DNA from: Desulfobacula sp.
GTDB lineage: Bacteria > Desulfobacterota > Desulfobacteria > Desulfobacterales > Desulfobacteraceae
Direction: 5' to 3'
Length of the DNA stretch: 64,000 nucleotides
Assembly: GCA_023701135.1 (NCBI GenBank)
Contig: JAMPXP010000006.1
Location: 124,001-188,000, forward strand
Shown: positions 1 to 64,000 of the stretch, piece by piece
How the letters are laid out: each line of letters opens with the position of its first letter
Position numbering within the stretch: the first letter of the stretch is position 1
Translations under genes and position numbers: made by a program
The notes under the pieces: generated by a model
The model's database searches: none
Told to the model about the DNA's origin: nothing
What the model saw: only the letters and a program-made list of their open reading frames with translations

Positions 1-2
1 GC

Positions 3-326
3 TTTGCCCGGATTTCCCCCTTGCTTAAAACCCTGGGTGTTGACCCTGATCGTATTGGATTCAAGGAAGGGCAGGGGAATGAAAATATTGATAAAATAAA
101 GACCGTTGCAAAGCCCTGTCTTGTAATCCATGCCGAGTTTGACCATATCATTCCGTTTTCAGAAGGCAAAGCCCTTTTTGAAGCCTGCGGTTCGAGCGAT
201 AAAACGCTCCTGGAAATCAAAGGGGCAAACCATAATGATATTTTTTTCAAGGGGATGAACTCATACCTGGATCATATCCGAAAAATATGTCATCTCAGGG
301 TTGATATGGAATCAGGATCTCTGTAA
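3..326 (+). CDS. alpha/beta hydrolase, C-terminal part (5' end outside window)
   Basis: The reading frame is open to the left edge of the window, so only about the last 107 residues are present. The pattern is the end of an alpha/beta-hydrolase fold: a beta strand (CLVIHAEFD) carrying the likely catalytic Asp, a following 'IIPFSEG' segment, and the likely catalytic His in 'KGANHND' near the C terminus. The substrate cannot be told from this fragment. The gene converges on the dus gene, with only 3 bases between the two stop codons. Confidence 0.75.
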   Translation, partial: FARISPLLKTLGVDPDRIGFKEGQGNENIDKIKTVAKPCLVIHAEFDHIIPFSEGKALFEACGSSDKTLLEIKGANHNDIFFKGMNSYLDHIRKICHLRVDMESGSL

Positions 327-329
327 AAT

Positions 330-1289
330 TCAATATAGAAATTCAGAACCTTCCGTGAAGAAATCGGCAGCCGATTCCTTATACCGGGTGATGGACTCCG
401 ATTTCAGAATATGTTTCAGAGATTTGCCTTTCCCTCTGAAAGAGGGTCCAAGATGGCTCCAGAATCCTTTCATTCGCCCGAGCAGATGGGCCGGGCCTGA
501 ATAAATTCTTTGATAGCCTAGAAAAAGATCCTCGTGGAAGGCTCTCAGCCGCTTGATCTTATTTTCATTTGATGGAAGTCCCCTTATGTCTTCCGCCAGA
601 AACGGGTTTGCGAGAAGCCCCCGGCCGATCATGAAGGCCCGGATATCCGGGAATCTTTTCCAAAGGATTTGAAACGAGGTTAAATCCCTTATGTCTCCGT
701 TGTAAACAAAGGGATGCCGGCTTAAAAGGCGGGCCTCAGCAAAGGCATCATGATCCGGATCCCCTTCATACATCTGTATACCGGTTCGAGGATGAAGAAT
801 GATTTCATCCAGAGGATATTTGTCAAATACAGGCAAAAGAGAGTAAATTTCATTTTTTGATAGCCGGCCCAATCTTATTTTAACCGAAAGGCCGGTTAAG
901 ATCCTGGGAAAAACATGATCCAGGAAGGCATCAATTTTTTCCGGATACATTAAAAGACCGGAGCCCCTGTTTTTATTGGCCACCTTGGCATGGGGGCAGC
1001 CTAGATTCCAATTGATTGTTTGGTTCCCCATGTCATGGAGATGGTGGGCAAGGAAAATAAAATCCTCGGCATTATTTCCTAGAATCTGGGGGATGGTGAA
1101 AATTTGGTTGTTTTCAGGGGATACATCTTTAAGCCTTGAGAGTTTCAGTTTCTTTTTGCCCATGGTGGGGATAAAAGGCGCCATGGCTTCATCCACTCCC
1201 CCAAAATGACGGGCAAAGGTATTGCGGAAGGTGATATCGGTAAAGCCCTGTAAAGGCGCAAGGATGATCTTTATGGGGGAGGTTTTCAT
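330..1289 (-). CDS. tRNA-dihydrouridine synthase, Dus family
   Basis: This is a 319-residue flavin enzyme that reduces uridine to dihydrouridine in tRNA. It has the Dus TIM-barrel signature: APLQGFTD at residues 11-18 (FMN binding), a Q in the PQILGN strand, and NWNLGCP with the likely catalytic Cys98. Further on come a KIRLG strand, an ILHPRTG segment with the FMN/RNA-contacting His, and the phosphate-binding IGRGLLANPF near residue 225. The length fits the family. I cannot decide between DusA, DusB and DusC types, so no symbol is given. It stands alone on the minus strand between two plus-strand genes. Confidence 0.9.
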   Translation of the reverse strand: MKTSPIKIILAPLQGFTDITFRNTFARHFGGVDEAMAPFIPTMGKKKLKLSRLKDVSPENNQIFTIPQILGNNAEDFIFLAHHLHDMGNQTINWNLGCPHAKVANKNRGSGLLMYPEKIDAFLDHVFPRILTGLSVKIRLGRLSKNEIYSLLPVFDKYPLDEIILHPRTGIQMYEGDPDHDAFAEARLLSRHPFVYNGDIRDLTSFQILWKRFPDIRAFMIGRGLLANPFLAEDIRGLPSNENKIKRLRAFHEDLFLGYQRIYSGPAHLLGRMKGFWSHLGPSFRGKGKSLKHILKSESITRYKESAADFFTEGSEFLY

Positions 1290-1343
1290 AAAATTTAATC
1301 CGGTTTGGTTTCTGTTATATTCTGTCCCGGTCTGAAAAAGACT

Positions 1344-1373
1344 TTGACAAACCTGACGGTGATAATCTATACA
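1344..1373 (+). promoter_or_regulatory. possible sigma-70 promoter for the acyl-CoA ligase gene
   Basis: TTGACA at 1344-1349 is followed after 18 bases by TATACA at 1368-1373. This matches the housekeeping -35/-10 pattern and lies about 65 bases before the ligase start. It is a sequence match only. Confidence 0.45.
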
Positions 1374-1436
1374 CCAAGTATTTTAGCCTGTGTTATATAG
1401 AAGTTTAACTTAAGATTGCAAGGAGTGTTTTCGGGC

Positions 1437-3221
1437 ATGAAAGCGTTTTTTAAAGAAGTCATCCGGATCAATATGATGGAAAAAGCCCTTGAAAAGGAAA
1501 CCTCAGCCAAAGATCTTTTTGAACGGCTTAATTCAACCAAGACACCGGAATACTTCAACTGGGCCGATGAAATTTTTGAAGACCTTCATGTCCATACGAA
1601 TCCCGATAAAAAGGCCCTGATCTGGACGGACCTGGATACCCTCGAGGTCAAGACCTTTACCTATAAGGAAATGCTGCAAAAGGCCAACCAATTCATTAAT
1701 TTTCTATCGGTGTCAGGAGTAAAAAAAGGGGACAATCTCTATATGATGAGCCCTGTTCTGCCTGAAAACTGGTTTGCCTGCCTTGCCTGCATTAAGGCGG
1801 GCATCGTCATGGTGCCGACGGCCGTCACAATGACGCAAAGAGAGTTGGAATTCAGGTTTGAAACCTATCCGCCGGTGGCGATCCTGGCCGATGAGAAGGG
1901 CGCCTGCCTGATCGACAAGGCCCTTGAACAGACCGGCACCCCCCCCGGGGTCAAGCTGGTGCTGGGCCAAAAAGACGGGTGGATACCTTTTGAAGCAATC
2001 GAAAGCGAATCAACAGAGGCGGAAGCTGCAAAAACCAAAAGCAGTGATATCCTTTTCTGCTTTTTTACATCCGGAACCACAGGTCTTCCCAAAAGGGTCG
2101 GCCATACGGCTGCTTCCTATCCCTTGGGCCATTTGTCAACCACGGTCATGATCGGTATTCAACCCGATGATATTCATCACAATTTAAGCGCACCTGGATG
2201 GGCAAAATGGGCCTGGTCCAGTTTTTTTGCCCCTTTTAACGTGGGCGCCGTCACCATTGGGTTTAAATTTTCCGTTCTGGACGGAGAACAATATCTGGAT
2301 GCCGTTTCAAAATATGGGATCACCACATTCTGTGCCCCTCCGACAGCCTGGAAAATGTTTGTCAATATGAACCTGGATTCTTTTGACCTCTCGCGCATCA
2401 GGCAATCGGTCAGTGCAGGGGAGCCTTTGAATGCCGCCGTGATCGAAAGATGGAAAAAATTTACCAACACCGAAATCAGAGATTTTTACGGCCAGACGGA
2501 AACCACGGCCATGATCGGAAATCCGCCCTGGATAGCCGGCCGGCTTAAACCCGGCTGCTTTGGTTTTCCCCTGCCCATGTATGATATGGCCCTGGTGGAT
2601 CATGAGGGCAACGAAATCCGTGAGCCAGGGCAGGTGGGGCATATTGCAGTCAAACTGGATAAATGGCGGGCAAAGGGATTATTCCTGGAATATATTGCCA
2701 GTCCCGAAAAAATGAATTCCGTGTTTGTGGATCATTTTTATTATACCGGAGACCGGGCATCCTTTGATGAAGAAGGATACTGGCGGTTTGAAGGCAGAGC
2801 CGATGATGTTATCAAATCATCGGATTACCGGATCGGGCCCTTTGAAGTGGAAAGCGCCTTGATCGAACATCCTGCCGTAATGGAGGCCGCCGTTGTCGGC
2901 GCACCTGATCCGAACCGGTATCAACTGGTTAAGGCCTATGTCATATTAAATTCAGGGTATCCGGCATCCAGGGAACTGGCTTTGGAACTTTTCAAGCATA
3001 CCCTCACCATCCTTCCCAAATTCAAAATTCCAAGAATCATTGAATTTGTTACGGAAGTCCCCAAAACCGTCAGCGGAAAGATCCGGCGGATTGAGCTGCG
3101 GCAACTTGAAGACGTGAGACAGAAGGAAGGGACGGCCGATCACAAGATCAGTGAATATGTTTACTGGGATTTTCCGGAATTGAATTCGAGAAAAGAAAAG
3201 CCGATAAAGCCTGCTCAATAA
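1437..3221 (+). CDS. AMP-forming acyl-CoA ligase (medium-chain/benzoate-CoA ligase-like)
   Basis: This 594-residue ANL-superfamily enzyme activates a carboxylic acid with ATP and CoA. Visible core motifs are the phosphate loop TSGTTGLPK (about residue 211), YGQTETT (about 351), the YYTGDRA/GRADDVI region (about 435-460), and SGKIRR near residue 547, which holds the catalytic Lys. Spacing and wording resemble ACSM-type and benzoate-CoA ligases more than acetyl-CoA synthetase, but the substrate is not determined. I chose the ATG at 1437 because AAGGAG lies 11 bases upstream; an in-frame TTG at 1416 would put the start before that site. Its neighbour is a convergent CoA-transferase, consistent with organic-acid metabolism. 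Confidence 0.85.
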   Translation: MKAFFKEVIRINMMEKALEKETSAKDLFERLNSTKTPEYFNWADEIFEDLHVHTNPDKKALIWTDLDTLEVKTFTYKEMLQKANQFINFLSVSGVKKGDNLYMMSPVLPENWFACLACIKAGIVMVPTAVTMTQRELEFRFETYPPVAILADEKGACLIDKALEQTGTPPGVKLVLGQKDGWIPFEAIESESTEAEAAKTKSSDILFCFFTSGTTGLPKRVGHTAASYPLGHLSTTVMIGIQPDDIHHNLSAPGWAKWAWSSFFAPFNVGAVTIGFKFSVLDGEQYLDAVSKYGITTFCAPPTAWKMFVNMNLDSFDLSRIRQSVSAGEPLNAAVIERWKKFTNTEIRDFYGQTETTAMIGNPPWIAGRLKPGCFGFPLPMYDMALVDHEGNEIREPGQVGHIAVKLDKWRAKGLFLEYIASPEKMNSVFVDHFYYTGDRASFDEEGYWRFEGRADDVIKSSDYRIGPFEVESALIEHPAVMEAAVVGAPDPNRYQLVKAYVILNSGYPASRELALELFKHTLTILPKFKIPRIIEFVTEVPKTVSGKIRRIELRQLEDVRQKEGTADHKISEYVYWDFPELNSRKEKPIKPAQ

Positions 3222-3236
3222 GAAAAGAGACTTGGT

Positions 3237-5108
3237 TTACGGCTCCTTGACGGTTTCAAAATCCATCTCAACATCGACCTCACCGCTTAAGCTTCTTAAG
3301 AATTTGGCAGTCGGATATTTTTTCTGGAATACATTGATCATTTTCCGGTTTTCGGCCAGGACCGTGGCCACAAATTTTTTATAATTATTTTTTTTGGCAA
3401 TGCCTTCGAGGATGTCCAGGAGGAAAGACCCGATTCCCATGCCGTGAAGTTTCTCCTTGACAAGGAAGGCAACTTCGGCGGAATCCTCATCAGCTTCGGC
3501 ATAGGAGCCGATGGCGACAATCTGCTTTCGTTTCCCAAGCTGCATCAGTCCGATAATGGTCATATTTCTTCGGTAGTCCACCTCGGCCCATTGCTTTTGA
3601 AGCATATCCCTTGAAAATACCTTGCGCTTGTTGAAAAACCGGTAATAGATGGAATCTTCCTGCAGAGAATAATAAAAATTTCTGGATTCAAATTCGTCGG
3701 ATGGTAAAAGGGGCCGAAAATCGATATCTTTGCCGTTGGCCAGTTTTTTTGAATATAAATACCGGTCCAGAAAGAGGAGATCCTGGGTGGTGGGCGGCAG
3801 TTGATCTGCAAAGATATATCTTCTCTTCTTTGCTTCTTCTATCAGATTCTTTCTGAATTTGGGGTGGGCGATTCTGGCCAGCTCCATGACCCGCTGGTAG
3901 ATGCTTTTCCCTCTCATTTCCGCAATGCCGTATTCGGTTACAACGATGTCGATATCTCCCCGGGTTGTTGCCACACCTGCGCCTTCACTCAGGTGGGGGA
4001 CAATTCTGGATATCTTTTCGTCCTGGGCTGTGGACGGAATGATGATAATGGAAAACCCCCCCTTTGACATGGAAGATCCCCGGATGAAATCCACCTGGTC
4101 TCCGATGCCGCTGTAGAACAGATATCCTTTTGAGTCGGTACAGACCTGGCCCGTCAGATCCACTTCAAGGGCGGAACTGATGGAGATGAAATTGTCATTA
4201 TTGGCAATCACATTGGGGTCGTTGACAAATTCCGATGATTTGAAATAAAAGATGGGGTTGTTGTCCACAAAATCATATAATTCCCTTGATCCCATGCAAA
4301 GCGAGGCAATCACCCTGTCTTTGAGATAGGATTTTTTTTTGTTGGTAATGACCTTGGCTTTGAAAAGAGGCAGAAATCCGTTTGTAATGACCTGGGTATG
4401 GATGCCCAGATCCTTTTTACCGGAAAGATAGGGAAGGATCGCATCGGGCAGGTGGCCGAATCCGATCTGCAGGGTGGCGCCGTCATCCACCAGCATATTT
4501 ACATAATGGGCAATCCTTTCAATGACGGTCTGGTTTTTGATACCCGGCATGGACTCCAATATGGGTTCCGGATATTCGACAAGGTAATCGATCCGGTCCA
4601 TGTGAATCATGCCGTCACCCCAGGTCCTCGGCATTTCCGGATTGACCTGGGCAATGACCACATCGGCATTGTTCATGCCGGAAAGGGTAATGTCTACGGA
4701 AATGCCAAGGCTGCAAAAGCCGTGATCGTCCGGAGGGCTGACCTGGATCAGGGCAATATCAAGTCCGATTTCATGGTTTTCAAAGAGCTTGGGGATCTGG
4801 GAGAGATAGACCGGGATATAGTCTATTTTGCCTTCAAAGGCCGATTGCCGCATGAGAACGGAAATAAAAAACAGTTTAATGGAAAACCGTGAAAGAAAAT
4901 TTTCATCATTGACATAGCGCGCCAGGGTTGAAGAAAGCATTTGATAAATGACGATATCCTGAATGGACGGGTTTTCAATCATGGCTTTGATCAGGCGCTG
5001 GGGCTCTCCGCATCCCGTGCCGATAAAAACCCTGGAGCCGTTTTTGATTTTTTTGACACTCTCTTCCGGGGTTAAGAGTTTTTCAGGGCAAATATCCTTC
5101 AGGTTCAT
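3237..5108 (-). CDS. acetyl-CoA hydrolase/CoA-transferase family protein fused to a GNAT domain
   Basis: This 623-residue protein has two parts. The first about 440 residues are a class I CoA-transferase of the acetyl-CoA hydrolase/4-hydroxybutyrate CoA-transferase type: an N-terminal GSRVFIGTGCGEP loop, a likely catalytic Glu in FKSSEFVND, SALEVDLTGQV, a GG-rich CoA loop (SMSKGGFS), and VTEYGIAEMRGKS. The last about 160 residues form a GNAT acetyltransferase fold with the acyl-CoA pyrophosphate loop KLHGMGIGSFLL. The fusion suggests the protein is regulated by, or carries out, protein acylation, which is inference. The ATG at 5108 is preferred because CAGGAG lies about 8 bases upstream; a start at 5153 is also open. 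It is divergent from the MocR gene. Confidence 0.85.
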   Translation of the reverse strand: MNLKDICPEKLLTPEESVKKIKNGSRVFIGTGCGEPQRLIKAMIENPSIQDIVIYQMLSSTLARYVNDENFLSRFSIKLFFISVLMRQSAFEGKIDYIPVYLSQIPKLFENHEIGLDIALIQVSPPDDHGFCSLGISVDITLSGMNNADVVIAQVNPEMPRTWGDGMIHMDRIDYLVEYPEPILESMPGIKNQTVIERIAHYVNMLVDDGATLQIGFGHLPDAILPYLSGKKDLGIHTQVITNGFLPLFKAKVITNKKKSYLKDRVIASLCMGSRELYDFVDNNPIFYFKSSEFVNDPNVIANNDNFISISSALEVDLTGQVCTDSKGYLFYSGIGDQVDFIRGSSMSKGGFSIIIIPSTAQDEKISRIVPHLSEGAGVATTRGDIDIVVTEYGIAEMRGKSIYQRVMELARIAHPKFRKNLIEEAKKRRYIFADQLPPTTQDLLFLDRYLYSKKLANGKDIDFRPLLPSDEFESRNFYYSLQEDSIYYRFFNKRKVFSRDMLQKQWAEVDYRRNMTIIGLMQLGKRKQIVAIGSYAEADEDSAEVAFLVKEKLHGMGIGSFLLDILEGIAKKNNYKKFVATVLAENRKMINVFQKKYPTAKFLRSLSGEVDVEMDFETVKEP

Positions 5109-5322
5109 CCAATGTCTCCTGTCAAAGGGAATAAAGACCGCACCAATTACCAATTGGAGAGATTATTCAATACTTTTCCGTGAAAGTACAGAAAAAAACA
5201 AGAGATTTGTCCTTCAAGTCATCAAATCCGTTGAAAATGGATCCATATTTGTCAAAACAGGTTTTGGGGCCTCAAGATGACAATGGCAGGCGATAGATTG
5301 ATTTTTTTATTGACGCCGTTAA

Positions 5323-5350
5323 ATTAATACCATATTAATACCATATTAAT
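5323..5350. repeat. tandem 11-bp repeat, candidate MocR operator
   Basis: ATTAATACCAT occurs twice in direct tandem (5323-5333 and 5334-5344), followed by a partial third copy (ATTAAT, 5345-5350). One repeat unit equals one helical turn. It ends 13 bases before the MocR start codon, in the divergent region with the CoA-transferase. MocR proteins of the PdxR type bind direct repeats, so autoregulation is plausible; binding here is inference. Confidence 0.55.
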
Positions 5351-5363
5351 TTATGGAGATCCT

Positions 5364-6911
5364 ATGATTAAAATTGAAATCAATAAAAAATCAGACCAGC
5401 CCCTATATGCTCAGATACGGGACAGCATTGAGCAGGCTATCCTGAACAAAACGCTGAATCCCGGGGACAAGCTCCCGTCCGTAGCCTGTTTTGCCAAGGA
5501 TGTGGGTGTCACCCAGGCCACAATCCGAAGAGCCCTTGAGGATCTTTCAAAACAGGGTTTCACAACCTGCCATGTGGGAAGAGGGACATTTATCGAAGAT
5601 TTTGAGGCTAAAAAACAGATGAACGGGAATGCATCCATCATTTCTTTTAAGGAAAATTTTAATGTCTTTAGGAATTCACAATCCAGGCCGGAGCTTAAAT
5701 TTGCGGCTCGTCGGCTTCGCCGAGGGATTTCAGACGGACTGAAAGAATTGATGACTCTGGCACAACAGGGGAATCTGATCTCATTTGGAAAAGGCATCCC
5801 AGACCCCGGGCTTCATGAGCCTGGTTTCTTTGAAGCCATGGTAAAGGATGCACTGACGGAAAACCATGAAAAATATATCACCAGCCTGGATTGCCAGGGC
5901 CTCATTGAACTGAGGGAGGAAATCGCATCCCATTATGCCGGGAAAGGGGTCCATATTACACCGGATCAGATTTTGATCACAAACGGGTCCCAGCAGGCAG
6001 CCACACTGGTGGCCCTGGATGCAGCCGAGAGAAAGCTGCCTGTCATCTGTGAAGCCCCTTGTTTTCAGGGGATTACAGAAACCGTCGCAGTTCACGGCAA
6101 TTGGGTGGATACCATCCCGAGAGATGAGTTCGGGCCGGTTCCTGAATATCTGGAGCATTTTACCGGCCAGCCTTTTCTTTTGTATGTGTGTCCGGAATTT
6201 CATAATCCCATGGGAACGGACATGGCCCCGGACCGCCATGAAGCGCTTGTTCAATGGGCAAGGAAAAATAAGGCTGTAATTCTTTCCGATGAAATCTTCC
6301 AGGATTTGAGGCTGGAAGGAACCCCTCCCAAAAGTTTTTATAATTCCCTTGGCGAGGAGCAGACCATCATCATGAGTTCGGTTTCAAAAACACTGATGTC
6401 CGGATTGCGGGTGGGTTGGATGATCAGCTCTGTTTCACGCATCCGGGAATTTACAAAGTTGAAGAGGCTTATGGATCATTCCTGCCCGCCCCTGATGCAG
6501 GGGATGGTGGCAAAATTATTCCATTCCGGAAAATATAATGAGCACCTGTTGCGCATCAGAAGCATCTATTTTGAAAGAAGAAACCTGATGCTGGAGTGCT
6601 TGAAGCAATTGATGCCCGAAGGAGTGACCTGGACAACCCCCAAAGGGGGATTTTCCCTTTGGGTGACCCTTCCGGAAGGATATTCCAGCATTGCATTATT
6701 GTTATCCGCCATCGACAAGGGAATCAATTTTCTGCCCGGCCCCTTGTTTGATATTGATCAGCGGTTTGTAAAGCATTTTAGATTAAGCTTTGCCTGGTCG
6801 GACCTTGAAAAAATAGTGGAAGGGATTGAAATCCTGGCCGATACGGTCAAAGAAATATTGCGCCATCCCCCGGGGGATTCCGGGCTGAGCGGCTTGGGAA
6901 ATTTTCAATAA
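5364..6911 (+). CDS. MocR/GntR-type regulator with aminotransferase-like domain
   Basis: The 515-residue protein has an N-terminal GntR winged helix-turn-helix (about residues 10-75, with PLYAQIRDSIEQAI and SVACFAKDVGVTQATIRRAL). This is joined to a fold-type I PLP-binding domain (about 130-505). The PLP lysine is probably K342 in SSVSKTLMSG, and SDEIFQDL supplies the PLP-nitrogen Asp. MocR proteins are transcription factors that sense PLP, an amino compound or both. The start has GGAG 5-8 bases upstream. It is divergent from the CoA-transferase/GNAT gene and directly downstream of an 11-bp tandem repeat, so autoregulation or control of that gene is likely but not shown. Confidence 0.88.
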   Translation: MIKIEINKKSDQPLYAQIRDSIEQAILNKTLNPGDKLPSVACFAKDVGVTQATIRRALEDLSKQGFTTCHVGRGTFIEDFEAKKQMNGNASIISFKENFNVFRNSQSRPELKFAARRLRRGISDGLKELMTLAQQGNLISFGKGIPDPGLHEPGFFEAMVKDALTENHEKYITSLDCQGLIELREEIASHYAGKGVHITPDQILITNGSQQAATLVALDAAERKLPVICEAPCFQGITETVAVHGNWVDTIPRDEFGPVPEYLEHFTGQPFLLYVCPEFHNPMGTDMAPDRHEALVQWARKNKAVILSDEIFQDLRLEGTPPKSFYNSLGEEQTIIMSSVSKTLMSGLRVGWMISSVSRIREFTKLKRLMDHSCPPLMQGMVAKLFHSGKYNEHLLRIRSIYFERRNLMLECLKQLMPEGVTWTTPKGGFSLWVTLPEGYSSIALLLSAIDKGINFLPGPLFDIDQRFVKHFRLSFAWSDLEKIVEGIEILADTVKEILRHPPGDSGLSGLGNFQ

Positions 6912-6933
6912 GGAGGCTGAAAGGAAGGGTGAG

Positions 6934-7170
6934 ATGAGTTCTGTAAATTTAATGTTTCTGGAACTTCAGGTGAAAGAATACCAGACCGCTTTGGAAAAAG
7001 AAGCAGAATACATAAGGATGGTCGGATTCGCCCGGAAGGAATATGGAAGTCTTCAAAGACGCGGTGTGGAAAAATTTGCAGACCTGCTGATCTCCATGGG
7101 GGAGTTTTTGAAAAGAAAATATGGTCCGGCCTGCCCTAAAAATTTCCGGACCGGGCTGAATCAGGGATAA
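6934..7170 (+). CDS. small hypothetical protein downstream of MocR
   Basis: This is a 78-residue, mostly helical, charged protein that I do not recognise. It has no signal peptide or membrane segment. The first about 50 residues look amphipathic (MFLELQVKEYQTALEKEAEY). It starts 22 bases after the MocR stop, with AAGGAGG upstream, so it is probably co-transcribed with that gene. It converges on cutA with 17 bases between the stop codons. Confidence 0.55.
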   Translation: MSSVNLMFLELQVKEYQTALEKEAEYIRMVGFARKEYGSLQRRGVEKFADLLISMGEFLKRKYGPACPKNFRTGLNQG

Positions 7171-7187
7171 GGCAATGTTTCAGCGGG

Positions 7188-7508
7188 TCACGAAATTTCA
7201 ATGGTATTTTCGTCCATCCAAGCAAGGTATGCATCGGACCCATGGGTGACGGGAACCTGGACGATCTCCGGCACCTCATAACTGTGATTCCGCCGGATAA
7301 AGTCTTCAACCGCTGGGTAAAGGCCGGTTCTTGTTTTGATCATGAGCCTGATTTCAGGCTCATGGTGGGTTTCGCATTTCCAGGGATAAATGCTCGTGAC
7401 TGCGGAAAGCTGGACACAGGCCGCAAGCTTTTCCTGAACTAATTTTAAGGCAAGTCCCCTTGCTTCTTCGTCGGTTGGGCAGGTTGTCAGAACAATGCAG
7501 TAAGTCAT
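7188..7508 (-). CDS. cutA: CutA1-like divalent-cation tolerance protein
   Basis: This 106-residue protein matches the CutA1 family: YCIVLTTCPTDEEARGLALK at the N terminus, LAACVQL, the SIYPWKCE strand, MIKTRTGLY, and HSYEVPEIVQVPVTHGSDAYLAWMDE at the C terminus. CutA1 forms stable trimers; a role in copper tolerance is the historical annotation and is uncertain. The ATG at 7508 is chosen because the conserved family N terminus begins there and AGGAGG lies upstream. A longer frame reaching 7583 would overlap the end of the decarboxylase gene. It is the last of three leftward genes (lrp, lysA-like, cutA). Confidence 0.88.
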   Translation of the reverse strand: MTYCIVLTTCPTDEEARGLALKLVQEKLAACVQLSAVTSIYPWKCETHHEPEIRLMIKTRTGLYPAVEDFIRRNHSYEVPEIVQVPVTHGSDAYLAWMDENTIEIS

Positions 7509-7557
7509 AAGCTGATCCGATCCTCCTGAAAAAAGATTGAATACCTTTGCCGGCGGA

Positions 7558-8817
7558 TTATGGCCGCCATACGGCAGGTTCAAATTTCAAGGTTGAAAAA
7601 TAATCCTCCATGGTTTCAGCCCTTCTGATAAGTTCAACACTTGAGTCTTCCCTTAATAGCAGTTCTTTGGGCCTTAACTGGCCGTTATAATTGAATCCCA
7701 TGGCATGGCCATGGGCACCGGTATCGTGAATCACCAGAATATCCCCTTCAACCGTGGGGGGGAGTTCCCTTTGAACGGCAAATTTGTCAATATTTTCACA
7801 CAAGGCGCCCACCACATCCACTTTTTCAAGTACAGGCGAATTATCCTTCCCATGGATATGGATATGATGGTAGGCATCATACATCCCCGGCCGCATGAGT
7901 GCGGACATGGAGGCATCCACACCCACATATTTTCTGTAAATATTTTTGTGGTTGATGACGGAAGTGACCAGCACACCATGGGGTCCTGTAATATAACGCC
8001 CGCTTTCCATATAGAGTTTCGGAACCCATCCCTTCCGACTTTCAAATTTACGGAAGAGATCCGTGGTTTCCAGGGCCATGGCGTCAATATCAAAGGGAAT
8101 TGCGTCGGGAGCATAGGGAATGCCGAGGCCCCCGCCGATATTGATAAATTCAAAGGTGACGGAAAGTGCTTTGCATACCATTTCAACAATTTCCAACAGC
8201 ATGCTTGCGGTTTCCACCATGTACGCATAATTTAATTCATTGGACGCCAGCATGGTATGGATACCAAACCGTTTGACACCCAGTTCCATGGATAATCCAT
8301 AGGCATCAATGATTTGATCATGGCTGACCCCGTATTTGGCTTCCACGGGGTTTCCGATGATTTTATTGCCTTTTCGCCGCGGACCCGGGTTATACCGAAA
8401 ACAGATGAGGTCAGGGATTTTTGTCAGTTTTGTAATCAAAGAAATATCATCCAGATTCAAAATACAGCCCCCATTGGCCAGGGCGGTTTCAAACTGGGAA
8501 ATGCTGGTATTGTTTGAGGTAAACATGATATCCTCAGGCTTGCTTCCGAGCTGTCTGGACAATTCGATTTCCGGTGCAGAGCTGCAATCAAATCCGAATC
8601 CGAAGGTTTGCATGATTCTCATGATGGACGGGTTGGGCAAGGCCTTGACGGCAAAATATTCCCTGAATCCCTTTATCTCCTTAAAGGATGCGTTAAGCCG
8701 CCGGCAGGTGTCTTTGATTCCTTTTTCATCGTATATGTGGAAGGGGGTCCCAAAGGTGTCAACAATCCGGGGAAGAATGGCTGAAAGTCTTTTTTTGTAT
8801 GAATCTGACATGGGCAT
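7558..8817 (-). CDS. lysA: diaminopimelate decarboxylase-like PLP enzyme
   Basis: The 419-residue fold-type III PLP decarboxylase has the PLP lysine in YFAVKALPNP (K58), GFDCSSAPE, the IGGGLGIPY phosphate loop, ESGRYITGP, and GALCENIDKF with the partner-subunit catalytic Cys. HDTGAHGHAMGFNYNG near the end matches LysA-type enzymes, which make L-lysine from meso-diaminopimelate. Orthology to LysA is the best fit, but related amino-acid decarboxylases share this architecture. AAGGAAA lies upstream of the ATG at 8817. The gene follows lrp by 14 bases and precedes cutA, suggesting an operon under Lrp-type control. Confidence 0.8.
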   Translation of the reverse strand: MPMSDSYKKRLSAILPRIVDTFGTPFHIYDEKGIKDTCRRLNASFKEIKGFREYFAVKALPNPSIMRIMQTFGFGFDCSSAPEIELSRQLGSKPEDIMFTSNNTSISQFETALANGGCILNLDDISLITKLTKIPDLICFRYNPGPRRKGNKIIGNPVEAKYGVSHDQIIDAYGLSMELGVKRFGIHTMLASNELNYAYMVETASMLLEIVEMVCKALSVTFEFINIGGGLGIPYAPDAIPFDIDAMALETTDLFRKFESRKGWVPKLYMESGRYITGPHGVLVTSVINHKNIYRKYVGVDASMSALMRPGMYDAYHHIHIHGKDNSPVLEKVDVVGALCENIDKFAVQRELPPTVEGDILVIHDTGAHGHAMGFNYNGQLRPKELLLREDSSVELIRRAETMEDYFSTLKFEPAVWRP

Positions 8818-8831
8818 GGGTTATATTTTCC

Positions 8832-9293
8832 TTAATCAAGGGTTTCTGGTAATAGGATTTTTGCACTTTCTTTGTAAGTAGAGAGTGCTATCAAGGTTTT
8901 TGCGTCTTTTACAGCATCAAGGGATGCGACTTTTGTCCGTAAGATCATTTCAAGTTCGGCATTGTTTGCCACCCTTAGCTTGATCATGAGACAGTCTTCT
9001 CCTGCAAGATAATGCACTTCCTGGATCTGCTCGATGGCGGAAAGATGTTTACCGGTCTCTGCAAGCTGTGCAGGCGAATTCAATTTGATCTGGATAAAGG
9101 CGACCATTGAACAATGGAACATATCTGCATTGAGTCTGACTTCATATCCCTCAATGATGCCCTGGGCTTCCAGTTTCTTGATCCGTTCCAGCACGGCTGA
9201 AGGTGCCATGCCGATATTCCTTGCAACCTCCACATTGGGAACCCGGGCCTTTTTCTGCAGAATCTGCAGAATCTGTAGATCGATTTTATCCAT
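8832..9293 (-). CDS. Lrp/AsnC family transcriptional regulator
   Basis: This 153-residue protein has an N-terminal helix-turn-helix (DLQILQILQKKARVPNVEVA, then GMAPSAVLERIKKLEAQGII) and a C-terminal RAM/ligand-binding domain (residues about 65-145). The size and order are standard for Lrp/AsnC regulators, which respond to amino acids. It is the first gene of the leftward lrp - lysA-like - cutA group, so lysine or another amino acid is a plausible effector (inference). A perfect 12-bp inverted repeat lies 29 bases upstream of its start and may be its operator. Confidence 0.9.
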   Translation of the reverse strand: MDKIDLQILQILQKKARVPNVEVARNIGMAPSAVLERIKKLEAQGIIEGYEVRLNADMFHCSMVAFIQIKLNSPAQLAETGKHLSAIEQIQEVHYLAGEDCLMIKLRVANNAELEMILRTKVASLDAVKDAKTLIALSTYKESAKILLPETLD

Positions 9294-9321
9294 TTATTTT
9301 TTCCTCATCTCAGTCTCTGGT

Positions 9322-9350
9322 CCAATTATCTTGTTTCTCAAGATAATTGG
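9322..9350. promoter_or_regulatory. 12-bp perfect inverted repeat, candidate Lrp-type operator
   Basis: CCAATTATCTTG at 9322-9333 pairs exactly with CAAGATAATTGG at 9339-9350 around a 5-base spacer. It sits in the divergent region between the Lrp-type gene and the HD-GYP gene. No T-run follows on either strand, so an operator is more likely than a terminator. Binding is inference. Confidence 0.5.
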
Positions 9351-9531
9351 AAATTATTCTTTGAAATTTAATTTGTCAAGAATATTGTTTTGAAAATTTT
9401 ATATATTTTCGAACTATATTCGTTTGGTGTCAATAATTTGGCAAGGGGGGATGATTTTTGTTGATAAAATAGGAGGGTTGAGATACATTTACAAAACATT
9501 TTTTATCATTCAGCAAAGGCAAAAATTGGCA

Positions 9532-11067
9532 ATGATGACACCTAACCCGATCAAAATTCTGGTTGTAGACGACGAAGAAGGGATTCTAGATGTAACAGAA
9601 GGGTATTTTCAAAGAAAGGGGTATGAGGTTTACACTGCCTGCAACGGAGTTGAGGCGCTCAAGATTTTAAAGCGGATAAACATCGGATGTGTGTTTACGG
9701 ATATCAATATGCCCCAGATGGATGGCCTTGAACTTGCTGAAAGAATAAGGGAGATTGAAAATACACTTCCCGTCGTGGTCATGACCGGGTACCCCTCTTT
9801 GGAAAATTCCATACAGACCTTAAAAAACGGTGTTGTTGATTATCTGATAAAACCCGTTAATCTGGAACAGATGGAGTTAACGCTTAAAAGGATATTACGG
9901 GAACGCGAACTTTTTGTTGAAAATCTGATTTTAAAAGAGGAAGTGGGTCGCCAGGAGCGGTTAAACCGCCTGAACCAGGAGCTTTTGGAAAGGGTTGAAG
10001 AAGTCAATACCCTGAACCGGGTGATGGAGGACTTTTCGTCCACGGATTCAAGCTATGGTATATTCAGCAAGGTAGTGGATCTGGGTGTGGAAGAATTAAA
10101 TGCTGAAAAAGTTTTTTTTCATATCTACTCGGATCAGGACAAATCTCTGGTGCAGATGGCCAGTTCCGACTGCGGCATTGAGAATGAAGCCGTTCGTTCC
10201 CTTTTTGGGAGGGATCTGTCCAAAGCAGCCAATGAGTTTATCCTTGATGTTTTAAGTACGGACCATAACCCTTGCCTGATTTCAGGCTCCGGGAAAAATA
10301 AACGCCTTGATGATGTCATCACTTCATTGATGATTGTGCCGTTGAAAATCCGGGACAAGATTTTCGGTGTTGCCAGCGCCTTTTCATTCAGCGAAAAAAA
10401 ACAGTTTAACGAAAAAGATGTCTATTATATGAGCTTTATTACCCAAAAGGCCGCTTCCGCCATTGAAAATATCGCCCTATATGAAAACATCTATGATAAT
10501 CTTTTTTCAACGCTTTATGCCTTTGTAACCGCCCTTGAGGTGAGAGATCTTTATACAAGAAAGCATTCGACAAGGGTTGCAAAATATGCGCATATGATCG
10601 CAGAAGAGATGGGGTGCACAGAGGAAGAACTGGATATTATCAATTTTGCCGGAAGCCTTCACGACATCGGAAAAATAGGCATACGGGATGATATTCTTTT
10701 AAAGCCCGGCCGTTTGACGGAAGAGGAATATGAGAAGATCAAGGAACATCCTGTCATCGGTGCGGATATCATCAGCAAGCTGGGCCTATGGGACCGCGAA
10801 ATGGAGATTATCCGGCATCATCATGAACGCTTTGACGGCAAAGGATATCCTGACGGAATAAAAGGGGATGAAATTCCTAAACTTGCACGAATCCTATGTG
10901 TTGCAGATTCATTTGACGCCATGGTATCGGAGAGGGCATACAGAAAGAAAATGGATCGAAATCAGGTGATTGAGATCATAAAATCGAATTCAGGGACACA
11001 ATTTGACCCTGAAGTTGTGAAAGCATTCTTGGAGGTTGCAGATCAGGAACTGGTGGATGATTTTTAA
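9532..11067 (+). CDS. response regulator with GAF and HD-GYP domains (likely c-di-GMP phosphodiesterase)
   Basis: The 511-residue protein carries a receiver domain (acidic VVDDEE at the start, phospho-acceptor Asp in FTDINMP, Lys in LIKPVN), a linker coiled coil, a GAF-like domain (about residues 180-320) and an HD-GYP domain (about 330-500). The HD-GYP domain shows LHDIGK (about 376), HHERFDG and GYPDG (about 438), the metal-binding and signature residues of active c-di-GMP phosphodiesterases. It opens the signalling block next to PilZ, CheX and CheY, so it probably links phosphorylation to c-di-GMP and motility. The start is uncertain: the ATG at 9532 precedes the receiver directly, while in-frame codons at 9424 and 9451 would add unrelated sequence. 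Confidence 0.88.
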   Translation: MMTPNPIKILVVDDEEGILDVTEGYFQRKGYEVYTACNGVEALKILKRINIGCVFTDINMPQMDGLELAERIREIENTLPVVVMTGYPSLENSIQTLKNGVVDYLIKPVNLEQMELTLKRILRERELFVENLILKEEVGRQERLNRLNQELLERVEEVNTLNRVMEDFSSTDSSYGIFSKVVDLGVEELNAEKVFFHIYSDQDKSLVQMASSDCGIENEAVRSLFGRDLSKAANEFILDVLSTDHNPCLISGSGKNKRLDDVITSLMIVPLKIRDKIFGVASAFSFSEKKQFNEKDVYYMSFITQKAASAIENIALYENIYDNLFSTLYAFVTALEVRDLYTRKHSTRVAKYAHMIAEEMGCTEEELDIINFAGSLHDIGKIGIRDDILLKPGRLTEEEYEKIKEHPVIGADIISKLGLWDREMEIIRHHHERFDGKGYPDGIKGDEIPKLARILCVADSFDAMVSERAYRKKMDRNQVIEIIKSNSGTQFDPEVVKAFLEVADQELVDDF

Positions 11068-11149
11068 TGGCTTGAGACCTGGATTTAAATGTGTTATCTG
11101 AATAAATAAAATGAAACGCATAATTTCAAAAAGCATGGAGTAATCTACA

Positions 11150-11503
11150 ATGGCCGTTCCCAATGATAATGAAAAACGAAGACATTCCAGGGTCGGGTTT
11201 TCAACTTCAATTGAGATATTGATTCAGGCAGATGGAAAAGAGGTCAGGCTGGCAGGCAGTTCAAAGGACTTGAGTCTGAAGGGAATTTTTGCCGGCGCAG
11301 AAGAAAAATTTGCTCCCGGCACAAAATGCCTGGTGAATGTCTTTCTCACCGGTGGAATAGATAAAATTGAATTGCAGATGAAGGGGACGGTTGTCCGGAG
11401 AACGGATAACGGTATGGGAATTATCTTTGATTCCATGGATGTGGATACCTATTCCCACTTGAAAAATATTGTTTATTATAACAGCAGCGATGGTTCGATC
11501 TGA
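11150..11503 (+). CDS. PilZ domain protein
   Basis: This 117-residue single-domain protein has the c-di-GMP-binding PilZ motifs: basic KRRHSR near residue 8 (RxxxR type) and DLSLKGIF near residue 41 (D/NxSxxG). A beta-barrel follows, ending in an RRTDNGMGIIF strand. It lies 82 bases after the HD-GYP phosphodiesterase gene and 40 bases before cheX, so it is likely the local c-di-GMP receptor acting on motility. Its partner cannot be told from the sequence. Confidence 0.88.
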   Translation: MAVPNDNEKRRHSRVGFSTSIEILIQADGKEVRLAGSSKDLSLKGIFAGAEEKFAPGTKCLVNVFLTGGIDKIELQMKGTVVRRTDNGMGIIFDSMDVDTYSHLKNIVYYNSSDGSI

Positions 11504-11543
11504 GCATTGATGTGATGCCGGCAAAGGATATGGATATATATCA

Positions 11544-12005
11544 ATGAATGTTACACTGATCAATCCTTTTATCAATGCAACCATTAATGTTTTGGAAACC
11601 ATGGCCTTTGTAACGGTGAGTGCCGGTAAACCCTATTTGAAAAAAGACAATGTCGCCGTCGGAGACGTTACCGGTATCCTGGGTCTGACAGGGGTTGCCA
11701 ATGGGACGATTTCCGTCACCTTTGAAGAAAAATGTATCTTGAATGTGGTATCCAACATGTTTGGTGAAACCATGACGGAACTGAATCATGAAATCGCAGA
11801 CGCGGTCGGGGAATTGACCAATATGATTTCGGGCCAGGCCAGGAGGGAGCTTGAAGAGGCCGGAAAAGTATTCAAAGCGGCCATCCCTTCCGTCGTAACC
11901 GGACGGAACCATAGCATTACCCATCATACGGACGGGCCTAAGATTGCTATTCCCTTTAGCACGGGAAACGGTGATTTTACAATCGAGGTGTGTTTTGAAC
12001 GATAG
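11544..12005 (+). CDS. cheX: CheX-like CheY-P phosphatase
   Basis: This 153-residue protein of the CheC/CheX/FliY phosphatase superfamily has the characteristic helix DAVGELTNMISGQAR, in which the Glu and Asn (ExxN) remove phosphate from CheY-P. The single phosphatase motif and length fit CheX rather than CheC. It is followed 33 bases later by cheY, its expected substrate. No cheA or cheW lies in the window, so the kinase must be elsewhere. Confidence 0.88.
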   Translation: MNVTLINPFINATINVLETMAFVTVSAGKPYLKKDNVAVGDVTGILGLTGVANGTISVTFEEKCILNVVSNMFGETMTELNHEIADAVGELTNMISGQARRELEEAGKVFKAAIPSVVTGRNHSITHHTDGPKIAIPFSTGNGDFTIEVCFER

Positions 12006-12038
12006 AAAGGATGTTGTAATCTATATAAGGAGGAAAAC

Positions 12039-12419
12039 GTGGCAATGGACACATCCATCAAGGTTTTGATTGTTGACGATTTTGCTACCATGCGCCGGAT
12101 TCTTAAAAATATTCTAAAACAAATAGGGTTTAAGAATCTTGTGGAAGCCGATGATGGAACCTCTGCATGGGAAATACTGCAGGGCCAGACCATTGACTTG
12201 ATTATTTCAGACTGGAATATGCCGAAGATGACCGGCCTTGAACTCTTAAAAAAAGTCAGGGCCAGCGATCAGTATAAAAGGACTCCTTTTCTAATGGTCA
12301 CTGCCGAGGCTCAGAAACAAAACGTCATAGAGGCTGTTCAGGCGGGGGTATCCAACTATGTGGTAAAACCCTTCACGGCTGAAGCGATTTCCGACAAGCT
12401 GGAAAAGATTTTAAAATGA
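12039..12419 (+). CDS. cheY: CheY-like single-domain response regulator
   Basis: This is a 126-residue stand-alone receiver: acidic pair in LIVDDFATMRR, phospho-acceptor Asp in IISDWNMP, a Thr in LMVTAE, and Lys in YVVKPFT. The wording FATMRRI is that of flagellar CheY. When phosphorylated it should bind the FliM N terminus at the motor and change rotation. AAGGAGG lies before GTG 12039 (5 bases) and ATG 12045 (11 bases); either may be the start. It is between cheX and a sigma-54 activator whose start overlaps its stop by 4 bases. Confidence 0.93.
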   Translation: MAMDTSIKVLIVDDFATMRRILKNILKQIGFKNLVEADDGTSAWEILQGQTIDLIISDWNMPKMTGLELLKKVRASDQYKRTPFLMVTAEAQKQNVIEAVQAGVSNYVVKPFTAEAISDKLEKILK

Positions 12420-13474
12420 TAGTTGCTCCGACATCTGATTCAAAACTTGAGTCCGAAATCCGTGAAGTCCGGAATATGTCGGAATTCGATCGCTTTGGAA
12501 TAGCCGGTGTCAGCAACGGATTATTAAAAGTTCTGGAAACGACCCGAAAGGTATCAAAATCCAATTCCTCGGTGCTGATCACAGGGGAAAGCGGAACCGG
12601 CAAGGAATTGATCGCATCTGCCATACACAGGAACAGTTCCAGGTGCAAGGGGCCCCTGGTGGTGATCAATTGCGGCGCCATTCCCGGTGAATTGCTTGAG
12701 AGCGAATTGTTCGGCCATGAAAAAGGCGCTTTCACCGGTGCACTGAGATCTAGGATCGGCCGCTTTGAAATTGCGGATCAGGGCACCATTTTTTTAGATG
12801 AGATTGGAGACATGAGCCCTGACCTTCAGGTTAAATTATTAAGGGCCATCCAGGAAAGAAGATTTGAGCGGGTCGGCGGGACAAATACCATTGAAGTGGA
12901 TATCAGGGTGATCTCTGCTACGAATAAAGATCTTCAGGCAGCCATGACGCAAGGGTTGTTCAGGGAGGATCTGTATTACCGCCTGAACGTCATCCCCATT
13001 CACATCCTTCCGTTGCGTGAACGAAAAGAAGATATTTTCCCTCTGGTTGATCATTTCCAGAACATCCTGGTTCAACGGGTGCCGGGATACAAAGCAAAAA
13101 TTTTTTCCGAAGGCGCCCGCCAGGCCATGCTTCGCCATGACTGGCCCGGGAATATAAGGGAGCTTGAAAATCTCGTTGAAAGGATATCGGTCCTTGTTGA
13201 AAATGATACGATTGAGCTTCATGATCTGCCGGATTATATGACCGAAACTTCTTTTCAGAGCACGCCTCCTTCCGTTGCCGCTGTTTTTAATAATGAAGTC
13301 GGATTCAATGAGGCTGTGGATTTATACCAAAGGTCATTGATTCTTTATGCGTTGAACCAGACGGGCTGGGTAAAGGCAAAGGCAGCCGAAATCCTGAAGA
13401 TAAATCGGACCACACTGGTGGAAAAGATAAAGAAAATGAATATTCTGCCGGAAAGCGACGGGCCGATCTTTTAA
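12416..13474 (+). CDS. sigma-54-dependent activator lacking a receiver domain
   Basis: The 352-residue protein consists of an AAA+ domain with a Fis-type helix-turn-helix and only about 30 residues before the AAA+ domain. Visible motifs are Walker A GESGTGKE (about residue 57), the sigma-54-contacting GAFTGA (about 104), Walker B GTIFLDEIGDM, an arginine-finger region REDLYYRLN, and an HTH at about 310-345. With no N-terminal sensor it may be controlled by level or by a partner. Its 4-base overlap with cheY and its place before the flagellar genes suggest it activates the sigma-54 promoters found in this window (inference). Confidence 0.9.
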   Translation: MIVAPTSDSKLESEIREVRNMSEFDRFGIAGVSNGLLKVLETTRKVSKSNSSVLITGESGTGKELIASAIHRNSSRCKGPLVVINCGAIPGELLESELFGHEKGAFTGALRSRIGRFEIADQGTIFLDEIGDMSPDLQVKLLRAIQERRFERVGGTNTIEVDIRVISATNKDLQAAMTQGLFREDLYYRLNVIPIHILPLRERKEDIFPLVDHFQNILVQRVPGYKAKIFSEGARQAMLRHDWPGNIRELENLVERISVLVENDTIELHDLPDYMTETSFQSTPPSVAAVFNNEVGFNEAVDLYQRSLILYALNQTGWVKAKAAEILKINRTTLVEKIKKMNILPESDGPIF

Positions 13475-13616
13475 AGATTTTTGTCATTTTTTTGACAGCC
13501 TTGTCCTCCAAAATTGACCTGAATTTCCCCTCAAAGCGAAAAACAAAATCAGCAATTGTGATTTTCAGCTTTAATACCCGGGCTTGATCTGCTATAATAC
13601 GAAGAACGTCCTGATA

Positions 13617-13631
13617 TGGCATATTATTTGC
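13617..13631 (+). promoter_or_regulatory. sigma-54 promoter before the TPR protein gene
   Basis: TGGCATATTATTTGC has GG and GC elements at the exact -24/-12 spacing of sigma-54 promoters. The predicted transcription start is near 13643, about 73 bases before the TPR protein gene. The same consensus recurs at five other operon starts in the window. Confidence 0.8.
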
Positions 13632-13715
13632 TTTTAGAATATCTATTGGGTATATCTGCATTGATATATCCGTAAATGATATGAAATCAACCGACAAGGT
13701 TAATGCAAAGTAAAG

Positions 13716-16322
13716 ATGATGATCCGATCCAGCTTAAAAACAGCTAAAATTTTACAGGTCTTTGTAATATCACTACTTTTATTTTGTCTATGCCCTGATA
13801 AGGTGTCAGCCGCACCGGCGATGATCCATAAAATCGACATACAAAAGGACCCTTTGTCGGTGAAGATTTTTCTGAACCGCAATATTTCCGTTAAAGTGAT
13901 TCGGGTTGGGAAAAAAGAAGTTTTGATCGCCTTAACCAATGTGACTCTGGGAAAGGGATTCAAGATCAATGAACAGGAGCAATCCCTTGTGCAGAAGGTG
14001 GCTGTTGAAAAAATGCAGGGCAATGTGATTGCCGTTCTGTTGACCGGTCACCGCCCCTACGACTATATGCAGTCCGAGTTTAATAAAGCAGATTCAAGCT
14101 TTGTGCTCACCCTTGAAAAAGACGGGAAAAAAAATAAAACCGAGGATGTTCTCCCTCAAAAGAGCAATGCTCCTCTTTTGCCTGAAGAAAAAGAAATCTC
14201 TGAAAGCAAGGTTGCCCAGTCGGATAAAGACCGAGACAGTCTTTCAAAGGCTGAAATGGGCCTGAAAGAAGAAGAGGATGATGCCGGTGTTTCAAAAATT
14301 AAGGAAACTGAAAAAGCGGTCAAAGCCCTAGAATCGAAAAAACCGGAGAAAGCAGCGGTCCCTCCGGTCTATGTACCGCCTAAAAGAGAGCAAAGCGGGA
14401 ATAAGGGGGACATCAGCGATCTTATCAGGGCTATGGACGGCACGGGATGTGGTTCAAATCTGATAGCAGATGCCCTTCTCCTCTTGAAAAGGGAACGGTA
14501 TCAAGATGTTTTTGATACTCTGGATCAGTATATTGCCCAGGGGAACCCCACCTGCCTTGAAAAGGCTATTTTCCTGAAAGCCTATGCTTTTTTGCAAACA
14601 GTGAAAACGGATGATTTCGCCCAGCTTTTAAAGGCGGAACGGATGTATCAGGATGCATTGGTATCTTATCCCAAATCTCCGTATGTTCCCTATGCCTATT
14701 CCGCCATCGGCATTATTCAGAAACTCATGAACAATGACGCTGCGGCCGAAGGATATTTCAATATTGTAAAACAGGATTACCTCGACTACTCGGGACTTCC
14801 CGAAGTCATTTACCATCTGGCGGTTCTTTATGAAAAAAAAGGATTTTTTGACAAAGCCCTGACGTATTTTAAGCAGGTTTTTGAGGATACGGTAGAGAAC
14901 AGTTATATACCCGATGCAGGTATTGGATACGGCAGAGCTCTTTATGAAAAACGCCAGTATCTGGATTCATTGTCGGTTTTAAATTATGTTGTGGCATCCA
15001 CCCCGGACAAGGTTTATACGACCCATGAATTACTCCTGCTTATGGGAGATGCCAATTTTGAAATCGGGCAAACCAGGACAGCCAGGGAAGTCTTAAGCCG
15101 TTTGTTGAACCTTTATCCTGATGTGAAAGATCCGGACATTATATTAAGCAAAATCGGTGATACCTATGGGATGGACAATAAGGGCGAAAAGGCGGTAAAA
15201 ATATATGAACTGGTCCGGGAAAAATATCCGGACACTGAAGGTTATATCGCCAGTTCCATCGGTCTCGCCCGGCATATGAAGTCTGACCAGGAAAAAATTG
15301 ATATTTATGAGATGATAAAAAAGAAATTTCCGGAAAATTCATATTCCAGGGTGGCCATGATGCGCCTTGCAGAAATCTATCAAGCCAGTGGCGATTATGC
15401 CAAATGCATAAAGGAAATAGAAGATTTATTGTTGGTGCATCCGAGGGGTCTCCGGTATGAGGCGGTAAAGCTGATGCAGAAAGCCTATGAGGCCATGTTC
15501 CAAAAGCAGTTGAAATCAAATGAATTTACCCAGGTGTTGAACCGGTATGAGCTGGAGCACCCCAGGATCGACAGAATGGGAAGCAGAGAAATCGCTTTGA
15601 GCGTAGGTCTTTCATATCTTAAGGCAAAATTATATGATGAATCCTTTAATCATCTGATCAGTGCCTATAAACAGTATGACAGGGCTTCACGTCCTCCTGA
15701 ACTGCTTTTCGGGCTGGGTGTGGCCATGGATGAATCCGGAAGGGACGATGATGCCATAAAAATTCTGAACGCATTTTCAAGCCAATTTCCAAAAAATGAA
15801 AACCGGATAGAGACATTAATCCGGGCCGGGCATATCTATCTCGAGAAAAAAGAGTTTCAGATGTCTTCCGACAAGTTTAAAGAAGCCCATAAGATATCCA
15901 AAGACCATATCGAGAAAGGAACGATCCTCCTTTCGCATTCATCCGTATATGAAAAAAAAGGAGATATGAAAACAGCTTCAGATCTCCGGGAAGAAGCGGT
16001 AAAAGAAATCGCCTTGGCCTCGGGTGAGAATTATGAATTGCTGACCGAGGCCTATAAACAGCTTGGGCAATCATATATTGCTTTAAAAAATTATGTAAAC
16101 GCAGCGGATTCGTATCAGAAAGCATTAAATCTTTCCAATAATGATCAGGAAAAGGCGAATCTGGGTTTTTTGCTTGGGGATGCCTATCAGAAGGGCAATA
16201 TTATTTTAAAGGCCAAAGAAGCATTCCAGCAGGTGGTGGCGTCTTATGATTCAGTCTGGGCAAGACTTGCTAAACAGCGATTAAATACACTTGAATTGGC
16301 AGAAACGGTTCAGAACTCTTAG
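13716..16322 (+). CDS. secreted TPR-repeat protein at head of flagellar operon
   Basis: The 868-residue protein begins with a signal peptide (hydrophobic ILQVFVISLLLFCLC, cleavage probably near VSA-AP at about residue 30). A beta-rich N-terminal region of about 100 residues, which resembles an AMIN-type domain, comes next, then a charged low-complexity linker (about 140-225). The remainder is a long array of helical TPR-like pairs from about residue 235 to the end. It is predicted to be periplasmic and may be a scaffold for envelope or flagellar assembly. It has its own sigma-54 promoter and is followed 23 bases later by the FlrC-like regulator. The specific function is unknown; the start (ATG-ATG at 13716) has only a weak ribosome site. 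Confidence 0.8.
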   Translation: MMIRSSLKTAKILQVFVISLLLFCLCPDKVSAAPAMIHKIDIQKDPLSVKIFLNRNISVKVIRVGKKEVLIALTNVTLGKGFKINEQEQSLVQKVAVEKMQGNVIAVLLTGHRPYDYMQSEFNKADSSFVLTLEKDGKKNKTEDVLPQKSNAPLLPEEKEISESKVAQSDKDRDSLSKAEMGLKEEEDDAGVSKIKETEKAVKALESKKPEKAAVPPVYVPPKREQSGNKGDISDLIRAMDGTGCGSNLIADALLLLKRERYQDVFDTLDQYIAQGNPTCLEKAIFLKAYAFLQTVKTDDFAQLLKAERMYQDALVSYPKSPYVPYAYSAIGIIQKLMNNDAAAEGYFNIVKQDYLDYSGLPEVIYHLAVLYEKKGFFDKALTYFKQVFEDTVENSYIPDAGIGYGRALYEKRQYLDSLSVLNYVVASTPDKVYTTHELLLLMGDANFEIGQTRTAREVLSRLLNLYPDVKDPDIILSKIGDTYGMDNKGEKAVKIYELVREKYPDTEGYIASSIGLARHMKSDQEKIDIYEMIKKKFPENSYSRVAMMRLAEIYQASGDYAKCIKEIEDLLLVHPRGLRYEAVKLMQKAYEAMFQKQLKSNEFTQVLNRYELEHPRIDRMGSREIALSVGLSYLKAKLYDESFNHLISAYKQYDRASRPPELLFGLGVAMDESGRDDDAIKILNAFSSQFPKNENRIETLIRAGHIYLEKKEFQMSSDKFKEAHKISKDHIEKGTILLSHSSVYEKKGDMKTASDLREEAVKEIALASGENYELLTEAYKQLGQSYIALKNYVNAADSYQKALNLSNNDQEKANLGFLLGDAYQKGNIILKAKEAFQQVVASYDSVWARLAKQRLNTLELAETVQNS

Positions 16323-16345
16323 GAGGACAGGAAAGCAAACCAAAA

Positions 16346-17707
16346 ATGCCGGGGCATAAGATTTTTTTTATCATTGAAAATCCAAAAGAAAGAATGGAAT
16401 ATGTCCGGTTTTTTGAGAATCTCGGCTTTCTTGTGGACACAACGCCTGAAGGATCGGAGGCCTTTTCCTGCCTTGTTGAAAAAAAACCGGATATCACCAT
16501 TGCGGACCTATCAACCCCTGGTTTTTCTCCCATTGAATTTTTAGAAAAAATAAATGCATCAGCCCTTGCCTGCCAAACTCTGGTGATTACTGCAGAGCCT
16601 GTGGTTGAACATGCCGTAACCCTTATGAAGTTGGGCGCTTTTGATTATCTGGTCAAACCGTTTGAAATGGAACAGCTTGATTTATGCGTTAAAAGAGCCC
16701 TTGCGCTACAGAAAAAGCAGGAAAAACCGGAACCTATCCTTTTTCCCCAGACCCGGAAGGTCAAGATCATTACCCAGGATAAGGATATCCAAAAGCTCCT
16801 ATCCCTTGCCGACAGAGTCGCAAAATCAAGCGCTTCTGTCTTGATTCAGGGGGAAAGCGGCACGGGAAAAGAGCTTTTTGCAAAATATATCCACGAAAAA
16901 AGCGACAGGGTGAATAGACCTTTTATTGCCGTAAACTGTGCGGCCCTGCCTGAGAACCTTCTTGAAAGTGAATTGTTTGGTCATGAAAAAGGAGCGTTTA
17001 CAGGGGCGATTTCAAGGAAAATCGGAAAATTTGAGCTGGCCCATAGGGGAACCCTGTTCCTGGACGAAATCACGGAAATGCAATTCCATCTTCAAGCAAA
17101 ATTATTGAGGGTGCTTCAGGAAAAAGAGATCGACCGGGTGGGTGGAATCGCGCCTGTTGAAGTGGATGTCAGGGTACTTGCCACAACAAACCGGGATGCA
17201 AAAGAAGCCGTGGAAAATGGTGACTTCAGGGAAGACCTGTTTTACCGGCTGAATACGATACCCCTTGTCATCCCGCCTTTAAGACATCGAAGGGGTGACA
17301 TTGAAATATTGTCCCTGTATTTTATTCAAAAATATTGTAAAATTGACGGCCGTCATGTCAAAGGCTTGACAAAACAGGCCAGTGCCATCCTGGACGCCCA
17401 TTTGTTTTCCGGAAACGTCAGAGAACTTGAAAATATAATTCACAGAGCCGTTCTCCTTGCCGATTCGGATCTGATTGAACCGGAAAACCTGATGCTTGAT
17501 ACTCCGGAATCCGATGACCTGCATCCTATTCGTTCAGAGAGCGGTGATGCTGAAACCGAGGCGGGTTCACTTCGGCAAATGGAAGAAAAAATGATCTATA
17601 AAGCCCTGGACCAGACAGAGGGCAACAGGACCCATGCAGCAAAAATTCTGGGCATCAGCGTCCGGACCCTTCGAAACAAGCTTAACGAATACAAAGAAAA
17701 CATCTGA
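16346..17707 (+). CDS. sigma-54-dependent response regulator (FlrC/FlgR-like)
   Basis: This 453-residue NtrC-class regulator has a receiver (1-120), an AAA+ domain (about 140-375) and a Fis HTH (about 410-450). It keeps the phospho-acceptor Asp54 (IADLSTP), Thr82 and Lys104, but the usual acidic pair at 11-12 is Glu-Asn (FIIENP), so phosphorylation may be weak or absent. AAA+ motifs are [25 protein letters not shown] and REDLFYRLN. It lies directly before flgB, the usual place for the regulator of rod and hook genes. AGGAGG overlaps the preceding stop codon. No histidine kinase is encoded nearby. Confidence 0.9.
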
Positions 17708-17717
17708 TCTGAAATTC

Positions 17718-17732
17718 AGGCATACAATTTGC
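17718..17732 (+). promoter_or_regulatory. sigma-54 promoter before flgB
   Basis: AGGCATACAATTTGC keeps the GG-N10-GC spacing of sigma-54 promoters, with A in place of the first T. The predicted start of transcription is near 17744, about 51 bases before flgB. It would drive the flgB to motE-like operon. Confidence 0.75.
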
Positions 17733-17794
17733 AGATTCCACATAAAAATAGTATTTGTATTTTATCCGAATAATATATTGCCTATAGGGGGAAA

Positions 17795-18205
17795 ATGGCG
17801 GAATCAAGAATCTTTGGCCACACGACAAAAGTGATCAGCAACGCACTGGATGTATCAGCCAGGCGCCATAATCTGATAACCGGCAATATCGCCAATATGG
17901 ATACCATCGGCCATGAGCCCAGTGATCTTGATTTTAATCGAACCTTGAAGCGTCTTATGGGCGAGAAAGAACCTGATTATCTGGATAAAACCCATGCTCA
18001 ACATCTGTCTTCGGAAGAGAATGAAACTCTTTCCATGAACGGGATGAACAGCGAAGAAGTGGATATCTATCATCTTGATTCGGTCAATATTGATACGGAA
18101 ATGATGAATCTTATGGAGAACAATATAAAATATCGAACAACAACGGAATTGCTGTTACGGAAAATGAAAATTCTGCATTATTCCATTGATGAAGGGGGAA
18201 GATAA
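17795..18205 (+). CDS. flgB: flagellar proximal rod protein FlgB
   Basis: This 136-residue rod subunit has the axial-protein N terminus: a helix followed by HNLITGNIANMDTIG, the 'NiaN' motif shared by rod, hook and junction proteins. A C-terminal heptad-like helix (DTEMMNLMENNIKYRTTTELL) follows. Length is normal. It is the first gene of flgB-flgC-fliE-fliF, with a G-rich ribosome site just before the ATG and a sigma-54 promoter 63 bases upstream. Confidence 0.95.
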   Translation: MAESRIFGHTTKVISNALDVSARRHNLITGNIANMDTIGHEPSDLDFNRTLKRLMGEKEPDYLDKTHAQHLSSEENETLSMNGMNSEEVDIYHLDSVNIDTEMMNLMENNIKYRTTTELLLRKMKILHYSIDEGGR

Positions 18206-18208
18206 TTC

Positions 18209-18706
18209 ATGGATCTTTTAAACGCATCCAAAATCAGCGGAACCGCCCTTGCCGCCCATCGAACAAAGCTGAATGTGATTGCGGAAAATCTTGCCAATGT
18301 GGATACGACAAGAACCAAAGAGGGCGGACCCTATAGAAGGAAAATGGTTGTTTTTAAGGCCGAGGACATTGATTCATTTAAAAGCGTGGTTGAAAAAAAA
18401 CAGGAAAAACAGGAAAAATGGGGGATAGAGCTTTCCCCCATTGAATTTGATTCTGAAAAAAAACCGGACAAGGGAACAGGGGTTAATGTGGACCAGATCA
18501 TCAGATCCCAGGAGGATTTCAGGCTGGCATACAATCCGGCCCATCCGGACGCTGATCCGGATACCGGGTATGTCCGGATGCCCAATGTGGATCATTTGAC
18601 GGAAATAGCCGATATGCTGGTGGCCAAAAGAAGTTATGAAGCCTCGGCAACGGCTCTTTCCGCCACAAAGGACATGATATTGAAGGCACTTGAAATCGGA
18701 AAATAA
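18209..18706 (+). CDS. flgC: flagellar proximal rod protein FlgC
   Basis: The 165-residue rod subunit has an N-terminal NVIAENLANVDTTRTKEGGPYRRK motif region typical of FlgC, a central VRMPNVDHLTEIADMLVAKRSYEA stretch, and a C-terminal helix ending KDMILKALEIGK. These three blocks are diagnostic for FlgC. It starts 3 bases after the flgB stop. Length is slightly above the about 140 residues of enteric FlgC and shows no large insert. Confidence 0.95.
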   Translation: MDLLNASKISGTALAAHRTKLNVIAENLANVDTTRTKEGGPYRRKMVVFKAEDIDSFKSVVEKKQEKQEKWGIELSPIEFDSEKKPDKGTGVNVDQIIRSQEDFRLAYNPAHPDADPDTGYVRMPNVDHLTEIADMLVAKRSYEASATALSATKDMILKALEIGK

Positions 18707-18720
18707 CAGGAGGATAAACG

Positions 18721-19014
18721 ATGATGACCGGCATGAAAGGGATCAACAGGATCAGCTTAAAAACGGAGCCGCTTCCGGAAAAAATCAGCCGCCGGAACCC
18801 TGAATTTGCTGAGCGGGTAAAGGCTGCCGTCCTGGATGTGAATGAAAAACAGCACATAGCAGATGATTCCATTGAAAAAGTCATTAAGGGTGAAATGGAA
18901 ATTCATGAAGGCATGATGAATATCGGCAAGGCTGAAACCTCCTTGAAAATTCTGGCCCAGGTCAGAAACAAAGTCATGGCGGCCTATAATGAAGTCATGA
19001 GAATGCAGATATAA
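18721..19014 (+). CDS. fliE: flagellar MS ring-rod adaptor FliE
   Basis: This 97-residue protein joins the MS ring (FliF) to the rod. The C-terminal half has the FliE signature: EIHEGMMNIGKAETSLKILA followed by QVRNKVMAAYNEVMRMQI. AGGAGG lies 6-11 bases before the first of two ATG codons (18721, 18724). It sits between flgC and fliF, as in most flagellar clusters. Confidence 0.95.
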   Translation: MMTGMKGINRISLKTEPLPEKISRRNPEFAERVKAAVLDVNEKQHIADDSIEKVIKGEMEIHEGMMNIGKAETSLKILAQVRNKVMAAYNEVMRMQI

Positions 19015-19049
19015 TGCCGGCGAGTATAAAATGGGAGAGATAACCGTTT

Positions 19050-20756
19050 ATGAATCCTGTTATTGAGAAAATCCTTACGACCCTGCGGGAAATGCCCCTA
19101 TCCCGAAAGATTGCCCTGGGGATTCTTATCATGGCCCTTGTCGCCGGATTCACCACCATGTTTATCTGGGCCAATAAAACAGAGTTCAGGGTTGCTTTCA
19201 GCGGACTCACAAAGGAAGACGCCGCCCTTGTGGTTGAAAAACTCAAGGAATCCAATACCCCTTACCGGCTTACCGGCGACGGGACAACGATTATGGTGCC
19301 GGAGGCTGTGGTATATGATGTCAGGCTGTCAACGGCAAGAGACGGTATTCCCAAAGGCGGTCATGTCGGTTTTGAAATTTTTGATAAGACGGAGTTCGGA
19401 ACCACGGATTTTGTTCAGAATATCAATAAAACAAGAGCGATTCAGGGAGAGCTGGCAAGGACCATAACCGCCTTTGATGAAGTGAAGACGGCCCGGGTCA
19501 TGATTGTCATGCCCAAAGACTCCGTCTTTGTTGAAGAGGTTAAAAAGCCGTCTGCATCCATATTACTGGAATTGAACTCCGATCTTGACAAGGAAAAGGT
19601 GACGGCCATTGCCCATCTGGTGGCCAGTGCCATTCAGGATTTGACACCCAAAGACGTGACCATTGTTGATACGGCGGGCAGGATTCTTTTTGAAGGAAAA
19701 TCAGAAGAAGAGGAAGCAAAAATAAAGGCCGAGAATCTTGCGGATGCCCAGTATCAGCATAAAATCAGGTTTGAGGAAAATCTGACCAAAAGAATTCAGA
19801 CCATGCTGGAAAGAATTGTGGGACAAGACAAGGCCATTGTGCGGGTAACTTCGGAAATGGACTTTTCCGAAGATGATATGAATGAGGAGATTTTTGATCC
19901 CTTTGAAAGGGGAGGCGAATTTGTCCGCAGCCGGAAAAACAGGGCTGAAAAAGTTGTCGGGCTATCCGAGGAAGTTCCGATTCCATCCACGGTGAACCCC
20001 ATTGTGGGAGATGAAAACCTTCAGGGAAAACAGAACAAGGAGCTGGCCAATAAGAGCGATGATACCTTTAATTATGAAATCAGCAAAAGGGTCAGGGAGG
20101 TTAGAAAACCCATGGCCGTTCTTACCCGTCTTTCCGTGGCAGCCGTTGTAGATGGGAAATATGAGATCAAAGCAGATGAAACCGGAAACCAGGGAAAGAC
20201 CTATGTTCCTAGATCCGCCGAAGAAATGAAGCAGTTTCAGGACATTGTCGTCAAAGCCATGGGATACAATGAAGAAAGAAGCGACCAGGTATCTGTGGAA
20301 TGTTTTCCTTTTGCGTCCATTTCTGAAATTGAGGCCGAACCCGGGCTTAAGGGGCTGGAAAAGATTCAGGAACAATACGGAAGGCTGATTGCCAATCTTT
20401 TGATTGTTGTTGCCTTATTCCTTCTGGTCATACGCCCCATTGTCAAGACCGTCAAGGAAATCAAGACCACCATGGAAAGGGAAGCGCTTCCGTCTCCTGA
20501 GGACCTGGCCCTGCTGGAAGATGAGAAAAAACCGCCGGCATTTATTGAAATGGATGCCAAACAGCAGAAAGAATACCTTGAAATGATGACGGAAGATCAA
20601 AGGGAAGAATTCTTGAAGAAAATGAATCCAGAGGAAAAGGTGTCTTATCTGATGAATATGCCGGTAAATGAAAAAGCAAAATATTATGCTGAAAAAGACC
20701 TTCTCAAAACGGTGAATATTCTGAAAGGCTGGATCAGTGAAGGAGAGGAGAAATAG
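19050..20756 (+). CDS. fliF: flagellar MS-ring protein FliF
   Basis: The 568-residue inner-membrane ring protein has two membrane segments: IALGILIMALVAGFTTMFIW near residue 20 and LIANLLIVVALFLLVI near residue 450. Between them are the periplasmic ring-building domains, including FSGLTKEDAA and ARVMIVMPKDSVFVEE. The cytoplasmic tail (about 475-568) binds FliG. Length is typical. The stop is followed by fliG with a 2-base gap. Confidence 0.96.
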   Translation: MNPVIEKILTTLREMPLSRKIALGILIMALVAGFTTMFIWANKTEFRVAFSGLTKEDAALVVEKLKESNTPYRLTGDGTTIMVPEAVVYDVRLSTARDGIPKGGHVGFEIFDKTEFGTTDFVQNINKTRAIQGELARTITAFDEVKTARVMIVMPKDSVFVEEVKKPSASILLELNSDLDKEKVTAIAHLVASAIQDLTPKDVTIVDTAGRILFEGKSEEEEAKIKAENLADAQYQHKIRFEENLTKRIQTMLERIVGQDKAIVRVTSEMDFSEDDMNEEIFDPFERGGEFVRSRKNRAEKVVGLSEEVPIPSTVNPIVGDENLQGKQNKELANKSDDTFNYEISKRVREVRKPMAVLTRLSVAAVVDGKYEIKADETGNQGKTYVPRSAEEMKQFQDIVVKAMGYNEERSDQVSVECFPFASISEIEAEPGLKGLEKIQEQYGRLIANLLIVVALFLLVIRPIVKTVKEIKTTMEREALPSPEDLALLEDEKKPPAFIEMDAKQQKEYLEMMTEDQREEFLKKMNPEEKVSYLMNMPVNEKAKYYAEKDLLKTVNILKGWISEGEEK

Positions 20757-20758
20757 TC

Positions 20759-21772
20759 ATGGCCGATGTTCTGGACCCTTCCAATATCCCCGGACCCAAA
20801 AAAGCCGCCATCTTTCTCATGTCCATGGGAGAAGCATATACCACCAAGGCATTTGAAAAAATGAATGAAAAGGAAATTTCCGATCTTGCCTATGAAATGT
20901 CATCCATTGATCACATTACCCCGGAGATAATGAAGGCGGTTTCCCTTGAATTTGTTGAAAAATTTGAGGGTGAGTCAAAAATGATCATTGAAAATGAATC
21001 CTTTATCAGAAATGTGGTCAAGAATACGTTGAAAGACAAACAAGCCAATGCCATTCTCCAGGATCTTGAAAAGAAAAAACAGGATAAACCCTTTATCTGG
21101 AGCAGGAATGTCAACGTGGGAACCCTTGCCGGTTATGTGGTCGGAGAACATCCCCAGACCATTGCCATGATTCTTGCCCACATGCCGGCTGAAATTTCAT
21201 CGGAGCTGCTGATCGCCATGCCCACGGAATTAAAAGGGGATATTGCCATGAGAATTGCAAAATTGGGGCAGATTTCCGAAGATGTGGTCAGGGATGTAGA
21301 CAAGGCGTTGAAGCTGGAGCTTTCCGGGGCCGTGGGGCCTGGAGGGAAAGCCGGCGGGCTTCAGGTCCTGGTGGATATTATCAATGGCGTGGACAAGGCC
21401 ACGGAAGATGCTGTCATGGCCCATGTTGAAGAAGACAACCCGGAAATGGCCAATGATATCCGTAACCTGATGTTTGTGTTTGAAGACCTTACCGGTATTG
21501 ATGATACGGCCATGAGAGAGGTGTTGAAGAAGGTTGAAGGCCAGCAGCTCACCTATGCGTTGAAGACGGCCACCGATGAAATGAAGGATAAGATCTTCTC
21601 CAATCTTTCCCAGAGAGCCGGTGAAATGCTTAAGGATGACCTTGATGCCTTGGGTCCTGTCCGCCTGACCGAAGTTGAGGAGGCCCAACAGGCTATTGTT
21701 CGGGCAGCCAAAGAGCTTGAGGCCGATGGAACGATAACCCTTGGAAAAGGAAAAGATGATGTCCTTGTCTAA
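20759..21772 (+). CDS. fliG: flagellar rotor/switch protein FliG
   Basis: The 337-residue rotor protein that contacts the stator has an N-terminal FliF-binding domain (PKKAAIFLMSMGEAYTTKAF), the middle EHPQTIAMILAHMP motif that binds FliM, and a charged C-terminal torque helix region with SNLSQRAGEMLKDDLDALGP followed by RLTEVEEAQQAIV. All are typical. Its end overlaps the start of fliH by 17 bases. Confidence 0.97.
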   Translation: MADVLDPSNIPGPKKAAIFLMSMGEAYTTKAFEKMNEKEISDLAYEMSSIDHITPEIMKAVSLEFVEKFEGESKMIIENESFIRNVVKNTLKDKQANAILQDLEKKKQDKPFIWSRNVNVGTLAGYVVGEHPQTIAMILAHMPAEISSELLIAMPTELKGDIAMRIAKLGQISEDVVRDVDKALKLELSGAVGPGGKAGGLQVLVDIINGVDKATEDAVMAHVEEDNPEMANDIRNLMFVFEDLTGIDDTAMREVLKKVEGQQLTYALKTATDEMKDKIFSNLSQRAGEMLKDDLDALGPVRLTEVEEAQQAIVRAAKELEADGTITLGKGKDDVLV

Positions 21773-22730
21773 TGAAGAAGAGGGTTTCAAACCCATGGAT
21801 TTGAACTCTCTTGAGATCTTTAACAAAGAAATCATGAATAAAAATGAAGCGACAGAGCCGGACTTGTCCCGGTTCAAGCTCTTGTTCGAACCGCCGGCCT
21901 TTGAGGAAGTAGAACCTTACGCTTTTGAAGCGGTCTATCATGAAACACGGAAACGGGAAGAAATTGTTTTTAAACCCTTGATTGAACCCAGAAAAATAAA
22001 GGAAAAGAGTCCGGATAAAGAAAATGATGCTTTGGTTTCTGATACTGGGGCGTCTATGGATCAAGCATCTCAGGAGCCTGAAGAAACCCCTGAAGAAAAA
22101 GGCTACCGGGATGGGTTTGAAAAAGGGTTTGAAGAGGGAATGGCAAAGGGAAAACCAGAGGGGTATGAAAATGGATTTCAAAAAGGGGAAGCCGGTGGAT
22201 TTCAAAAAGGGGAGGCGGCAGGGGCGATAGAGGGGCAGAAAAAGGGATTTGAAGAGGGATACAAAGAAGGAGAAGCCAAAGGGGAAAAAGATGTCCGGCA
22301 AAAGGCCGCCGGAATGCTGGATACCCTTAAAGAGTCTTTGACCATGGCGGATCAGACCATTGATCTTTTGGTCGATAAATATGAGGCCAGGATTATTTCC
22401 CTGATCCAGCAGATTGCGAAAAAAGCAGTCATGGCCCATATTCAAATCAATGACGCCATTGTAAAACAGATGATACTGGAGTCCTTAAAAGCATTGGTCA
22501 ATCCTGAAGAAATCATCTTAAGCATATCTGAAGAAGATTATGAATACATTGAAATGATCAAGGATGAGTTTTTTGATGAGGTAGAATCCCTGAAAAGCAT
22601 TTCGGTAAAATCCGATCCGTCTGTTAACAAGGGGGGGTGCAGAATCGAAACCAGGACCGCATCCATTTCATCGGACCCGGAATCACGGCTGGAGGCCATT
22701 TTTCAAGCCATTCAAAAAGCGGGTATGTAG
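21756..22730 (+). CDS. fliH: flagellar export ATPase regulator FliH
   Basis: This 324-residue protein binds and restrains the export ATPase FliI and tethers it to the export gate. It has an acidic N-terminal part (1-110), then 16 uninterrupted four-residue units each starting with Gly (about residues 116-179), and a C-terminal V-type stator-like domain (about 190-324). The Gly repeats form the close-packed helix pair known for FliH. I prefer the ATG at 21756, with an AAAGGAAAAG ribosome site, over a TTG at 21741. It overlaps fliG and abuts fliI. Confidence 0.93.
   Translation: MMSLSNEEEGFKPMDLNSLEIFNKEIMNKNEATEPDLSRFKLLFEPPAFEEVEPYAFEAVYHETRKREEIVFKPLIEPRKIKEKSPDKENDALVSDTGASMDQASQEPEETPEEKGYRDGFEKGFEEGMAKGKPEGYENGFQKGEAGGFQKGEAAGAIEGQKKGFEEGYKEGEAKGEKDVRQKAAGMLDTLKESLTMADQTIDLLVDKYEARIISLIQQIAKKAVMAHIQINDAIVKQMILESLKALVNPEEIILSISEEDYEYIEMIKDEFFDEVESLKSISVKSDPSVNKGGCRIETRTASISSDPESRLEAIFQAIQKAGM
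22102..22293 (+). repeat. 16 tandem GxxxG tetrads in fliH
   Basis: The encoded protein has sixteen consecutive four-residue units each beginning with Gly (GYRD, GFEK, GFEE, GMAK and so on to GEKD). The DNA also repeats: a 24-base unit beginning GGATTTCAAAAAGGGGA occurs twice in tandem around 22171-22220. Such arrays form close GxxxG-packed helices in FliH. Confidence 0.85.
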
Positions 22731-24086
22731 ATGAGGTTTGATCTGCTTGAAAAAATAGAGTTTGAAAAATATGAAAAGGCCGTTGACCAGTGTGTCTTGA
22801 TGCATCCCGAGGGAAGGATTTCCCAGGTTATCGGACTGATTGCCGAAGGAGACAGCCTGGGGCTCGGCATCGGCAGCCTTTGCAGCATCCTGAACGATCA
22901 GGGAAAGGAAATTCAGGCTGAAGTGGTGGGGTTTAAAAAAGAAAAAGCCCTGTTCATGCCTTACGGGGACATCCGGGGAATCAGCTTGGGCAGCCGGATT
23001 ATTCCGCTTATGGCCACCCAGGAAATCGGCGTTTCAGATCAACTGCTGGGAAGAGTTGTCGACGGTATGGGAATCCCTATTGACGGGAAAGGCAATATCG
23101 AATACACAAAAACCTATAGCCTTTATGGAAAACCCATGGGCCCCATGGAGCGAAAACCGATCAAAGAAGCATTGGACGTGGGTGTTGCCGCCATCAACAG
23201 CATGATTACCCTGGGAAAGGGACAGCGGGTCGGCATTATGGCGGGGTCAGGGGTGGGAAAAAGCGTCCTCATGGGCATGATGACGAAACATACCAGTGCC
23301 GATGTGGTGGTGATCGGTCTCATCGGGGAGCGGGGCCGGGAGGTCAAGGATTTCATCAACGACACCCTGGGTGAAGAAGGGCTCAAAAGAGCGGTGGTGG
23401 TCGCGGCTACCTCTGATTCTCCCCCCCTGGTAAGGATACGGGGGGCTTATCTTGCCACCACCATTGCGGAATATTTCCGGGACCAGGGGAAAGATGTTCT
23501 CTTGATGGTGGATTCCATTACCCGGTTTGCCATGTCCTCCAGGGATGTGGGGCTTGCCGCCGGAGAACCGCCCACCTCCAGAGGCTATACCCCTTCTTTC
23601 TTTGTCCAGATTCCGATTCTTCTGGAGCGGGCCGGGAACATGGAAAACGGGGGATCCATTACAGGGATCTATACGGTTCTGGTGGAGGGGGATGATATGA
23701 ACGACCCGGTGGGCGATACGGTTCGATCCATTGTTGACGGCCACATTGTTCTGTCCCGGAACTTGGCCAATCAGGGCCATTATCCAGCCATTGATGTTTT
23801 GGCAAGCGTTTCAAGGGTTATGCGGGATGTGAGCCAAAAGGAACATGTGGTATTGAGGAACAAAGCCGTGAGTGTCATTTCCGCCTACAGAGGCGCGGAA
23901 GACATGATTACCATCGGCGCCTATATTGACGGGTCGGACCCTGATGTGGATGAGGCAAAAAAACTCATGCCCGGAATCACACAATTTTTAAGACAGGATA
24001 TGAACCGGCGGGTGGATATCCAGTCCAGCCTGGATGGGTTGAGGCAGGCGCTGGGGATTAAAAAACCGGATAAGCCGGGGAAATAG
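22731..24086 (+). CDS. fliI: flagellum-specific export ATPase FliI
   Basis: The 451-residue ATPase resembles the F1 beta subunit and powers release of export substrates from their chaperones. It has Walker A AGSGVGKSVLMG (about residues 170-180), GLIGERGREVKDF, Walker B VLLMVDSITRFAM, and EPPTSRGYTPSFF near residue 283. Length is standard. Its ATG directly follows the fliH stop with no spacer, implying coupled translation. Confidence 0.97.
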   Translation: MRFDLLEKIEFEKYEKAVDQCVLMHPEGRISQVIGLIAEGDSLGLGIGSLCSILNDQGKEIQAEVVGFKKEKALFMPYGDIRGISLGSRIIPLMATQEIGVSDQLLGRVVDGMGIPIDGKGNIEYTKTYSLYGKPMGPMERKPIKEALDVGVAAINSMITLGKGQRVGIMAGSGVGKSVLMGMMTKHTSADVVVIGLIGERGREVKDFINDTLGEEGLKRAVVVAATSDSPPLVRIRGAYLATTIAEYFRDQGKDVLLMVDSITRFAMSSRDVGLAAGEPPTSRGYTPSFFVQIPILLERAGNMENGGSITGIYTVLVEGDDMNDPVGDTVRSIVDGHIVLSRNLANQGHYPAIDVLASVSRVMRDVSQKEHVVLRNKAVSVISAYRGAEDMITIGAYIDGSDPDVDEAKKLMPGITQFLRQDMNRRVDIQSSLDGLRQALGIKKPDKPGK

Positions 24087-24095
24087 GCGGGATAA

Positions 24096-24557
24096 ATGAA
24101 ACGATTTGCCTTTAAGCTGCAGCCACTGCTCAATTACAGGGAATACCTGGAACGGATTGCAAAACAGAATACCGCCAAGGCCCAGATGGACATTGTCCTG
24201 TGCGAAAACCAGATCAAGAATTTAAAGCATACCCGGGATCAGCACCTGGAACGGATTGAGGCTGAGCTGGAACAGGGGACCAGCGCTGCTCAGTTCAGGC
24301 AGTCCCGGGATTATCTGGATGCCGTGGAAACTTTTATGGAACAGGAAAAATTTAGAAAGATAAAGCTATCCGGAATCCTGAAGGAAAAATTGCTGGTATT
24401 GAAAAAGAAGACCATTGATAAAAAAGTTATGGAAATTTACCGTGAACGGTTAAAAACCGAATATAACCAGATTATGCTTGCAGCAGAGCAAAAAGAGCTG
24501 GATGAAATTTCATCCTTAAAGACAGCAAGGAAAATATCCCATGAAGCATCTGAATAA
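24096..24557 (+). CDS. fliJ: flagellar export chaperone/stalk FliJ
   Basis: This 153-residue, all-helical, coiled-coil protein begins FAFKLQPLLNYREYLE, the usual FliJ opening (F-x-L-Q-x-L-L-x-R/Y). It is rich in Lys, Glu and Gln. FliJ acts as the central stalk of the FliH-FliI export ATPase. It is identified by the N-terminal motif, the coiled-coil nature and its position after fliI. The next gene overlaps its end by 17 bases. Confidence 0.9.
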   Translation: MKRFAFKLQPLLNYREYLERIAKQNTAKAQMDIVLCENQIKNLKHTRDQHLERIEAELEQGTSAAQFRQSRDYLDAVETFMEQEKFRKIKLSGILKEKLLVLKKKTIDKKVMEIYRERLKTEYNQIMLAAEQKELDEISSLKTARKISHEASE

Positions 24558-25224
24558 AAAATTCGTTTGTTTGGGCGCCTGCCTTATCCTGTCCCTTTGT
24601 TTCGGGACATGGATTGAAAAGGATGGTCTTCTGCCCATTCATGGGAAATCCGCCTTTGCCGAGGATAAGAAACCGGAACAAAAGAAAACCCCGGAAAAGA
24701 AGGAAGAACCTGCCGGAAAAAAAGAAAAAGCCGGCAGTGAAGCCGCCTCCGAGGACACCACGCCCCCCCCATGTCCGGAATGCCCGGAATGTCCGGACCC
24801 CGCCAAAGTGGTATTAAGGGGCCTGGAAGAAAAGAAAACCATGATTGATAAGCAGCAAAAAAGCATGGAACAGGAAAGAAAAGAACTGGATCTATTTAAA
24901 GAGCAGATTGACGAGAAAATTGAAAACCTGGCCGCCTTGAAAAAGCAGATCGAAGATGATCTCGCGCTTTTGGAACGGAAAAAAACACAGAAAGAATTGG
25001 GAAAAGAGGCTGAATATGAAGAAAAGATCGGAAGGCTGGTGAAAATGTATGCCGGCATGAAACCCAAAAATGCAGCTCAAATTGTCGATAAAATGGATCT
25101 CGAAGTCGCCCAGGAAATCTTCATGAGAATGCGGGAAGCATCCGCTTCAGAGATTTTAGCCTTTGTAGACAGTGAAAAAGCGGCAAAAATCAGCGAACGT
25201 CTTGCCTTTAAACGAAAGCAATAG
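24541..25224 (+). CDS. MotE-like periplasmic coiled-coil protein with MgtE-N-type C terminus
   Basis: The 227-residue protein has a short N-terminal membrane or signal segment (VCLGACLILSLCFGTWI), a Lys/Glu/Pro-rich linker, a Cys-Pro motif CPECPECPDP near residue 79, a long coiled coil (about 95-160) and a C-terminal helical domain, KMYAGMKPKNAAQIVDKMD onward. That domain resembles the MgtE N-terminal domain found in MotE-family stator chaperones. It closes the flgB-fliJ operon, a common position for this family. No stator genes are near. The symbol is withheld because function in this group is inferred. Confidence 0.75.
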   Translation: MKHLNKKFVCLGACLILSLCFGTWIEKDGLLPIHGKSAFAEDKKPEQKKTPEKKEEPAGKKEKAGSEAASEDTTPPPCPECPECPDPAKVVLRGLEEKKTMIDKQQKSMEQERKELDLFKEQIDEKIENLAALKKQIEDDLALLERKKTQKELGKEAEYEEKIGRLVKMYAGMKPKNAAQIVDKMDLEVAQEIFMRMREASASEILAFVDSEKAAKISERLAFKRKQ

Positions 25225-25265
25225 CTCGGGGAATCGTATTTTCTGCCTGCCTCCCCCCATCCGGT

Positions 25266-25306
25266 AATATTTTCCCATGACATCTCTTTTGTTGGGAAAT
25301 ATATTC
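25266..25306. repeat. imperfect inverted repeat between operons
   Basis: TTTCCCA pairs with TGGGAAA across a 15-base spacer, with more A/T pairing outside and one bulge. It lies after the MotE-like gene and upstream of the fliK sigma-54 promoter. No T-run follows, so it could be a weak terminator or an activator-binding site; I cannot tell which. Confidence 0.3.
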
Positions 25307-25394
25307 CAAAACCATCTTGAAATAACCGCTCATTATACCCCATCATATTTTTAACATACTGAATTAATATATCAATATTCTATTCATGGCCCAA

Positions 25395-25409
25395 TGGCAT
25401 GACTATTGC
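25395..25409 (+). promoter_or_regulatory. sigma-54 promoter before fliK
   Basis: TGGCATGACTATTGC fits the sigma-54 -24/-12 consensus at exact spacing. The predicted transcription start is near 25421, about 28 bases before the fliK start. It would drive fliK-flgD-flgE. Confidence 0.8.
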
Positions 25410-25448
25410 TGAGTTATCTGTCAACGAAAAGCAAAGGACAGGTATGAT

Positions 25449-27230
25449 ATGAATTTCATGTTTTCAGACATTGGCAGCTCATTTTTAGGGATGATCCACC
25501 AGGATATCCCAAAGGAGTTGTTGAATGCCAATAGTGCCGGGGCCCAAAAGCCGGTTTTTGCCACCCATCTCCAAAAGCAGGTTGAAAGGCTGGATTCTCT
25601 GGAGACTGCTTCCTCTTCAGATGCGGCTTCAGGTCTTGTTCAGGCAGGCCAGAATTCAAATTCAAGTATTGCTCCCCTTTTGGGAAATCTGGGTCAGAAA
25701 AAAGGAATCGAGTTTGTCTCCGCCTTAAAAGGAATTTTATTAAAGCTGTCAAAGGGGGATCTGAAAAATTTTTCCATTGATGCTGACGGCCTTGAAGCCG
25801 TAAAAAAAATGCTTTTAACCGCAGGATTCAAGGAAACCGATATCGATGGGGCTTTTTCCGGACTTTTAGAAAAGGCAAAAGCCGGAAAACTGACCCTGGA
25901 TCATTTGATGGGCAAATTATCCGGCCTTCCCCTTGAAGAAACGACCGAAGAAGAAGCTCAGACTGAAACCTTTCTTGAAATCTCGGCCCTTCCGTTTCTC
26001 GAATCCATTCTGACGTCCCTGGGAATTGAAAAAGAAGACATTCAGAACATCCTGGCTGAAGCAGACAAGGGTGAAAAAGGCATCAGCCTTGATGTCGTCA
26101 TCGAAAAGTTGAAAGGCCTTCAAAAGTATTCTTTTCAAACTCAGACCGCTTTTAAAACCCCTGAAACGGATCAGAATTATCAGCATCTGATGAAACAATT
26201 GGGAATGGAACAGGCTGAGGAAATCTCAGCCCCGCTTTCCTTGGCTGAATTTGTGGATGCGCTTGAAAACCTTCAAAAAAAAATGTCCCCGGAAGACAGC
26301 TTATCTAAGGGGCCCGGGGGCTCTGGAAATGCTGATCAGAAAAATCCAATATCGGTTTCTGAAAAAATGCCTGACCTTATGAATGCGCTGTTCAAGGGCC
26401 TTGAACAAGTAAAATCGCCGGAAAAATTGCCGGGGTTTGGATTTTCCTATGAACAAATCAAAAATGAATTTGAAAACCGGTTGCTTCTGCCCGATCAAAA
26501 GGGCTCTAACACCTCTGCCAACAGTCTTTTTTCAGTGAACAAGGACGTGGTGCCGGGGACTGACACAAAGCTGAAGGATCTGTATAAAAATCTTGAGGCC
26601 TTTCTCAGCCGGGAGGAAAACAGTGAGGTGGGACTTGAGAGTTTTCAAAAGGAAGCCGGAAAGGCATTGAAACAATCAAAAACAGAAAATACAAAAACCA
26701 TTGATCCCCTGCAGGGATTGGGTACCGATGCAAAGAGCATGGATACGCAATCCACGGCGAATGGATTGCGGGCCAAGCCCGCTTTAAAGGATCTGCCGGC
26801 CTATGTGACCCAACAGGTGAGCAAAAGCCTTGTCAAGGCCATCCATCAGGGTGAAAGCATTTTAAAGCTTCAGTTAAAACCGCCTGAGCTCGGACGCCTG
26901 GTGATGACCATAGACAATACGGGCAACAATATGAAAATCAATATCATCACCGACAACCAGGCCGCTAAAGAGATACTGATGTCCAATATCAACGATATCA
27001 GGGCAGCGCTTTCAAATTCCGGTGTGACCCTTGAACGGTTTGATGTGGATATGAACAGCAATTTTCAGCAGTCCATGGCCGATGCCAGGGACCAGGCAGG
27101 AAATTCAAGCAAACGTCAGCAAAGAAGAGAAAAGTTGGCGGCTGACTCAATAGCAGGCATAAGCGCTGATGATCCAACAGGGCTTCTGAGTTCTTTGGGC
27201 CCGGATGGGTCACTTCACTATGTTGCATAA
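25449..27230 (+). CDS. fliK: flagellar hook-length control protein FliK
   Basis: The 593-residue protein sets hook length and switches export specificity. The N-terminal about 450 residues are polar and variable. The C-terminal domain (about 465-560) has the FliK signature LKLQLKPPELGRLVMTI, followed by a strand with KINIITDN and NDIRAALSNSGVTLERFDV. It is followed 12 bases later by flgD and then by an unusually large flgE, so FliK here must measure a hook built of large subunits. Confidence 0.92.
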   Translation: MNFMFSDIGSSFLGMIHQDIPKELLNANSAGAQKPVFATHLQKQVERLDSLETASSSDAASGLVQAGQNSNSSIAPLLGNLGQKKGIEFVSALKGILLKLSKGDLKNFSIDADGLEAVKKMLLTAGFKETDIDGAFSGLLEKAKAGKLTLDHLMGKLSGLPLEETTEEEAQTETFLEISALPFLESILTSLGIEKEDIQNILAEADKGEKGISLDVVIEKLKGLQKYSFQTQTAFKTPETDQNYQHLMKQLGMEQAEEISAPLSLAEFVDALENLQKKMSPEDSLSKGPGGSGNADQKNPISVSEKMPDLMNALFKGLEQVKSPEKLPGFGFSYEQIKNEFENRLLLPDQKGSNTSANSLFSVNKDVVPGTDTKLKDLYKNLEAFLSREENSEVGLESFQKEAGKALKQSKTENTKTIDPLQGLGTDAKSMDTQSTANGLRAKPALKDLPAYVTQQVSKSLVKAIHQGESILKLQLKPPELGRLVMTIDNTGNNMKINIITDNQAAKEILMSNINDIRAALSNSGVTLERFDVDMNSNFQQSMADARDQAGNSSKRQQRREKLAADSIAGISADDPTGLLSSLGPDGSLHYVA

Positions 27231-27242
27231 AGGAAAACGATC

Positions 27243-28346
27243 ATGACGATTTCATCTACGGGAAACAGTTCGCTGGAAAAGATCACAAACTCCTATCAAT
27301 CCAGCGATACGGAAAAAACAAATAAGGAAGACGCCCTGGGCCGGGATGCATTTTTAACCATGTTGGTGGCTCAGCTTGAGAACCAGGACCCATTAAACCC
27401 CATGGACGGAACGGATTTTTCCGCCCAGTTGGCCCAATTTTCCCAGCTTGAGCAATTGATCAATCTGAATGATTCCATGGACAGCCTTGCCGCTTCATTT
27501 GGTGAAAATTCAGAAGGGGATGCCCTGACCTATATCGGGAAGCAGGTCACGGGCAATGTGGATACCATGACCGTGGATGAGGGAGCCGTCTCGGGCGGGT
27601 TTTATAATCTGTCAAAGGCTGCCGATGTCATGGTCTCCATTGCCGATGCCGACGGAAAAACCGTCAAGACCCTTTATCCCGGGCAGCAGACCGCAGGATC
27701 CCACCTTATTTCCTGGGATGGGACAGACAACAACGGCGATGCGGTTGAAGACGGGAATTATACCTATACGGTTCTGGCCAATACCGGTTCAGGATATAAG
27801 GAGGTGCCGTCCAGCATTACCGGGACGGTGAGCGGCGTCGCTTATAATGACGGCAAAGCCTATCTGGTGGTCCAGGGCATCCTTCTTGATCTCGATTCGG
27901 TGACGGCGGTTTCGAATGTTGATACCTCCGGCGAATCAGAATCTGCATTAACCTATCTGGGAAAAACCGTGACCTCCAATTCCCCCATCATCCTGGTGGA
28001 GGACGGTGACGTATCCGGTGATGAACTTAATTTTAAGCTGGATGCAAAGAACGAGGTCAAGATCAATATTTACGATGTTTATGATGAATTGGTCAAGACC
28101 ATTACCGTGCCTGCTGAAGATACCGTTGCCGGAGAAAACAAGGTTGAATGGAACGGGCTCTCCGATTCCGGTTACAAGGCAGAGGACGGTTTGTATTATT
28201 ATACAGTTAAGGCGGATTCAAACTATGCAAAAACCCCTGTATCCGAAGAGGTCTCGGGCATTAAATACGTGAACGGAGGCCAGTACCTGGTCATGAAAGA
28301 CAGCGGACGACTGGTTTCCCTGTCCACCATTACCGGCATCAATTAA
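27243..28346 (+). CDS. flgD: hook-capping protein FlgD with duplicated Ig/Tudor-like domains
   Basis: The 367-residue scaffold caps the growing hook. The N-terminal signature is FLTMLVAQLENQDPLNPMDG (about residues 36-55). Two similar C-terminal units follow, at about 94-232 and 235-367, starting ALTYIGKQVT and ALTYLGKTVT. Each has an Ig-like part with a WDG/WNG turn and a last strand of the KAYLVVQG/QYLVMKD type. FlgD normally has about 220-240 residues and one such unit, so this is a duplication. It lies between fliK and a 936-residue flgE. Confidence 0.93.
   Translation: MTISSTGNSSLEKITNSYQSSDTEKTNKEDALGRDAFLTMLVAQLENQDPLNPMDGTDFSAQLAQFSQLEQLINLNDSMDSLAASFGENSEGDALTYIGKQVTGNVDTMTVDEGAVSGGFYNLSKAADVMVSIADADGKTVKTLYPGQQTAGSHLISWDGTDNNGDAVEDGNYTYTVLANTGSGYKEVPSSITGTVSGVAYNDGKAYLVVQGILLDLDSVTAVSNVDTSGESESALTYLGKTVTSNSPIILVEDGDVSGDELNFKLDAKNEVKINIYDVYDELVKTITVPAEDTVAGENKVEWNGLSDSGYKAEDGLYYYTVKADSNYAKTPVSEEVSGIKYVNGGQYLVMKDSGRLVSLSTITGIN
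27519..28343 (+). repeat. internal duplication in flgD
   Basis: Two units of about 140 and 133 codons start at 27522 and 27945. Paired anchors are ALTYIGKQVT/ALTYLGKTVT, VKTLYPG/VKTITVP, ISWDGTD/VEWNGLS, YTYTVLA/YYYTVKA and VSGVAYNDG/VSGIKYVNG. The copies have diverged, so the duplication is old. Confidence 0.8.
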
Positions 28347-28408
28347 GAGGACGCCTTTTGCTTATGAAAAATCAATGCGTTTGTGTTTAAATAATTAGGA
28401 GAGAAATT

Positions 28409-31219
28409 ATGTCGTTATCAAGTTCACTTTTTACAGGTACCAGCGGGTTGAAGAATATGGGAAATGCCCTTCAGGTGGTGGGTAATAATATTTCCAATTT
28501 GAATACCATCGGGTTTAAGAAAGGACGAACCACCTTTGCCGATACCCTGTATGAAAATGTGGCAACCCAGGCTGGTACCGCCCAGATGGGCCGCGGTATG
28601 GCTGTTGGGGATGTGTCGCAGAATTTTGCCCAGGGGTCCTTTGAATCCACGGGCAATACAACGGATCTCTCCATTGGCGGTGACGGATTCTTTATCATGC
28701 GCCAGTCCAATTCCGACAATATGTTTTATACCCGGGCCGGCAATTTTTATTTTGATAAGTCGGGACAGCTCGTAAACCCGGAAGGATATGTGGTTCAGGG
28801 CTGGAACCTGGATGATGAGACCGGTGAGGATGTGGGCTCCATCACCGATCTTGTGCTGGCGGAATTTACCAGCCCGCCCAAAAAAACAGAAACCGTCACC
28901 GCCATCACCAATCTGGATGCCGATGCCTTATCCAAGGCGGTTGTTCTTTCCAATGTATGGGATTCCGGAGATACCCCCTATATCGCTTCAGGAAACTATG
29001 AATACCAGACCGTTGTCAAAGCCTACGATTCCCTGGGCTCCACCCATGATATTACCATTACCTATGATAAAAAATCCGGGACGGAATGGGAATATATCGT
29101 GACCATGAATCCGGAAGAAGACAACCGGAACCTGGTCCAGAATACCGATTCCAAGGGCCTCCTGGCACGGGGGACCATCAAGTTTTCCCAGAGTTCCGGG
29201 GACATCCTGGATTTTACCATGAGTGAATTCACCGGACGCCTTGGAAATTTCACGGCCAACGGGGTCAATACCGCGGAAAATGTTGATTATGAGATTGCCG
29301 ATTATGATGCCTTACCTCTGGACGGCTATGGCTTCAGCCTTGAATTTGACGGTTCTTCCTGGTCTTTCACCGATGTGAACAACGACGGCCTCATCACAGC
29401 CATTGACCTGCCGCCCAATTACAGCAATGCCAAAATCGTCTATTCCGATAATCAGAACATCTATCTGACCCTGACCCCGGAAGATGCAGCCGATGTGGAG
29501 CCGGATTTGAGAATCAAGCTGGCCCAGCCAGCCGTTGCCACAGACAATATCGGCTTTGATATCAATAATCAAAACGGTCTTCATATCCAGGGAATTGAAG
29601 GACTGACCTATTTCGGCGATGCCGCCAATGACAATACCACCCTTGAAATCAATGCCCCGGGCGTGATGACCAAGGATTCCTCCGACCTGAGCATAGTATG
29701 GAATCCCGTTGCAGAACGGTGGTACTGGAGCAACCCGGCTTCGGCCTATTCAGCCGGCACCCTGGTGACAGGGGTTTCCACCAATGATCCCGCCAATGTC
29801 GATATCAACGACGTGAATTTCACCTATGCCAATGTTGAGGACATGACCATGGTGGCCGCCGATATCAGCCTGATATTTGACGCAAGACTCAACCTAGGTA
29901 CCGGCGGCTGGGACTGGAACCTGCCCTTGAAGGATGCGGATTTTGTAAATGAAACCTTTACTTTTTTACCGACCAATGATCCGGTATTGAGCATCATCTC
30001 CGCTTCTTCCAATGAGGGTGAGGGGGCCATGGCCACCACTGATACGGCAGGCACGGCAACCAGTGTCAGCCTGTTCTGGGACGGTACCTCTTGGGCTGCC
30101 AGCGCCGGTGGCGGCACCACCGGCCTTGCCATTGACACGGCATTGAGTTCCAATACCCAGATTCAGCTCCAGATCTGGGAAACCACCAATACGGCCAGTA
30201 CCAGCGTGATCCGGTATACCTTTGGATCAGCCCTGACAACGGCTGCGGGACAGAGCATCGCCTTCCAGATTGACCCGTCTCCCCCCCTGGAATATCCCAA
30301 TGCCGTCCTGAGTACCACCGGGTCCTTTGCCACGGGGATTGCCATTGATTTTGACGCCGACCAGACCAATGATATTGAATTCAATGTCACGGCCGGTGGC
30401 GGCACCATCGGCGCCAACGACAGTTTCAGATTTACCACCAACCCCAACAGTATCCCCATTGAATATCCCGATGCCACCCTCAAGGGAGACCAGACCGAAG
30501 CCGTCATCGACCTTGACGGGTCCGGCAATGAATCAGACAAGCGGGATATTGTATTTTCCTTTACCGATCCCTTAAAATACGGCACCAGCACCCACCCCTA
30601 CAATGACCGCAGTGTCATCTCCTTTGACATCAAGGGGTCCACGGCCTGGACGGAAATTTCAAAGGATGAGATTAAAAAAACCGGGTATTATGAGTTTACT
30701 GTGGATTTTCTGGGCGGGGAATTCGGCACCACGGAAACCGATATCAAGCTCGATATCGGAACCAAATATGACGGCATCAATTTCGTCAATGATTCCCTAT
30801 CCACCACCCAGTACGCCAAATCCTCCTCCACCATTTTCCAGGATGCCGACGGGTATGCCGCCGGTGACCTCCAGGGGGTTGATGTGGCCTCGGATGGAAT
30901 CCTGACCGGTATTTATTCCAACGGGCAGTTGATCCCTCTTTTCAGGATCGGGCTTGCTAAATTTCTAAACAATTACGGCCTTTCCAGTGAGGGCGGGAAC
31001 CTTTTCCGGGAAACCCGGGCAAGCGGGGGAGCCATCACCAATAAACCCGGTGAAAACGGACTCGGAACCCTGGCACCCAATTCCCTTGAAATGTCCAATG
31101 TGGATATTTCCGAAGAATTTGTGGCCATGATTGTCAACCAGAGAGGATTCCAGGCCAATTCAAAAACAGTGACCACTGTGGATGAAATGATGCAGACGGT
31201 CATTAATATGAAACGGTAA
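28409..31219 (+). CDS. flgE: flagellar hook protein FlgE, enlarged
   Basis: The 936-residue hook subunit is over twice the about 400 residues of enteric FlgE. The conserved ends are clear: N-terminal GTSGLKNMGNALQVVGNNIS with GGDGFFIM, and C-terminal NSLEMSNVDISEEFVAMIVN with QANSKTVTTVDEMMQTVINM. The extra mass lies between about residues 290 and 830, as beta-rich, Asp/Asn/Thr-rich sequence. It contains a dockerin-like calcium-loop pattern (DVNNDGLITAID, residues 322-333) and WDG/IDFD-type elements also seen in FlgK and FlgL. The AGGAGAG ribosome site is good. Confidence 0.95.
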   Translation: MSLSSSLFTGTSGLKNMGNALQVVGNNISNLNTIGFKKGRTTFADTLYENVATQAGTAQMGRGMAVGDVSQNFAQGSFESTGNTTDLSIGGDGFFIMRQSNSDNMFYTRAGNFYFDKSGQLVNPEGYVVQGWNLDDETGEDVGSITDLVLAEFTSPPKKTETVTAITNLDADALSKAVVLSNVWDSGDTPYIASGNYEYQTVVKAYDSLGSTHDITITYDKKSGTEWEYIVTMNPEEDNRNLVQNTDSKGLLARGTIKFSQSSGDILDFTMSEFTGRLGNFTANGVNTAENVDYEIADYDALPLDGYGFSLEFDGSSWSFTDVNNDGLITAIDLPPNYSNAKIVYSDNQNIYLTLTPEDAADVEPDLRIKLAQPAVATDNIGFDINNQNGLHIQGIEGLTYFGDAANDNTTLEINAPGVMTKDSSDLSIVWNPVAERWYWSNPASAYSAGTLVTGVSTNDPANVDINDVNFTYANVEDMTMVAADISLIFDARLNLGTGGWDWNLPLKDADFVNETFTFLPTNDPVLSIISASSNEGEGAMATTDTAGTATSVSLFWDGTSWAASAGGGTTGLAIDTALSSNTQIQLQIWETTNTASTSVIRYTFGSALTTAAGQSIAFQIDPSPPLEYPNAVLSTTGSFATGIAIDFDADQTNDIEFNVTAGGGTIGANDSFRFTTNPNSIPIEYPDATLKGDQTEAVIDLDGSGNESDKRDIVFSFTDPLKYGTSTHPYNDRSVISFDIKGSTAWTEISKDEIKKTGYYEFTVDFLGGEFGTTETDIKLDIGTKYDGINFVNDSLSTTQYAKSSSTIFQDADGYAAGDLQGVDVASDGILTGIYSNGQLIPLFRIGLAKFLNNYGLSSEGGNLFRETRASGGAITNKPGENGLGTLAPNSLEMSNVDISEEFVAMIVNQRGFQANSKTVTTVDEMMQTVINMKR

Positions 31220-31470
31220 TTAAACGAGAGATCAAACAGGGGAAGCACGGATATGAACTCCGGGTTTCCCCTGTCAGCTTTCTGACGGGATACCGGCCCC
31301 GTTGACAGACCTTTTTTTTTCCATCCTTACCGGGTTCCCATATTCTTGATTAAACTCCGCCCCTTCAAATAAATTAAATGTTTTGCAAATCAGGGCCAGT
31401 GAATTTATACTGGGCTCTAAAGCCGTTTTACCATCCCGGTGATGGGAAAACATGAAAAATATGGCATCCC
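31220..31470 (+). other. gap after flgE with weak terminator-like structure
   Basis: Together with the fliL leader, 31220-31531 is 312 bases without a gene. ACAGGGGAA and TTCCCCTGT form a 9-bp stem with a loop of about 20 bases soon after the flgE stop. A run of nine T lies near 31311-31319. These could end flgE transcription, but the stem and the T-run are not adjacent. Apart from the sigma-54 promoter at 31471, I see nothing else here. Confidence 0.35.
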
Positions 31471-31485
31471 TGGCACAGGGATTGC
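31471..31485 (+). promoter_or_regulatory. sigma-54 promoter before fliL operon
   Basis: TGGCACAGGGATTGC is the closest match in the window to the TGGCAC-N5-TTGC consensus. The predicted transcription start is near 31497, about 35 bases before the GTG start at 31532. It lies inside a longer in-frame extension of fliL, which argues against the upstream start codons at 31439 and 31442. Confidence 0.82.
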
Positions 31486-31531
31486 TAATCTTTGGGATAC
31501 GGCAGATAATCCATTAATATCAGGAGATCCT

Positions 31532-32158
31532 GTGACCGCAAAAACCCTGAAAGAAATGAAAAATGATCCTGATGCAGACCTGTCCGACGATGGCCTTGAA
31601 TCCCCTTTGGCCGGGACGGGAAAAAGCCGGATCAAAGGGCTGGCGGCAGGTGTGTCTGTTAGGATAAAGGGGCTTGGTAAGACATTTTTCAGCTCAAAAA
31701 AAGTCGTTATGATCACGGCAGCCGGGATAATTCTATTAATCGGAGGGATAACCGGAACCCTGTTTTTTCTCGGCAAAAGTCCTGAAAGCGACCAGAATAC
31801 TCAGAAGAAAGAAGCTTCCCAAGCGGCTGCTCCCTTGATCGCCCCGGCTGTTTTTGAAGATATTGTTGCATTGGCGCCCTTTGAACGTCTCCGGCTTAAG
31901 AACGGTTCAAGCATGACGCTTATCAGTATAAACCTGTCTTTGGAGCTGACCGACAGCCGTTATAAGCATGAGGTTCATGCCGTGGAAGACAAGATCCGGC
32001 AAATCGTTACAACTCAGGTAGAGGGAATGAGCTGGCTGGAATTGAGAAATCCGGAAGGGAAAATCATGCTTAAATATGATCTGCTCAAACGGATAAATTC
32101 AATTTTTCCTGAAACCGTGATCCGAAATATTTACTATACAAACTTTTTAATGCAGTGA
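31532..32158 (+). CDS. fliL: FliL-like basal-body protein
   Basis: This 208-residue inner-membrane protein has a cytoplasmic N-terminal part (about 65 residues), one membrane segment (VVMITAAGIILLIGGITGTLFFL) and a periplasmic FliL domain (about 110-208). The domain includes FERLRLKNGSSMTLISINLS, HEVHAVEDKIRQIVTTQ and a C-terminal INSIFPETVIRNIYYTNFLM. FliL surrounds the stator and supports its function. I chose GTG 31532 because CAGGAG lies 5 bases upstream and a sigma-54 promoter is 47 bases upstream. It is first in the 14-kb fliL-to-flhX operon. Confidence 0.85.
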   Translation: MTAKTLKEMKNDPDADLSDDGLESPLAGTGKSRIKGLAAGVSVRIKGLGKTFFSSKKVVMITAAGIILLIGGITGTLFFLGKSPESDQNTQKKEASQAAAPLIAPAVFEDIVALAPFERLRLKNGSSMTLISINLSLELTDSRYKHEVHAVEDKIRQIVTTQVEGMSWLELRNPEGKIMLKYDLLKRINSIFPETVIRNIYYTNFLMQ

Positions 32159-32165
32159 TGAATCT

Positions 32166-33158
32166 ATGAGCGAAATACTATCCCAGGATGAAGTTGACAG
32201 TCTACTCGACGGATTGGATTCAGGTGAAGTTGAAGCGGTAAAGGATAAAGCCAAGCCTGAAAAAATTGACGGCATTATTGCCTATGATTTTACTAGTCAG
32301 GACAAGGTTGTCCGGGCCAGAATGCCGACCTTTGACGTTATCAACGAGAGGCTTTCAAGAGAGGTCCGGGCTACCCTTTCTTCTTTGCTGCAAACCAATG
32401 TGGATGTCAGCGCCAATCCCTTTGATACCTTGAAATTTTCGGAATTTGTCCGAAGCCTTCCGGTTCCGACCAGCCTCCATGTGTTCAGGATGGAACCGTT
32501 AAGGGGCCACGGCCTGATTGTCCTTGAAAGCCAGTTGGTGTACAATCTGATCGATACATTTTTCGGGGGTGAGGCCCTTGGTAAAGCCAGGGTGGAGGGC
32601 CGGGAATTTACCAATATCGAAGAAGTTATGATCAAAAAAGCCGTGGTGGCGGTTTTGAAAAATATCGAAGCTTCCTGGGCGCCCATTGAACCGGTGAGAA
32701 CGACCCTGATCCGGTCGGAAATGAATCCCCAGTTTACCGCCATTGTCCTTCCCACGGACCTGGTTCTTGTAACCCGGTTTGAGATCGAACTGGAGCAGTC
32801 GGCGGGAAATCTGGTGGTCTGCTATCCCTATTCCATGATCGAACCCATGAGAAATAAATTGTCTTCCGGTGTCCAGGCCGAAGTGGAAGAAATCGATACC
32901 AACTGGAGAAAAATGATCCGGGAGGTCATCCTTGAATCAGAAGTTGTTTTGAGAATAGAACTCGGTAAAACGGAAATTACAGGTGAAAGACTGATATATA
33001 TGCAAAAGGGCGATATTATTCAACTCGATAATGACGCCTGCGATCCCTTGATCTGCTATGTGGACGGGCTCGCGAAATTGAAAGGCTATGCAGGCGTACA
33101 AAGAGGATTCCAGGCATTTCAGGTAAACGAAAAAATCATAACCGATTGTGAGGGGTAA
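32166..33158 (+). CDS. fliM: flagellar switch protein FliM
   Basis: The 330-residue C-ring protein has the N-terminal CheY-P-binding peptide ILSQDEVDSLLDGL (residues 4-17), a middle domain that contacts FliG (about 45-225, with SLHVFRMEPLRGHGL and DTFFGG) and a C-terminal SpoA domain that pairs with FliN. Its N-terminal motif is the template for the seven motif copies in the 514-residue protein at 41706-43250. It follows fliL by 7 bases and precedes fliN by 2 bases. Confidence 0.97.
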   Translation: MSEILSQDEVDSLLDGLDSGEVEAVKDKAKPEKIDGIIAYDFTSQDKVVRARMPTFDVINERLSREVRATLSSLLQTNVDVSANPFDTLKFSEFVRSLPVPTSLHVFRMEPLRGHGLIVLESQLVYNLIDTFFGGEALGKARVEGREFTNIEEVMIKKAVVAVLKNIEASWAPIEPVRTTLIRSEMNPQFTAIVLPTDLVLVTRFEIELEQSAGNLVVCYPYSMIEPMRNKLSSGVQAEVEEIDTNWRKMIREVILESEVVLRIELGKTEITGERLIYMQKGDIIQLDNDACDPLICYVDGLAKLKGYAGVQRGFQAFQVNEKIITDCEG

Positions 33159-33160
33159 CC

Positions 33161-33493
33161 ATGACGGAAGAAAGCATTAAGGATGAATCCCGGGAAACTG
33201 TGGATGAGACGGAAGCCAGGGGAGAAAGGGAGCTTGATTTTATTCTGGATATCCCTTTGGAACTTTCGGTGGAACTCGGCAAGGCAAAATTGTTGGTGAA
33301 TGATCTTCTTCAATTGGGGCAGGGGTCCATTATCGAATTGAATAAGCTTGCCGGTGAACCTCTGGAAGTTTATATCAACAGAAAACTCATTGCCAGGGGA
33401 GAAGTCGTTGTGGTGAATGAAAAATTCGGTGTCCGGCTCACGGATGTCATCACACCCATTGACAGGGTTAAATCTCTGGCATCGGCAGAATGA
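33161..33493 (+). CDS. fliN: flagellar switch protein FliN
   Basis: This 110-residue C-ring subunit consists of an acidic, variable 25-residue N terminus and one SpoA domain: LDIPLELSVELGKAKL, QGSIIELNKLAGEPLEVYIN and VVVNEKFGVRLTDVI. Unlike some FliN/FliY proteins it carries no CheY-binding motif at its N terminus. It overlaps fliO by 4 bases (ATGA). Confidence 0.96.
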   Translation: MTEESIKDESRETVDETEARGERELDFILDIPLELSVELGKAKLLVNDLLQLGQGSIIELNKLAGEPLEVYINRKLIARGEVVVVNEKFGVRLTDVITPIDRVKSLASAE

Positions 33494-33867
33494 ATACCCC
33501 TTCGGAGATATGGGTGGCCTTTGCCAGAACATTTTCCATGCTCGTTTTGGTTCTGGCGGTTCTTATATTGGTATTCTATTTGATCAAAAAATTTTCAACC
33601 CTGAACCATTTCAAGGGCGGCAAGGATCATATCCGGATCATGTCGGTCCATCATTTTTCTGCAAAGGAGAAGCTTGTGCTGGTGGACGTGATGGGAGATA
33701 TTCTTTTGTTGGGGGTCACTCCGCAGAATATTACAAAGCTGTCTTCCGTGGATCACCCCATTGACCCCTCACCCCATGAGCCGAAAGCCCCTTTCAGGTT
33801 TTCAGATTTTTTAAGCCGGAAGCTCGGCAATCGGGAAGCAAAAATCAATGAAGACATCAACACATAA
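33490..33867 (+). CDS. fliO: flagellar export-gate assembly protein FliO
   Basis: This 125-residue protein has one membrane segment (FSMLVLVLAVLILVFYLIKK, about residues 13-32) and a cytoplasmic FliO domain with HIRIMSVHHFSAKEKLVLVD and DILLLGVTPQNI. FliO helps FliP assemble. The identification rests on domain pattern, size and position between fliN and fliP. It overlaps the next gene by 20 bases. Confidence 0.9.
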   Translation: MNTPSEIWVAFARTFSMLVLVLAVLILVFYLIKKFSTLNHFKGGKDHIRIMSVHHFSAKEKLVLVDVMGDILLLGVTPQNITKLSSVDHPIDPSPHEPKAPFRFSDFLSRKLGNREAKINEDINT

Positions 33868-34627
33868 ATATCTCGTCCGTCTTAAGCTTATGGTACTCGT
33901 TCTCTTGCTTGTGATGCTGGCAAGCCCCTCTGTCTTTGCCGTGACCTTCCCCATTCCATCCCTTCAATTGAATGTGGAAACCGCCAAAACCCCGGAAGAG
34001 GTTGTGGTGGTTCTTGAAATTATCGCCCTTCTGACCATCCTGGCCCTGGCCCCGGCCATCCTAATTCTCATGACCCCCTTTACCAGACTGGTGGTGGTCT
34101 TCCATTTTTTGCGTCAGGCCATGGGGATTCAGACCAGCCCTCCCAACCAGGTAATTATGGGCCTGGCCCTGTTCATGACCTTTTTTATCATCAAACCCGT
34201 GGCTCTGGAGGTTTATGAACAATCCCTGAATCCCTATCTGGAACGTCAACTGACCTATGACAAGGCTTTTGAACAGGCCCAGGTACCCATTCGAAAATAC
34301 CTTCTGCTCAATACCCGGGAAAACGATATCGCCCTTTTTGTCAAAGGGGCGGATATGAAAAAGCCGGAAACAAGGGAGGATGTGTCTTTACTGGTGCTGA
34401 TTCCCGCCTATGTTATCAGTGAACTGAAAACCGCTTTTATCATCGGTTTTATTCTTTATATTCCCTTTCTCGTTATCGATATGGTGGTGGCTTCCGTACT
34501 TTTGGCCATGGGTATGATGATGCTTCCGCCGGTCATGATATCTTTGCCCTTCAAGCTCATGCTCTTTGTCCTGGTGGATGGCTGGCATTTGATTTGCGGA
34601 TCACTTCTGAAAAGTTTCGGAGTATAA
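33848..34627 (+). CDS. fliP: flagellar export-gate protein FliP
   Basis: The 259-residue export-gate subunit has a cleavable signal peptide (LVLLLVMLASPSVFA), then membrane segments starting at IIALLTILALAPAILILMT. Signature stretches are FTRLVVVFHFLRQAMGIQT, PPNQVIMGLALFMTFF and FLVIDMVVASVLLAMGMMML. These are diagnostic for FliP/SctR. It is followed 2 bases later by fliQ. Confidence 0.97.
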   Translation: MKTSTHKYLVRLKLMVLVLLLVMLASPSVFAVTFPIPSLQLNVETAKTPEEVVVVLEIIALLTILALAPAILILMTPFTRLVVVFHFLRQAMGIQTSPPNQVIMGLALFMTFFIIKPVALEVYEQSLNPYLERQLTYDKAFEQAQVPIRKYLLLNTRENDIALFVKGADMKKPETREDVSLLVLIPAYVISELKTAFIIGFILYIPFLVIDMVVASVLLAMGMMMLPPVMISLPFKLMLFVLVDGWHLICGSLLKSFGV

Positions 34628-34629
34628 TC

Positions 34630-34899
34630 ATGACTCCTGAATTTGTGGTGGAACTTGCAACGGAGGCCATTACCCTGACGATTCTTCTTTCCATGCCCAT
34701 GCTGGGTCTCGGCCTTGCCGTGGGGCTTATGGTCAGTGTTTTCCAGGCCGTTACCCAGATCCAGGAAATGACCCTGACCTTTGTTCCTAAAATTTTGGCG
34801 GTTTTCATCGGACTTTTGTTTGCCGCTCCCTGGATGCTGGAAAAAATCACAAGTTTTACCATTCATCTGATTGAAAATATACCGGCTTATATCAGATAG
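34630..34899 (+). CDS. fliQ: flagellar export-gate protein FliQ
   Basis: The 89-residue protein has two hydrophobic helices. Typical FliQ sequence is MTPEFVVELATEAITLTILL at the start and GLMVSVFQAVTQIQEMTLTF in the loop. The ATG at 34630 is chosen because it lies just after the fliP stop with GGAG upstream; an in-frame codon at 34594 lies within fliP. Confidence 0.95.
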   Translation: MTPEFVVELATEAITLTILLSMPMLGLGLAVGLMVSVFQAVTQIQEMTLTFVPKILAVFIGLLFAAPWMLEKITSFTIHLIENIPAYIR

Positions 34900-34909
34900 G
34901 GAGTTCTTG

Positions 34910-35698
34910 ATGGAGATTCTGAATGTCATCGATCCGGATCAATTCAGGGCATACATGCTGGTTCTCTTGAGGATCAGCATCTTTCTCTTCATGCTGCCCG
35001 TATTTTCGTCAACGGTTTTCCCGGATAGACTGAAAATGGGATTTGCCCTCGTGGTTTCCCTGCTGGTGTATTCAGTGGTGGAAATCGATCTGTCCAGGTT
35101 TCCCATGAATGTTGTGTCCACCGGACTTTTGATTCTGGCGGAAGCCATGATCGGGGTGACCCTGGGCCTGTGCATGCGGATGTTTTTTGCCTCGGTCCAG
35201 CTTGCAGGTCAGATCATCGGTTTCCAGATGGGATATGCCATGATCAATGTGCTGGATCCCCAGACCGGAGCCAATGTTTCCATCATGGATCAGTTTGGAT
35301 ACTGGGTCTGTATTGTTGTTTTCCTTCTCTTAAACGGCCATCATATTATATTTCTGGCGGCCGTTGACAGCTTTAAAATTGTTCCCGTGGGGTTTTTCAT
35401 GATGCACGGGGCCTTGCCGGCAAAGGTCATCGAGATCGGTGCCCAACTGTTTGTATTATCCGTAAAAATCGGCGCCCCGGTAATTGTTGCGCTGTCCTTT
35501 GTCAGTGTGGGCTTCGGCCTTGTGGCAAAATTTTCTCCCCAGATGAATGTCATGATCGTGGCCTTCCCGCTTCAGATTATTACAGGCCTCACCCTTTTCG
35601 GGCTTACACTTCAGATCGTCGTCATCGTGACCCGGACCTATGTATCTGAATTAAGAGGCTTGTTGATGTGGTTTCTTTTTTATATGGGCGGGGGATAA
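34910..35698 (+). CDS. fliR: flagellar export-gate protein FliR
   Basis: The 262-residue integral membrane protein has about six hydrophobic segments. Recognisable FliR stretches are MLVLLRISIFLFMLPVFSS near the start, EAMIGVTLGLCMRMFFASVQ and GQIIGFQMGYAMINVLDPQ. The ATG at 34910 follows GGGAG; the frame is open upstream to 34871 inside fliQ. It is 6 bases before flhB. Confidence 0.95.
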   Translation: MEILNVIDPDQFRAYMLVLLRISIFLFMLPVFSSTVFPDRLKMGFALVVSLLVYSVVEIDLSRFPMNVVSTGLLILAEAMIGVTLGLCMRMFFASVQLAGQIIGFQMGYAMINVLDPQTGANVSIMDQFGYWVCIVVFLLLNGHHIIFLAAVDSFKIVPVGFFMMHGALPAKVIEIGAQLFVLSVKIGAPVIVALSFVSVGFGLVAKFSPQMNVMIVAFPLQIITGLTLFGLTLQIVVIVTRTYVSELRGLLMWFLFYMGGG

Positions 35699-35704
35699 GA
35701 GAAG

Positions 35705-36778
35705 ATGGCTGAAGATTCGGAAAGCGGCGGAGAGAAAACCGAAGACGCGTCGTCGCGGAAACTGTCCAAGTCCCGTGAAGAAGGACAGGTGGCAAAGAGT
35801 GTTGAAATCCCTTCCGTCTTTGTTCTTCTGACCGGCGCCATTGCCTTGTATTTTTCCGCTTTTAATATCTATCACAAGCTGATGGGCGTGTTACAATTTA
35901 ACCTTGATTTTAAAAAAATTCCCCTGTTGACAGAGCTTGAAGTGGTTCGATTGCTGGCCTATCACACTGAAAAAATCATCCTCATGTGTATCCCTGTCAT
36001 GGGGGTCATTGTTCTGGCCGCCATGGTTTCAAATCTTGCCCAGGTCGGTTTCACAATATCCTGGCAATCTCTGGAACCCAAACTGTCCAGGCTGGACCCC
36101 ATCAATGGGTTTAAGCAGAAATTCACCTCACGGGCCGTTGTGGAATTCTTAAAAACCCTTATAAAAGTGGGCGTTATTTCCATGGTGGCCTATAACGCCA
36201 TCAAGGCGGAACTGGTTCCCATAACATTTCTTTATGACACCAGTGTGGGATACATCCTTCTATACATGCTCAAGGTCTCGTTCTGGATTTTTGTCAAGGT
36301 CTGCCTGTTCATGCTGGTGGTGGCCATACTGGATTATGCCTATCAGAAATGGAAATTTCTGGAAGAACAGAAAATGACCAAAAAGGAAGTCAAGGACGAG
36401 ACCAAGCAGACCGAGGGTGATCCCCTGGTAAAATCCAGGATCAGGCAACTCCAGCACCAGGCGGCCAGGAAACGAATGATGGCCGATGTTCCCCGTGCGG
36501 ATGTGGTGGTGACCAACCCGACCCGTCTGGCCGTTGCCCTGAAATATGACGGCAAGACCATGGATGCTCCGAAGGTGCTTGCAAAAGGAGCCGGGCCCGT
36601 GGCCGAGAATATCAGGAGGATTGCAAGGGAAAATGATATCCCTCTGGTGGAAGATAAACAATTGGCCCGAAACTTGTATAGCAGTGTAGATATCGGCGGG
36701 GAGGTTCCGACGGAATTATACCAGGCCGTTGCGGAATTGCTGGCCTATGTTTACAAATTAAAAGGGAAAAAACTTTAG
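35705..36778 (+). CDS. flhB: flagellar export switch protein FlhB with NPTR instead of NPTH
   Basis: The 357-residue protein has four membrane helices (about residues 35-210) and a cytoplasmic domain that selects substrates. It opens with the usual EKTEDASSRKLSKSREEGQV segment. The autocleavage motif reads NPTR (Asn271-Pro272-Thr-Arg) instead of NPTH, followed by LAVALKYD. Asn and Pro, the cleaved pair, are kept; His is replaced by Arg. Cleavage may still occur but could be slower. A small FlhB-tail paralogue (FlhX) is at the end of the same operon. Confidence 0.95.
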   Translation: MAEDSESGGEKTEDASSRKLSKSREEGQVAKSVEIPSVFVLLTGAIALYFSAFNIYHKLMGVLQFNLDFKKIPLLTELEVVRLLAYHTEKIILMCIPVMGVIVLAAMVSNLAQVGFTISWQSLEPKLSRLDPINGFKQKFTSRAVVEFLKTLIKVGVISMVAYNAIKAELVPITFLYDTSVGYILLYMLKVSFWIFVKVCLFMLVVAILDYAYQKWKFLEEQKMTKKEVKDETKQTEGDPLVKSRIRQLQHQAARKRMMADVPRADVVVTNPTRLAVALKYDGKTMDAPKVLAKGAGPVAENIRRIARENDIPLVEDKQLARNLYSSVDIGGEVPTELYQAVAELLAYVYKLKGKKL

Positions 36779-36837
36779 GCGGCGGCAGGAATTTGGCGAT
36801 TTGTGTCAAAGTTTGATTTGAAACACCTGGAGTGCAA

Positions 36838-38937
36838 ATGGCAATGAATTTAACCGGAATTATTGCAGGGATCAAAAAAGAATCATCCGATATTCTGATG
36901 GTGTTCGCTTTTATCGGAATCTTATTGGCCATGATCCTGCCTTTGCATCCCATCATTCTTGATTTTTTTCTGGCATTGAATATTTCTTTATCTATCGTTG
37001 TGCTGGTTACCACCATGTATACCACAGCTCCCCTGGAATTTGCCATTTTCCCCTCCCTTCTTCTGGTCTTGACCCTGTTCCGTCTCTCCTTGAACGTGGC
37101 ATCCACCCGTCTGATTCTTTTACACGGCAATGAAGGTCCCCTTGCGGCCGGTGCAGTGATCAAATCCTTCGGCAGTTTTGTGGTGGGCGGGAACTATGTG
37201 GTGGGATTTATAATTTTTGCGATTCTGGTTCTGATCAATTTTCTGGTTATTACCAAAGGTGCGGGCAGGATTGCCGAAGTTGCAGCCAGATTTACCCTGG
37301 ATGCCATGCCCGGAAAGCAGATGGCCATTGACGCGGATCTTAATGCCGGCATGATCGATGAGGATGAGGCCAGGGCAAGGCGAAAAGCCATTGCAAAGGA
37401 AGCCGAATTCCATGGGGCCATGGACGGCGCCTCAAAATTTGTCCGGGGAGATGCCATTGCCGGTATTGTCATTACCATCATCAATATTGTGGGTGGATTT
37501 GTTATCGGTGTGCTTCAACAGGGGATGGAAATGAAAGAGGCGTTGACCGTCTATACACTTCTCACCGTTGGGGATGGTCTGGTGTCCCAGGTACCGGCCC
37601 TTCTCATCTCGGCTGCAGCAGGTCTCCTGGTTTCAAGATCAGGCTCTGAGATGAAAATGGGGGCAGAGTTTGCCAAACATCTTTTTTCTAGCGCAACTCC
37701 GGTTTTTATCGGGGCCGTGATCGTGTTCGGTATGGGGCTCATACCCGGCCTTCCGACACTTCCTTTTATGACATTGGGCCTGGTGATCGGTACTCTGGCC
37801 TGGTATTTTTTAAGGGAGGATGAGGTGAAAAAGGAAGAAAAAAGATTAGGGGCAAAGGTGGAAACAGAAGAAGAGGGAACCGGCGCTCCTGAAGATGTGG
37901 ATCATCTTTTAAATCTGGATACCATAGAGCTGGAAGTCGGGTATGGGTTGATTCCCCTGGTGGATAAACAACAGGACGGGACGCTTCTGGGAAGAATCAG
38001 GGCCATCCGGAGGCAGTTTGCCACGGAACTGGGCATTATCATCCCCCCCATTCATATCCGGGACAATCTCAATCTGAGCCCGGCCCAATACCGCCTGATG
38101 ATCAAAGGGGTTGAAACCGCATCAACGGAGCTAATGGTCAATCATTATCTGGCCATGGACCCCGGAGGCATGGCCCAGAAAATTGAGGGGATTGACACGG
38201 TTGAGCCGGCCTTCCATCTTCCGGCCAAATGGATTCCCCCGGAACGGGAGGAAGAAGCCAAGTTTGCCGGATATACCGTAGTGGATAATTCCACCGTCAT
38301 CGCCACCCACCTGACGGAGATCGTACGGAATAATGCCCACAACCTTCTGGGCCGTCAGGATGTCCAGCATCTGATGGACAATCTGGCCAAGACAAATCCC
38401 AAGGCTGTGGAAGAGATAGTCCCCGGTCTGCTATCGCTTGGGGTGGTTCAAAAGGTGCTTCAGAACCTGTTAAGGGAAAGAATTTCCATCCGGGATATGC
38501 TGACCATTGTGGAAACCCTTGCCGATTTCGCCCCGGTGGGAAAGGATCCGGATCTTTTGACCGAATATGTAAGGCAGAGAATTGCCAAAGGAATGATTGC
38601 CCCCTATCTCCAGGAAGGCAAGGCACTGCATATCCTGACCCTTGACCGGAACCTGGAGGAGATTTTAACCAAAAATATTAAACATACGGATCATGGTGCC
38701 TATCTTGCCCTGGACCCGAGGTTGTCGGAAGAAATCATAAAGGCTGTGATAAAAGAAGTGGAGCGGCAGGTGGTGGCCAATACTCAGCCTGTGCTTATGA
38801 CAACCCCAAGCCTGAGAAGGCATCTCAGAAAATTGATAGAGTCCTCTTTGCCCGCTGTTTTTGTGGTGTCCCATGCAGAAATAGTGGATGGTATTAACCT
38901 GCAGGCAATCGGAAAGGTGAGTTTGAAGAATGAATAG
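36838..38937 (+). CDS. flhA: flagellar export-gate protein FlhA
   Basis: The 699-residue protein has an N-terminal eight-helix membrane domain (about residues 20-330). It contains the FHIPEP-family signature region (SLNVASTRLIL, GAVIKSFGSFVVGGNYVVGF and FTLDAMPGKQMAIDADLNAG). The C-terminal cytoplasmic ring domain (about 360-699) binds chaperone-substrate complexes. Length is typical. GGAG lies 5 bases before the ATG at 36838; a GTG at 36832 is also in frame. It overlaps flhF by 8 bases. Confidence 0.97.
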   Translation: MAMNLTGIIAGIKKESSDILMVFAFIGILLAMILPLHPIILDFFLALNISLSIVVLVTTMYTTAPLEFAIFPSLLLVLTLFRLSLNVASTRLILLHGNEGPLAAGAVIKSFGSFVVGGNYVVGFIIFAILVLINFLVITKGAGRIAEVAARFTLDAMPGKQMAIDADLNAGMIDEDEARARRKAIAKEAEFHGAMDGASKFVRGDAIAGIVITIINIVGGFVIGVLQQGMEMKEALTVYTLLTVGDGLVSQVPALLISAAAGLLVSRSGSEMKMGAEFAKHLFSSATPVFIGAVIVFGMGLIPGLPTLPFMTLGLVIGTLAWYFLREDEVKKEEKRLGAKVETEEEGTGAPEDVDHLLNLDTIELEVGYGLIPLVDKQQDGTLLGRIRAIRRQFATELGIIIPPIHIRDNLNLSPAQYRLMIKGVETASTELMVNHYLAMDPGGMAQKIEGIDTVEPAFHLPAKWIPPEREEEAKFAGYTVVDNSTVIATHLTEIVRNNAHNLLGRQDVQHLMDNLAKTNPKAVEEIVPGLLSLGVVQKVLQNLLRERISIRDMLTIVETLADFAPVGKDPDLLTEYVRQRIAKGMIAPYLQEGKALHILTLDRNLEEILTKNIKHTDHGAYLALDPRLSEEIIKAVIKEVERQVVANTQPVLMTTPSLRRHLRKLIESSLPAVFVVSHAEIVDGINLQAIGKVSLKNE

Positions 38938-40033
38938 GAAAGTTTATAAAGCCGAGAATATTCAGCAAGCCATTGCGACCATTAAAGAAGAGCTGGGATC
39001 AGATGCCATGATCCTGAGTACGCGGAAAATCAAACGGAAGCTCTCCGATCCCTACGCAAAGGAAATGTTTGAAGTGGAGGCCGCCGTCCCTCCCCCGAAA
39101 AAGGACGACAAAAAAGACAGGGGGCATCTGATGGAGGCCATTCAGGATGATATCGCCCAGATCAAGGATATGATCTCCATTGCCGGATTTGGAAGCGGGA
39201 TGCACAATATGGTCTGCAATCATTTTGAGTCCGTGGGTGTTCTTGCCTCCCTGCTCAGGGCCGGCGTCAGTGAAACCCTTGCCGGCGCCATTATTCAGAA
39301 GGCAAGCGTTTCCATGGACAACACGGCGGATCAACAGGAAAAAATCAAATCCCTTAAAAAATATGTAATGAAGGAATGCCTGAGCCGCGTTGCCGTCCGG
39401 GATTATTTCTGCCGGGACAATACCTCCGGAGTTCCCCATGTAGCCGCCTTTATCGGCCCCACCGGCGTGGGCAAGACCACCACCATTGCCAAACTTGCCG
39501 CCATGCTGACCTTTCAGAGAAAAATGAGGGTGGCCTTGATTTCCATCGACAATTACCGGGTGGGCGCTTTTGAACAGCTCAAAGCCTATGCGTCCATCAT
39601 GGGGTTATTATGCGTACCGGCTTTCAGCGCCCAGGATCTTCTCTGCGCCCTGGACCGGATGAAATCCATGGATATGGTCCTTATTGATACGGCTGGGCAC
39701 AGCCATTTTGATAAACAGAGGATCGACGAAATATTGAAATTGATTCAAGCGGATTTTAGGATTTCTGCTCATTTGGTCTTGAGTGTTACCTCTGAATCGA
39801 TTATTATGCAGGAAGCCGCCTCTGCTTTTTCAGTATTTGGTCCGGATACGGTAATTTTTACAAAGGTTGATGAAACCAGAAGATGTGGTAAAATATTGGA
39901 CCAGATCAATGATTTTAAATTGCCTGTTTCTTTGATTGCAAACGGGCAGAGGGTCCCTGAGGATTTGATGGTGCCCGATAAGCAGGAATTGCTCAAGATC
40001 ATTCTCGGGAAGGGATCAAAGGAGATAATTTAA
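38930..40033 (+). CDS. flhF: SRP-type GTPase FlhF
   Basis: This 367-residue GTPase sets where flagella form and how many there are. The N-terminal part begins with the usual FlhF segment (AENIQQAIATIKEELGSDA, then MILSTRKIK). The NG domain has G1 GPTGVGKTTTIAKLAA (about residues 175-190), SIDNYRVGAFEQLKAYA, G3 DTAGH (about 251) and G4 TKVDE. Followed by flhG, it suggests polar flagellation. It overlaps flhA by 8 bases. Confidence 0.96.
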   Translation: MNRKVYKAENIQQAIATIKEELGSDAMILSTRKIKRKLSDPYAKEMFEVEAAVPPPKKDDKKDRGHLMEAIQDDIAQIKDMISIAGFGSGMHNMVCNHFESVGVLASLLRAGVSETLAGAIIQKASVSMDNTADQQEKIKSLKKYVMKECLSRVAVRDYFCRDNTSGVPHVAAFIGPTGVGKTTTIAKLAAMLTFQRKMRVALISIDNYRVGAFEQLKAYASIMGLLCVPAFSAQDLLCALDRMKSMDMVLIDTAGHSHFDKQRIDEILKLIQADFRISAHLVLSVTSESIIMQEAASAFSVFGPDTVIFTKVDETRRCGKILDQINDFKLPVSLIANGQRVPEDLMVPDKQELLKIILGKGSKEII

Positions 40034-40034
40034 G

Positions 40035-40928
40035 TTGAATCAGGCAAAAGGACTTCAAAACGTTGTGAAAGACCGGGCGTTTTCAAGACGGAATGCAACG
40101 GCAATATCCGGCCCCACCGTCCTTCCGCGAGTGATCGCCGTTACCAGCGGAAAGGGAGGCGTCGGAAAAACCAATATCGTTGCCAATGCAGCCGTTTCCC
40201 TAAGCCGCATGGGAAAACGGGTGGTGATTATTGATGCCGATGTCGGTCTTGCCAATATCGATATTATTTTTAATTTAAGGCCTGAATTCAATATCAGGCA
40301 TGTCATCAATTCTGAAAAAACCTTGAAAGAAGTCATGGTTCAATCGGAACACGGGATTAAGATTCTTCCGGGCGGTTCCGGGTTTGCAGACCTGACCCAA
40401 TTGGGAGAGGGTGAAAAACTCAATCTTCTGACGGAGTTTGAAAGCCTTGCGGATCAAGCTGATATTATCTTTGTGGATACCGGCGCCGGGATTTCCGCCA
40501 ATGTATTATATTTTAATTCAGCCTGTGATGACTGTGTGGTCATCGCCACCAACGAGCCCACCTCCATTACCGATGCCTATGCCATGATGAAGGTCATGTC
40601 CCGGGAATATGGGACAAAATATTTTAAACTGATCGTCAACATGGTCGATTCCGAGGCCGAGGCCAAAAAAGTATATGGTTCCCTGAGTGGCGCCCTGGAT
40701 AAATTTTTAAAAAATGTGGTGCTGGAATATGTGGGTCATATTCCCTTTGACAGACAATTGCAGCAATCGGTTCAGAAAAGGGGGCTGGTCATGGATCGTT
40801 TTCCGGATTCGGCTTCTGCCCGGGCCATCCATGAAATAGCCGTTAGCCTTTCGAGGCGGCCGTTAAAAAACAATTCCAACGGGAATCTGACATTTTTTAT
40901 GAGCAGGGTTTTTCAAACCACAACCTGA
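40035..40928 (+). CDS. flhG: MinD/ParA-type ATPase FlhG (FleN/YlxH)
   Basis: This 297-residue ATPase limits flagellar number and stimulates FlhF GTPase activity. Near its N terminus is the short Gln-rich segment (MNQAKGLQNVV) that contacts FlhF, then deviant Walker A TSGKGGVGKTNIVANAA (about residues 37-53), DADVGLANIDI, and the switch DTGAGIS. The start is TTG at 40035 with AAAGGAG upstream, directly after flhF. Confidence 0.94.
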   Translation: MNQAKGLQNVVKDRAFSRRNATAISGPTVLPRVIAVTSGKGGVGKTNIVANAAVSLSRMGKRVVIIDADVGLANIDIIFNLRPEFNIRHVINSEKTLKEVMVQSEHGIKILPGGSGFADLTQLGEGEKLNLLTEFESLADQADIIFVDTGAGISANVLYFNSACDDCVVIATNEPTSITDAYAMMKVMSREYGTKYFKLIVNMVDSEAEAKKVYGSLSGALDKFLKNVVLEYVGHIPFDRQLQQSVQKRGLVMDRFPDSASARAIHEIAVSLSRRPLKNNSNGNLTFFMSRVFQTTT

Positions 40929-40947
40929 CAGGACACACCGGCGTTAT

Positions 40948-41694
40948 ATGCAAACCAAGAACCGGGGAAATAAAACAGAGAGCAACCCATGGCGGGAAAA
41001 AACCATTGTTGAGTATGCCTATCTGGTAAAGCATATTGCCTCAAGATTTGCCATGCGCGTTCCCTCCAGCGTTTTTTTCGGTGAACTGGTGTCTGCAGGA
41101 TCCCTGGGCCTTATCGATGCCGTGGATAAATTCGATCCTTCCAAACATGTCAGCCTCAAAACCTATGCCCAGTATCGGATCAAAGGCGCCATTTTGGATG
41201 AACTGCGCAGCATGGACACCTACTCAAGGTCCATGAGAAAAAAGATCCAGGACATTACACGGGCCGTTAAAGCCATTGAAGAGCGGAAAGGCGCATCGCC
41301 CACGGATGAGGAAATATGCAGGGAGCTGAACGTTTCCCTTGAAACGTATCATGATATGCTGACCAATATTCATGGGGCTTCTGTTCTGAGCCTGGACGAG
41401 TTCATCAAAACAAAACAGAATGATACCTGGTCAAAAACAAGGTTTCAATCCGGCATTAAGGAAGAAGAGACCCCGGCCGATTCTTTTGATAGGGAAGAAT
41501 TGAAACAGATTATGGCAGAGATCATCAAGACATTGGGCCGGAAAGAACAGATGGTGGTTTCCCTGTATTATTACGATGAATTGACCTTAAAAGAAATCGG
41601 CGAGGTGCTTTCGTTGACCGAATCGCGTATCTGCCAGATTCATTCCGCGGTTCTGCTCAAGATGAAGGCCAGGCTCGAGGACGAGTTTAAATAA
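40948..41694 (+). CDS. fliA: flagellar sigma factor FliA (sigma-28)
   Basis: This 248-residue sigma factor directs late flagellar genes. Region 2 runs from VEYAYLVKHIASRFAMRVP through GSLGLIDAVDKFDPS and YAQYRIKGAILDELRSMD; region 3 is short; region 4 has the HTH LTLKEIGEVLSLTESRICQI. It is transcribed from the sigma-54 fliL operon, giving a cascade. No flgM anti-sigma gene is found in the window. Confidence 0.96.
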   Translation: MQTKNRGNKTESNPWREKTIVEYAYLVKHIASRFAMRVPSSVFFGELVSAGSLGLIDAVDKFDPSKHVSLKTYAQYRIKGAILDELRSMDTYSRSMRKKIQDITRAVKAIEERKGASPTDEEICRELNVSLETYHDMLTNIHGASVLSLDEFIKTKQNDTWSKTRFQSGIKEEETPADSFDREELKQIMAEIIKTLGRKEQMVVSLYYYDELTLKEIGEVLSLTESRICQIHSAVLLKMKARLEDEFK

Positions 41695-41705
41695 AGAGGT
41701 GCAAA

Positions 41706-43250
41706 ATGTCCGACCCGATAATCGAAGAAGACGGTTTAATTTCTCAGGATGATATTGACAGGCTTATGGAATCCTCTTCCAGTGAAGAGGCCCAGGATAA
41801 AATGGCCGAGGAGAGTGACCTGGCGGATGAATTGGGAGAGCTTTCCCAGGATGATATCGACAGCCTCCTGAATTCAAATGTATCAGGCCAAGCGGATTCA
41901 TTGGGTGAACCGGATGCGTCAGCGACGGAAGACGGCGAAATGGAACTCATTTCCCAGGATGATATCGACCAATTGATGAATTCAAACCCCGGATCCGGGG
42001 AAAGCCTTCCGGTTCCTGACGAGGATGAAGACTTTGAAGAGCTGTCCCAGGACGATATTAAAGCCCTCATGGGAGCCCAGGATAAAAAAAATGAAGAGGA
42101 AGGCACGATACGTCAGGATGATTTCGTCATCAACGAATCCGAGGCCGACAGTGTGTCGGACTGCCTCATTACCCAGGCCGCCCTTGACAAACTGATGGAA
42201 AATGTCACCCTGATCCCTGATCCGGTTATTGCCGATGAAACACCACCGGCTGAAACAGAATCAGCCGGCAGCCCTGGATCCGATGCCGATACAATATCCT
42301 TGGACATATCCGACGCGGATACGGAAGATTTTTTAAAACCCGGATCTGATACGGATGTTCTTGAATTGAACGATGACAGGGAAGATGTCACCCAGGAAGA
42401 TATTGATGCACTTCTCTCAGAACCGGATGATGATGAGGAAGCCGAAGATGATGTTCTCATTTCCCAGGATGATATTGATACCCTCCTCATGGCGGCGGAC
42501 CAGGAGGACGAAGATGTCCTGGGGGATCTCATGGACAAGGGTATGGATATCGGCCTTGATGAAGACCTCTTTGAAAAAGAACCCTCTGGTGAAACCGGAG
42601 AAAAAGAGGATGAGGAAATCGGAAATGAAGCGGACGATGAGGGCGTAGATGAAGATGAAAATGAAGATCAGGTCGTCCTTCAGGGAGAGGATGAAGTCAC
42701 CCTGCAATCGAAAAAGAAAAAAGCCGGATCTCCCCGGATCAAAAAAAAGCTGGTTCTGGCCTTTGCCTCTTTCCTGGTTCTGCTCGGAATTGCAGTGCCC
42801 ATAAGCTATTTTCTCTTTTTTTCAAGTGGTCAGAAACCTGAGGAGGTTATTGTGAGCACTTCCCAACCGCCTGCGGTGAGCCCGCAAAGAGAGGTCGAGA
42901 TTGATACTGTCGAATCGCCTGCCAAGCCATTGGTGGAAAATAAAAATTCAGGCAATATGGTTTTAAAGGATTTTATCATATTGGCACCTGATATTTCAAA
43001 ACAAATGACCTATATCACCGCCGATATCTCCATTGATTATGCCGATCAGAAAGCCTCTCAGGAAATCCGGAAGAACCTGTCCTATTACCGGGATTTGATT
43101 TATGACGCCATCGGCAAGAGCCTGGTTGCCGAGAAACAGGAAGATATTACAGAAGAGGAAATTCTTTCCAGAATTGAAACCGTATTGCGTTCGGCATTGC
43201 CCGGAGATTCCATCAGCCGGGTCAGTTTTCTATCATTTAAGATCAGCTGA
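41706..43250 (+). CDS. FliL-like membrane protein with seven FliM-type CheY-binding motifs
   Basis: The 514-residue protein has three parts. Residues 1-335 are very acidic and apparently disordered, with seven motif copies: 11-21, 46-55, 81-91, 113-122, 154-164, 228-237 and 251-261. Most read SQDDIDxLL/M, almost the CheY-P-binding peptide of FliM (SQDEVDSLL here). Then KKKK and RIKKK precede one membrane helix (about 349-372). The C-terminal part (about 410-514) resembles the FliL periplasmic domain (VLKDFIILAPD, TADISIDYAD). Positive charges before the helix put the motifs in the cytoplasm. It lies just after fliA. The architecture is unfamiliar to me; a CheY-P-concentrating role is inference. 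Confidence 0.85.
   Translation: MSDPIIEEDGLISQDDIDRLMESSSSEEAQDKMAEESDLADELGELSQDDIDSLLNSNVSGQADSLGEPDASATEDGEMELISQDDIDQLMNSNPGSGESLPVPDEDEDFEELSQDDIKALMGAQDKKNEEEGTIRQDDFVINESEADSVSDCLITQAALDKLMENVTLIPDPVIADETPPAETESAGSPGSDADTISLDISDADTEDFLKPGSDTDVLELNDDREDVTQEDIDALLSEPDDDEEAEDDVLISQDDIDTLLMAADQEDEDVLGDLMDKGMDIGLDEDLFEKEPSGETGEKEDEEIGNEADDEGVDEDENEDQVVLQGEDEVTLQSKKKKAGSPRIKKKLVLAFASFLVLLGIAVPISYFLFFSSGQKPEEVIVSTSQPPAVSPQREVEIDTVESPAKPLVENKNSGNMVLKDFIILAPDISKQMTYITADISIDYADQKASQEIRKNLSYYRDLIYDAIGKSLVAEKQEDITEEEILSRIETVLRSALPGDSISRVSFLSFKIS
41736..42488 (+). repeat. dispersed SQDDID motif repeats
   Basis: Seven short repeats encode [LV]xxQxxxxxL[LM] peptides separated by 22-63 acidic residues. 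At DNA level four copies share CCAGGATGATAT or a one-base variant, and a fifth reads CTCAGGATGATATTGA. This suggests spread by local duplication. Copy 5 (LITQAALDKLM) is the most diverged. Confidence 0.85.
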
Positions 43251-43261
43251 GGGGAGATAGG

Positions 43262-43564
43262 ATGACAACCATACCGGGTCACAATCTGGTCATTCAGCAG
43301 TCCGGGGTTGCTCAGGAAATAACCCATCCGACAACCACACCCAAACCGTCCCCGGAACAGGCGGCTGTTCTCCAGCAAGCCGGGGAAGTCCTTAAAAACT
43401 CAACGGTTCAGGAGTTTGAAGAATCTGAACGGCTGAAATTGAAAAAAGAGAAAGAATCACTGGTCGCAAAACAAAGGAAAAAAGAGCATAAAAATAAGAA
43501 AAGGCGGGAAGATCTGGAACAGGACCCCGATGCAACGGGAAAGCTTGTGGACACCATCATATGA
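43262..43564 (+). CDS. hypothetical basic protein in flagellar operon
   Basis: I do not recognise this 100-residue protein. The N-terminal half is Pro/Thr/Gln-rich (THPTTTPKPSPEQAA). The second half is a highly charged helix (SERLKLKKEKESLVAKQRKK), followed by DLEQDPDATGKLVDTII. There is no signal or membrane segment. It has a strong GAGGGGA ribosome site and overlaps the next gene by 4 bases (ATGA), so it is translated with its operon neighbours. Confidence 0.7.
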   Translation: MTTIPGHNLVIQQSGVAQEITHPTTTPKPSPEQAAVLQQAGEVLKNSTVQEFEESERLKLKKEKESLVAKQRKKEHKNKKRREDLEQDPDATGKLVDTII

Positions 43565-44148
43565 TTAAATTATTTTCAGTTGAATTCTGGGTGGCGATTC
43601 TTTTTTTCATCAATTTTTCCCTGGTTTTGTTCGTTTTCATACTTATCCGGAAAATGAACGGATTTCTAACTGAACAAGCCTTTCAAGCCACTTTTGAAAA
43701 AGAAAGGGAAGAAAATGATCCGGTCTCGGACACGGCGTCGGATATCATGGACATGCTGGAGCCCTTGGTCAAGGATTCCAGGGAGGCAGCCATTCAGTTT
43801 GACGAGCAGATAAAGGATAAGAAAAGACTCATTAAGAGCTTGAATGATGCATTGGATTCCCGGATCATCAATATCAACCTTTTGTTGTCCCGGGCCGATG
43901 CCATGCAGAAAAAAATCGAAGAAAGGCAGGCCGAATCCGGCAGGATCCTTGCAGATCTCTCAAGGGATGGGGCTGTGGAGGTTTCGGCAGGCACCTTGGA
44001 AAACCAGCAGCATCAGATCCTTAAAATGTATCATCAGAACTATGATATTGATACCATTGCCCAGGAATTATCCATACCCAGGGGTGAGGTTCAACTGGTA
44101 GTGGACCTGAAGAAAAAATTCCTGGAAATGGAAAAGAACAGCAGATGA
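43561..44148 (+). CDS. membrane-anchored coiled-coil protein, DUF2802-like
   Basis: This 195-residue protein has one N-terminal membrane helix (FWVAILFFINFSLVLFVFIL, about residues 8-27), a coiled-coil middle (about 75-130) and a C-terminal helix-turn-helix-like end (MYHQNYDIDTIAQELSIPRG, then EVQLVVDLKKKF). The layout matches small unknown proteins of flagellar operons annotated as DUF2802/DUF6115. Function is not known. It overlaps both neighbours by 4 bases, indicating tight co-translation with the protein before it and the FliK-like one after it. Confidence 0.75.
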   Translation: MIKLFSVEFWVAILFFINFSLVLFVFILIRKMNGFLTEQAFQATFEKEREENDPVSDTASDIMDMLEPLVKDSREAAIQFDEQIKDKKRLIKSLNDALDSRIININLLLSRADAMQKKIEERQAESGRILADLSRDGAVEVSAGTLENQQHQILKMYHQNYDIDTIAQELSIPRGEVQLVVDLKKKFLEMEKNSR

Positions 44149-45206
44149 TCTCAGGCATCCATGTTTCGTCCTCCGAGATTGTTATCCAGAAAGGGGAAAC
44201 CAAAAAAAATGCGCTTCCCCTCTTTGTCAAAGATCAGGTTGTCCACGCAAAAGTTCTGGAGCTGCTCCCAGAGGGCAGCGCCCGCCTTCTGATCAACAAC
44301 CGCACGGTTACAGCAAAAACACCCATGTTGCTGAAGCTTGGGGAGGAAATTCAGCTCAAGGTTCTTGAGGAAAAAGAAGGGGTTCTGTTAAAATTCATGG
44401 GGCCGGCCCAGAAGATAACAACCCCACAGATTTCGTCTTTGATCCGGTTTTTTCCGGGGAATGAAGCCCTGGCAGATGTCTCCCGCATCCACATCCCCCG
44501 GGTAAAAAATCTTCTCCACGAGCTGGCATTAAAATCCGGCAAAGCAGACCATTTGTTTTTACCTAGACTCATTGAAAAAATGGGCCTGACCCTGGAGAGT
44601 AAAACAGCAAGACTGTTGCAAGAGCAGATGCCTTTACCCAACTTGAAGCAGACGTCTTTTGTTCTCCTCAATCAGGATGTAAAGGCCTTGATCCAAAAAG
44701 AATTGCTCATGGCCGGACCCAATCCTTCGGAAAGCCTAAGCATGGCCGCTTCATTTTCCGAAACCCTGGAAAACTTTCAGATCTTAAACCATCACAGCTC
44801 TGAATCAGGACGATTTCTTTTGCCTTTCCCTGTTTTCAATGAAGAGGTTTTCCGGTTTGGCCAGCTTTTCATCGATACCGGAGGCAAAAAAAACAAGGAA
44901 GAAGGCTCTGCCGACAGGCTCATTCGGATTTCTTTTTTGCTGGATATGACTCTTCTGGGACCGTTGAGGGCGGATTTTTCAATCCTCAAAAAAGAAATCT
45001 CCGGCCGTTTCCTTTTGAACGATGAAGATACATGTCAATATGTCCGTTCAATGATTCCCGAGCTCAGAGAGAAACTCAAGGCCATTGATTATACAGTTCA
45101 TGAAATTGATTGCGCCCTGGGAGATAAGATTCGGCTTCAGCCGGTTGATTTTATAGACTCCTTGTTAAAAAGCGAGTCTGACAGGGTTTTAAATATAGTG
45201 ATTTGA
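44145..45206 (+). CDS. FliK-like protein paired with FlhX
   Basis: The 353-residue protein has a C-terminal region (about 255-345) resembling the hook-length-control (FliK C-terminal) fold: LDMTLLGPLRADFSILKKEI, then RFLLNDEDTCQYVRSMIPEL, ending in TVHEIDC. The N-terminal part is beta-rich (VHAKVLELLPEGSARLLINN). A FliK-like protein next to a FlhB-tail paralogue also occurs in Bacillus (ylqG-ylqH). I infer a role in export switching beside the main FliK at 25449. It is not close enough by eye for a firm name. Confidence 0.65.
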   Translation: MISGIHVSSSEIVIQKGETKKNALPLFVKDQVVHAKVLELLPEGSARLLINNRTVTAKTPMLLKLGEEIQLKVLEEKEGVLLKFMGPAQKITTPQISSLIRFFPGNEALADVSRIHIPRVKNLLHELALKSGKADHLFLPRLIEKMGLTLESKTARLLQEQMPLPNLKQTSFVLLNQDVKALIQKELLMAGPNPSESLSMAASFSETLENFQILNHHSSESGRFLLPFPVFNEEVFRFGQLFIDTGGKKNKEEGSADRLIRISFLLDMTLLGPLRADFSILKKEISGRFLLNDEDTCQYVRSMIPELREKLKAIDYTVHEIDCALGDKIRLQPVDFIDSLLKSESDRVLNIVI

Positions 45207-45209
45207 AAA

Positions 45210-45485
45210 ATGGAAAAAAGATATATCCAGAAGGCTGTCGCGCTAAAATATGACCGGAAAAAAGATGGTGCCCCCAAGGTGGCGGCCAAGGGAAAGGGCA
45301 AGGTAGCCGAGAAAATCATTGAACTTGCGAAAAAACATGATATTCCCATTAAGGATGATCCTGACTTGGTGGAGGTCTTGTCCTCCCTTGATATCAATCA
45401 GGAGATTCCTTCAGAAATTTATGCGGCCGTTGCAGAACTACTGGCCTTTGTCTATTCCCTGAATTCCAAACGCCGGCCCATATAA
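45210..45485 (+). CDS. flhX: FlhX, FlhB C-terminal domain paralogue
   Basis: This 91-residue soluble protein matches the FlhB tail after the cleavage site: AVALKYDRKKDGAPKVAAKG, AEKIIELAKKHDIPI and IPSEIYAAVAELLAFVYSL align with FlhB's AVALKYD, NDIPLVED and PTELYQAVAELLAYVYKL. It has no membrane part and no NPTH motif; the protein starts where the FlhB cleavage product would. Such FlhX proteins can partly replace the FlhB tail. It starts 3 bases after the FliK-like gene and ends the long operon. Confidence 0.88.
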   Translation: MEKRYIQKAVALKYDRKKDGAPKVAAKGKGKVAEKIIELAKKHDIPIKDDPDLVEVLSSLDINQEIPSEIYAAVAELLAFVYSLNSKRRPI

Positions 45486-45488
45486 AAA

Positions 45489-45524
45489 ATCGGATAAAGA
45501 ATCGGATAAAACACCGGATAAAGA
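45489..45524. repeat. 12-bp tandem repeat after flhX
   Basis: CGGATAAA occurs three times at a 12-base period (45491, 45503, 45515), each flanked by short A-rich spacers. It starts just after the flhX stop codon. It is too short to call a mobile or regulatory element. Confidence 0.6.
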
Positions 45525-45560
45525 TCAAAATTTACATGCAGCTTTTGTATGGAAAGAGGC

Positions 45561-45764
45561 TTAATAGCCGCCGGCCGCATCGGATATATTGTGATGATCC
45601 TCAATGTCCTTGATCAGGACAAGTTTGTTGCAACCTGAGCATACCATCTTAAGGGTCGACACCCTTCCCCTGAAAAGTTTTGTGCCGCAAAAGGGGCAAA
45701 AATAATCCATATGGATGGGCATGCTTTTCTGATCGTTATTCTGGTCAGTCGTCTCTGATATCAT
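45561..45764 (-). CDS. small zinc-ribbon protein
   Basis: This 67-residue protein has two Cys pairs, CPFCGTK and CSGCNK, separated by 16 residues, which is a typical zinc ribbon. The N-terminal 14 residues may not be translated; Met15 or Met19 (IHMDYFC) are other starts. No clear ribosome site is visible. It is alone on the minus strand between two flagellar operons. Function unknown; DNA, RNA or protein binding is possible. Confidence 0.6.
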   Translation of the reverse strand: MISETTDQNNDQKSMPIHMDYFCPFCGTKLFRGRVSTLKMVCSGCNKLVLIKDIEDHHNISDAAGGY

Positions 45765-46101
45765 ATATACAAATTTCCAAATTATTTTTTACAGTGATTT
45801 TTCCCAGGAGCTGGTGTTTCTTTCCAGGAAGCAAAGTCTGTGTTTAACGTTAAAACGGATTTTATGCAAGGATTTTTTTTATTCAGGGTTTTGAAGCCGC
45901 TAGGAAAATTTTTCTGAGTACTGTCAATTATTATTCTGTTTTCCTGTTGGACTTTTGGCGGGAAAAAAGAAATCGGCTTTTGTTCATTATGGTGCCGAAT
46001 TATCATAAACAACCGATGCGAGCCGGTTTGAAGGGCTTCTGTCACCTTGGGCCTTCCAGGGTCGGCCCCTGTTGTTTTCCGGGATAATTCGAAATCGTCA
46101 A
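45765..46101. other. intergenic stretch before flgF without a supported gene
   Basis: With the promoter and leader that follow, about 407 bases (45765-46171) lie between the zinc-ribbon gene and flgF. A 12-bp palindrome, TTTAACGTTAAA, occurs at about 45843-45854. A minus-strand frame (45782-46201) is open, but it covers the sigma-54 promoter and the flgF start and has no recognisable motif. The palindrome could be an activator site; I see nothing else certain. Confidence 0.35.
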
Positions 46102-46116
46102 TGGCATCCATATTGC
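46102..46116 (+). promoter_or_regulatory. sigma-54 promoter before flgF
   Basis: TGGCATCCATATTGC fits the sigma-54 consensus at exact spacing. Transcription should start near 46128, which rules out the in-frame codon at 46127 and supports the flgF start at 46172. Confidence 0.8.
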
Positions 46117-46171
46117 AATATCCACATTGACTGGTGTTTTTGCGGCAATAATCCTTTGCAGGAGAGATATA

Positions 46172-46864
46172 ATGATTCTTGAGGTGACCCGGCCTGTCCA
46201 AGGCGGTTTAAGGCAGGAAAGAAAGCTGGAATCGGTTTCAAACAACCTTGCCAACGCAGAAACCATTGGATTTAAAAAGGATACCATCAGTTTCGATCTT
46301 AAATTCAAGGCTCAGGTCAATAAAGATTTTTCCCAGGGTTCTTTTCAGGCAACAGGCAATGCCCTGGATGTGGCTTTATCCGGCGAGGGGTTTTTTAAAA
46401 TCGAAACTCCGGAGGGGATCCGGTATACCCGGAATGGTAATTTTTCCCTGGATATCAACGGGGTCCTGATAGATCAGAACGGCAACCCTGTATTGGGCCA
46501 GGGAGGCGCCATCGTCATTGCCGGGGAAGAGATGGAAGAGACCCTGTCCATCAATCAGATCGGTGAAATCAGCCTTGGCGGAGAAATACTTGATACCCTT
46601 GACATTGTGACCTTTGAAGATAAGCGGAAATTGGAACGGGAGGCAGAGAACCTTCTGTCGTATAAGGGCCCGACCACGGATGAAATCCAGGTGGAGCAGA
46701 CGGTTGTCCAGCACAGGACCCTTGAGAATTCCAATATCCAGGTTGTGGATGAAATGGTTCGCATGATTGATTATCACAGAATGTTCGAAACCTTTACAAA
46801 ATCCATCCTGACCTTTGATGAAGTTGATAATAAAGCCATCAATGACGTGGGTAAACTCAGATAA
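46172..46864 (+). CDS. flgF: flagellar proximal rod protein FlgF
   Basis: The 230-residue rod protein has the axial motif LESVSNNLANAETIGFKKDT near residue 25, then QGSFQATGNALDVALSGEGF, and a C-terminal NIQVVDEMVRMIDYHRMFET. Length is normal, unlike the hook and junction proteins. The ATG at 46172 has AGGAG 8 bases upstream and lies 44 bases after the predicted sigma-54 start. It is 18 bases before flgG. Confidence 0.93.
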   Translation: MILEVTRPVQGGLRQERKLESVSNNLANAETIGFKKDTISFDLKFKAQVNKDFSQGSFQATGNALDVALSGEGFFKIETPEGIRYTRNGNFSLDINGVLIDQNGNPVLGQGGAIVIAGEEMEETLSINQIGEISLGGEILDTLDIVTFEDKRKLEREAENLLSYKGPTTDEIQVEQTVVQHRTLENSNIQVVDEMVRMIDYHRMFETFTKSILTFDEVDNKAINDVGKLR

Positions 46865-46882
46865 AAGAATAGGAGACATATA

Positions 46883-47665
46883 ATGATACGATCACTCTGG
46901 TCAGCCGCCACAGGTATGAACGCCCAGCAGATGCAGACCGATGTGGTGGCCAACAATCTGGCCAATGCCAGCACCACGGGATTTAAAAAATCCAGGGCCA
47001 ATTTTGAAGATCTCATGTACAAAACCATGCAGGTTGCAGGTCAGACAACTCCGGGCGGAGGCCAGGTCCCTTCCGGAATTCAGATCGGCATGGGCGTCAA
47101 ACCCGCCGGGATACAGAAACTGTTTACCCAGGGGGATTATATCCAGACTGATAATCAACTGGATATGGCCATCCAGGGCAATGGCTTTTTCAGGATAAGA
47201 CACGGGGATGAGGATCTATATTCCCGGGCCGGCAATTTTACATTGGACAGTGAGGGATTTTTGACCACTCCCTCAGGTGATCGTCTTCAGCCCGAGATCT
47301 CCCTTCCGGCAGAGACGGTAACCGTGACCCTTCAGGACAACGGCACCCTGACGGCCAATGGGGCCGATGAAACCATCCTGGCCACGGCAAACGTATTGAT
47401 CAGTACCTTTATCAACCCCTCCGGGCTTTTTGCAGTGGGCAATAATCTTTTCAGAGCCACGGAAGGTTCTGGCCCGGCAACGGAAGGAACTCCGGGTGAG
47501 GAGGGATTGGGAACCGTGGTGAACAATTATCTTGAAGGGTCCAATGTGAGCGTGGTTGAAGAAATAGTGTCCATGATATCCGGGCAGAGAGCCTATGAGG
47601 CCAATTCAAAATCGATTCAGACGGCGGATTCCATGCTCGGCACAGCCACAGGATTGAAGCGATAA
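46883..47665 (+). CDS. flgG: flagellar distal rod protein FlgG
   Basis: This 260-residue distal rod subunit is identified by MIRSLWSAATGMNAQQMQTD at the N terminus, NLANASTTGFKKSRANFEDL, GGGQVPSGIQIGMGVKPAGI (the FlgG-specific region), and C-terminal YLEGSNVSVVEEIVSMI with QRAYEANSKSIQTADSML. The length equals that of other bacteria, with no insert. AGGAGA lies upstream. flgA starts directly after its stop. Confidence 0.96.
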   Translation: MIRSLWSAATGMNAQQMQTDVVANNLANASTTGFKKSRANFEDLMYKTMQVAGQTTPGGGQVPSGIQIGMGVKPAGIQKLFTQGDYIQTDNQLDMAIQGNGFFRIRHGDEDLYSRAGNFTLDSEGFLTTPSGDRLQPEISLPAETVTVTLQDNGTLTANGADETILATANVLISTFINPSGLFAVGNNLFRATEGSGPATEGTPGEEGLGTVVNNYLEGSNVSVVEEIVSMISGQRAYEANSKSIQTADSMLGTATGLKR

Positions 47666-48673
47666 ATGAACAGGGTTTCTCCAATATGGTTTGGGTTTTT
47701 GAGCCTGTTTATAACGGGTTTGGCTTTTATTTGCCAGGGGTTTTTGACGGATCTTCTGGCCGACGACGGGTCAATGAACCCTGCCGGGATAGAGATTGCC
47801 GTAAGAGAGACAAGCACAGTTCAATCCTCTCGTGTTTTTCTTCAGGATATTGCAGATATCAAAGTGGATGGGTTTTTAAGGGAAACGCTGGGAAAGATAG
47901 ATTTCGGGCTTTCTCCCAAACCCGGTAAAATAAGGTCCATTGACAAAGGGAAAATTATATCTGCAATTCAGCGTGAGCGATACCTGCCGGCGGATTCCAT
48001 CATCACCTGCCCGGACCGCATCTATGTGAAGCGTGGGTCGGAACAGATCTCAGCCTCGGATATCCGAAAATATGTTGAACAACAGCTTTCAGAAAGTTTC
48101 GGAAACAGAGAATTCAATTTGATCACATTTAATGTCAGGGGTCTTGAGCCCTATCCTTCGGGAGAGATGCGTTTTTTTTCCGATTCAGAGGATATGGTCG
48201 ATAAAAACGGGAAATTATCGCTCTTTGTGAATATTGTCATTAATGGAAAGAAAGCAGACAGGGTCAGTGTTACAGGCCTTGTTGCCCTTTACGAAACAGT
48301 GCTTCTGGCCCGGCATGCCTTTGAAAAGGGAGAGATCCTCTCAAGGGAAAGCATATACGCGGAAAAGAAAAATATTTTTGAACTGGGTGACGGATATATT
48401 CAATCCATTGATGCCATTGAGGGAAAGCAGCTTGCCGCAGCTGTCCGGCAGGGGGAATGTATCTTGACAAGCCTTGTGGTCTCTCCTCCATTGGTTCAGA
48501 AGGGTGATATTGTCAGCCTTGTTGCCCAAAATGACACCCTTTTAATTGTTACAAAAGGGATCTGTAGAGAAGACGGGTTCGAAAATGATGTGATCAAGAT
48601 TGAAAATCTAAATTCCGGAAAGATCATCAGGGGTAAAATAAAGGATAAATCCAAGGTGGAGGTCATATATTAA
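47666..48673 (+). CDS. flgA: P-ring assembly chaperone FlgA
   Basis: The 335-residue periplasmic protein has a signal peptide (GFLSLFITGLAFICQG), an N-terminal domain containing a tract LQDIADIKVDGF, and a C-terminal SAF domain. In this last part RHAFEKGEILSRESIYAEKK and AAVRQGECILTSLV are typical of FlgA. It is longer than enteric FlgA (about 220). FlgA helps FlgI form the P ring. It sits between flgG and flgH, with the next gene starting right after its stop. Confidence 0.92.
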   Translation: MNRVSPIWFGFLSLFITGLAFICQGFLTDLLADDGSMNPAGIEIAVRETSTVQSSRVFLQDIADIKVDGFLRETLGKIDFGLSPKPGKIRSIDKGKIISAIQRERYLPADSIITCPDRIYVKRGSEQISASDIRKYVEQQLSESFGNREFNLITFNVRGLEPYPSGEMRFFSDSEDMVDKNGKLSLFVNIVINGKKADRVSVTGLVALYETVLLARHAFEKGEILSRESIYAEKKNIFELGDGYIQSIDAIEGKQLAAAVRQGECILTSLVVSPPLVQKGDIVSLVAQNDTLLIVTKGICREDGFENDVIKIENLNSGKIIRGKIKDKSKVEVIY

Positions 48674-49387
48674 ATGCTACAACCTAAGATAAAAAACGGT
48701 TATTTTTTCATAGCCCTTGTTTTCTGTGCCGTGTTTTCAGGATGCCTGGGTTCCAGTACAAATGATACAGGCCTTGTTCTTCCGGAGGGAGGTTCCGCGC
48801 AACCGGTTCTCGCCCCGGAGTTTTCTTCTCCCCATGCGTCGGAAGGATCTTTATGGGTTAGAAATGCCTCCCTGTTTGAAGATTCCAAGGCCGCCTATGT
48901 GGGCGACACCGTAATTGTGGATATCATTGAGAATTCAACATCCAGTATGGATGTCAACACCGAAAGTTCAAGAAAGACGGAAATGGGAATCGGGATGCCG
49001 GTGCTCAATGGGTTGACGGGCAAGGTCATCAATCCCCCGGCCAATCTGACGCAGATGGTGGGTACGGATTTTTCAAGTTCATTTGCGGGTGAAGCCACAA
49101 GCGACCGATCCGGCCAGGTCACCGCTTCCATTGCCGCCCGGGTCACCGAAGTCCTGCCCAACGGGAATTTAAGCCTCTTTGGCAGAAGGGCCATGAAGGT
49201 GAACAATGAGGTCCAGTATATCACCGTATCGGGTATTGTCAGGCCCCAGGACATTTCTTCCGCCAACCGGGTAAAATCAACCTATCTGGCCGATTCAAAT
49301 ATTGAATATTATGGAAAAGGTGCTCTTGCCGATAAACAAAAACCAGGCTGGGGAACCCGGATTATAGAAAATATCTGGCCCTGGTAG
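48674..49387 (+). CDS. flgH: flagellar L-ring lipoprotein FlgH
   Basis: This 237-residue outer-membrane lipoprotein forms the L ring. A lipobox FSGC lies near residue 24 after a hydrophobic stretch. Signature stretches are GSLWVRNASLFEDSKAAYVG, VGDTVIVDIIENSTSS and a C-terminal ISSANRVKSTYLADSNIEYY. An L ring means the organism is diderm. It is followed 13 bases later by flgI. Confidence 0.95.
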   Translation: MLQPKIKNGYFFIALVFCAVFSGCLGSSTNDTGLVLPEGGSAQPVLAPEFSSPHASEGSLWVRNASLFEDSKAAYVGDTVIVDIIENSTSSMDVNTESSRKTEMGIGMPVLNGLTGKVINPPANLTQMVGTDFSSSFAGEATSDRSGQVTASIAARVTEVLPNGNLSLFGRRAMKVNNEVQYITVSGIVRPQDISSANRVKSTYLADSNIEYYGKGALADKQKPGWGTRIIENIWPW

Positions 49388-49400
49388 AAAGGAATCCGTC

Positions 49401-50429
49401 ATGCCGGTGAATCGAATGTTTCATGCCATAATTTGTATATTTATGGTTGGGTTTGTGTGTGTTTCGGATCTTTATGGGGCAAGGATTAAAGAATTGGCTG
49501 CCATTAAAGGAATCCGTGAAAATCAGCTCATTGGATACGGCCTGGTGGTCGGATTGAACGGCACCGGAGACAAGGATGGGGTCGGTTTCACCAAACAGGC
49601 GCTGGCCAATATGATGGAGAAGATGAATATCTTTGTTGACAGCAATCAACTCAAGGTTAAAAACATAGCAGCAGTAATGGTTACGGCCAATATCCCTCCC
49701 TTTGCCAGAATCGGCGACAAGATCGATGTGACAGCCTCCTCTCTGGGTGACGCCAAGAGTCTGAAGGGCGGAACCCTGCTGGTCACACCGCTGAAGGGTG
49801 TCAACGGGGAGATATATGCCATTGCCCAGGGACCGGTCACCCTTGCCGTTTCAGGCGGAGCCAACGACCGGAACAGCCACCTCCAGGTGGCCCAGGTCAC
49901 CAACGGCGCTTCGGTGGAACAGGAGATTCCTTTCAAGCTGGATGGGAAAAAAACCCTTACCTTGTCATTGTTTCAGCCGGATTTTACCACTGCCAAAAGA
50001 ATGGCCGACACCATCAATGCCTCCATCGGAGAAGGGGTGGCCCAGGTCATTGACGCCAGTGCATTGAATCTGAATGTGCCGGAAAAAATGTGGCAGAAGA
50101 ATGTGGCAGGTTTTATCGCAGACATTGAAACCTTAACCGTCATACCCGATGCCGTAGCCAGAGTGGTGATCAATGAGAAAACAGGAACCGTTGTTTTCGG
50201 CAGCGATGTCACCATATCCAGCGTTGCCATTGCCCATGGAGATCTTTCCGTGACCATTGCAGGCCCTCCGGAAAAAAATGAGAGCGTCATGAATCTGCCC
50301 GGAACCTCCACCATCGGAGAACTTGTCCAGGGATTGAATTCTTTGGGGGTAAAACCCCGGGATCTTATCAGCATTCTTCAGAGCATCAAGGCTGCCGGAG
50401 CCCTCCAGGCAGAGCTGGTCATCTTATAA
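49401..50429 (+). CDS. flgI: flagellar P-ring protein FlgI
   Basis: The 342-residue periplasmic ring protein has a signal peptide (FHAIICIFMVGFVCVSDLYG). It continues with FlgI sequence: ARIKELAAIKGIRENQLIGY, GLVVGLNGTGDKDG, and GGTLLVTPLKGVNGEIYAIA, and ends with PRDLISILQSIKAAGALQAE. Length is somewhat below the about 365 of enteric FlgI. flgJ follows 19 bases later. Confidence 0.96.
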   Translation: MPVNRMFHAIICIFMVGFVCVSDLYGARIKELAAIKGIRENQLIGYGLVVGLNGTGDKDGVGFTKQALANMMEKMNIFVDSNQLKVKNIAAVMVTANIPPFARIGDKIDVTASSLGDAKSLKGGTLLVTPLKGVNGEIYAIAQGPVTLAVSGGANDRNSHLQVAQVTNGASVEQEIPFKLDGKKTLTLSLFQPDFTTAKRMADTINASIGEGVAQVIDASALNLNVPEKMWQKNVAGFIADIETLTVIPDAVARVVINEKTGTVVFGSDVTISSVAIAHGDLSVTIAGPPEKNESVMNLPGTSTIGELVQGLNSLGVKPRDLISILQSIKAAGALQAELVIL

Positions 50430-50448
50430 GCGTAAAGGAAAAAATTTC

Positions 50449-50769
50449 ATGGATATGGATATCGTCAATCAGAACCTGGCCGCTGCAAAGCTTTCCAAAG
50501 TCAAAAGTCAGGGAAGAAGCCTTGCCGAACAAAGGGTAAAGGAAAAAGAATTAAAAACAGCCTGTGAAGGCTTTGAAGCCATTATTTTAAATACCATGAT
50601 CAAAACCATGCGGGAATCCTTACCCGGGGATGCGCTTCTGGGTGAATCCAACAGTACCAGTATTTATAAATCCATGTATGACGAGTATCTTGCAGAATCC
50701 TTATCCAGAACCCATCACGCCATCGGCATCAAAGAAATGCTATACGAACAGTTGAAAAAATCCCTTTAG
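50449..50769 (+). CDS. flgJ: rod-binding FlgJ without muramidase domain
   Basis: This 106-residue protein has only the rod-capping domain: LKTACEGFEAIILNTMIKTM, the LLGESNSTSIYKSMYDEYLA region, and a final GIKEMLYEQL. The C-terminal peptidoglycan hydrolase of enteric FlgJ is absent, so another enzyme must open the cell wall for the rod. It ends the flgF operon. Confidence 0.9.
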   Translation: MDMDIVNQNLAAAKLSKVKSQGRSLAEQRVKEKELKTACEGFEAIILNTMIKTMRESLPGDALLGESNSTSIYKSMYDEYLAESLSRTHHAIGIKEMLYEQLKKSL

Positions 50770-50799
50770 TCCACAGGCTCCCCTTCTAATATCTTTCCA

Positions 50800-50814
50800 T
50801 GGCATAATTGTTGC
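50800..50814 (+). promoter_or_regulatory. sigma-54 promoter before flgN-flgK-flgL
   Basis: TGGCATAATTGTTGC has exact sigma-54 spacing. Transcription should start near 50826, leaving a leader of about 106 bases before flgN, the longest of the six such leaders here. It would drive flgN-flgK-flgL-csrA-fliW. Confidence 0.8.
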
Positions 50815-50931
50815 TCTTCCATATAAATTAAAGCTCGATCGGGTGAAATAGAGGAAAATTATTCCCTTTTTGAATCATCCTGATATTCAGCTTGAGCCGG
50901 CAGATACCGATAATGCTAAGAGGAGAGGCCA

Positions 50932-51435
50932 ATGGAAAAAATTGCCCAAAAAATTGAAAAATTACTTGAAGAAAAGCTTTTTTTGTATCAAGAGCTGCAA
51001 AGCATCTTCGAACAGGAGAAGACCCATATTGTGAATATGGACGTTGATTCTCTTTGGGTTACCGTATCTCAAAAAAAATCGCTGATACTGAGGATTGAAG
51101 ATGCCCGGCAAAAAATAATTCATCTTTTGGGCAAAGAATCTTTGGGCCCGGATAGGGATACTCAATCCTTTAACCTGACTTCCGTAATAAAATGGATGGC
51201 GGTTTCATCGAAAAAAAAAGCTGAATTGGAAAAGATTTATCTGGCCGTCAATACCTGTAAAAAAGAGATCGCCCGGCTGGCTTCGGACAATAAAAACTAT
51301 ATCCATGAATCCCTTGGTATTATCAATTCGGTTTTTTCAACCGTGCTGGAGGATGCCGACAGAAAAGGCTACAACCCTTCAGGGACAGCCTCGCACAATA
51401 ACGGCAAAAACCGTCTGATTCACGCACAGGTGTAA
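50932..51435 (+). CDS. flgN: FlgN-like export chaperone
   Basis: The 167-residue helical protein sits directly before flgK, the normal place for FlgN, which escorts FlgK and FlgL to the export gate. It has the long-helix pattern of the family (ELQSIFEQEKTHIVNMDVDS, then QKKSLILRIEDARQKI) and a C-terminal part with HESLGIINSVFSTVLED followed by a YNPSGT segment. Identification rests on position and fold pattern. AGAGGAGAGG precedes the ATG. Confidence 0.85.
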   Translation: MEKIAQKIEKLLEEKLFLYQELQSIFEQEKTHIVNMDVDSLWVTVSQKKSLILRIEDARQKIIHLLGKESLGPDRDTQSFNLTSVIKWMAVSSKKKAELEKIYLAVNTCKKEIARLASDNKNYIHESLGIINSVFSTVLEDADRKGYNPSGTASHNNGKNRLIHAQV

Positions 51436-51438
51436 ATT

Positions 51439-54400
51439 ATGTCAGGACTTTCCTCTACCCTCAGCATCGCAAAAACCGCAATAGCAGCCCAGCAATACGG
51501 GTTGAATATCACTGGAAACAATATTGCCAATGTCAATAATCCGGACTACAGCGTCCAGAATGCAGACCAGAAAAACATGCGGCCTGCGCTTTACGCCGGG
51601 TTCCTTTTCGGCACCGGTGTGGATACCTCCCAGATCAAGCAAAGCGTTGATCAACTGCTTGAACAGCGATTGACCAATGCAGTTTCAACCCAGGCCTCCC
51701 TTGAAGAGCAGGAATCCTATATGAGGGTTCTGGAGGGTTTCTTTGATGAGAGTTCGGATACAAGCATTTCCAGTGTACTCACGGAATTCTGGAGTTCCTG
51801 GCATGACCTTGCCAATAATCCGGAAGGATCATCCGAACGGGTGGCGGTTTATGAAAACGGGGAGCTGATGGCCTCCGTGTTTGAGAGCACAATTCTGAGC
51901 ATGGGGGATTTGTCCCAGGATATTAATGCGGATATTATTTCCGGGGTTCAGCAGATCAATGAACTCACCTCCAAAATTGCGGTTTTGAACGGTGAAATTC
52001 AATCTGCTGAAATCCACAGAAGCGCCAATGACCTGAGAGATCAAAGAAACCGGTTTGTGGACGAGCTGGGGACCCTGATTGATATTGATACCTTTGAGCA
52101 GTCCGACGGCGGCCTCATTGTTAATATTGCCAATAGTTTCACCATCGTCAACGGTGTGGATACCTATGACGTATCCGTTCAAAACAAAGAAGTCGTTCTG
52201 GAAAGTTCTTCCGGTGGGGACCTGATGATTTCCGATAAGATATCGGGCGGAAAGATCGGCGGCCTTCTGGTCATGAGGGATGAAGTCATTCCCAAATATC
52301 AGGCAGAACTTGATGAACTCGCCCGGGAGATGATCTGGGCCGTTAATTATCAACATTCCCAGGGTGTGGGCCTTGAGTATTTTTCAGAACCCATGACCGG
52401 GGAATATGCCACCGATGACGGACGATGGCTGACCAGCTATGCCTTTGGAGACAAGATTGATTTTTCAAAGGATTTTGTCATGTGGATGGAAGACACCACC
52501 TCGGTTGATACCCAGTATACCAAAATCGCTATGGATATGGGCGTATCCGAAGCTGCGATCTCCAACTGGCAGGGGACGGCGCCCGGCGGGGTCCAGTCCG
52601 TTTATAGACTGACCGTTGTGGATGATGCCGTCCTGGGAGATAAACTGGTCAGTGAATCGGACGGGGACGGGTTGGCCACGGTATGGGGCTCCACGGCCGG
52701 AACATCCGTCACCCTTGACCGGGCCATTGCCGAGCAGACCCTTATGATTTATGGAGGTCCCACAGGCACAACAAAAATCGAGATAAAAGATGTGGGCGGG
52801 GATGCAAAACGGTCTGCCGCTTCCTTAGCCGAGGCCTTGAACCGGGTTGAAGGCCTCACGGCCCATGCTTCCGAGAACAGCATCTCTTTTGATATCGCCG
52901 GAATAGCCAATGCCGAAGATGGTGATGAAATCCGGTTCTCTCTGTATGTGGACGGTATTGTCCAGCAGCAGAGCTTTATCCGGGATTCCGAAGCCGGGTC
53001 CCTGCAGGAGCAGTTCGAGGAAGCGCTTTTATCCGCCGTGGAAGCTGTGAATCAGACCAATGAGGATAATGACCTGTTTGCAGAAGGCCTTGACATTACC
53101 AGCAGTTCCGGCAGAACCCTGGGGGTTCAGGATTTTGAAGTCCAGGACAATGCCGGCATCAGCCTCTCCGCTTTTACCGGGTTTAATCCGGGGGATACCC
53201 TTGATTTTGACATCAACGGTATCCAGGTATCCGTGGATTTGACCGGTGTGGATACCAGTGACGGCGCTGCCGTGGCGGCGGCGTTTTATTCAGCAGCCGG
53301 TCTTGCTCTTGAGGGCCAGGCATTTACCGTTAAAAATGATCTATCCACCAATTCGGTGGTCATCAGAACAACGGACGGATCAGATATCACCCTGGACAAT
53401 GTCAGCACGCTTGCCGCCAATCCCACGGTTGCCGTCACTGCCCTGGCCGGCACCACCATCCCCGGAGATGCCACCTTGACATTTGACGGCGCCGACACCA
53501 TGGTTGCCAATACAGACACCCTGGATACGGACACCTTTGTTTTTTCCGGCAACGGTAGCGGTGTCACCATCCGGGAAGGGTCCTTTGCCGGCGGAAATAA
53601 ATCCGGGGTGATTACCGGAACTTTAACCATCCTGCTTGATTCCGGCATGACCACGCAATCCAATGTTTCCGGAGCAGGGTCCGGAGGGCTTTTTTCCGGT
53701 ATGAACGCAAACTCGGGAAGCTCGATTCTAACCCTGGGCGGAGAAGGGGGCTTCACTAATTTGTCCACGGCCGGGGGCGAGGTCATTTCATTCGAAGTGG
53801 ATGGGGCGCTCATTACCTTTACCACCACGGCGGTCGGCGGAACCTCGGACATTGCCTTTGCCCAGTATCTTGAGACCCGGATCAATGCGGGTTTGGTCCT
53901 TGCCGGGATAAACGGGTCCTACCAGGTCGTCAGAACCGCAAGTTCCGTTTCCATCATCAAGGACAAGGATCTGGATGATCCCATTGAAATTACCAATTTC
54001 AGCGATTCCCTGGACAATAATGCCCGATTGAGGGTGAAAACCGGAACCGGAACCGGATCAAACCAGCCTGAAAACGACCTTCTGGATGCAGATCCGTTAA
54101 TGCCTTACCGGAATTCTTCAACATCCAGCCTCTATGGTGATGAAGGGGTTATCCTCTGGGAAAGATTGGATAAAGACGGTGTCGGAACCGGTGCGTCGGG
54201 TTTGCTGACCGTTGAGGATGAAGGCCGGGTGACCATTGTTGAAAACGGGATTGAAACCCTGTCCTTTGATATCTCAAAGGGGAGCCTTGTGGCCGGCAAT
54301 ACCTTGACCGTGAATACGGATACCTTGGGAAACCCCGATTCCCTGGATCTGAGAATCACCGGCCGGGCCAACAGCATTAATGATATCTATCAGTTTAAAA

Positions 54401-55644
54401 TTGTTTCCGGCGGCAAGGTGGGACAGCTTCCTGCCGAAGGAGAAGAACTCCTTGTCGTTGAGTGGTCCAACAGCGTTACCACAGGGACCTTTACCATTGA
54501 AGGCCATGATCCCCCCTATACGCCTCAGACGCCGGTGGAAGTGGTTGTGGACGGCATGACCCTGAAATTTTCCGACGGAACCCTATTCTCCGGGGATGTG
54601 TTTACCATCACCACAGGGGATACAGGGCTCCCGGCGTCATTGAACAGCGCAGGGCAACCGACGGGAGAAACCCTTTCCGACTGGCACTGGACCATCGATT
54701 CCTTTGCAGACCAGTTTAACCGGGAAGCACCGGGTCTGAAAGCCTCGGCAACCTCGGACAACAGGCTTAAATTTGAGGCATCCGGGTCATACTATTCCCT
54801 GGAAAATATCCAATATTCAGGAGAGAACGGATTTAACGAAGCCAATGCGTCCGTCACGGTGACGGACTGGAGCGCCATTGACTTTGCAGCATCGAGCCTT
54901 CATTTTGAACGGTCCGCCTCAGGGTCCTGGGGGGTTTTAAATGATCCCACCGGCGGCAAACTTCAATTGATACCGGAGGGCGGGGATGATGACGGATTTG
55001 GGATCGATTTTTCAGGAGACGGCCTGGCAGATATGGAAATCAGCTTTTCCGAAAGCGTTTCTGGGTCAGGATATATTGAGGTGGATTTCACAAAACACAG
55101 TGCCAACGATATCGGGTTTGCTTTTTCCGATGATGCATCCTCCTCGTCCGGTCTTGCCGCCGCTGCCGGCATCAATGTCTTTTTCAAAGGGACAGACTCC
55201 ATGACCATGGAAATCAATGAAGATCTCAAAGATACCAAATTTATTGCCGCAGCCTCCGTTGACGGTGAAACCGGTAAAATCAGCAAGGGAGACAATTCCA
55301 ACGCCCTTGCCATGGCCGATGTCCAATTCCAGGACAAAACCTTCAAACTCTGGACCTTTCAGAGGGGAAGTGATGCCCAATCCAATACCACCAGCGCCAC
55401 CCTTGATAATTATTATAACCAGATGATCTCTTCCATGGGGGTAACATCACGGAGCATTAAAAGTTCAAAAGAATTTGCCGATATTATGGTAAACAATTTG
55501 ACCGAACAGCGGAATTCCGTTTCAGCCGTTTCCCTGGACGAGGAAATGATCAAGCTGATCAAATATCAGCACGCATTTTCAGCAGCCTCCAAGCTGCTGA
55601 CCACCGTGGATGAGATGATGAATACCCTTATTTCGGTCCGGTAA
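51439..55644 (+). CDS. flgK: hook-filament junction protein FlgK, giant form
   Basis: At 1401 residues this protein is about 2.5 times the usual length (about 550). The conserved ends are clear: TAIAAQQYGLNITGNNIANV with a DQLLEQRL region and NEGS-like NPEGSSERVAVYENGELMAS, and the C-terminal SAVSLDEEMIKLIKYQHAFS followed by KLLTTVDEMMNTLISVR. The added sequence (about residues 330-1300) is a chain of beta-rich, Asp/Thr/Gly-rich segments. One of them (about 1150-1230) resembles a segment of FlgL. It is 3 bases after flgN. Confidence 0.95.
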   Translation: MSGLSSTLSIAKTAIAAQQYGLNITGNNIANVNNPDYSVQNADQKNMRPALYAGFLFGTGVDTSQIKQSVDQLLEQRLTNAVSTQASLEEQESYMRVLEGFFDESSDTSISSVLTEFWSSWHDLANNPEGSSERVAVYENGELMASVFESTILSMGDLSQDINADIISGVQQINELTSKIAVLNGEIQSAEIHRSANDLRDQRNRFVDELGTLIDIDTFEQSDGGLIVNIANSFTIVNGVDTYDVSVQNKEVVLESSSGGDLMISDKISGGKIGGLLVMRDEVIPKYQAELDELAREMIWAVNYQHSQGVGLEYFSEPMTGEYATDDGRWLTSYAFGDKIDFSKDFVMWMEDTTSVDTQYTKIAMDMGVSEAAISNWQGTAPGGVQSVYRLTVVDDAVLGDKLVSESDGDGLATVWGSTAGTSVTLDRAIAEQTLMIYGGPTGTTKIEIKDVGGDAKRSAASLAEALNRVEGLTAHASENSISFDIAGIANAEDGDEIRFSLYVDGIVQQQSFIRDSEAGSLQEQFEEALLSAVEAVNQTNEDNDLFAEGLDITSSSGRTLGVQDFEVQDNAGISLSAFTGFNPGDTLDFDINGIQVSVDLTGVDTSDGAAVAAAFYSAAGLALEGQAFTVKNDLSTNSVVIRTTDGSDITLDNVSTLAANPTVAVTALAGTTIPGDATLTFDGADTMVANTDTLDTDTFVFSGNGSGVTIREGSFAGGNKSGVITGTLTILLDSGMTTQSNVSGAGSGGLFSGMNANSGSSILTLGGEGGFTNLSTAGGEVISFEVDGALITFTTTAVGGTSDIAFAQYLETRINAGLVLAGINGSYQVVRTASSVSIIKDKDLDDPIEITNFSDSLDNNARLRVKTGTGTGSNQPENDLLDADPLMPYRNSSTSSLYGDEGVILWERLDKDGVGTGASGLLTVEDEGRVTIVENGIETLSFDISKGSLVAGNTLTVNTDTLGNPDSLDLRITGRANSINDIYQFKIVSGGKVGQLPAEGEELLVVEWSNSVTTGTFTIEGHDPPYTPQTPVEVVVDGMTLKFSDGTLFSGDVFTITTGDTGLPASLNSAGQPTGETLSDWHWTIDSFADQFNREAPGLKASATSDNRLKFEASGSYYSLENIQYSGENGFNEANASVTVTDWSAIDFAASSLHFERSASGSWGVLNDPTGGKLQLIPEGGDDDGFGIDFSGDGLADMEISFSESVSGSGYIEVDFTKHSANDIGFAFSDDASSSSGLAAAAGINVFFKGTDSMTMEINEDLKDTKFIAAASVDGETGKISKGDNSNALAMADVQFQDKTFKLWTFQRGSDAQSNTTSATLDNYYNQMISSMGVTSRSIKSSKEFADIMVNNLTEQRNSVSAVSLDEEMIKLIKYQHAFSAASKLLTTVDEMMNTLISVR

Positions 55645-55659
55645 CAGGAGAAAATTAAG

Positions 55660-58600
55660 ATGCGGGTCCCTACCATTTCCACCTACGTGAATGCCTCTTA
55701 CCAATTGGGCAGCCTCACCAGCCGGTTGCAAACCGCCAATGAGGTTATCAGTACCCAGAAAAGAATCAATGAAATATCCGATGATCCATTGGGATTGAGC
55801 CAGGTTCTCTCCCTTAGAAATTCCATCGGGAACCTGGACCAGATTCAAACCAATGTCACCATGGGCAAATCCTGGCTCAAGGGTGCTGAGAGTTCCCTGG
55901 ACAGTGTAAACGATTTGATTTTGGATGCAAAGACGGATGTGCTTCGGCTTGCCAATGATTCCGCAACGGCGGATGAGCGCCAGGACGCCGTTGAGCGGAT
56001 CAACAGCATTCTTGAGCAGATCGTTTCCCTGGGCAATACCCAGGTCAACGGCAGTTATATCTTCAGCGGCACGGATACCAATGTCATTCCCTTCAGCCAT
56101 GACACATCCGTCAATCCGGAAAAAGTGGTGTACCAGGGCAATAACACCCCCTTTGAAATCCGGACCGATCAAAACTCCGGGGTACAGGTGGGGCGGGACG
56201 GATACGAAACTTTCTGGGATCAGGAAATAGAAATCAATTCCACCAATAATAAAATTGTATTTAAAGAGGACAACGGACACGGATCTGCGTCGGAGATCGT
56301 CCTCACCGCCACGGTTCCCGATGGGTTATATACGGCTGAAACGCTTGAGACCGCGGTGAGAAATGCTTTGAATGAAGCCTCTTCACAAAGCGGATACGGT
56401 GCGACCTATATAGTTGAATACAATAGTGACGAAAAAACATATGCCATAAGAGAAGGCGGATCTTTTAGGGGCTATCTCAAGACGGAATTCATGTGGGAGA
56501 CCGGGGGGGAAGCCTATATCAACAATATCGCGGCAAGCCCTGCCATAGACCCGGATGACATCCACATCAGCGTCAATGAAACCGCCCTGACCATAGGGAC
56601 GCCGGAGCCCTGGGGAACAGACCCGTTTAAGCTGGTCTGGCAGGGCAATAATACCTGGACGGTGCTGAACAATCCAGGCTATGTCATCACGCCGTCAACC
56701 CTTACAGGCACAGCGGACAATGTTGAAATCGACCTGGATGAATCCGGCACCCCTGATATTACGATCAAGCTGGATGCGCCGGTGAACAATGTCGGAGACT
56801 ATATCGAATTTGAGATTATTACAGCCAAAGGAGATCTCAGCGTCGGTAACGAAATCGGATTTAACGGGGACAATTCCATTTCCGCCCCGCCGGTATCGGA
56901 CGATCAGGCCCAATACATTACCGAACTGGTCATCACGGACGGCGCCAATGATGAGATTGTTTTTCAGGAAGTCAATTCAACCGGCGGGGCTACGACCTTT
57001 ACCATAGACCTGAATACAACGGGTGCCGATATTACCCATGCGGATATGGCCGGCCTCGCCAAGGCCATTGAAAGCAAAATGGAGGCGGCCAGTGCAGGCG
57101 GCCCCAACAGCATTGATTATGATGTGTCCTATGATCCCGAGACCAGCCGGTTCAAAATCAGGGAAAACGGAACAGACCTGGATGAGCTGCACCTGCAATG
57201 GAGTCTCAGCAATGCAGCTTCCACCCTGGGCTTTTATCCTGTGGACGATAAGACCATTTATCCTTCAAGCGATATTGTTTTGGACAGGACCATTGTCCTG
57301 GATAATACCAACAATACCTTCAGTTTTCAGGAGACAGATCTTTTAGCTGTTCCCGGCGCTGTTTTAACGGCCACGGTGGCCGCAGGGACCTATAGGGATG
57401 CCACCAGTTTTGCGGCCGCCATTGAAGCGTCTCTGGATGCGGCAACGGCCAATATTCCGCCGGCAGACTATTCCGTTACCTATGATGCGGGAACCAACCG
57501 GTTCACCATTGCAGATATCAGTGGGAATCTATTGGAAATGGGGCTGCTCTGGAACAGCGTGGGGCCTTCCAGTGAAACCCTTGCCAAGGCCCTGGGATAC
57601 AGCCCGGAAGTGGATTATACAGGATCGGTGTCCCATGCCGGAAGCGCCGACCCGGTCATCATGACCTTTGATAAGACAAACAACTGGATCGATTTTTCCG
57701 AGACCGATGAAAACGGCAATACCATCAATGCCAGTATCCAGATTCCCGAAGGGGACTATACGAACCCGGATTATGTGGCGGCTTTGATTCAGACAAAGAT
57801 GCGGGCTGCTTCCTTTAATGCCGTTGATTATTCAGTTTCCTATGATGCCGTTCAAGGCGAATTTGTTTTTAAAGAAGGGGGGCATGCTGATATCGCTTCA
57901 TTTTCCCTTCTCTGGTACAGCGGGGATAATCCTTCAACCAATGCGGCAGATATGCTGGGGTTTGCAGCTACCAATGATGATAAGGTCGGATTCTCCATCA
58001 GTGACGAGTCCATTGTGAATATCACCATTGATGCATCCAATAATAAGATTGATTTCCAGGAGGTTGCAAGCACCAATTCAGGCAAGACATCCGACAACCT
58101 GACGGCTTCCATTGCCCAAAAGACCTATACCAGCCATGAAGAACTGGCCCGGGAAGTGGAAAAAGCCATGGAGGCAGAGTCCCGTAAAAACGGCAATGCC
58201 GTTGACTATACCGTGGCCTGGGATGAGGTTACCCAAAAATTCACCATCAAGGAAAACGGGACCCGGCTGGACGAATTCCACCTTCAATGGAAAACCGGTG
58301 ATAATGCTCCGGTTACGCTGGGCGGTTCAGGTGAAAGTATAGGCTCCATCCTGGGGTTTGACTCGCTTGCCGATGATGTGGTAGAACCTTTGACCAGCAC
58401 CCGGAATGTGGAATGGGGGATTTTCAATACCCTCATGGATCTGAAACAATATTTGACGGAAAACGACACCGATGGGATAGAACGGACCATCGGAAGGCTG
58501 GAGACCAATTTTGACAATATGACCTCCAGGATTGTGGATGTGGGGATGAAATACAACCGGCTTGAAGTCAGGGAAACCATCACCAGCCAGGTGACCCTGA

Positions 58601-58746
58601 GTCTCAAAGAGAGGCGCTCAATGATCGAGGATGCCGACATAATAGAAGCTCTTATGAATTTCCAGAATATCAAAACAGCTTACGAGGCGGCCTTGGCGTC
58701 AACTTCACAAATACTGAATGTCAGTCTTGTGGACTATTTAAAATAG
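55660..58746 (+). CDS. flgL: hook-filament junction protein FlgL with five internal modules
   Basis: At 1028 residues it is over three times the usual FlgL (about 300). N-terminal sequence is typical: TANEVISTQKRINEISDDPL and NGSYIFSGTDTNV; so is the C terminus, MIEDADIIEALMNFQNIKTA to LVDYLK. Between about residues 189 and 905 are five related modules of about 120 residues, plus one segment (about 318-390) shared with FlgK. Each module has a TNNxIxFxE strand, a helix with A-rich sequence, a Y-V-Y-D strand pair and a LLW strand. It is followed by csrA. Confidence 0.95.
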   Translation: MRVPTISTYVNASYQLGSLTSRLQTANEVISTQKRINEISDDPLGLSQVLSLRNSIGNLDQIQTNVTMGKSWLKGAESSLDSVNDLILDAKTDVLRLANDSATADERQDAVERINSILEQIVSLGNTQVNGSYIFSGTDTNVIPFSHDTSVNPEKVVYQGNNTPFEIRTDQNSGVQVGRDGYETFWDQEIEINSTNNKIVFKEDNGHGSASEIVLTATVPDGLYTAETLETAVRNALNEASSQSGYGATYIVEYNSDEKTYAIREGGSFRGYLKTEFMWETGGEAYINNIAASPAIDPDDIHISVNETALTIGTPEPWGTDPFKLVWQGNNTWTVLNNPGYVITPSTLTGTADNVEIDLDESGTPDITIKLDAPVNNVGDYIEFEIITAKGDLSVGNEIGFNGDNSISAPPVSDDQAQYITELVITDGANDEIVFQEVNSTGGATTFTIDLNTTGADITHADMAGLAKAIESKMEAASAGGPNSIDYDVSYDPETSRFKIRENGTDLDELHLQWSLSNAASTLGFYPVDDKTIYPSSDIVLDRTIVLDNTNNTFSFQETDLLAVPGAVLTATVAAGTYRDATSFAAAIEASLDAATANIPPADYSVTYDAGTNRFTIADISGNLLEMGLLWNSVGPSSETLAKALGYSPEVDYTGSVSHAGSADPVIMTFDKTNNWIDFSETDENGNTINASIQIPEGDYTNPDYVAALIQTKMRAASFNAVDYSVSYDAVQGEFVFKEGGHADIASFSLLWYSGDNPSTNAADMLGFAATNDDKVGFSISDESIVNITIDASNNKIDFQEVASTNSGKTSDNLTASIAQKTYTSHEELAREVEKAMEAESRKNGNAVDYTVAWDEVTQKFTIKENGTRLDEFHLQWKTGDNAPVTLGGSGESIGSILGFDSLADDVVEPLTSTRNVEWGIFNTLMDLKQYLTENDTDGIERTIGRLETNFDNMTSRIVDVGMKYNRLEVRETITSQVTLSLKERRSMIEDADIIEALMNFQNIKTAYEAALASTSQILNVSLVDYLK
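56224..58380 (+). repeat. five about 120-residue modules in flgL
   Basis: Modules start near codons 189, 422, 543, 666 and 786 (DNA 56224, 56923, 57286, 57655 and 58015). First anchors are NSTNNKIVFKE, DGANDEIVFQE, DNTNNTFSFQE, DKTNNWIDFSE and DASNNKIDFQE. Second anchors are of the type YDVSYDPETSRFKIRENG, and third anchors of the type FSLLWYSG. Modules 2-5 are contiguous; module 1 is separated from them by about 110 codons. Confidence 0.88.
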
Positions 58747-58756
58747 GATACATCAT

Positions 58757-58999
58757 ATGCTTGTCCTGACCCGAAGGCCAGAAGAAAAGATCAAGATAGG
58801 GGATCATATCGTTATCAGTATTCTTGGAATCGAAGGCGGCAATGTGAGAATAGGGATTGATGCGCCGAAAGAGGTTACGATTCTCAGGATGGAGGTTTTT
58901 GAGCAGATCCAAAAGGAGAATATTGAATCTGCTTCAAAAGAATGGACTGATATTTCGGACGCAGCAGAATTGATAAAGAAAAGATTTACCAAGGAGTAG
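58757..58999 (+). CDS. csrA: carbon storage regulator CsrA
   Basis: This 80-residue RNA-binding dimer begins MLVLTRRPEEKIKIGDHIVI, as in all CsrA proteins, with the RNA-contacting GNVRIGIDAPKEVTILR. CsrA blocks translation of target mRNAs, flagellin among them in many bacteria. It sits 10 bases after flgL and 5 bases before fliW, its known antagonist, and the flagellin gene is close by on the other strand. The C-terminal tail is of the extended type found with FliW. Confidence 0.96.
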   Translation: MLVLTRRPEEKIKIGDHIVISILGIEGGNVRIGIDAPKEVTILRMEVFEQIQKENIESASKEWTDISDAAELIKKRFTKE

Positions 59000-59004
59000 A
59001 AAGG

Positions 59005-59442
59005 GTGAAAATAAATACCAGAAAATTTGGCGAGATTGTGATTGATGAACAAAAGATTTTAAAGATGCCGGAGGGATTGCCGGGTTTTCCCGGATTTGAG
59101 CGGTTTGTTCTTCTGGAGGATAAGAAAACCGAACCGTTTTCCTGGTTCCAGTCCATAGAGGAACCCAATCTTGCCTTGGTGATCATGAATCCTCTGGTGT
59201 TCAAGCCCGATTACCGGCTGAGTCTGGAAAAATTTATCAACGATAGAAACTGGAAGGGAGTAAAAGAGGAGGACCTGCTGGTTTATGTGGTGGTGAATAT
59301 ATCCGGAGAAAAGGAAAATAAAAAAATTACGGCAAACCTCATGGGTCCCCTGGTAATCAATTCAAAAAACAATGAAGCCGTCCAGGTGGTTATTTCCGAT
59401 CCCGTCTATTCTTATCAATATAATGTTTTAAAACCTTCCTGA
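59005..59442 (+). CDS. fliW: flagellar assembly factor FliW
   Basis: This 145-residue CsrA antagonist also binds flagellin. Signature stretches are KINTRKFGEIVIDEQKILKM, PEGLPGFPGFERFVLLE, WFQSIEEPNLALVIMNPLVF and the TANLMGPLVINSKNNEAVQV end region. The start is GTG 59005, with AAGGAG at the end of csrA upstream. It converges on flaG with a 14-base gap. Confidence 0.95.
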   Translation: MKINTRKFGEIVIDEQKILKMPEGLPGFPGFERFVLLEDKKTEPFSWFQSIEEPNLALVIMNPLVFKPDYRLSLEKFINDRNWKGVKEEDLLVYVVVNISGEKENKKITANLMGPLVINSKNNEAVQVVISDPVYSYQYNVLKPS

Positions 59443-59456
59443 AAGGGGATAGAAGG

Positions 59457-59822
59457 TTAAACGCTCTGGTCAAAAATGAGACCGGTGAACTCTTTCATCT
59501 TTTGTCTGATATCTAAAAGCTCTTCAGCCGGGATCTGTTTGATCAGTTCATTGGTTTCCCTGTTCTTTATTTCCACAATGATCTGACTGCTCAGCTCTTC
59601 GCGAATGGAAAACCCTAAGCTGGTCTGAAGATCATCCATGATTTCATTCATTTCCAGGGTCAGTTCTTTTGCTTCTTTTGTGGACAATACCTGGTTTTGT
59701 TCTTCTTTGGCCCGGCCAGGTAACTGACGAATTTGAATATTTTCAGCCGTACCGGTTCTGGAGGGTGCGCCGGTTTCGAGCGGCGACATTTCTTTCACGG
59801 CTGTGCTGGTGTTGATGTTCAT
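59457..59822 (-). CDS. flaG: FlaG-like protein
   Basis: The 121-residue protein has a variable N terminus and the FlaG domain: MNEIMDDLQTSLGFSIREEL, IVEIKNRETNELIKQIPAEE and LLDIRQKMKEFTGLIFDQSV. FlaG proteins affect filament length or stability by an unclear mechanism. It is last in the leftward flagellin-fliD-fliS group. Confidence 0.92.
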   Translation of the reverse strand: MNINTSTAVKEMSPLETGAPSRTGTAENIQIRQLPGRAKEEQNQVLSTKEAKELTLEMNEIMDDLQTSLGFSIREELSSQIIVEIKNRETNELIKQIPAEELLDIRQKMKEFTGLIFDQSV

Positions 59823-59842
59823 GACATTTTCTCCTTATTATA

Positions 59843-60244
59843 TTAATGTGTTGTTATATTGATGGCCCGGGGTCTATTGGAAACAGAGGAGGGGGAACCG
59901 TAGGCGCCAATCACCTGTTTCCCTCTTGACAGATTTTTCAGGCTTTTCTGAAGATGATCTTTATATACTCTTACTTTTTTTTCAAGGGTTTCGTTCTGCT
60001 TCAAGAGGGTCTGGATTCGTTCGGTAAAATAATTGGCCGCGGCTTTGGTATCGTCATTCATATCCGTGTCCCTGCCCAGCCATTGATCGACATTTTCTTT
60101 TAACAGATCCAATTCTTTTTTTCGTTCAAGGATTTGGAGTTCAAGGTCCGGGATGGGTTCAGCATCAAAGGAGGCTATATGATGGGTTTGAATTCTTTCC
60201 AGCCTGTCAAAGGCCTCCTTGACGTCTTGAAAAATTTTTTTCAT
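59843..60244 (-). CDS. helical protein in the position of FliT
   Basis: This 133-residue protein is made of long charged helices (DLELQILERKKELDLLKENV, then NETLEKKVRVYKDHLQKSLK). It ends with a short GKQVIGAYG segment and a flexible tail, as in FliT and FlgN chaperones. It lies between fliS and flaG, where fliT is often found. I infer a FliD chaperone, but the sequence alone is not decisive. Confidence 0.6.
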   Translation of the reverse strand: MKKIFQDVKEAFDRLERIQTHHIASFDAEPIPDLELQILERKKELDLLKENVDQWLGRDTDMNDDTKAAANYFTERIQTLLKQNETLEKKVRVYKDHLQKSLKNLSRGKQVIGAYGSPSSVSNRPRAINITTH

Positions 60245-60264
60245 ATTGAAACCCTTTCTTTATA

Positions 60265-60726
60265 TCATACGGCAATGGAATGAAAGATATTTTTTCCCGC
60301 ACCCATGCCATATTGTTTTGGAACTGATCCGGCTCTTTTTTTGTTTTGTGAACCCTTGTCCATGACCTCGGTTTCCCATATCTCCTTAAGTTTTGAGATA
60401 TAGGCGTGGGTGCGCCTGAGGATTTCCTTATCATTGGTCAGGGAGACTTTGGGCAGTTCCGTAAGAATGGCTGAGTAAAGGCCTCTTAAAAATTGGGTGC
60501 TTTCATCGTTCATGGTTGTGTCAAGCGATGAGTTCAATTCCGAAACAATGGCAATGGCCTTGCTTAGATTTTCTCCGCGTTTTTGGATATTATTTTCCTC
60601 AATTCCTTCCCCTGCCAGGCGGATGCGGTCTATAGCTCCTCTGAAAAGCATCAGGATCAATTGCTCAGGATCCATGCCTTCATAATGATTGTTCAAATAT
60701 CTGTTAATTTCAGCCGATGCTCCCAT
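60265..60726 (-). CDS. fliS: flagellin export chaperone FliS
   Basis: The 153-residue four-helix chaperone keeps flagellin unfolded before export. It has the FliS signature YLNNHYEGMDPEQLILMLFR, GAIDRIRLAGEGIEENN, and NSSLDTTMNDESTQFLRGLY. The C-terminal tail is about 20 residues longer than in enteric FliS. AGGAGGGG lies before the ATG. It is 90 bases after fliD. Confidence 0.93.
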   Translation of the reverse strand: MGASAEINRYLNNHYEGMDPEQLILMLFRGAIDRIRLAGEGIEENNIQKRGENLSKAIAIVSELNSSLDTTMNDESTQFLRGLYSAILTELPKVSLTNDKEILRRTHAYISKLKEIWETEVMDKGSQNKKRAGSVPKQYGMGAGKNIFHSIAV

Positions 60727-60816
60727 TTACCCCTCCTGGATAGTTCGTTTTCATTTCGTTCCCGGACATGTTATCATTTTTGCCGGCCGCCTGTTAACTG
60801 CCGCCGCCGGTATAAG

Positions 60817-62490
60817 TTATTCTTTACTGTTGCCAAAGGAATCGATCATGGACTGCATAAAACTGGATTCACTATTCAACTGACTGATATAGGTATCCAG
60901 TTTTATAAATTGGGCGGTCATGATTTGATATCGTTTATCCATTCGCTCGGTGGCTGCCAGGATGTCCTTGTCCAGCCTTTCGATCCGGGTCTCAGCCTCA
61001 TCAATTTCCGTAGACACGATTCCCTGGGAGTCGACCATGTTCAGGATTTCATCGTTAATGAGATCTCCCAGCCCTGTAATGCCTTCATCGGCATCGCCGA
61101 TGAAAAGAGACTGGACAGCCTCAGGGTTTGAGGCCATGGCCTGTTCAAGCGCTGTTTCGTCAAGGGTCAGGGTGCCGTCTTTGTTTACTTCAAGGCCCAG
61201 ATCCACAAGGCTTGTATATGCGGACCCGGTATCAATGGAGGCGGTGACTAGGGCCTGGAGTTTGGATAAAAGACTTTTTGTATCATAGGAATCCGCCAAA
61301 GGATTTTCCGTGTCGTCTGTTTCCGAATCGCTTTCTGTGGATGATCCCTTGATTTCTGAGATCAGTTCATTAAATCCCTTGACAAGGGATATAATGCTTT
61401 CCTGAACAGATTCCAGGTTTTTTTGAACCCCGATGGAGGTTTCCCCGGTTTTTTTCAAATTCAGGGTTACTCCTGAAATCACATCGGTAATGGCGTCGTT
61501 GGACTGCCGCTGGTATTCGATGCCGTTGACCTTGAAAATGGCATTCAGGGACTCTCCATCTGCACCGGCCACTTCCGTCATGGGCAGATTCTGGATACTG
61601 ATGCGATGGCTCTCTCCGGTGGACTTTGAGGTCAGGGTCAGGCGGAAGGCGTTTTCCGAAGCGCCGGTATCCACAATGGCAGCCGTGACGCCCTGATTAT
61701 TCGAGGCATTGTTGATGGCGTTGGCCATTTCCTGGTAGCTGGTTCCCGGTGCAATACTGAGATACATGGGATCTTCCGTGTCGGCCAGAGCAATGGAAAT
61801 CGTGGTATCGGCCATGACATAATCAAAGCCTTCGACGCTGACCTGGGAATCGACATCGTTTCCGCCCGAGGTTGCAGCCAGCCGGATATAATACTCGCCG
61901 TCGTTATTTTCCACCGTGGCCGTAACAAGCGGGTCACCGTCTGTGTTTTGATTGCTTGTTGACGCATTGATGGCTTCCGCAATCCCGGTCAGGCTCATGC
62001 CCGAATTAAGATTGACATTGATTTCCGTTTGACTGCCCAGGGAACCATAGAGAATCGTCATGGTTCCGGTTTCCGTGGTCACGGATTCCGTTTTGGAACC
62101 TATACCTGTTTGCGGTGCGTCATAGATGATACTGCTTGCGCTTGAAACCCCGGCTGTCTGCCAGGAATTGTATTGCGCCTTCTGTGTGACGTCAATGGAA
62201 TGGGAGGATTGAACAATCCCGTCATTGGCCGATGCCGTAAGAATCGTTTCATCAGAAACAGAGACGGTGTTTTTCAAAAAATTCGATTCCAGAGAAAGAG
62301 AGAGGGCATTGGATTTCATTGAGAACAGTTTCACATTTAAACTGTTATAGGCATCCACTTTTGCCTGAAGTTCAGTCTTCTGATTCTTTTTGGCCGTGAT
62401 GGGGGCGGTTTCAACTTCCTTGAGCTGGTCCAGTATATCCTGGAGGTCCAGACCCGAGCCGAGGCCTAATGTTGTGATTGCTCCTGCCAT
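60817..62490 (-). CDS. fliD: filament cap protein FliD
   Basis: The 557-residue cap protein starts GLGSGLDLQDILDQLKEVE, the normal FliD opening, with ANDGIVQSSHSIDV nearby. The middle has flagellin-hook (IN) type segments such as YLSIAPGTSYQEMANAIN. The C terminus holds a coiled coil (STEIDEAETRIERLDKDILA) and ends LNSESSFMQSMIDSF. It is somewhat longer than enteric FliD (about 468). A GGAG ribosome site precedes the ATG. Confidence 0.95.
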   Translation of the reverse strand: MAGAITTLGLGSGLDLQDILDQLKEVETAPITAKKNQKTELQAKVDAYNSLNVKLFSMKSNALSLSLESNFLKNTVSVSDETILTASANDGIVQSSHSIDVTQKAQYNSWQTAGVSSASSIIYDAPQTGIGSKTESVTTETGTMTILYGSLGSQTEINVNLNSGMSLTGIAEAINASTSNQNTDGDPLVTATVENNDGEYYIRLAATSGGNDVDSQVSVEGFDYVMADTTISIALADTEDPMYLSIAPGTSYQEMANAINNASNNQGVTAAIVDTGASENAFRLTLTSKSTGESHRISIQNLPMTEVAGADGESLNAIFKVNGIEYQRQSNDAITDVISGVTLNLKKTGETSIGVQKNLESVQESIISLVKGFNELISEIKGSSTESDSETDDTENPLADSYDTKSLLSKLQALVTASIDTGSAYTSLVDLGLEVNKDGTLTLDETALEQAMASNPEAVQSLFIGDADEGITGLGDLINDEILNMVDSQGIVSTEIDEAETRIERLDKDILAATERMDKRYQIMTAQFIKLDTYISQLNSESSFMQSMIDSFGNSKE

Positions 62491-62518
62491 ATTGCTTCTC
62501 CGTTAAGGTTTATATATC

Positions 62519-62526
62519 ATTATCGG
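62519..62526 (-). promoter_or_regulatory. possible sigma-28 -10 element before fliD
   Basis: On the minus strand CCGATAAT resembles the GCCGATAA -10 box of FliA promoters and lies about 30 bases before the fliD start. No TAAA -35 box is found at the expected distance. It is weak evidence. Confidence 0.25.
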
Positions 62527-62559
62527 ATCATGGCATAAAAAACATGAGAAAAAAAGAGG

Positions 62560-62589
62560 AAAAGCCCCGGAATCTCTTCCGGGGCTTTT
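62560..62589 (-). terminator. rho-independent terminator of the flagellin gene
   Basis: A perfect 13-bp stem, AAAAGCCCCGGAA with TTCCGGGGCTTTT, has a TCTC loop and, on the minus strand, is followed by a T-rich stretch. It lies 51 bases after the flagellin stop and before fliD. Most flagellin transcripts should end here, separating flagellin dosage from fliD. Confidence 0.92.
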
Positions 62590-62639
62590 GTCGATTCAGG
62601 CTATTGCCTGAATGAAGAGGTTAATCTTGTTTCACCAGG

Positions 62640-64000
62640 TTATTGGAGCAGGCTCAGAACGGTCTGGGCGCTGGCATTGGCCTGACTCATGGCAAAGGAA
62701 CCGGCCTGGGCCAGGATCTGCATCTTGGTGAAGTTGGCGGCTTCTTCAGCAAAGTCAACGTCACGGATGGAGGATTCTGCAGAGTTAACATTCACCTTGG
62801 TGGTTGAAATATTGGCAATGGTGGAGGTCAACTGGTTCTGTACAGAACCCAGATCCGCCCTTACCTTGTCCAGATCCTTCAGGGTGGCGTCTGCAACCGC
62901 AATAGCGATCTGTGCGCTTTCCTGGGTCAGAACATTGACTTCGGAAAGCCTTACGGTTGAAGAATCACTCAACTGCGCAGTTGCTGCAATGCCGCCTGCA
63001 TTTGCTGCAATGGTACTTCCGTCTGCCATCACAGAACCAGCCTTCAGGGTCATTGCATTGCTCAGAACATTTACACCGCCTGTGGTGATATCAGATTCAG
63101 CAATATTCCCTGCAGCATATACGGTTCCATCAGCAGCGGTTATATTGTTGGTCAGATACGTACCTGCCGCGATAACACTGCCATCAGCAAGGGATGAGCC
63201 TGCCTCAAGCTGCATCTGGGTCCCGGTGGCAACTTTTTCAGCATTGGAAAGCGTAATTGTTCCGCCAATGGTTGATCCGTTGGCCAATGCTGAACCGCCT
63301 GCCAGTTTTGTGCCGGCTCCCAGTGTGAAGGCACCGTTGACAATATTCATGTCCTGCCTTGTGGTTGCTTCACCACCAACGGTGGAGCCTGCCTTGATAA
63401 AGGAATCATTCAGCTCGATGGTGGATCCGACCCCGATGGACTGATCTTTGCTGAAGGTGACTTTCTTTCCGATGTTCACCTGTCCGTAAAGGGTTGATCC
63501 CTGTCTGATAACACTGTCTTCAGCAAGAACAGACCCCGTGCCCAGAACAACTTCCTGTGTTATATTTTTCATCGAAGTGTCGGCACCAAGGGTTGACGCC
63601 TGAGCCAGGGTTATATTGGTGTTTATTTTTGATCCTGTCTGGAGACTTGAGCCTTCCCCTATGATTGAACCTGCTAGGGCATCAACGGCCTTGTTCGCAT
63701 CAAGGGTGGACGCAGTCGCCAATGTAATGTCTGCACCGATCTTAGAACCCTGAATCAGCGAGGTTCCTTCTGCCAGAACAGAACCGGTCTTTAGTGTTAT
63801 GTCCTCTCGTATGCTGGCAGCATTTCTCAGGGTGATGTCCGTACCGATCTTCACACCAGCATTCCCGATTATGCTTGAGCCGCCGGCCAATTGTGTTCCA
63901 ATTTTTAAGGTTTGACCACTAGCGCCTATTGTTATATCACTTGCCAGGGTCATATCCCCATAAATCACTGATCCTGAATGGAAACTGGTTCCATTGGCAA
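62640..64000 (-). CDS. fliC: flagellin, C-terminal part, with a long GS-repeat insert (start outside window)
   Basis: At least 453 residues are visible, and the frame is open to the window edge. The last about 100 residues are the standard flagellin C terminus: [40 protein letters not shown] and [14 protein letters not shown]. All the sequence before that (about 350 residues) is a repeat array of the type LAxGSxIxxGSxIGxDITLA, which does not look like ordinary flagellin D2/D3 sequence. The N-terminal coiled coil of flagellin must lie outside, so the complete protein is probably well over 600 residues. A strong terminator follows. Confidence 0.92.
62955..64000 (-). repeat. GS-rich beta-strand repeats in flagellin insert
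   Basis: About eight units of 30-70 residues each begin with an anchor such as [49 protein letters not shown] and MADGSTI. Most contain a second GSxI/L step and a DITL-like strand. The short hydrophobic-x-x-GS-x-hydrophobic spacing suggests stacked beta turns, a beta-solenoid-like fold (inference). The array continues past the window. Confidence 0.8.

Follow-up and report, generated by a model that had tools for sequence, protein, structure and literature searches.

A FliL-like membrane protein with tandem putative CheY-docking motifs in the flagellar gene cluster of a Desulfobacula species

CheY-P is usually pictured as a freely diffusing messenger, with the C ring as its motor-side site. 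A gene in a stretch of 64,000 nucleotides from Desulfobacula sp. (GenBank assembly GCA_023701135.1, contig JAMPXP010000006.1, positions 124,001 to 188,000; hereafter the window) raises the question of what a membrane protein encoded among flagellar genes would do with many copies of the short peptide by which FliM docks this messenger. The answer preferred here, to which a probability of roughly 0.6 is given, is that the protein is a FliL-type anchor with a tail that docks CheY-P at the motor. The parts of the protein are known and their arrangement is apparently undescribed. Thus, no description of the architecture was found in the open-access literature, subscription papers being outside that scope, which agrees with the statement of a preliminary description of this DNA that no characterised protein of such layout was known. 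The gene and its main parts are as follows.

41706 to 43250, + strand: gene for a FliL-like membrane protein with tandem putative CheY-docking motifs (ATG start, 514 amino acids, read from the open reading frame)
42672 to 42695, + strand: VVLQGEDE-type short stretch ahead of the membrane; a V[VI]LE..[DE] stretch is kept just before the membrane helix in many relatives
42711 to 42749, + strand: basic stretch KKKKAGSPRIKKK on the predicted cytoplasmic side, directly N-terminal to the membrane helix
42750 to 42824, + strand: lone transmembrane helix, about residues 349-373, from sequence and AlphaFold
42930 to 43247, + strand: periplasmic FliL (SPFH/stomatin-like) domain, about residues 409-514, from profile and predicted fold

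A strongly acidic tail is formed by residues 1-346 (34% D+E, net charge -100); by the positive-inside rule, the position of KKKKAGSPRIKKK directly before the membrane helix places this tail in the cytoplasm. The single membrane helix with basic residues on its N-terminal side, as noted in the preliminary description, was thus borne out, and a periplasmic location of the motifs, named there as evidence against docking, was checked and found to be at odds with the predicted topology. The tail itself had been given as 260 residues, which holds for the region covered by motifs (residues 13-261) but falls short of the acidic tail, which continues to about residue 346. Seven motif copies lie in this tail.

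41742 to 41768, + strand: motif 1, SQDDIDRLM, residues 13-21, predicted helix 14-22
41844 to 41870, + strand: motif 2, SQDDIDSLL, residues 47-55, predicted helix 48-56
41952 to 41978, + strand: motif 3, SQDDIDQLM, residues 83-91, predicted helix 84-92
42045 to 42071, + strand: motif 4, SQDDIKALM, degenerate, residues 114-122, predicted helix 115-123
42171 to 42197, + strand: motif 5, TQAALDKLM, degenerate, residues 156-164, predicted helix 157-165
42390 to 42416, + strand: motif 6, TQEDIDALL, residues 229-237, predicted helix 230-237
42462 to 42488, + strand: motif 7, SQDDIDTLL, residues 253-261, predicted helix 254-266
(all seven from pattern matching and AlphaFold)

The core [ST]Q[DE][DE][IV]Dx[LI][LM] was matched strictly by five of the seven copies, four of them exact SQDDIDxL[LM] and one TQEDIDALL, so that the earlier count of seven stands only with the degenerate SQDDIKALM and TQAALDKLM included. 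The latter, motif 5, was the least conserved copy in a 12-row alignment, and a conserved MAADQEDEDVLGD-type stretch comes after motif 7. When the tail was shuffled 10,000 times with its composition kept, strict copies averaged 0.0004 and loose-pattern copies 0.0098, each with a maximum of 1, as opposed to the 5 and 7 observed. A scan of the source genome (4.8 Mb, 42 contigs, 98.87% complete) with the strict DNA pattern returned six sites, one in fliM and five in the gene at 41706-43250, and a reversed control pattern returned 0 matches in this genome. Such counts depend on the pattern, the scans for distribution and consensus described below being looser than the seven-copy scan. No DNA-level tandem duplication was found across the motifs, just two tiny arrays.

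Invariant positions in the 12-row alignment made up 24 of 63 within motifs and 7 of 283 within linkers (Fisher p 3e-14), and mean D/E identity to the protein of the window was 93% and 47%, respectively, a contrast that is an upper bound since MAFFT may pair one repeat with another. As read from this alignment, conservation is centred on the motifs. An AlphaFold model of the full-length protein (12 rows, mean pLDDT 56, pTM 0.27) had one helix per motif in all seven cases, other helices of at least 4 residues ahead of the membrane at 26-40, 144-151 and 269-278, and pLDDT under 50 in most of the remaining tail stretches; confidence being low, the motif helices are only a hint.

Genes for the proteins with which the tail might be compared or might interact are present in the same window.

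31439 to 32158, + strand: separate, ordinary fliL (PF03748, E 1.8e-12)
32166 to 33158, + strand: fliM, with a single docking motif SQDEVDSLL at 32181 to 32207 and an N-terminus that begins MSEILSQDEVDSLL
11544 to 12005, + strand: cheX-type gene (PF13690 over cut-off)
12039 to 12419, + strand: cheY, the presumed partner, 56% identical to E. coli CheY (123 residues)
40035 to 40928, + strand: flhG-like MinD/ParA ATPase gene, a rival partner, taken to be flhG from its context

The FliM docking consensus is LSQxEIDxLL; in Caulobacter, changing ID to WA abolishes both reversals and binding of the partner (PMC5677366). This is in keeping with the earlier statement that the peptide is the docking site for CheY-P. 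The FliM motif appears as EIDALL in PMC9126983, and FliM, FliN and FliY are known to contain EIDAL motifs in full and in degenerate form (PMC6946799). The alpha-N helix of FliM sits on the alpha4-beta5-alpha5 face of CheY (PMC11528121), with a 20-fold gain in affinity on phosphorylation (PMC7355467). The C-terminus of E. coli CheZ, read here as ASQDQVDDLLDSLGF, is likewise a CheY-P binding region (PMC7750401) and contains a similar motif; the CheZ domain (PF04344) was not listed for the 514-residue protein.

The tail motif fits LSQxEIDxLL except for D in place of E at position 4. Thus, the near equality with the FliM N-terminus (MSEILSQDEVDSLL) noted in the preliminary description was found to hold for the common core, SQx[DE][IV]DxL[LM], and not for position 4. 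Over 335 contexts from 46 proteins, in which Q and part of the framework were set by the search pattern, the wider consensus was [ILV][ST]Q[DE]DIDxL[LM] with D at position 4 in 91%, as opposed to E in all 50 FliMs read. To judge from these sequences, the tail motif does not simply repeat the FliM peptide of this cluster. Apart from this residue, the 514-residue protein differs from FliM in motif number, five strict and two degenerate as opposed to one, and in lacking the FliM middle and SpoA domains, neither PF02154 nor PF01052 being listed for it. The cheY gene of the window lies 29 kb upstream, and the last 40 residues of its product, which include the FliM-binding face, largely keep the E. 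coli sequence. Five CheA-type (PF02895) kinase genes were noted on five contigs of genome G000, so that several chemosensory systems could feed CheY-like proteins.

The FliL-like outer domain claimed in the preliminary description was confirmed by profile and predicted fold even though PF03748 (FliL) was neither listed for the 514-residue protein nor found for it in a genome search at E<=10; for the latter reason the domain is called FliL-like and divergent and is not filed as Pfam FliL. Thus, a C-terminal profile built from 16 homologs matched the FliL structures 7sgn (E 1.5e-4) and 9hmf (E 1.9e-4), with the next match at E 0.57, and below E=0.5 found FliL alone in the PDB. An AlphaFold model of residues 337-514 (16 rows) had pLDDT of at least 90 for 75 of 178 residues and pTM 0.53. 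With this model the best 11 of 327 Foldseek matches were FliL chains (E 1.1e-5 to 6.2e-4), and stomatin SPFH domains came next. In VIA-align three FliL entries scored Z 11.9, 11.7 and 11.5, and the next, prohibitin, 8.9. Like the protein described here, FliL (PF03748; 7sgn, 6ahp, 6ahq, 9hmf) has one membrane helix and the same predicted periplasmic SPFH-like fold. In contrast, the cytoplasmic part of ordinary FliL comprises 2-28 residues in the species covered by PMC10127578, compared with about 346 acidic residues here, and the 514-residue protein carries putative docking motifs in this part and occurs beside a separate FliL, the gene of which was found at 31439-32158 as the preliminary description had indicated.

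FliL rings surround stator units, and the N-terminal region and membrane helix of FliL can lower motor output (PMC10127578). These properties would suit a brake or clutch under control of CheY-P, in which a tail loaded with CheY-P affects the stator by way of the FliL domain, so that torque changes and direction does not. Such a function is considered decidedly unlikely, since the ordinary FliL N-terminus is as short as noted above and CheY does not figure in PMC10127578, which makes the link between the two a conjecture.

On the + strand the gene, denoted X, belongs to the run flhA-flhF-flhG-fliA-X-(100 amino acids)-(DUF6115 protein)-(FliK-like)-(FlhB C-terminal-like)-flgF-flgG, in which the names flhA, flhF, flhG, flgF and flgG are those that we presume to apply. 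Its start lies 11 bp from the fliA stop codon. Of the earlier claim that the gene follows fliA in the fliL operon, the adjacency to fliA was therefore confirmed, and a single operon is plausible from strand and spacing. The adjoining gene at 43262-43564 encodes a small basic protein of 100 amino acids that lacked any Pfam or NCBIfam match above cut-off and that has counterparts of similar appearance at the corresponding position in three further families of the order. A free-standing FlhB C-terminal-like protein of 91 amino acids is encoded at 45210-45485 (TIGR00789 just under its cut-off), in addition to what we take to be a full flhB-like gene at 35705-36778.

The flhG-like gene is two genes upstream of X, and FlhG binds FliM/N through the FliM N-terminus in monotrichous bacteria (PMC12826062). 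FlhG is a real rival to CheY as the partner: the motifs may dock FlhG and not CheY, in which case the protein would anchor this MinD-like ATPase at the membrane and so take part in control of flagellar number or place or in C-ring assembly. FlhG binds the very peptide that the tail motif resembles, and as a dimer (PMC12826062) would gain avidity from repeated motifs. Genes presumed to be flhF, flhG and fliA immediately precede X and its counterparts in three relatives that belong to other families. This explanation appears unlikely, however, given that two families acting on CheY-P, CheZ and FliY, include members in which the motif is multiplied, and that FliL domains would be expected to go with stators and not with an assembly checkpoint.

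The tail could also be a sink for CheY-P that competes with FliM and damps switching or that limits the signal together with CheX. Competition is a described mode of control, CleA and CheY-I being proposed FliM competitors in Caulobacter (PMC5677366), and five of the six strict motifs of the genome lie in X. In the source genome no CheZ match exceeded the cut-off, two matches being sub-threshold, and a CheX gene is present in the cluster. A soluble protein would suffice for a sink, however, and the FliL-domain anchor points to a local function; this possibility is therefore rated as fairly unlikely.

The architecture was also sought across genomes, as the preliminary description had proposed. 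Protein homologs occurred in 18 of 38 genomes (source genome included), and profile matches in 19 of 297 genomes of the phylum, some of them ordinary FliLs, and in 66 of 291 genomes of the order, including motif-free relatives and weak, partial matches; motif counts ranged from 0 to the highest seen, 15. Besides Desulfobacula, a genus of Desulfobacterales according to NCBI, the protein is found in Desulfospira, Desulfotignum, Desulfamplus, Desulforapulum and Desulfosudis. The carriers are many sulfate-reducing bacteria, with the gene inside a flagellar cluster. FliM was found in 160 of the 291 order genomes and in 62 of the 66 with a relative. Of the 59 genomes for which contigs were compared, 43 had relative and fliM on the same one, with the relative 9.6-12.7 kb downstream of fliM in 41; for these distances one match per genome was taken, and FliM coordinates came from the 82 better-scoring of the 160 genomes with FliM. 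Synteny with flhF, flhG, fliA and the downstream genes was seen in three relatives outside the family but within the order, and a second, weaker profile match beside fliM, the expected place of fliL, was seen in seven relatives.

Among 34 loci read, 12 had at least three motifs, 6 had one or two and 16 had none, some of the tail counts being lower bounds due to cut contigs; at least 23 of the 34 shared a contig with fliM. Two of these loci (L281, L282) were missed by the genome-wide profile search and found at the syntenic place, so that absences are over-counted. Of the 297 phylum genomes, G000 and G222 alone had at least five motif copies, and both carry a gene of this type. A FliM tree of 42 rows (that of the window and 41 of the 50 others read; midpoint root), from which 5 with an unread tail and 4 others were left out, placed 30 motif-bearing rows on one side of a 99/99 branch, and the 12 motif-free rows required one change; two changes were needed for the five rows that have a copy number of 1 or 2. 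The distribution on the FliM tree is thus one-sided, with later change in copy number. In a co-loss test, the FliM motif was retained in all 50 FliMs read, including the 12 from motif-free genomes, which indicates that the tail is not needed wherever FliM has the motif; loss of the FliM motif along with a motif-free relative was without support, 12 of 12 such FliMs having kept it. A receiver gene within the 8 kb of the locus was noted at just 1 of the 27 Desulfobacterales loci with tandem motifs, which, like the distance of cheY in the window and D at position 4, tells against CheY docking.

These 27 loci come from a wider search for the motif in which 91 stretches were found and 80 loci examined. 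At least two motifs in one open reading frame were present at 59 of the 80 loci, and at no fewer than 11 more by a looser check; 27 of the 59 were assigned to Desulfobacterales, by title or, for broader titles, by sequence, and 32 came from elsewhere, with three locus pairs sharing a contig. The Desulfobacterales loci comprised 25 of the FliL-like type or fragments of it, one DUF3999 protein and one fragment outside these types. Elsewhere, CheZ-family proteins with Pfam CheZ over cut-off had 3 (Asticcacaulis aquaticus) or 4 (a Rhodothermus MAG) tandem copies at the C-terminus, each gene being directly preceded by a receiver gene, and a Lachnospiraceae FliY (CheC + FliMN_C) had three tandem SQEEMDALM copies. 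Tandem copies in CheZ and FliY of other phyla support CheY docking. FliY (CheC + SpoA) is a C-ring protein and, unlike the 514-residue protein, has no membrane anchor. CheZ-type proteins with 3-4 C-terminal tandem copies were noted at L190:1764-2681, L200:6807-7763 and L165:2-958, Pfam having been run on L190 and L200.

The motif need not mean CheY, since DUF3999, DUF2497, zinc-ribbon/DUF3426 and Nitrospinota membrane proteins, which are not flagellar by family or context, also had tandem copies, as did, in a few instances, a Lon protease and archaeal proteins. In view of these proteins from several phyla, the motif could be a portable docking peptide for a general receiver domain or another protein, with its likeness to the FliM N-terminus partly due to convergence. 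We regard this as very unlikely for X, which lies deep in a flagellar cluster in a genome where the strict motif is found elsewhere only in FliM. The Nitrospinota/Nitrospirae proteins at L139, L173 and L198 likewise have an acidic multi-motif tail, a membrane helix and a small outer domain; in contrast with X, however, the neighbours of L139 and L198 are non-flagellar. The proposal that the Nitrospinota outer domain is FliL was not supported, as profile comparison aligned only the membrane helix region.

The Desulfatibacillum DUF3999 protein at L133:323-3169 has many QDDLDALL-type motifs, probably cytoplasmic, in a C-terminal tail after a membrane helix. Tandem SQDDIDALL/F-type motifs were seen at L132, L146, L139, L173, L198, L153, L167 and L175, which encode zinc-ribbon/DUF3426, Nitrospinota membrane, Verrucomicrobia, unclassified-bacterium and DUF2497 proteins; no flagellar neighbours were seen at L132, L146, L139, L198, L153 or L167, and L153 adjoins receiver genes. 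Paired QDDIDALL-like motifs with a residue other than S/T before Q in at least one copy were noted at L127, L135, L176, L178, L179, L181, L183, L187, L196, L197 and L204, which include Magnetospirillum, Sneathiella, Desulfoscipio and Planctomycetales.

With a receiver profile seeded from E. coli, L200, L153 and L143 sequences, receiver genes were detected near 14 of the 32 non-Desulfobacterales loci and 6 of 21 intended controls, of which at least the 11 loci just listed themselves hold motif pairs and 9 look like coiled-coil or chance matches. When loci were re-sorted post hoc, with borderline L182 left out, the corresponding values were 19 of 43 and 0 of 9, which is suggestive only and is given no weight as evidence here.

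The preferred reading, an anchor that docks CheY-P, would make X a second, FliL-type motor protein whose flexible tail presents CheY-docking peptides in an array. The membrane helix together with the periplasmic FliL domain would form the anchor, probably around stator units as for FliL, and the acidic tail would hang in the cytoplasm. The earlier proposal of a stator- or basal-body-associated anchor that gathers or buffers CheY-P, or competes with FliM, is supported in part. To judge from the likeness of the motifs, each would form a short helix on the face of CheY-P used by the FliM N-terminus and the CheZ C-terminus. CheY being monovalent, many weak tethered sites would raise local density and rebinding without trapping, and the higher density of CheY-P next to the C ring would constitute a motor-side reservoir that supplies FliM or smooths fluctuations in CheY-P. 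The identity of the partner, the location at the motor and the sense of the effect are what we infer here, and the reservoir step carries somewhat over half of the probability given to the reading as a whole. Since the sink and the brake share the docking step, their odds overlap with those of the preferred reading.

A bolder joint claim, which we hold tentatively and at less than even odds, is that a CheY-P antenna at the motor was built once in Desulfobacterales from a FliL-type ring subunit and a disordered array of docking helices. Docking sites in this antenna would outnumber those of the FliM ring several times over, and CheY-P would be concentrated both at the stator and at the C ring; evolution would have used the copy number, from 1 to 15, as a means of tuning. 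Tandem arrays would then have been invented repeatedly, in CheZ, FliY and FliL-like proteins, as a means of setting local CheY-P.

A FliL-like protein with a docking array suggests a way of holding the CheY signal beside the motor. Relatives differ naturally in copy number, from 0 to 15, which makes this idea testable, and the idea bears on the gap between the non-cooperative binding of CheY and the very steep switching of the motor (PMC7355467). If the idea is true, some motors would manage CheY-P locally by means of a conserved membrane protein with many more docking peptides than FliM.
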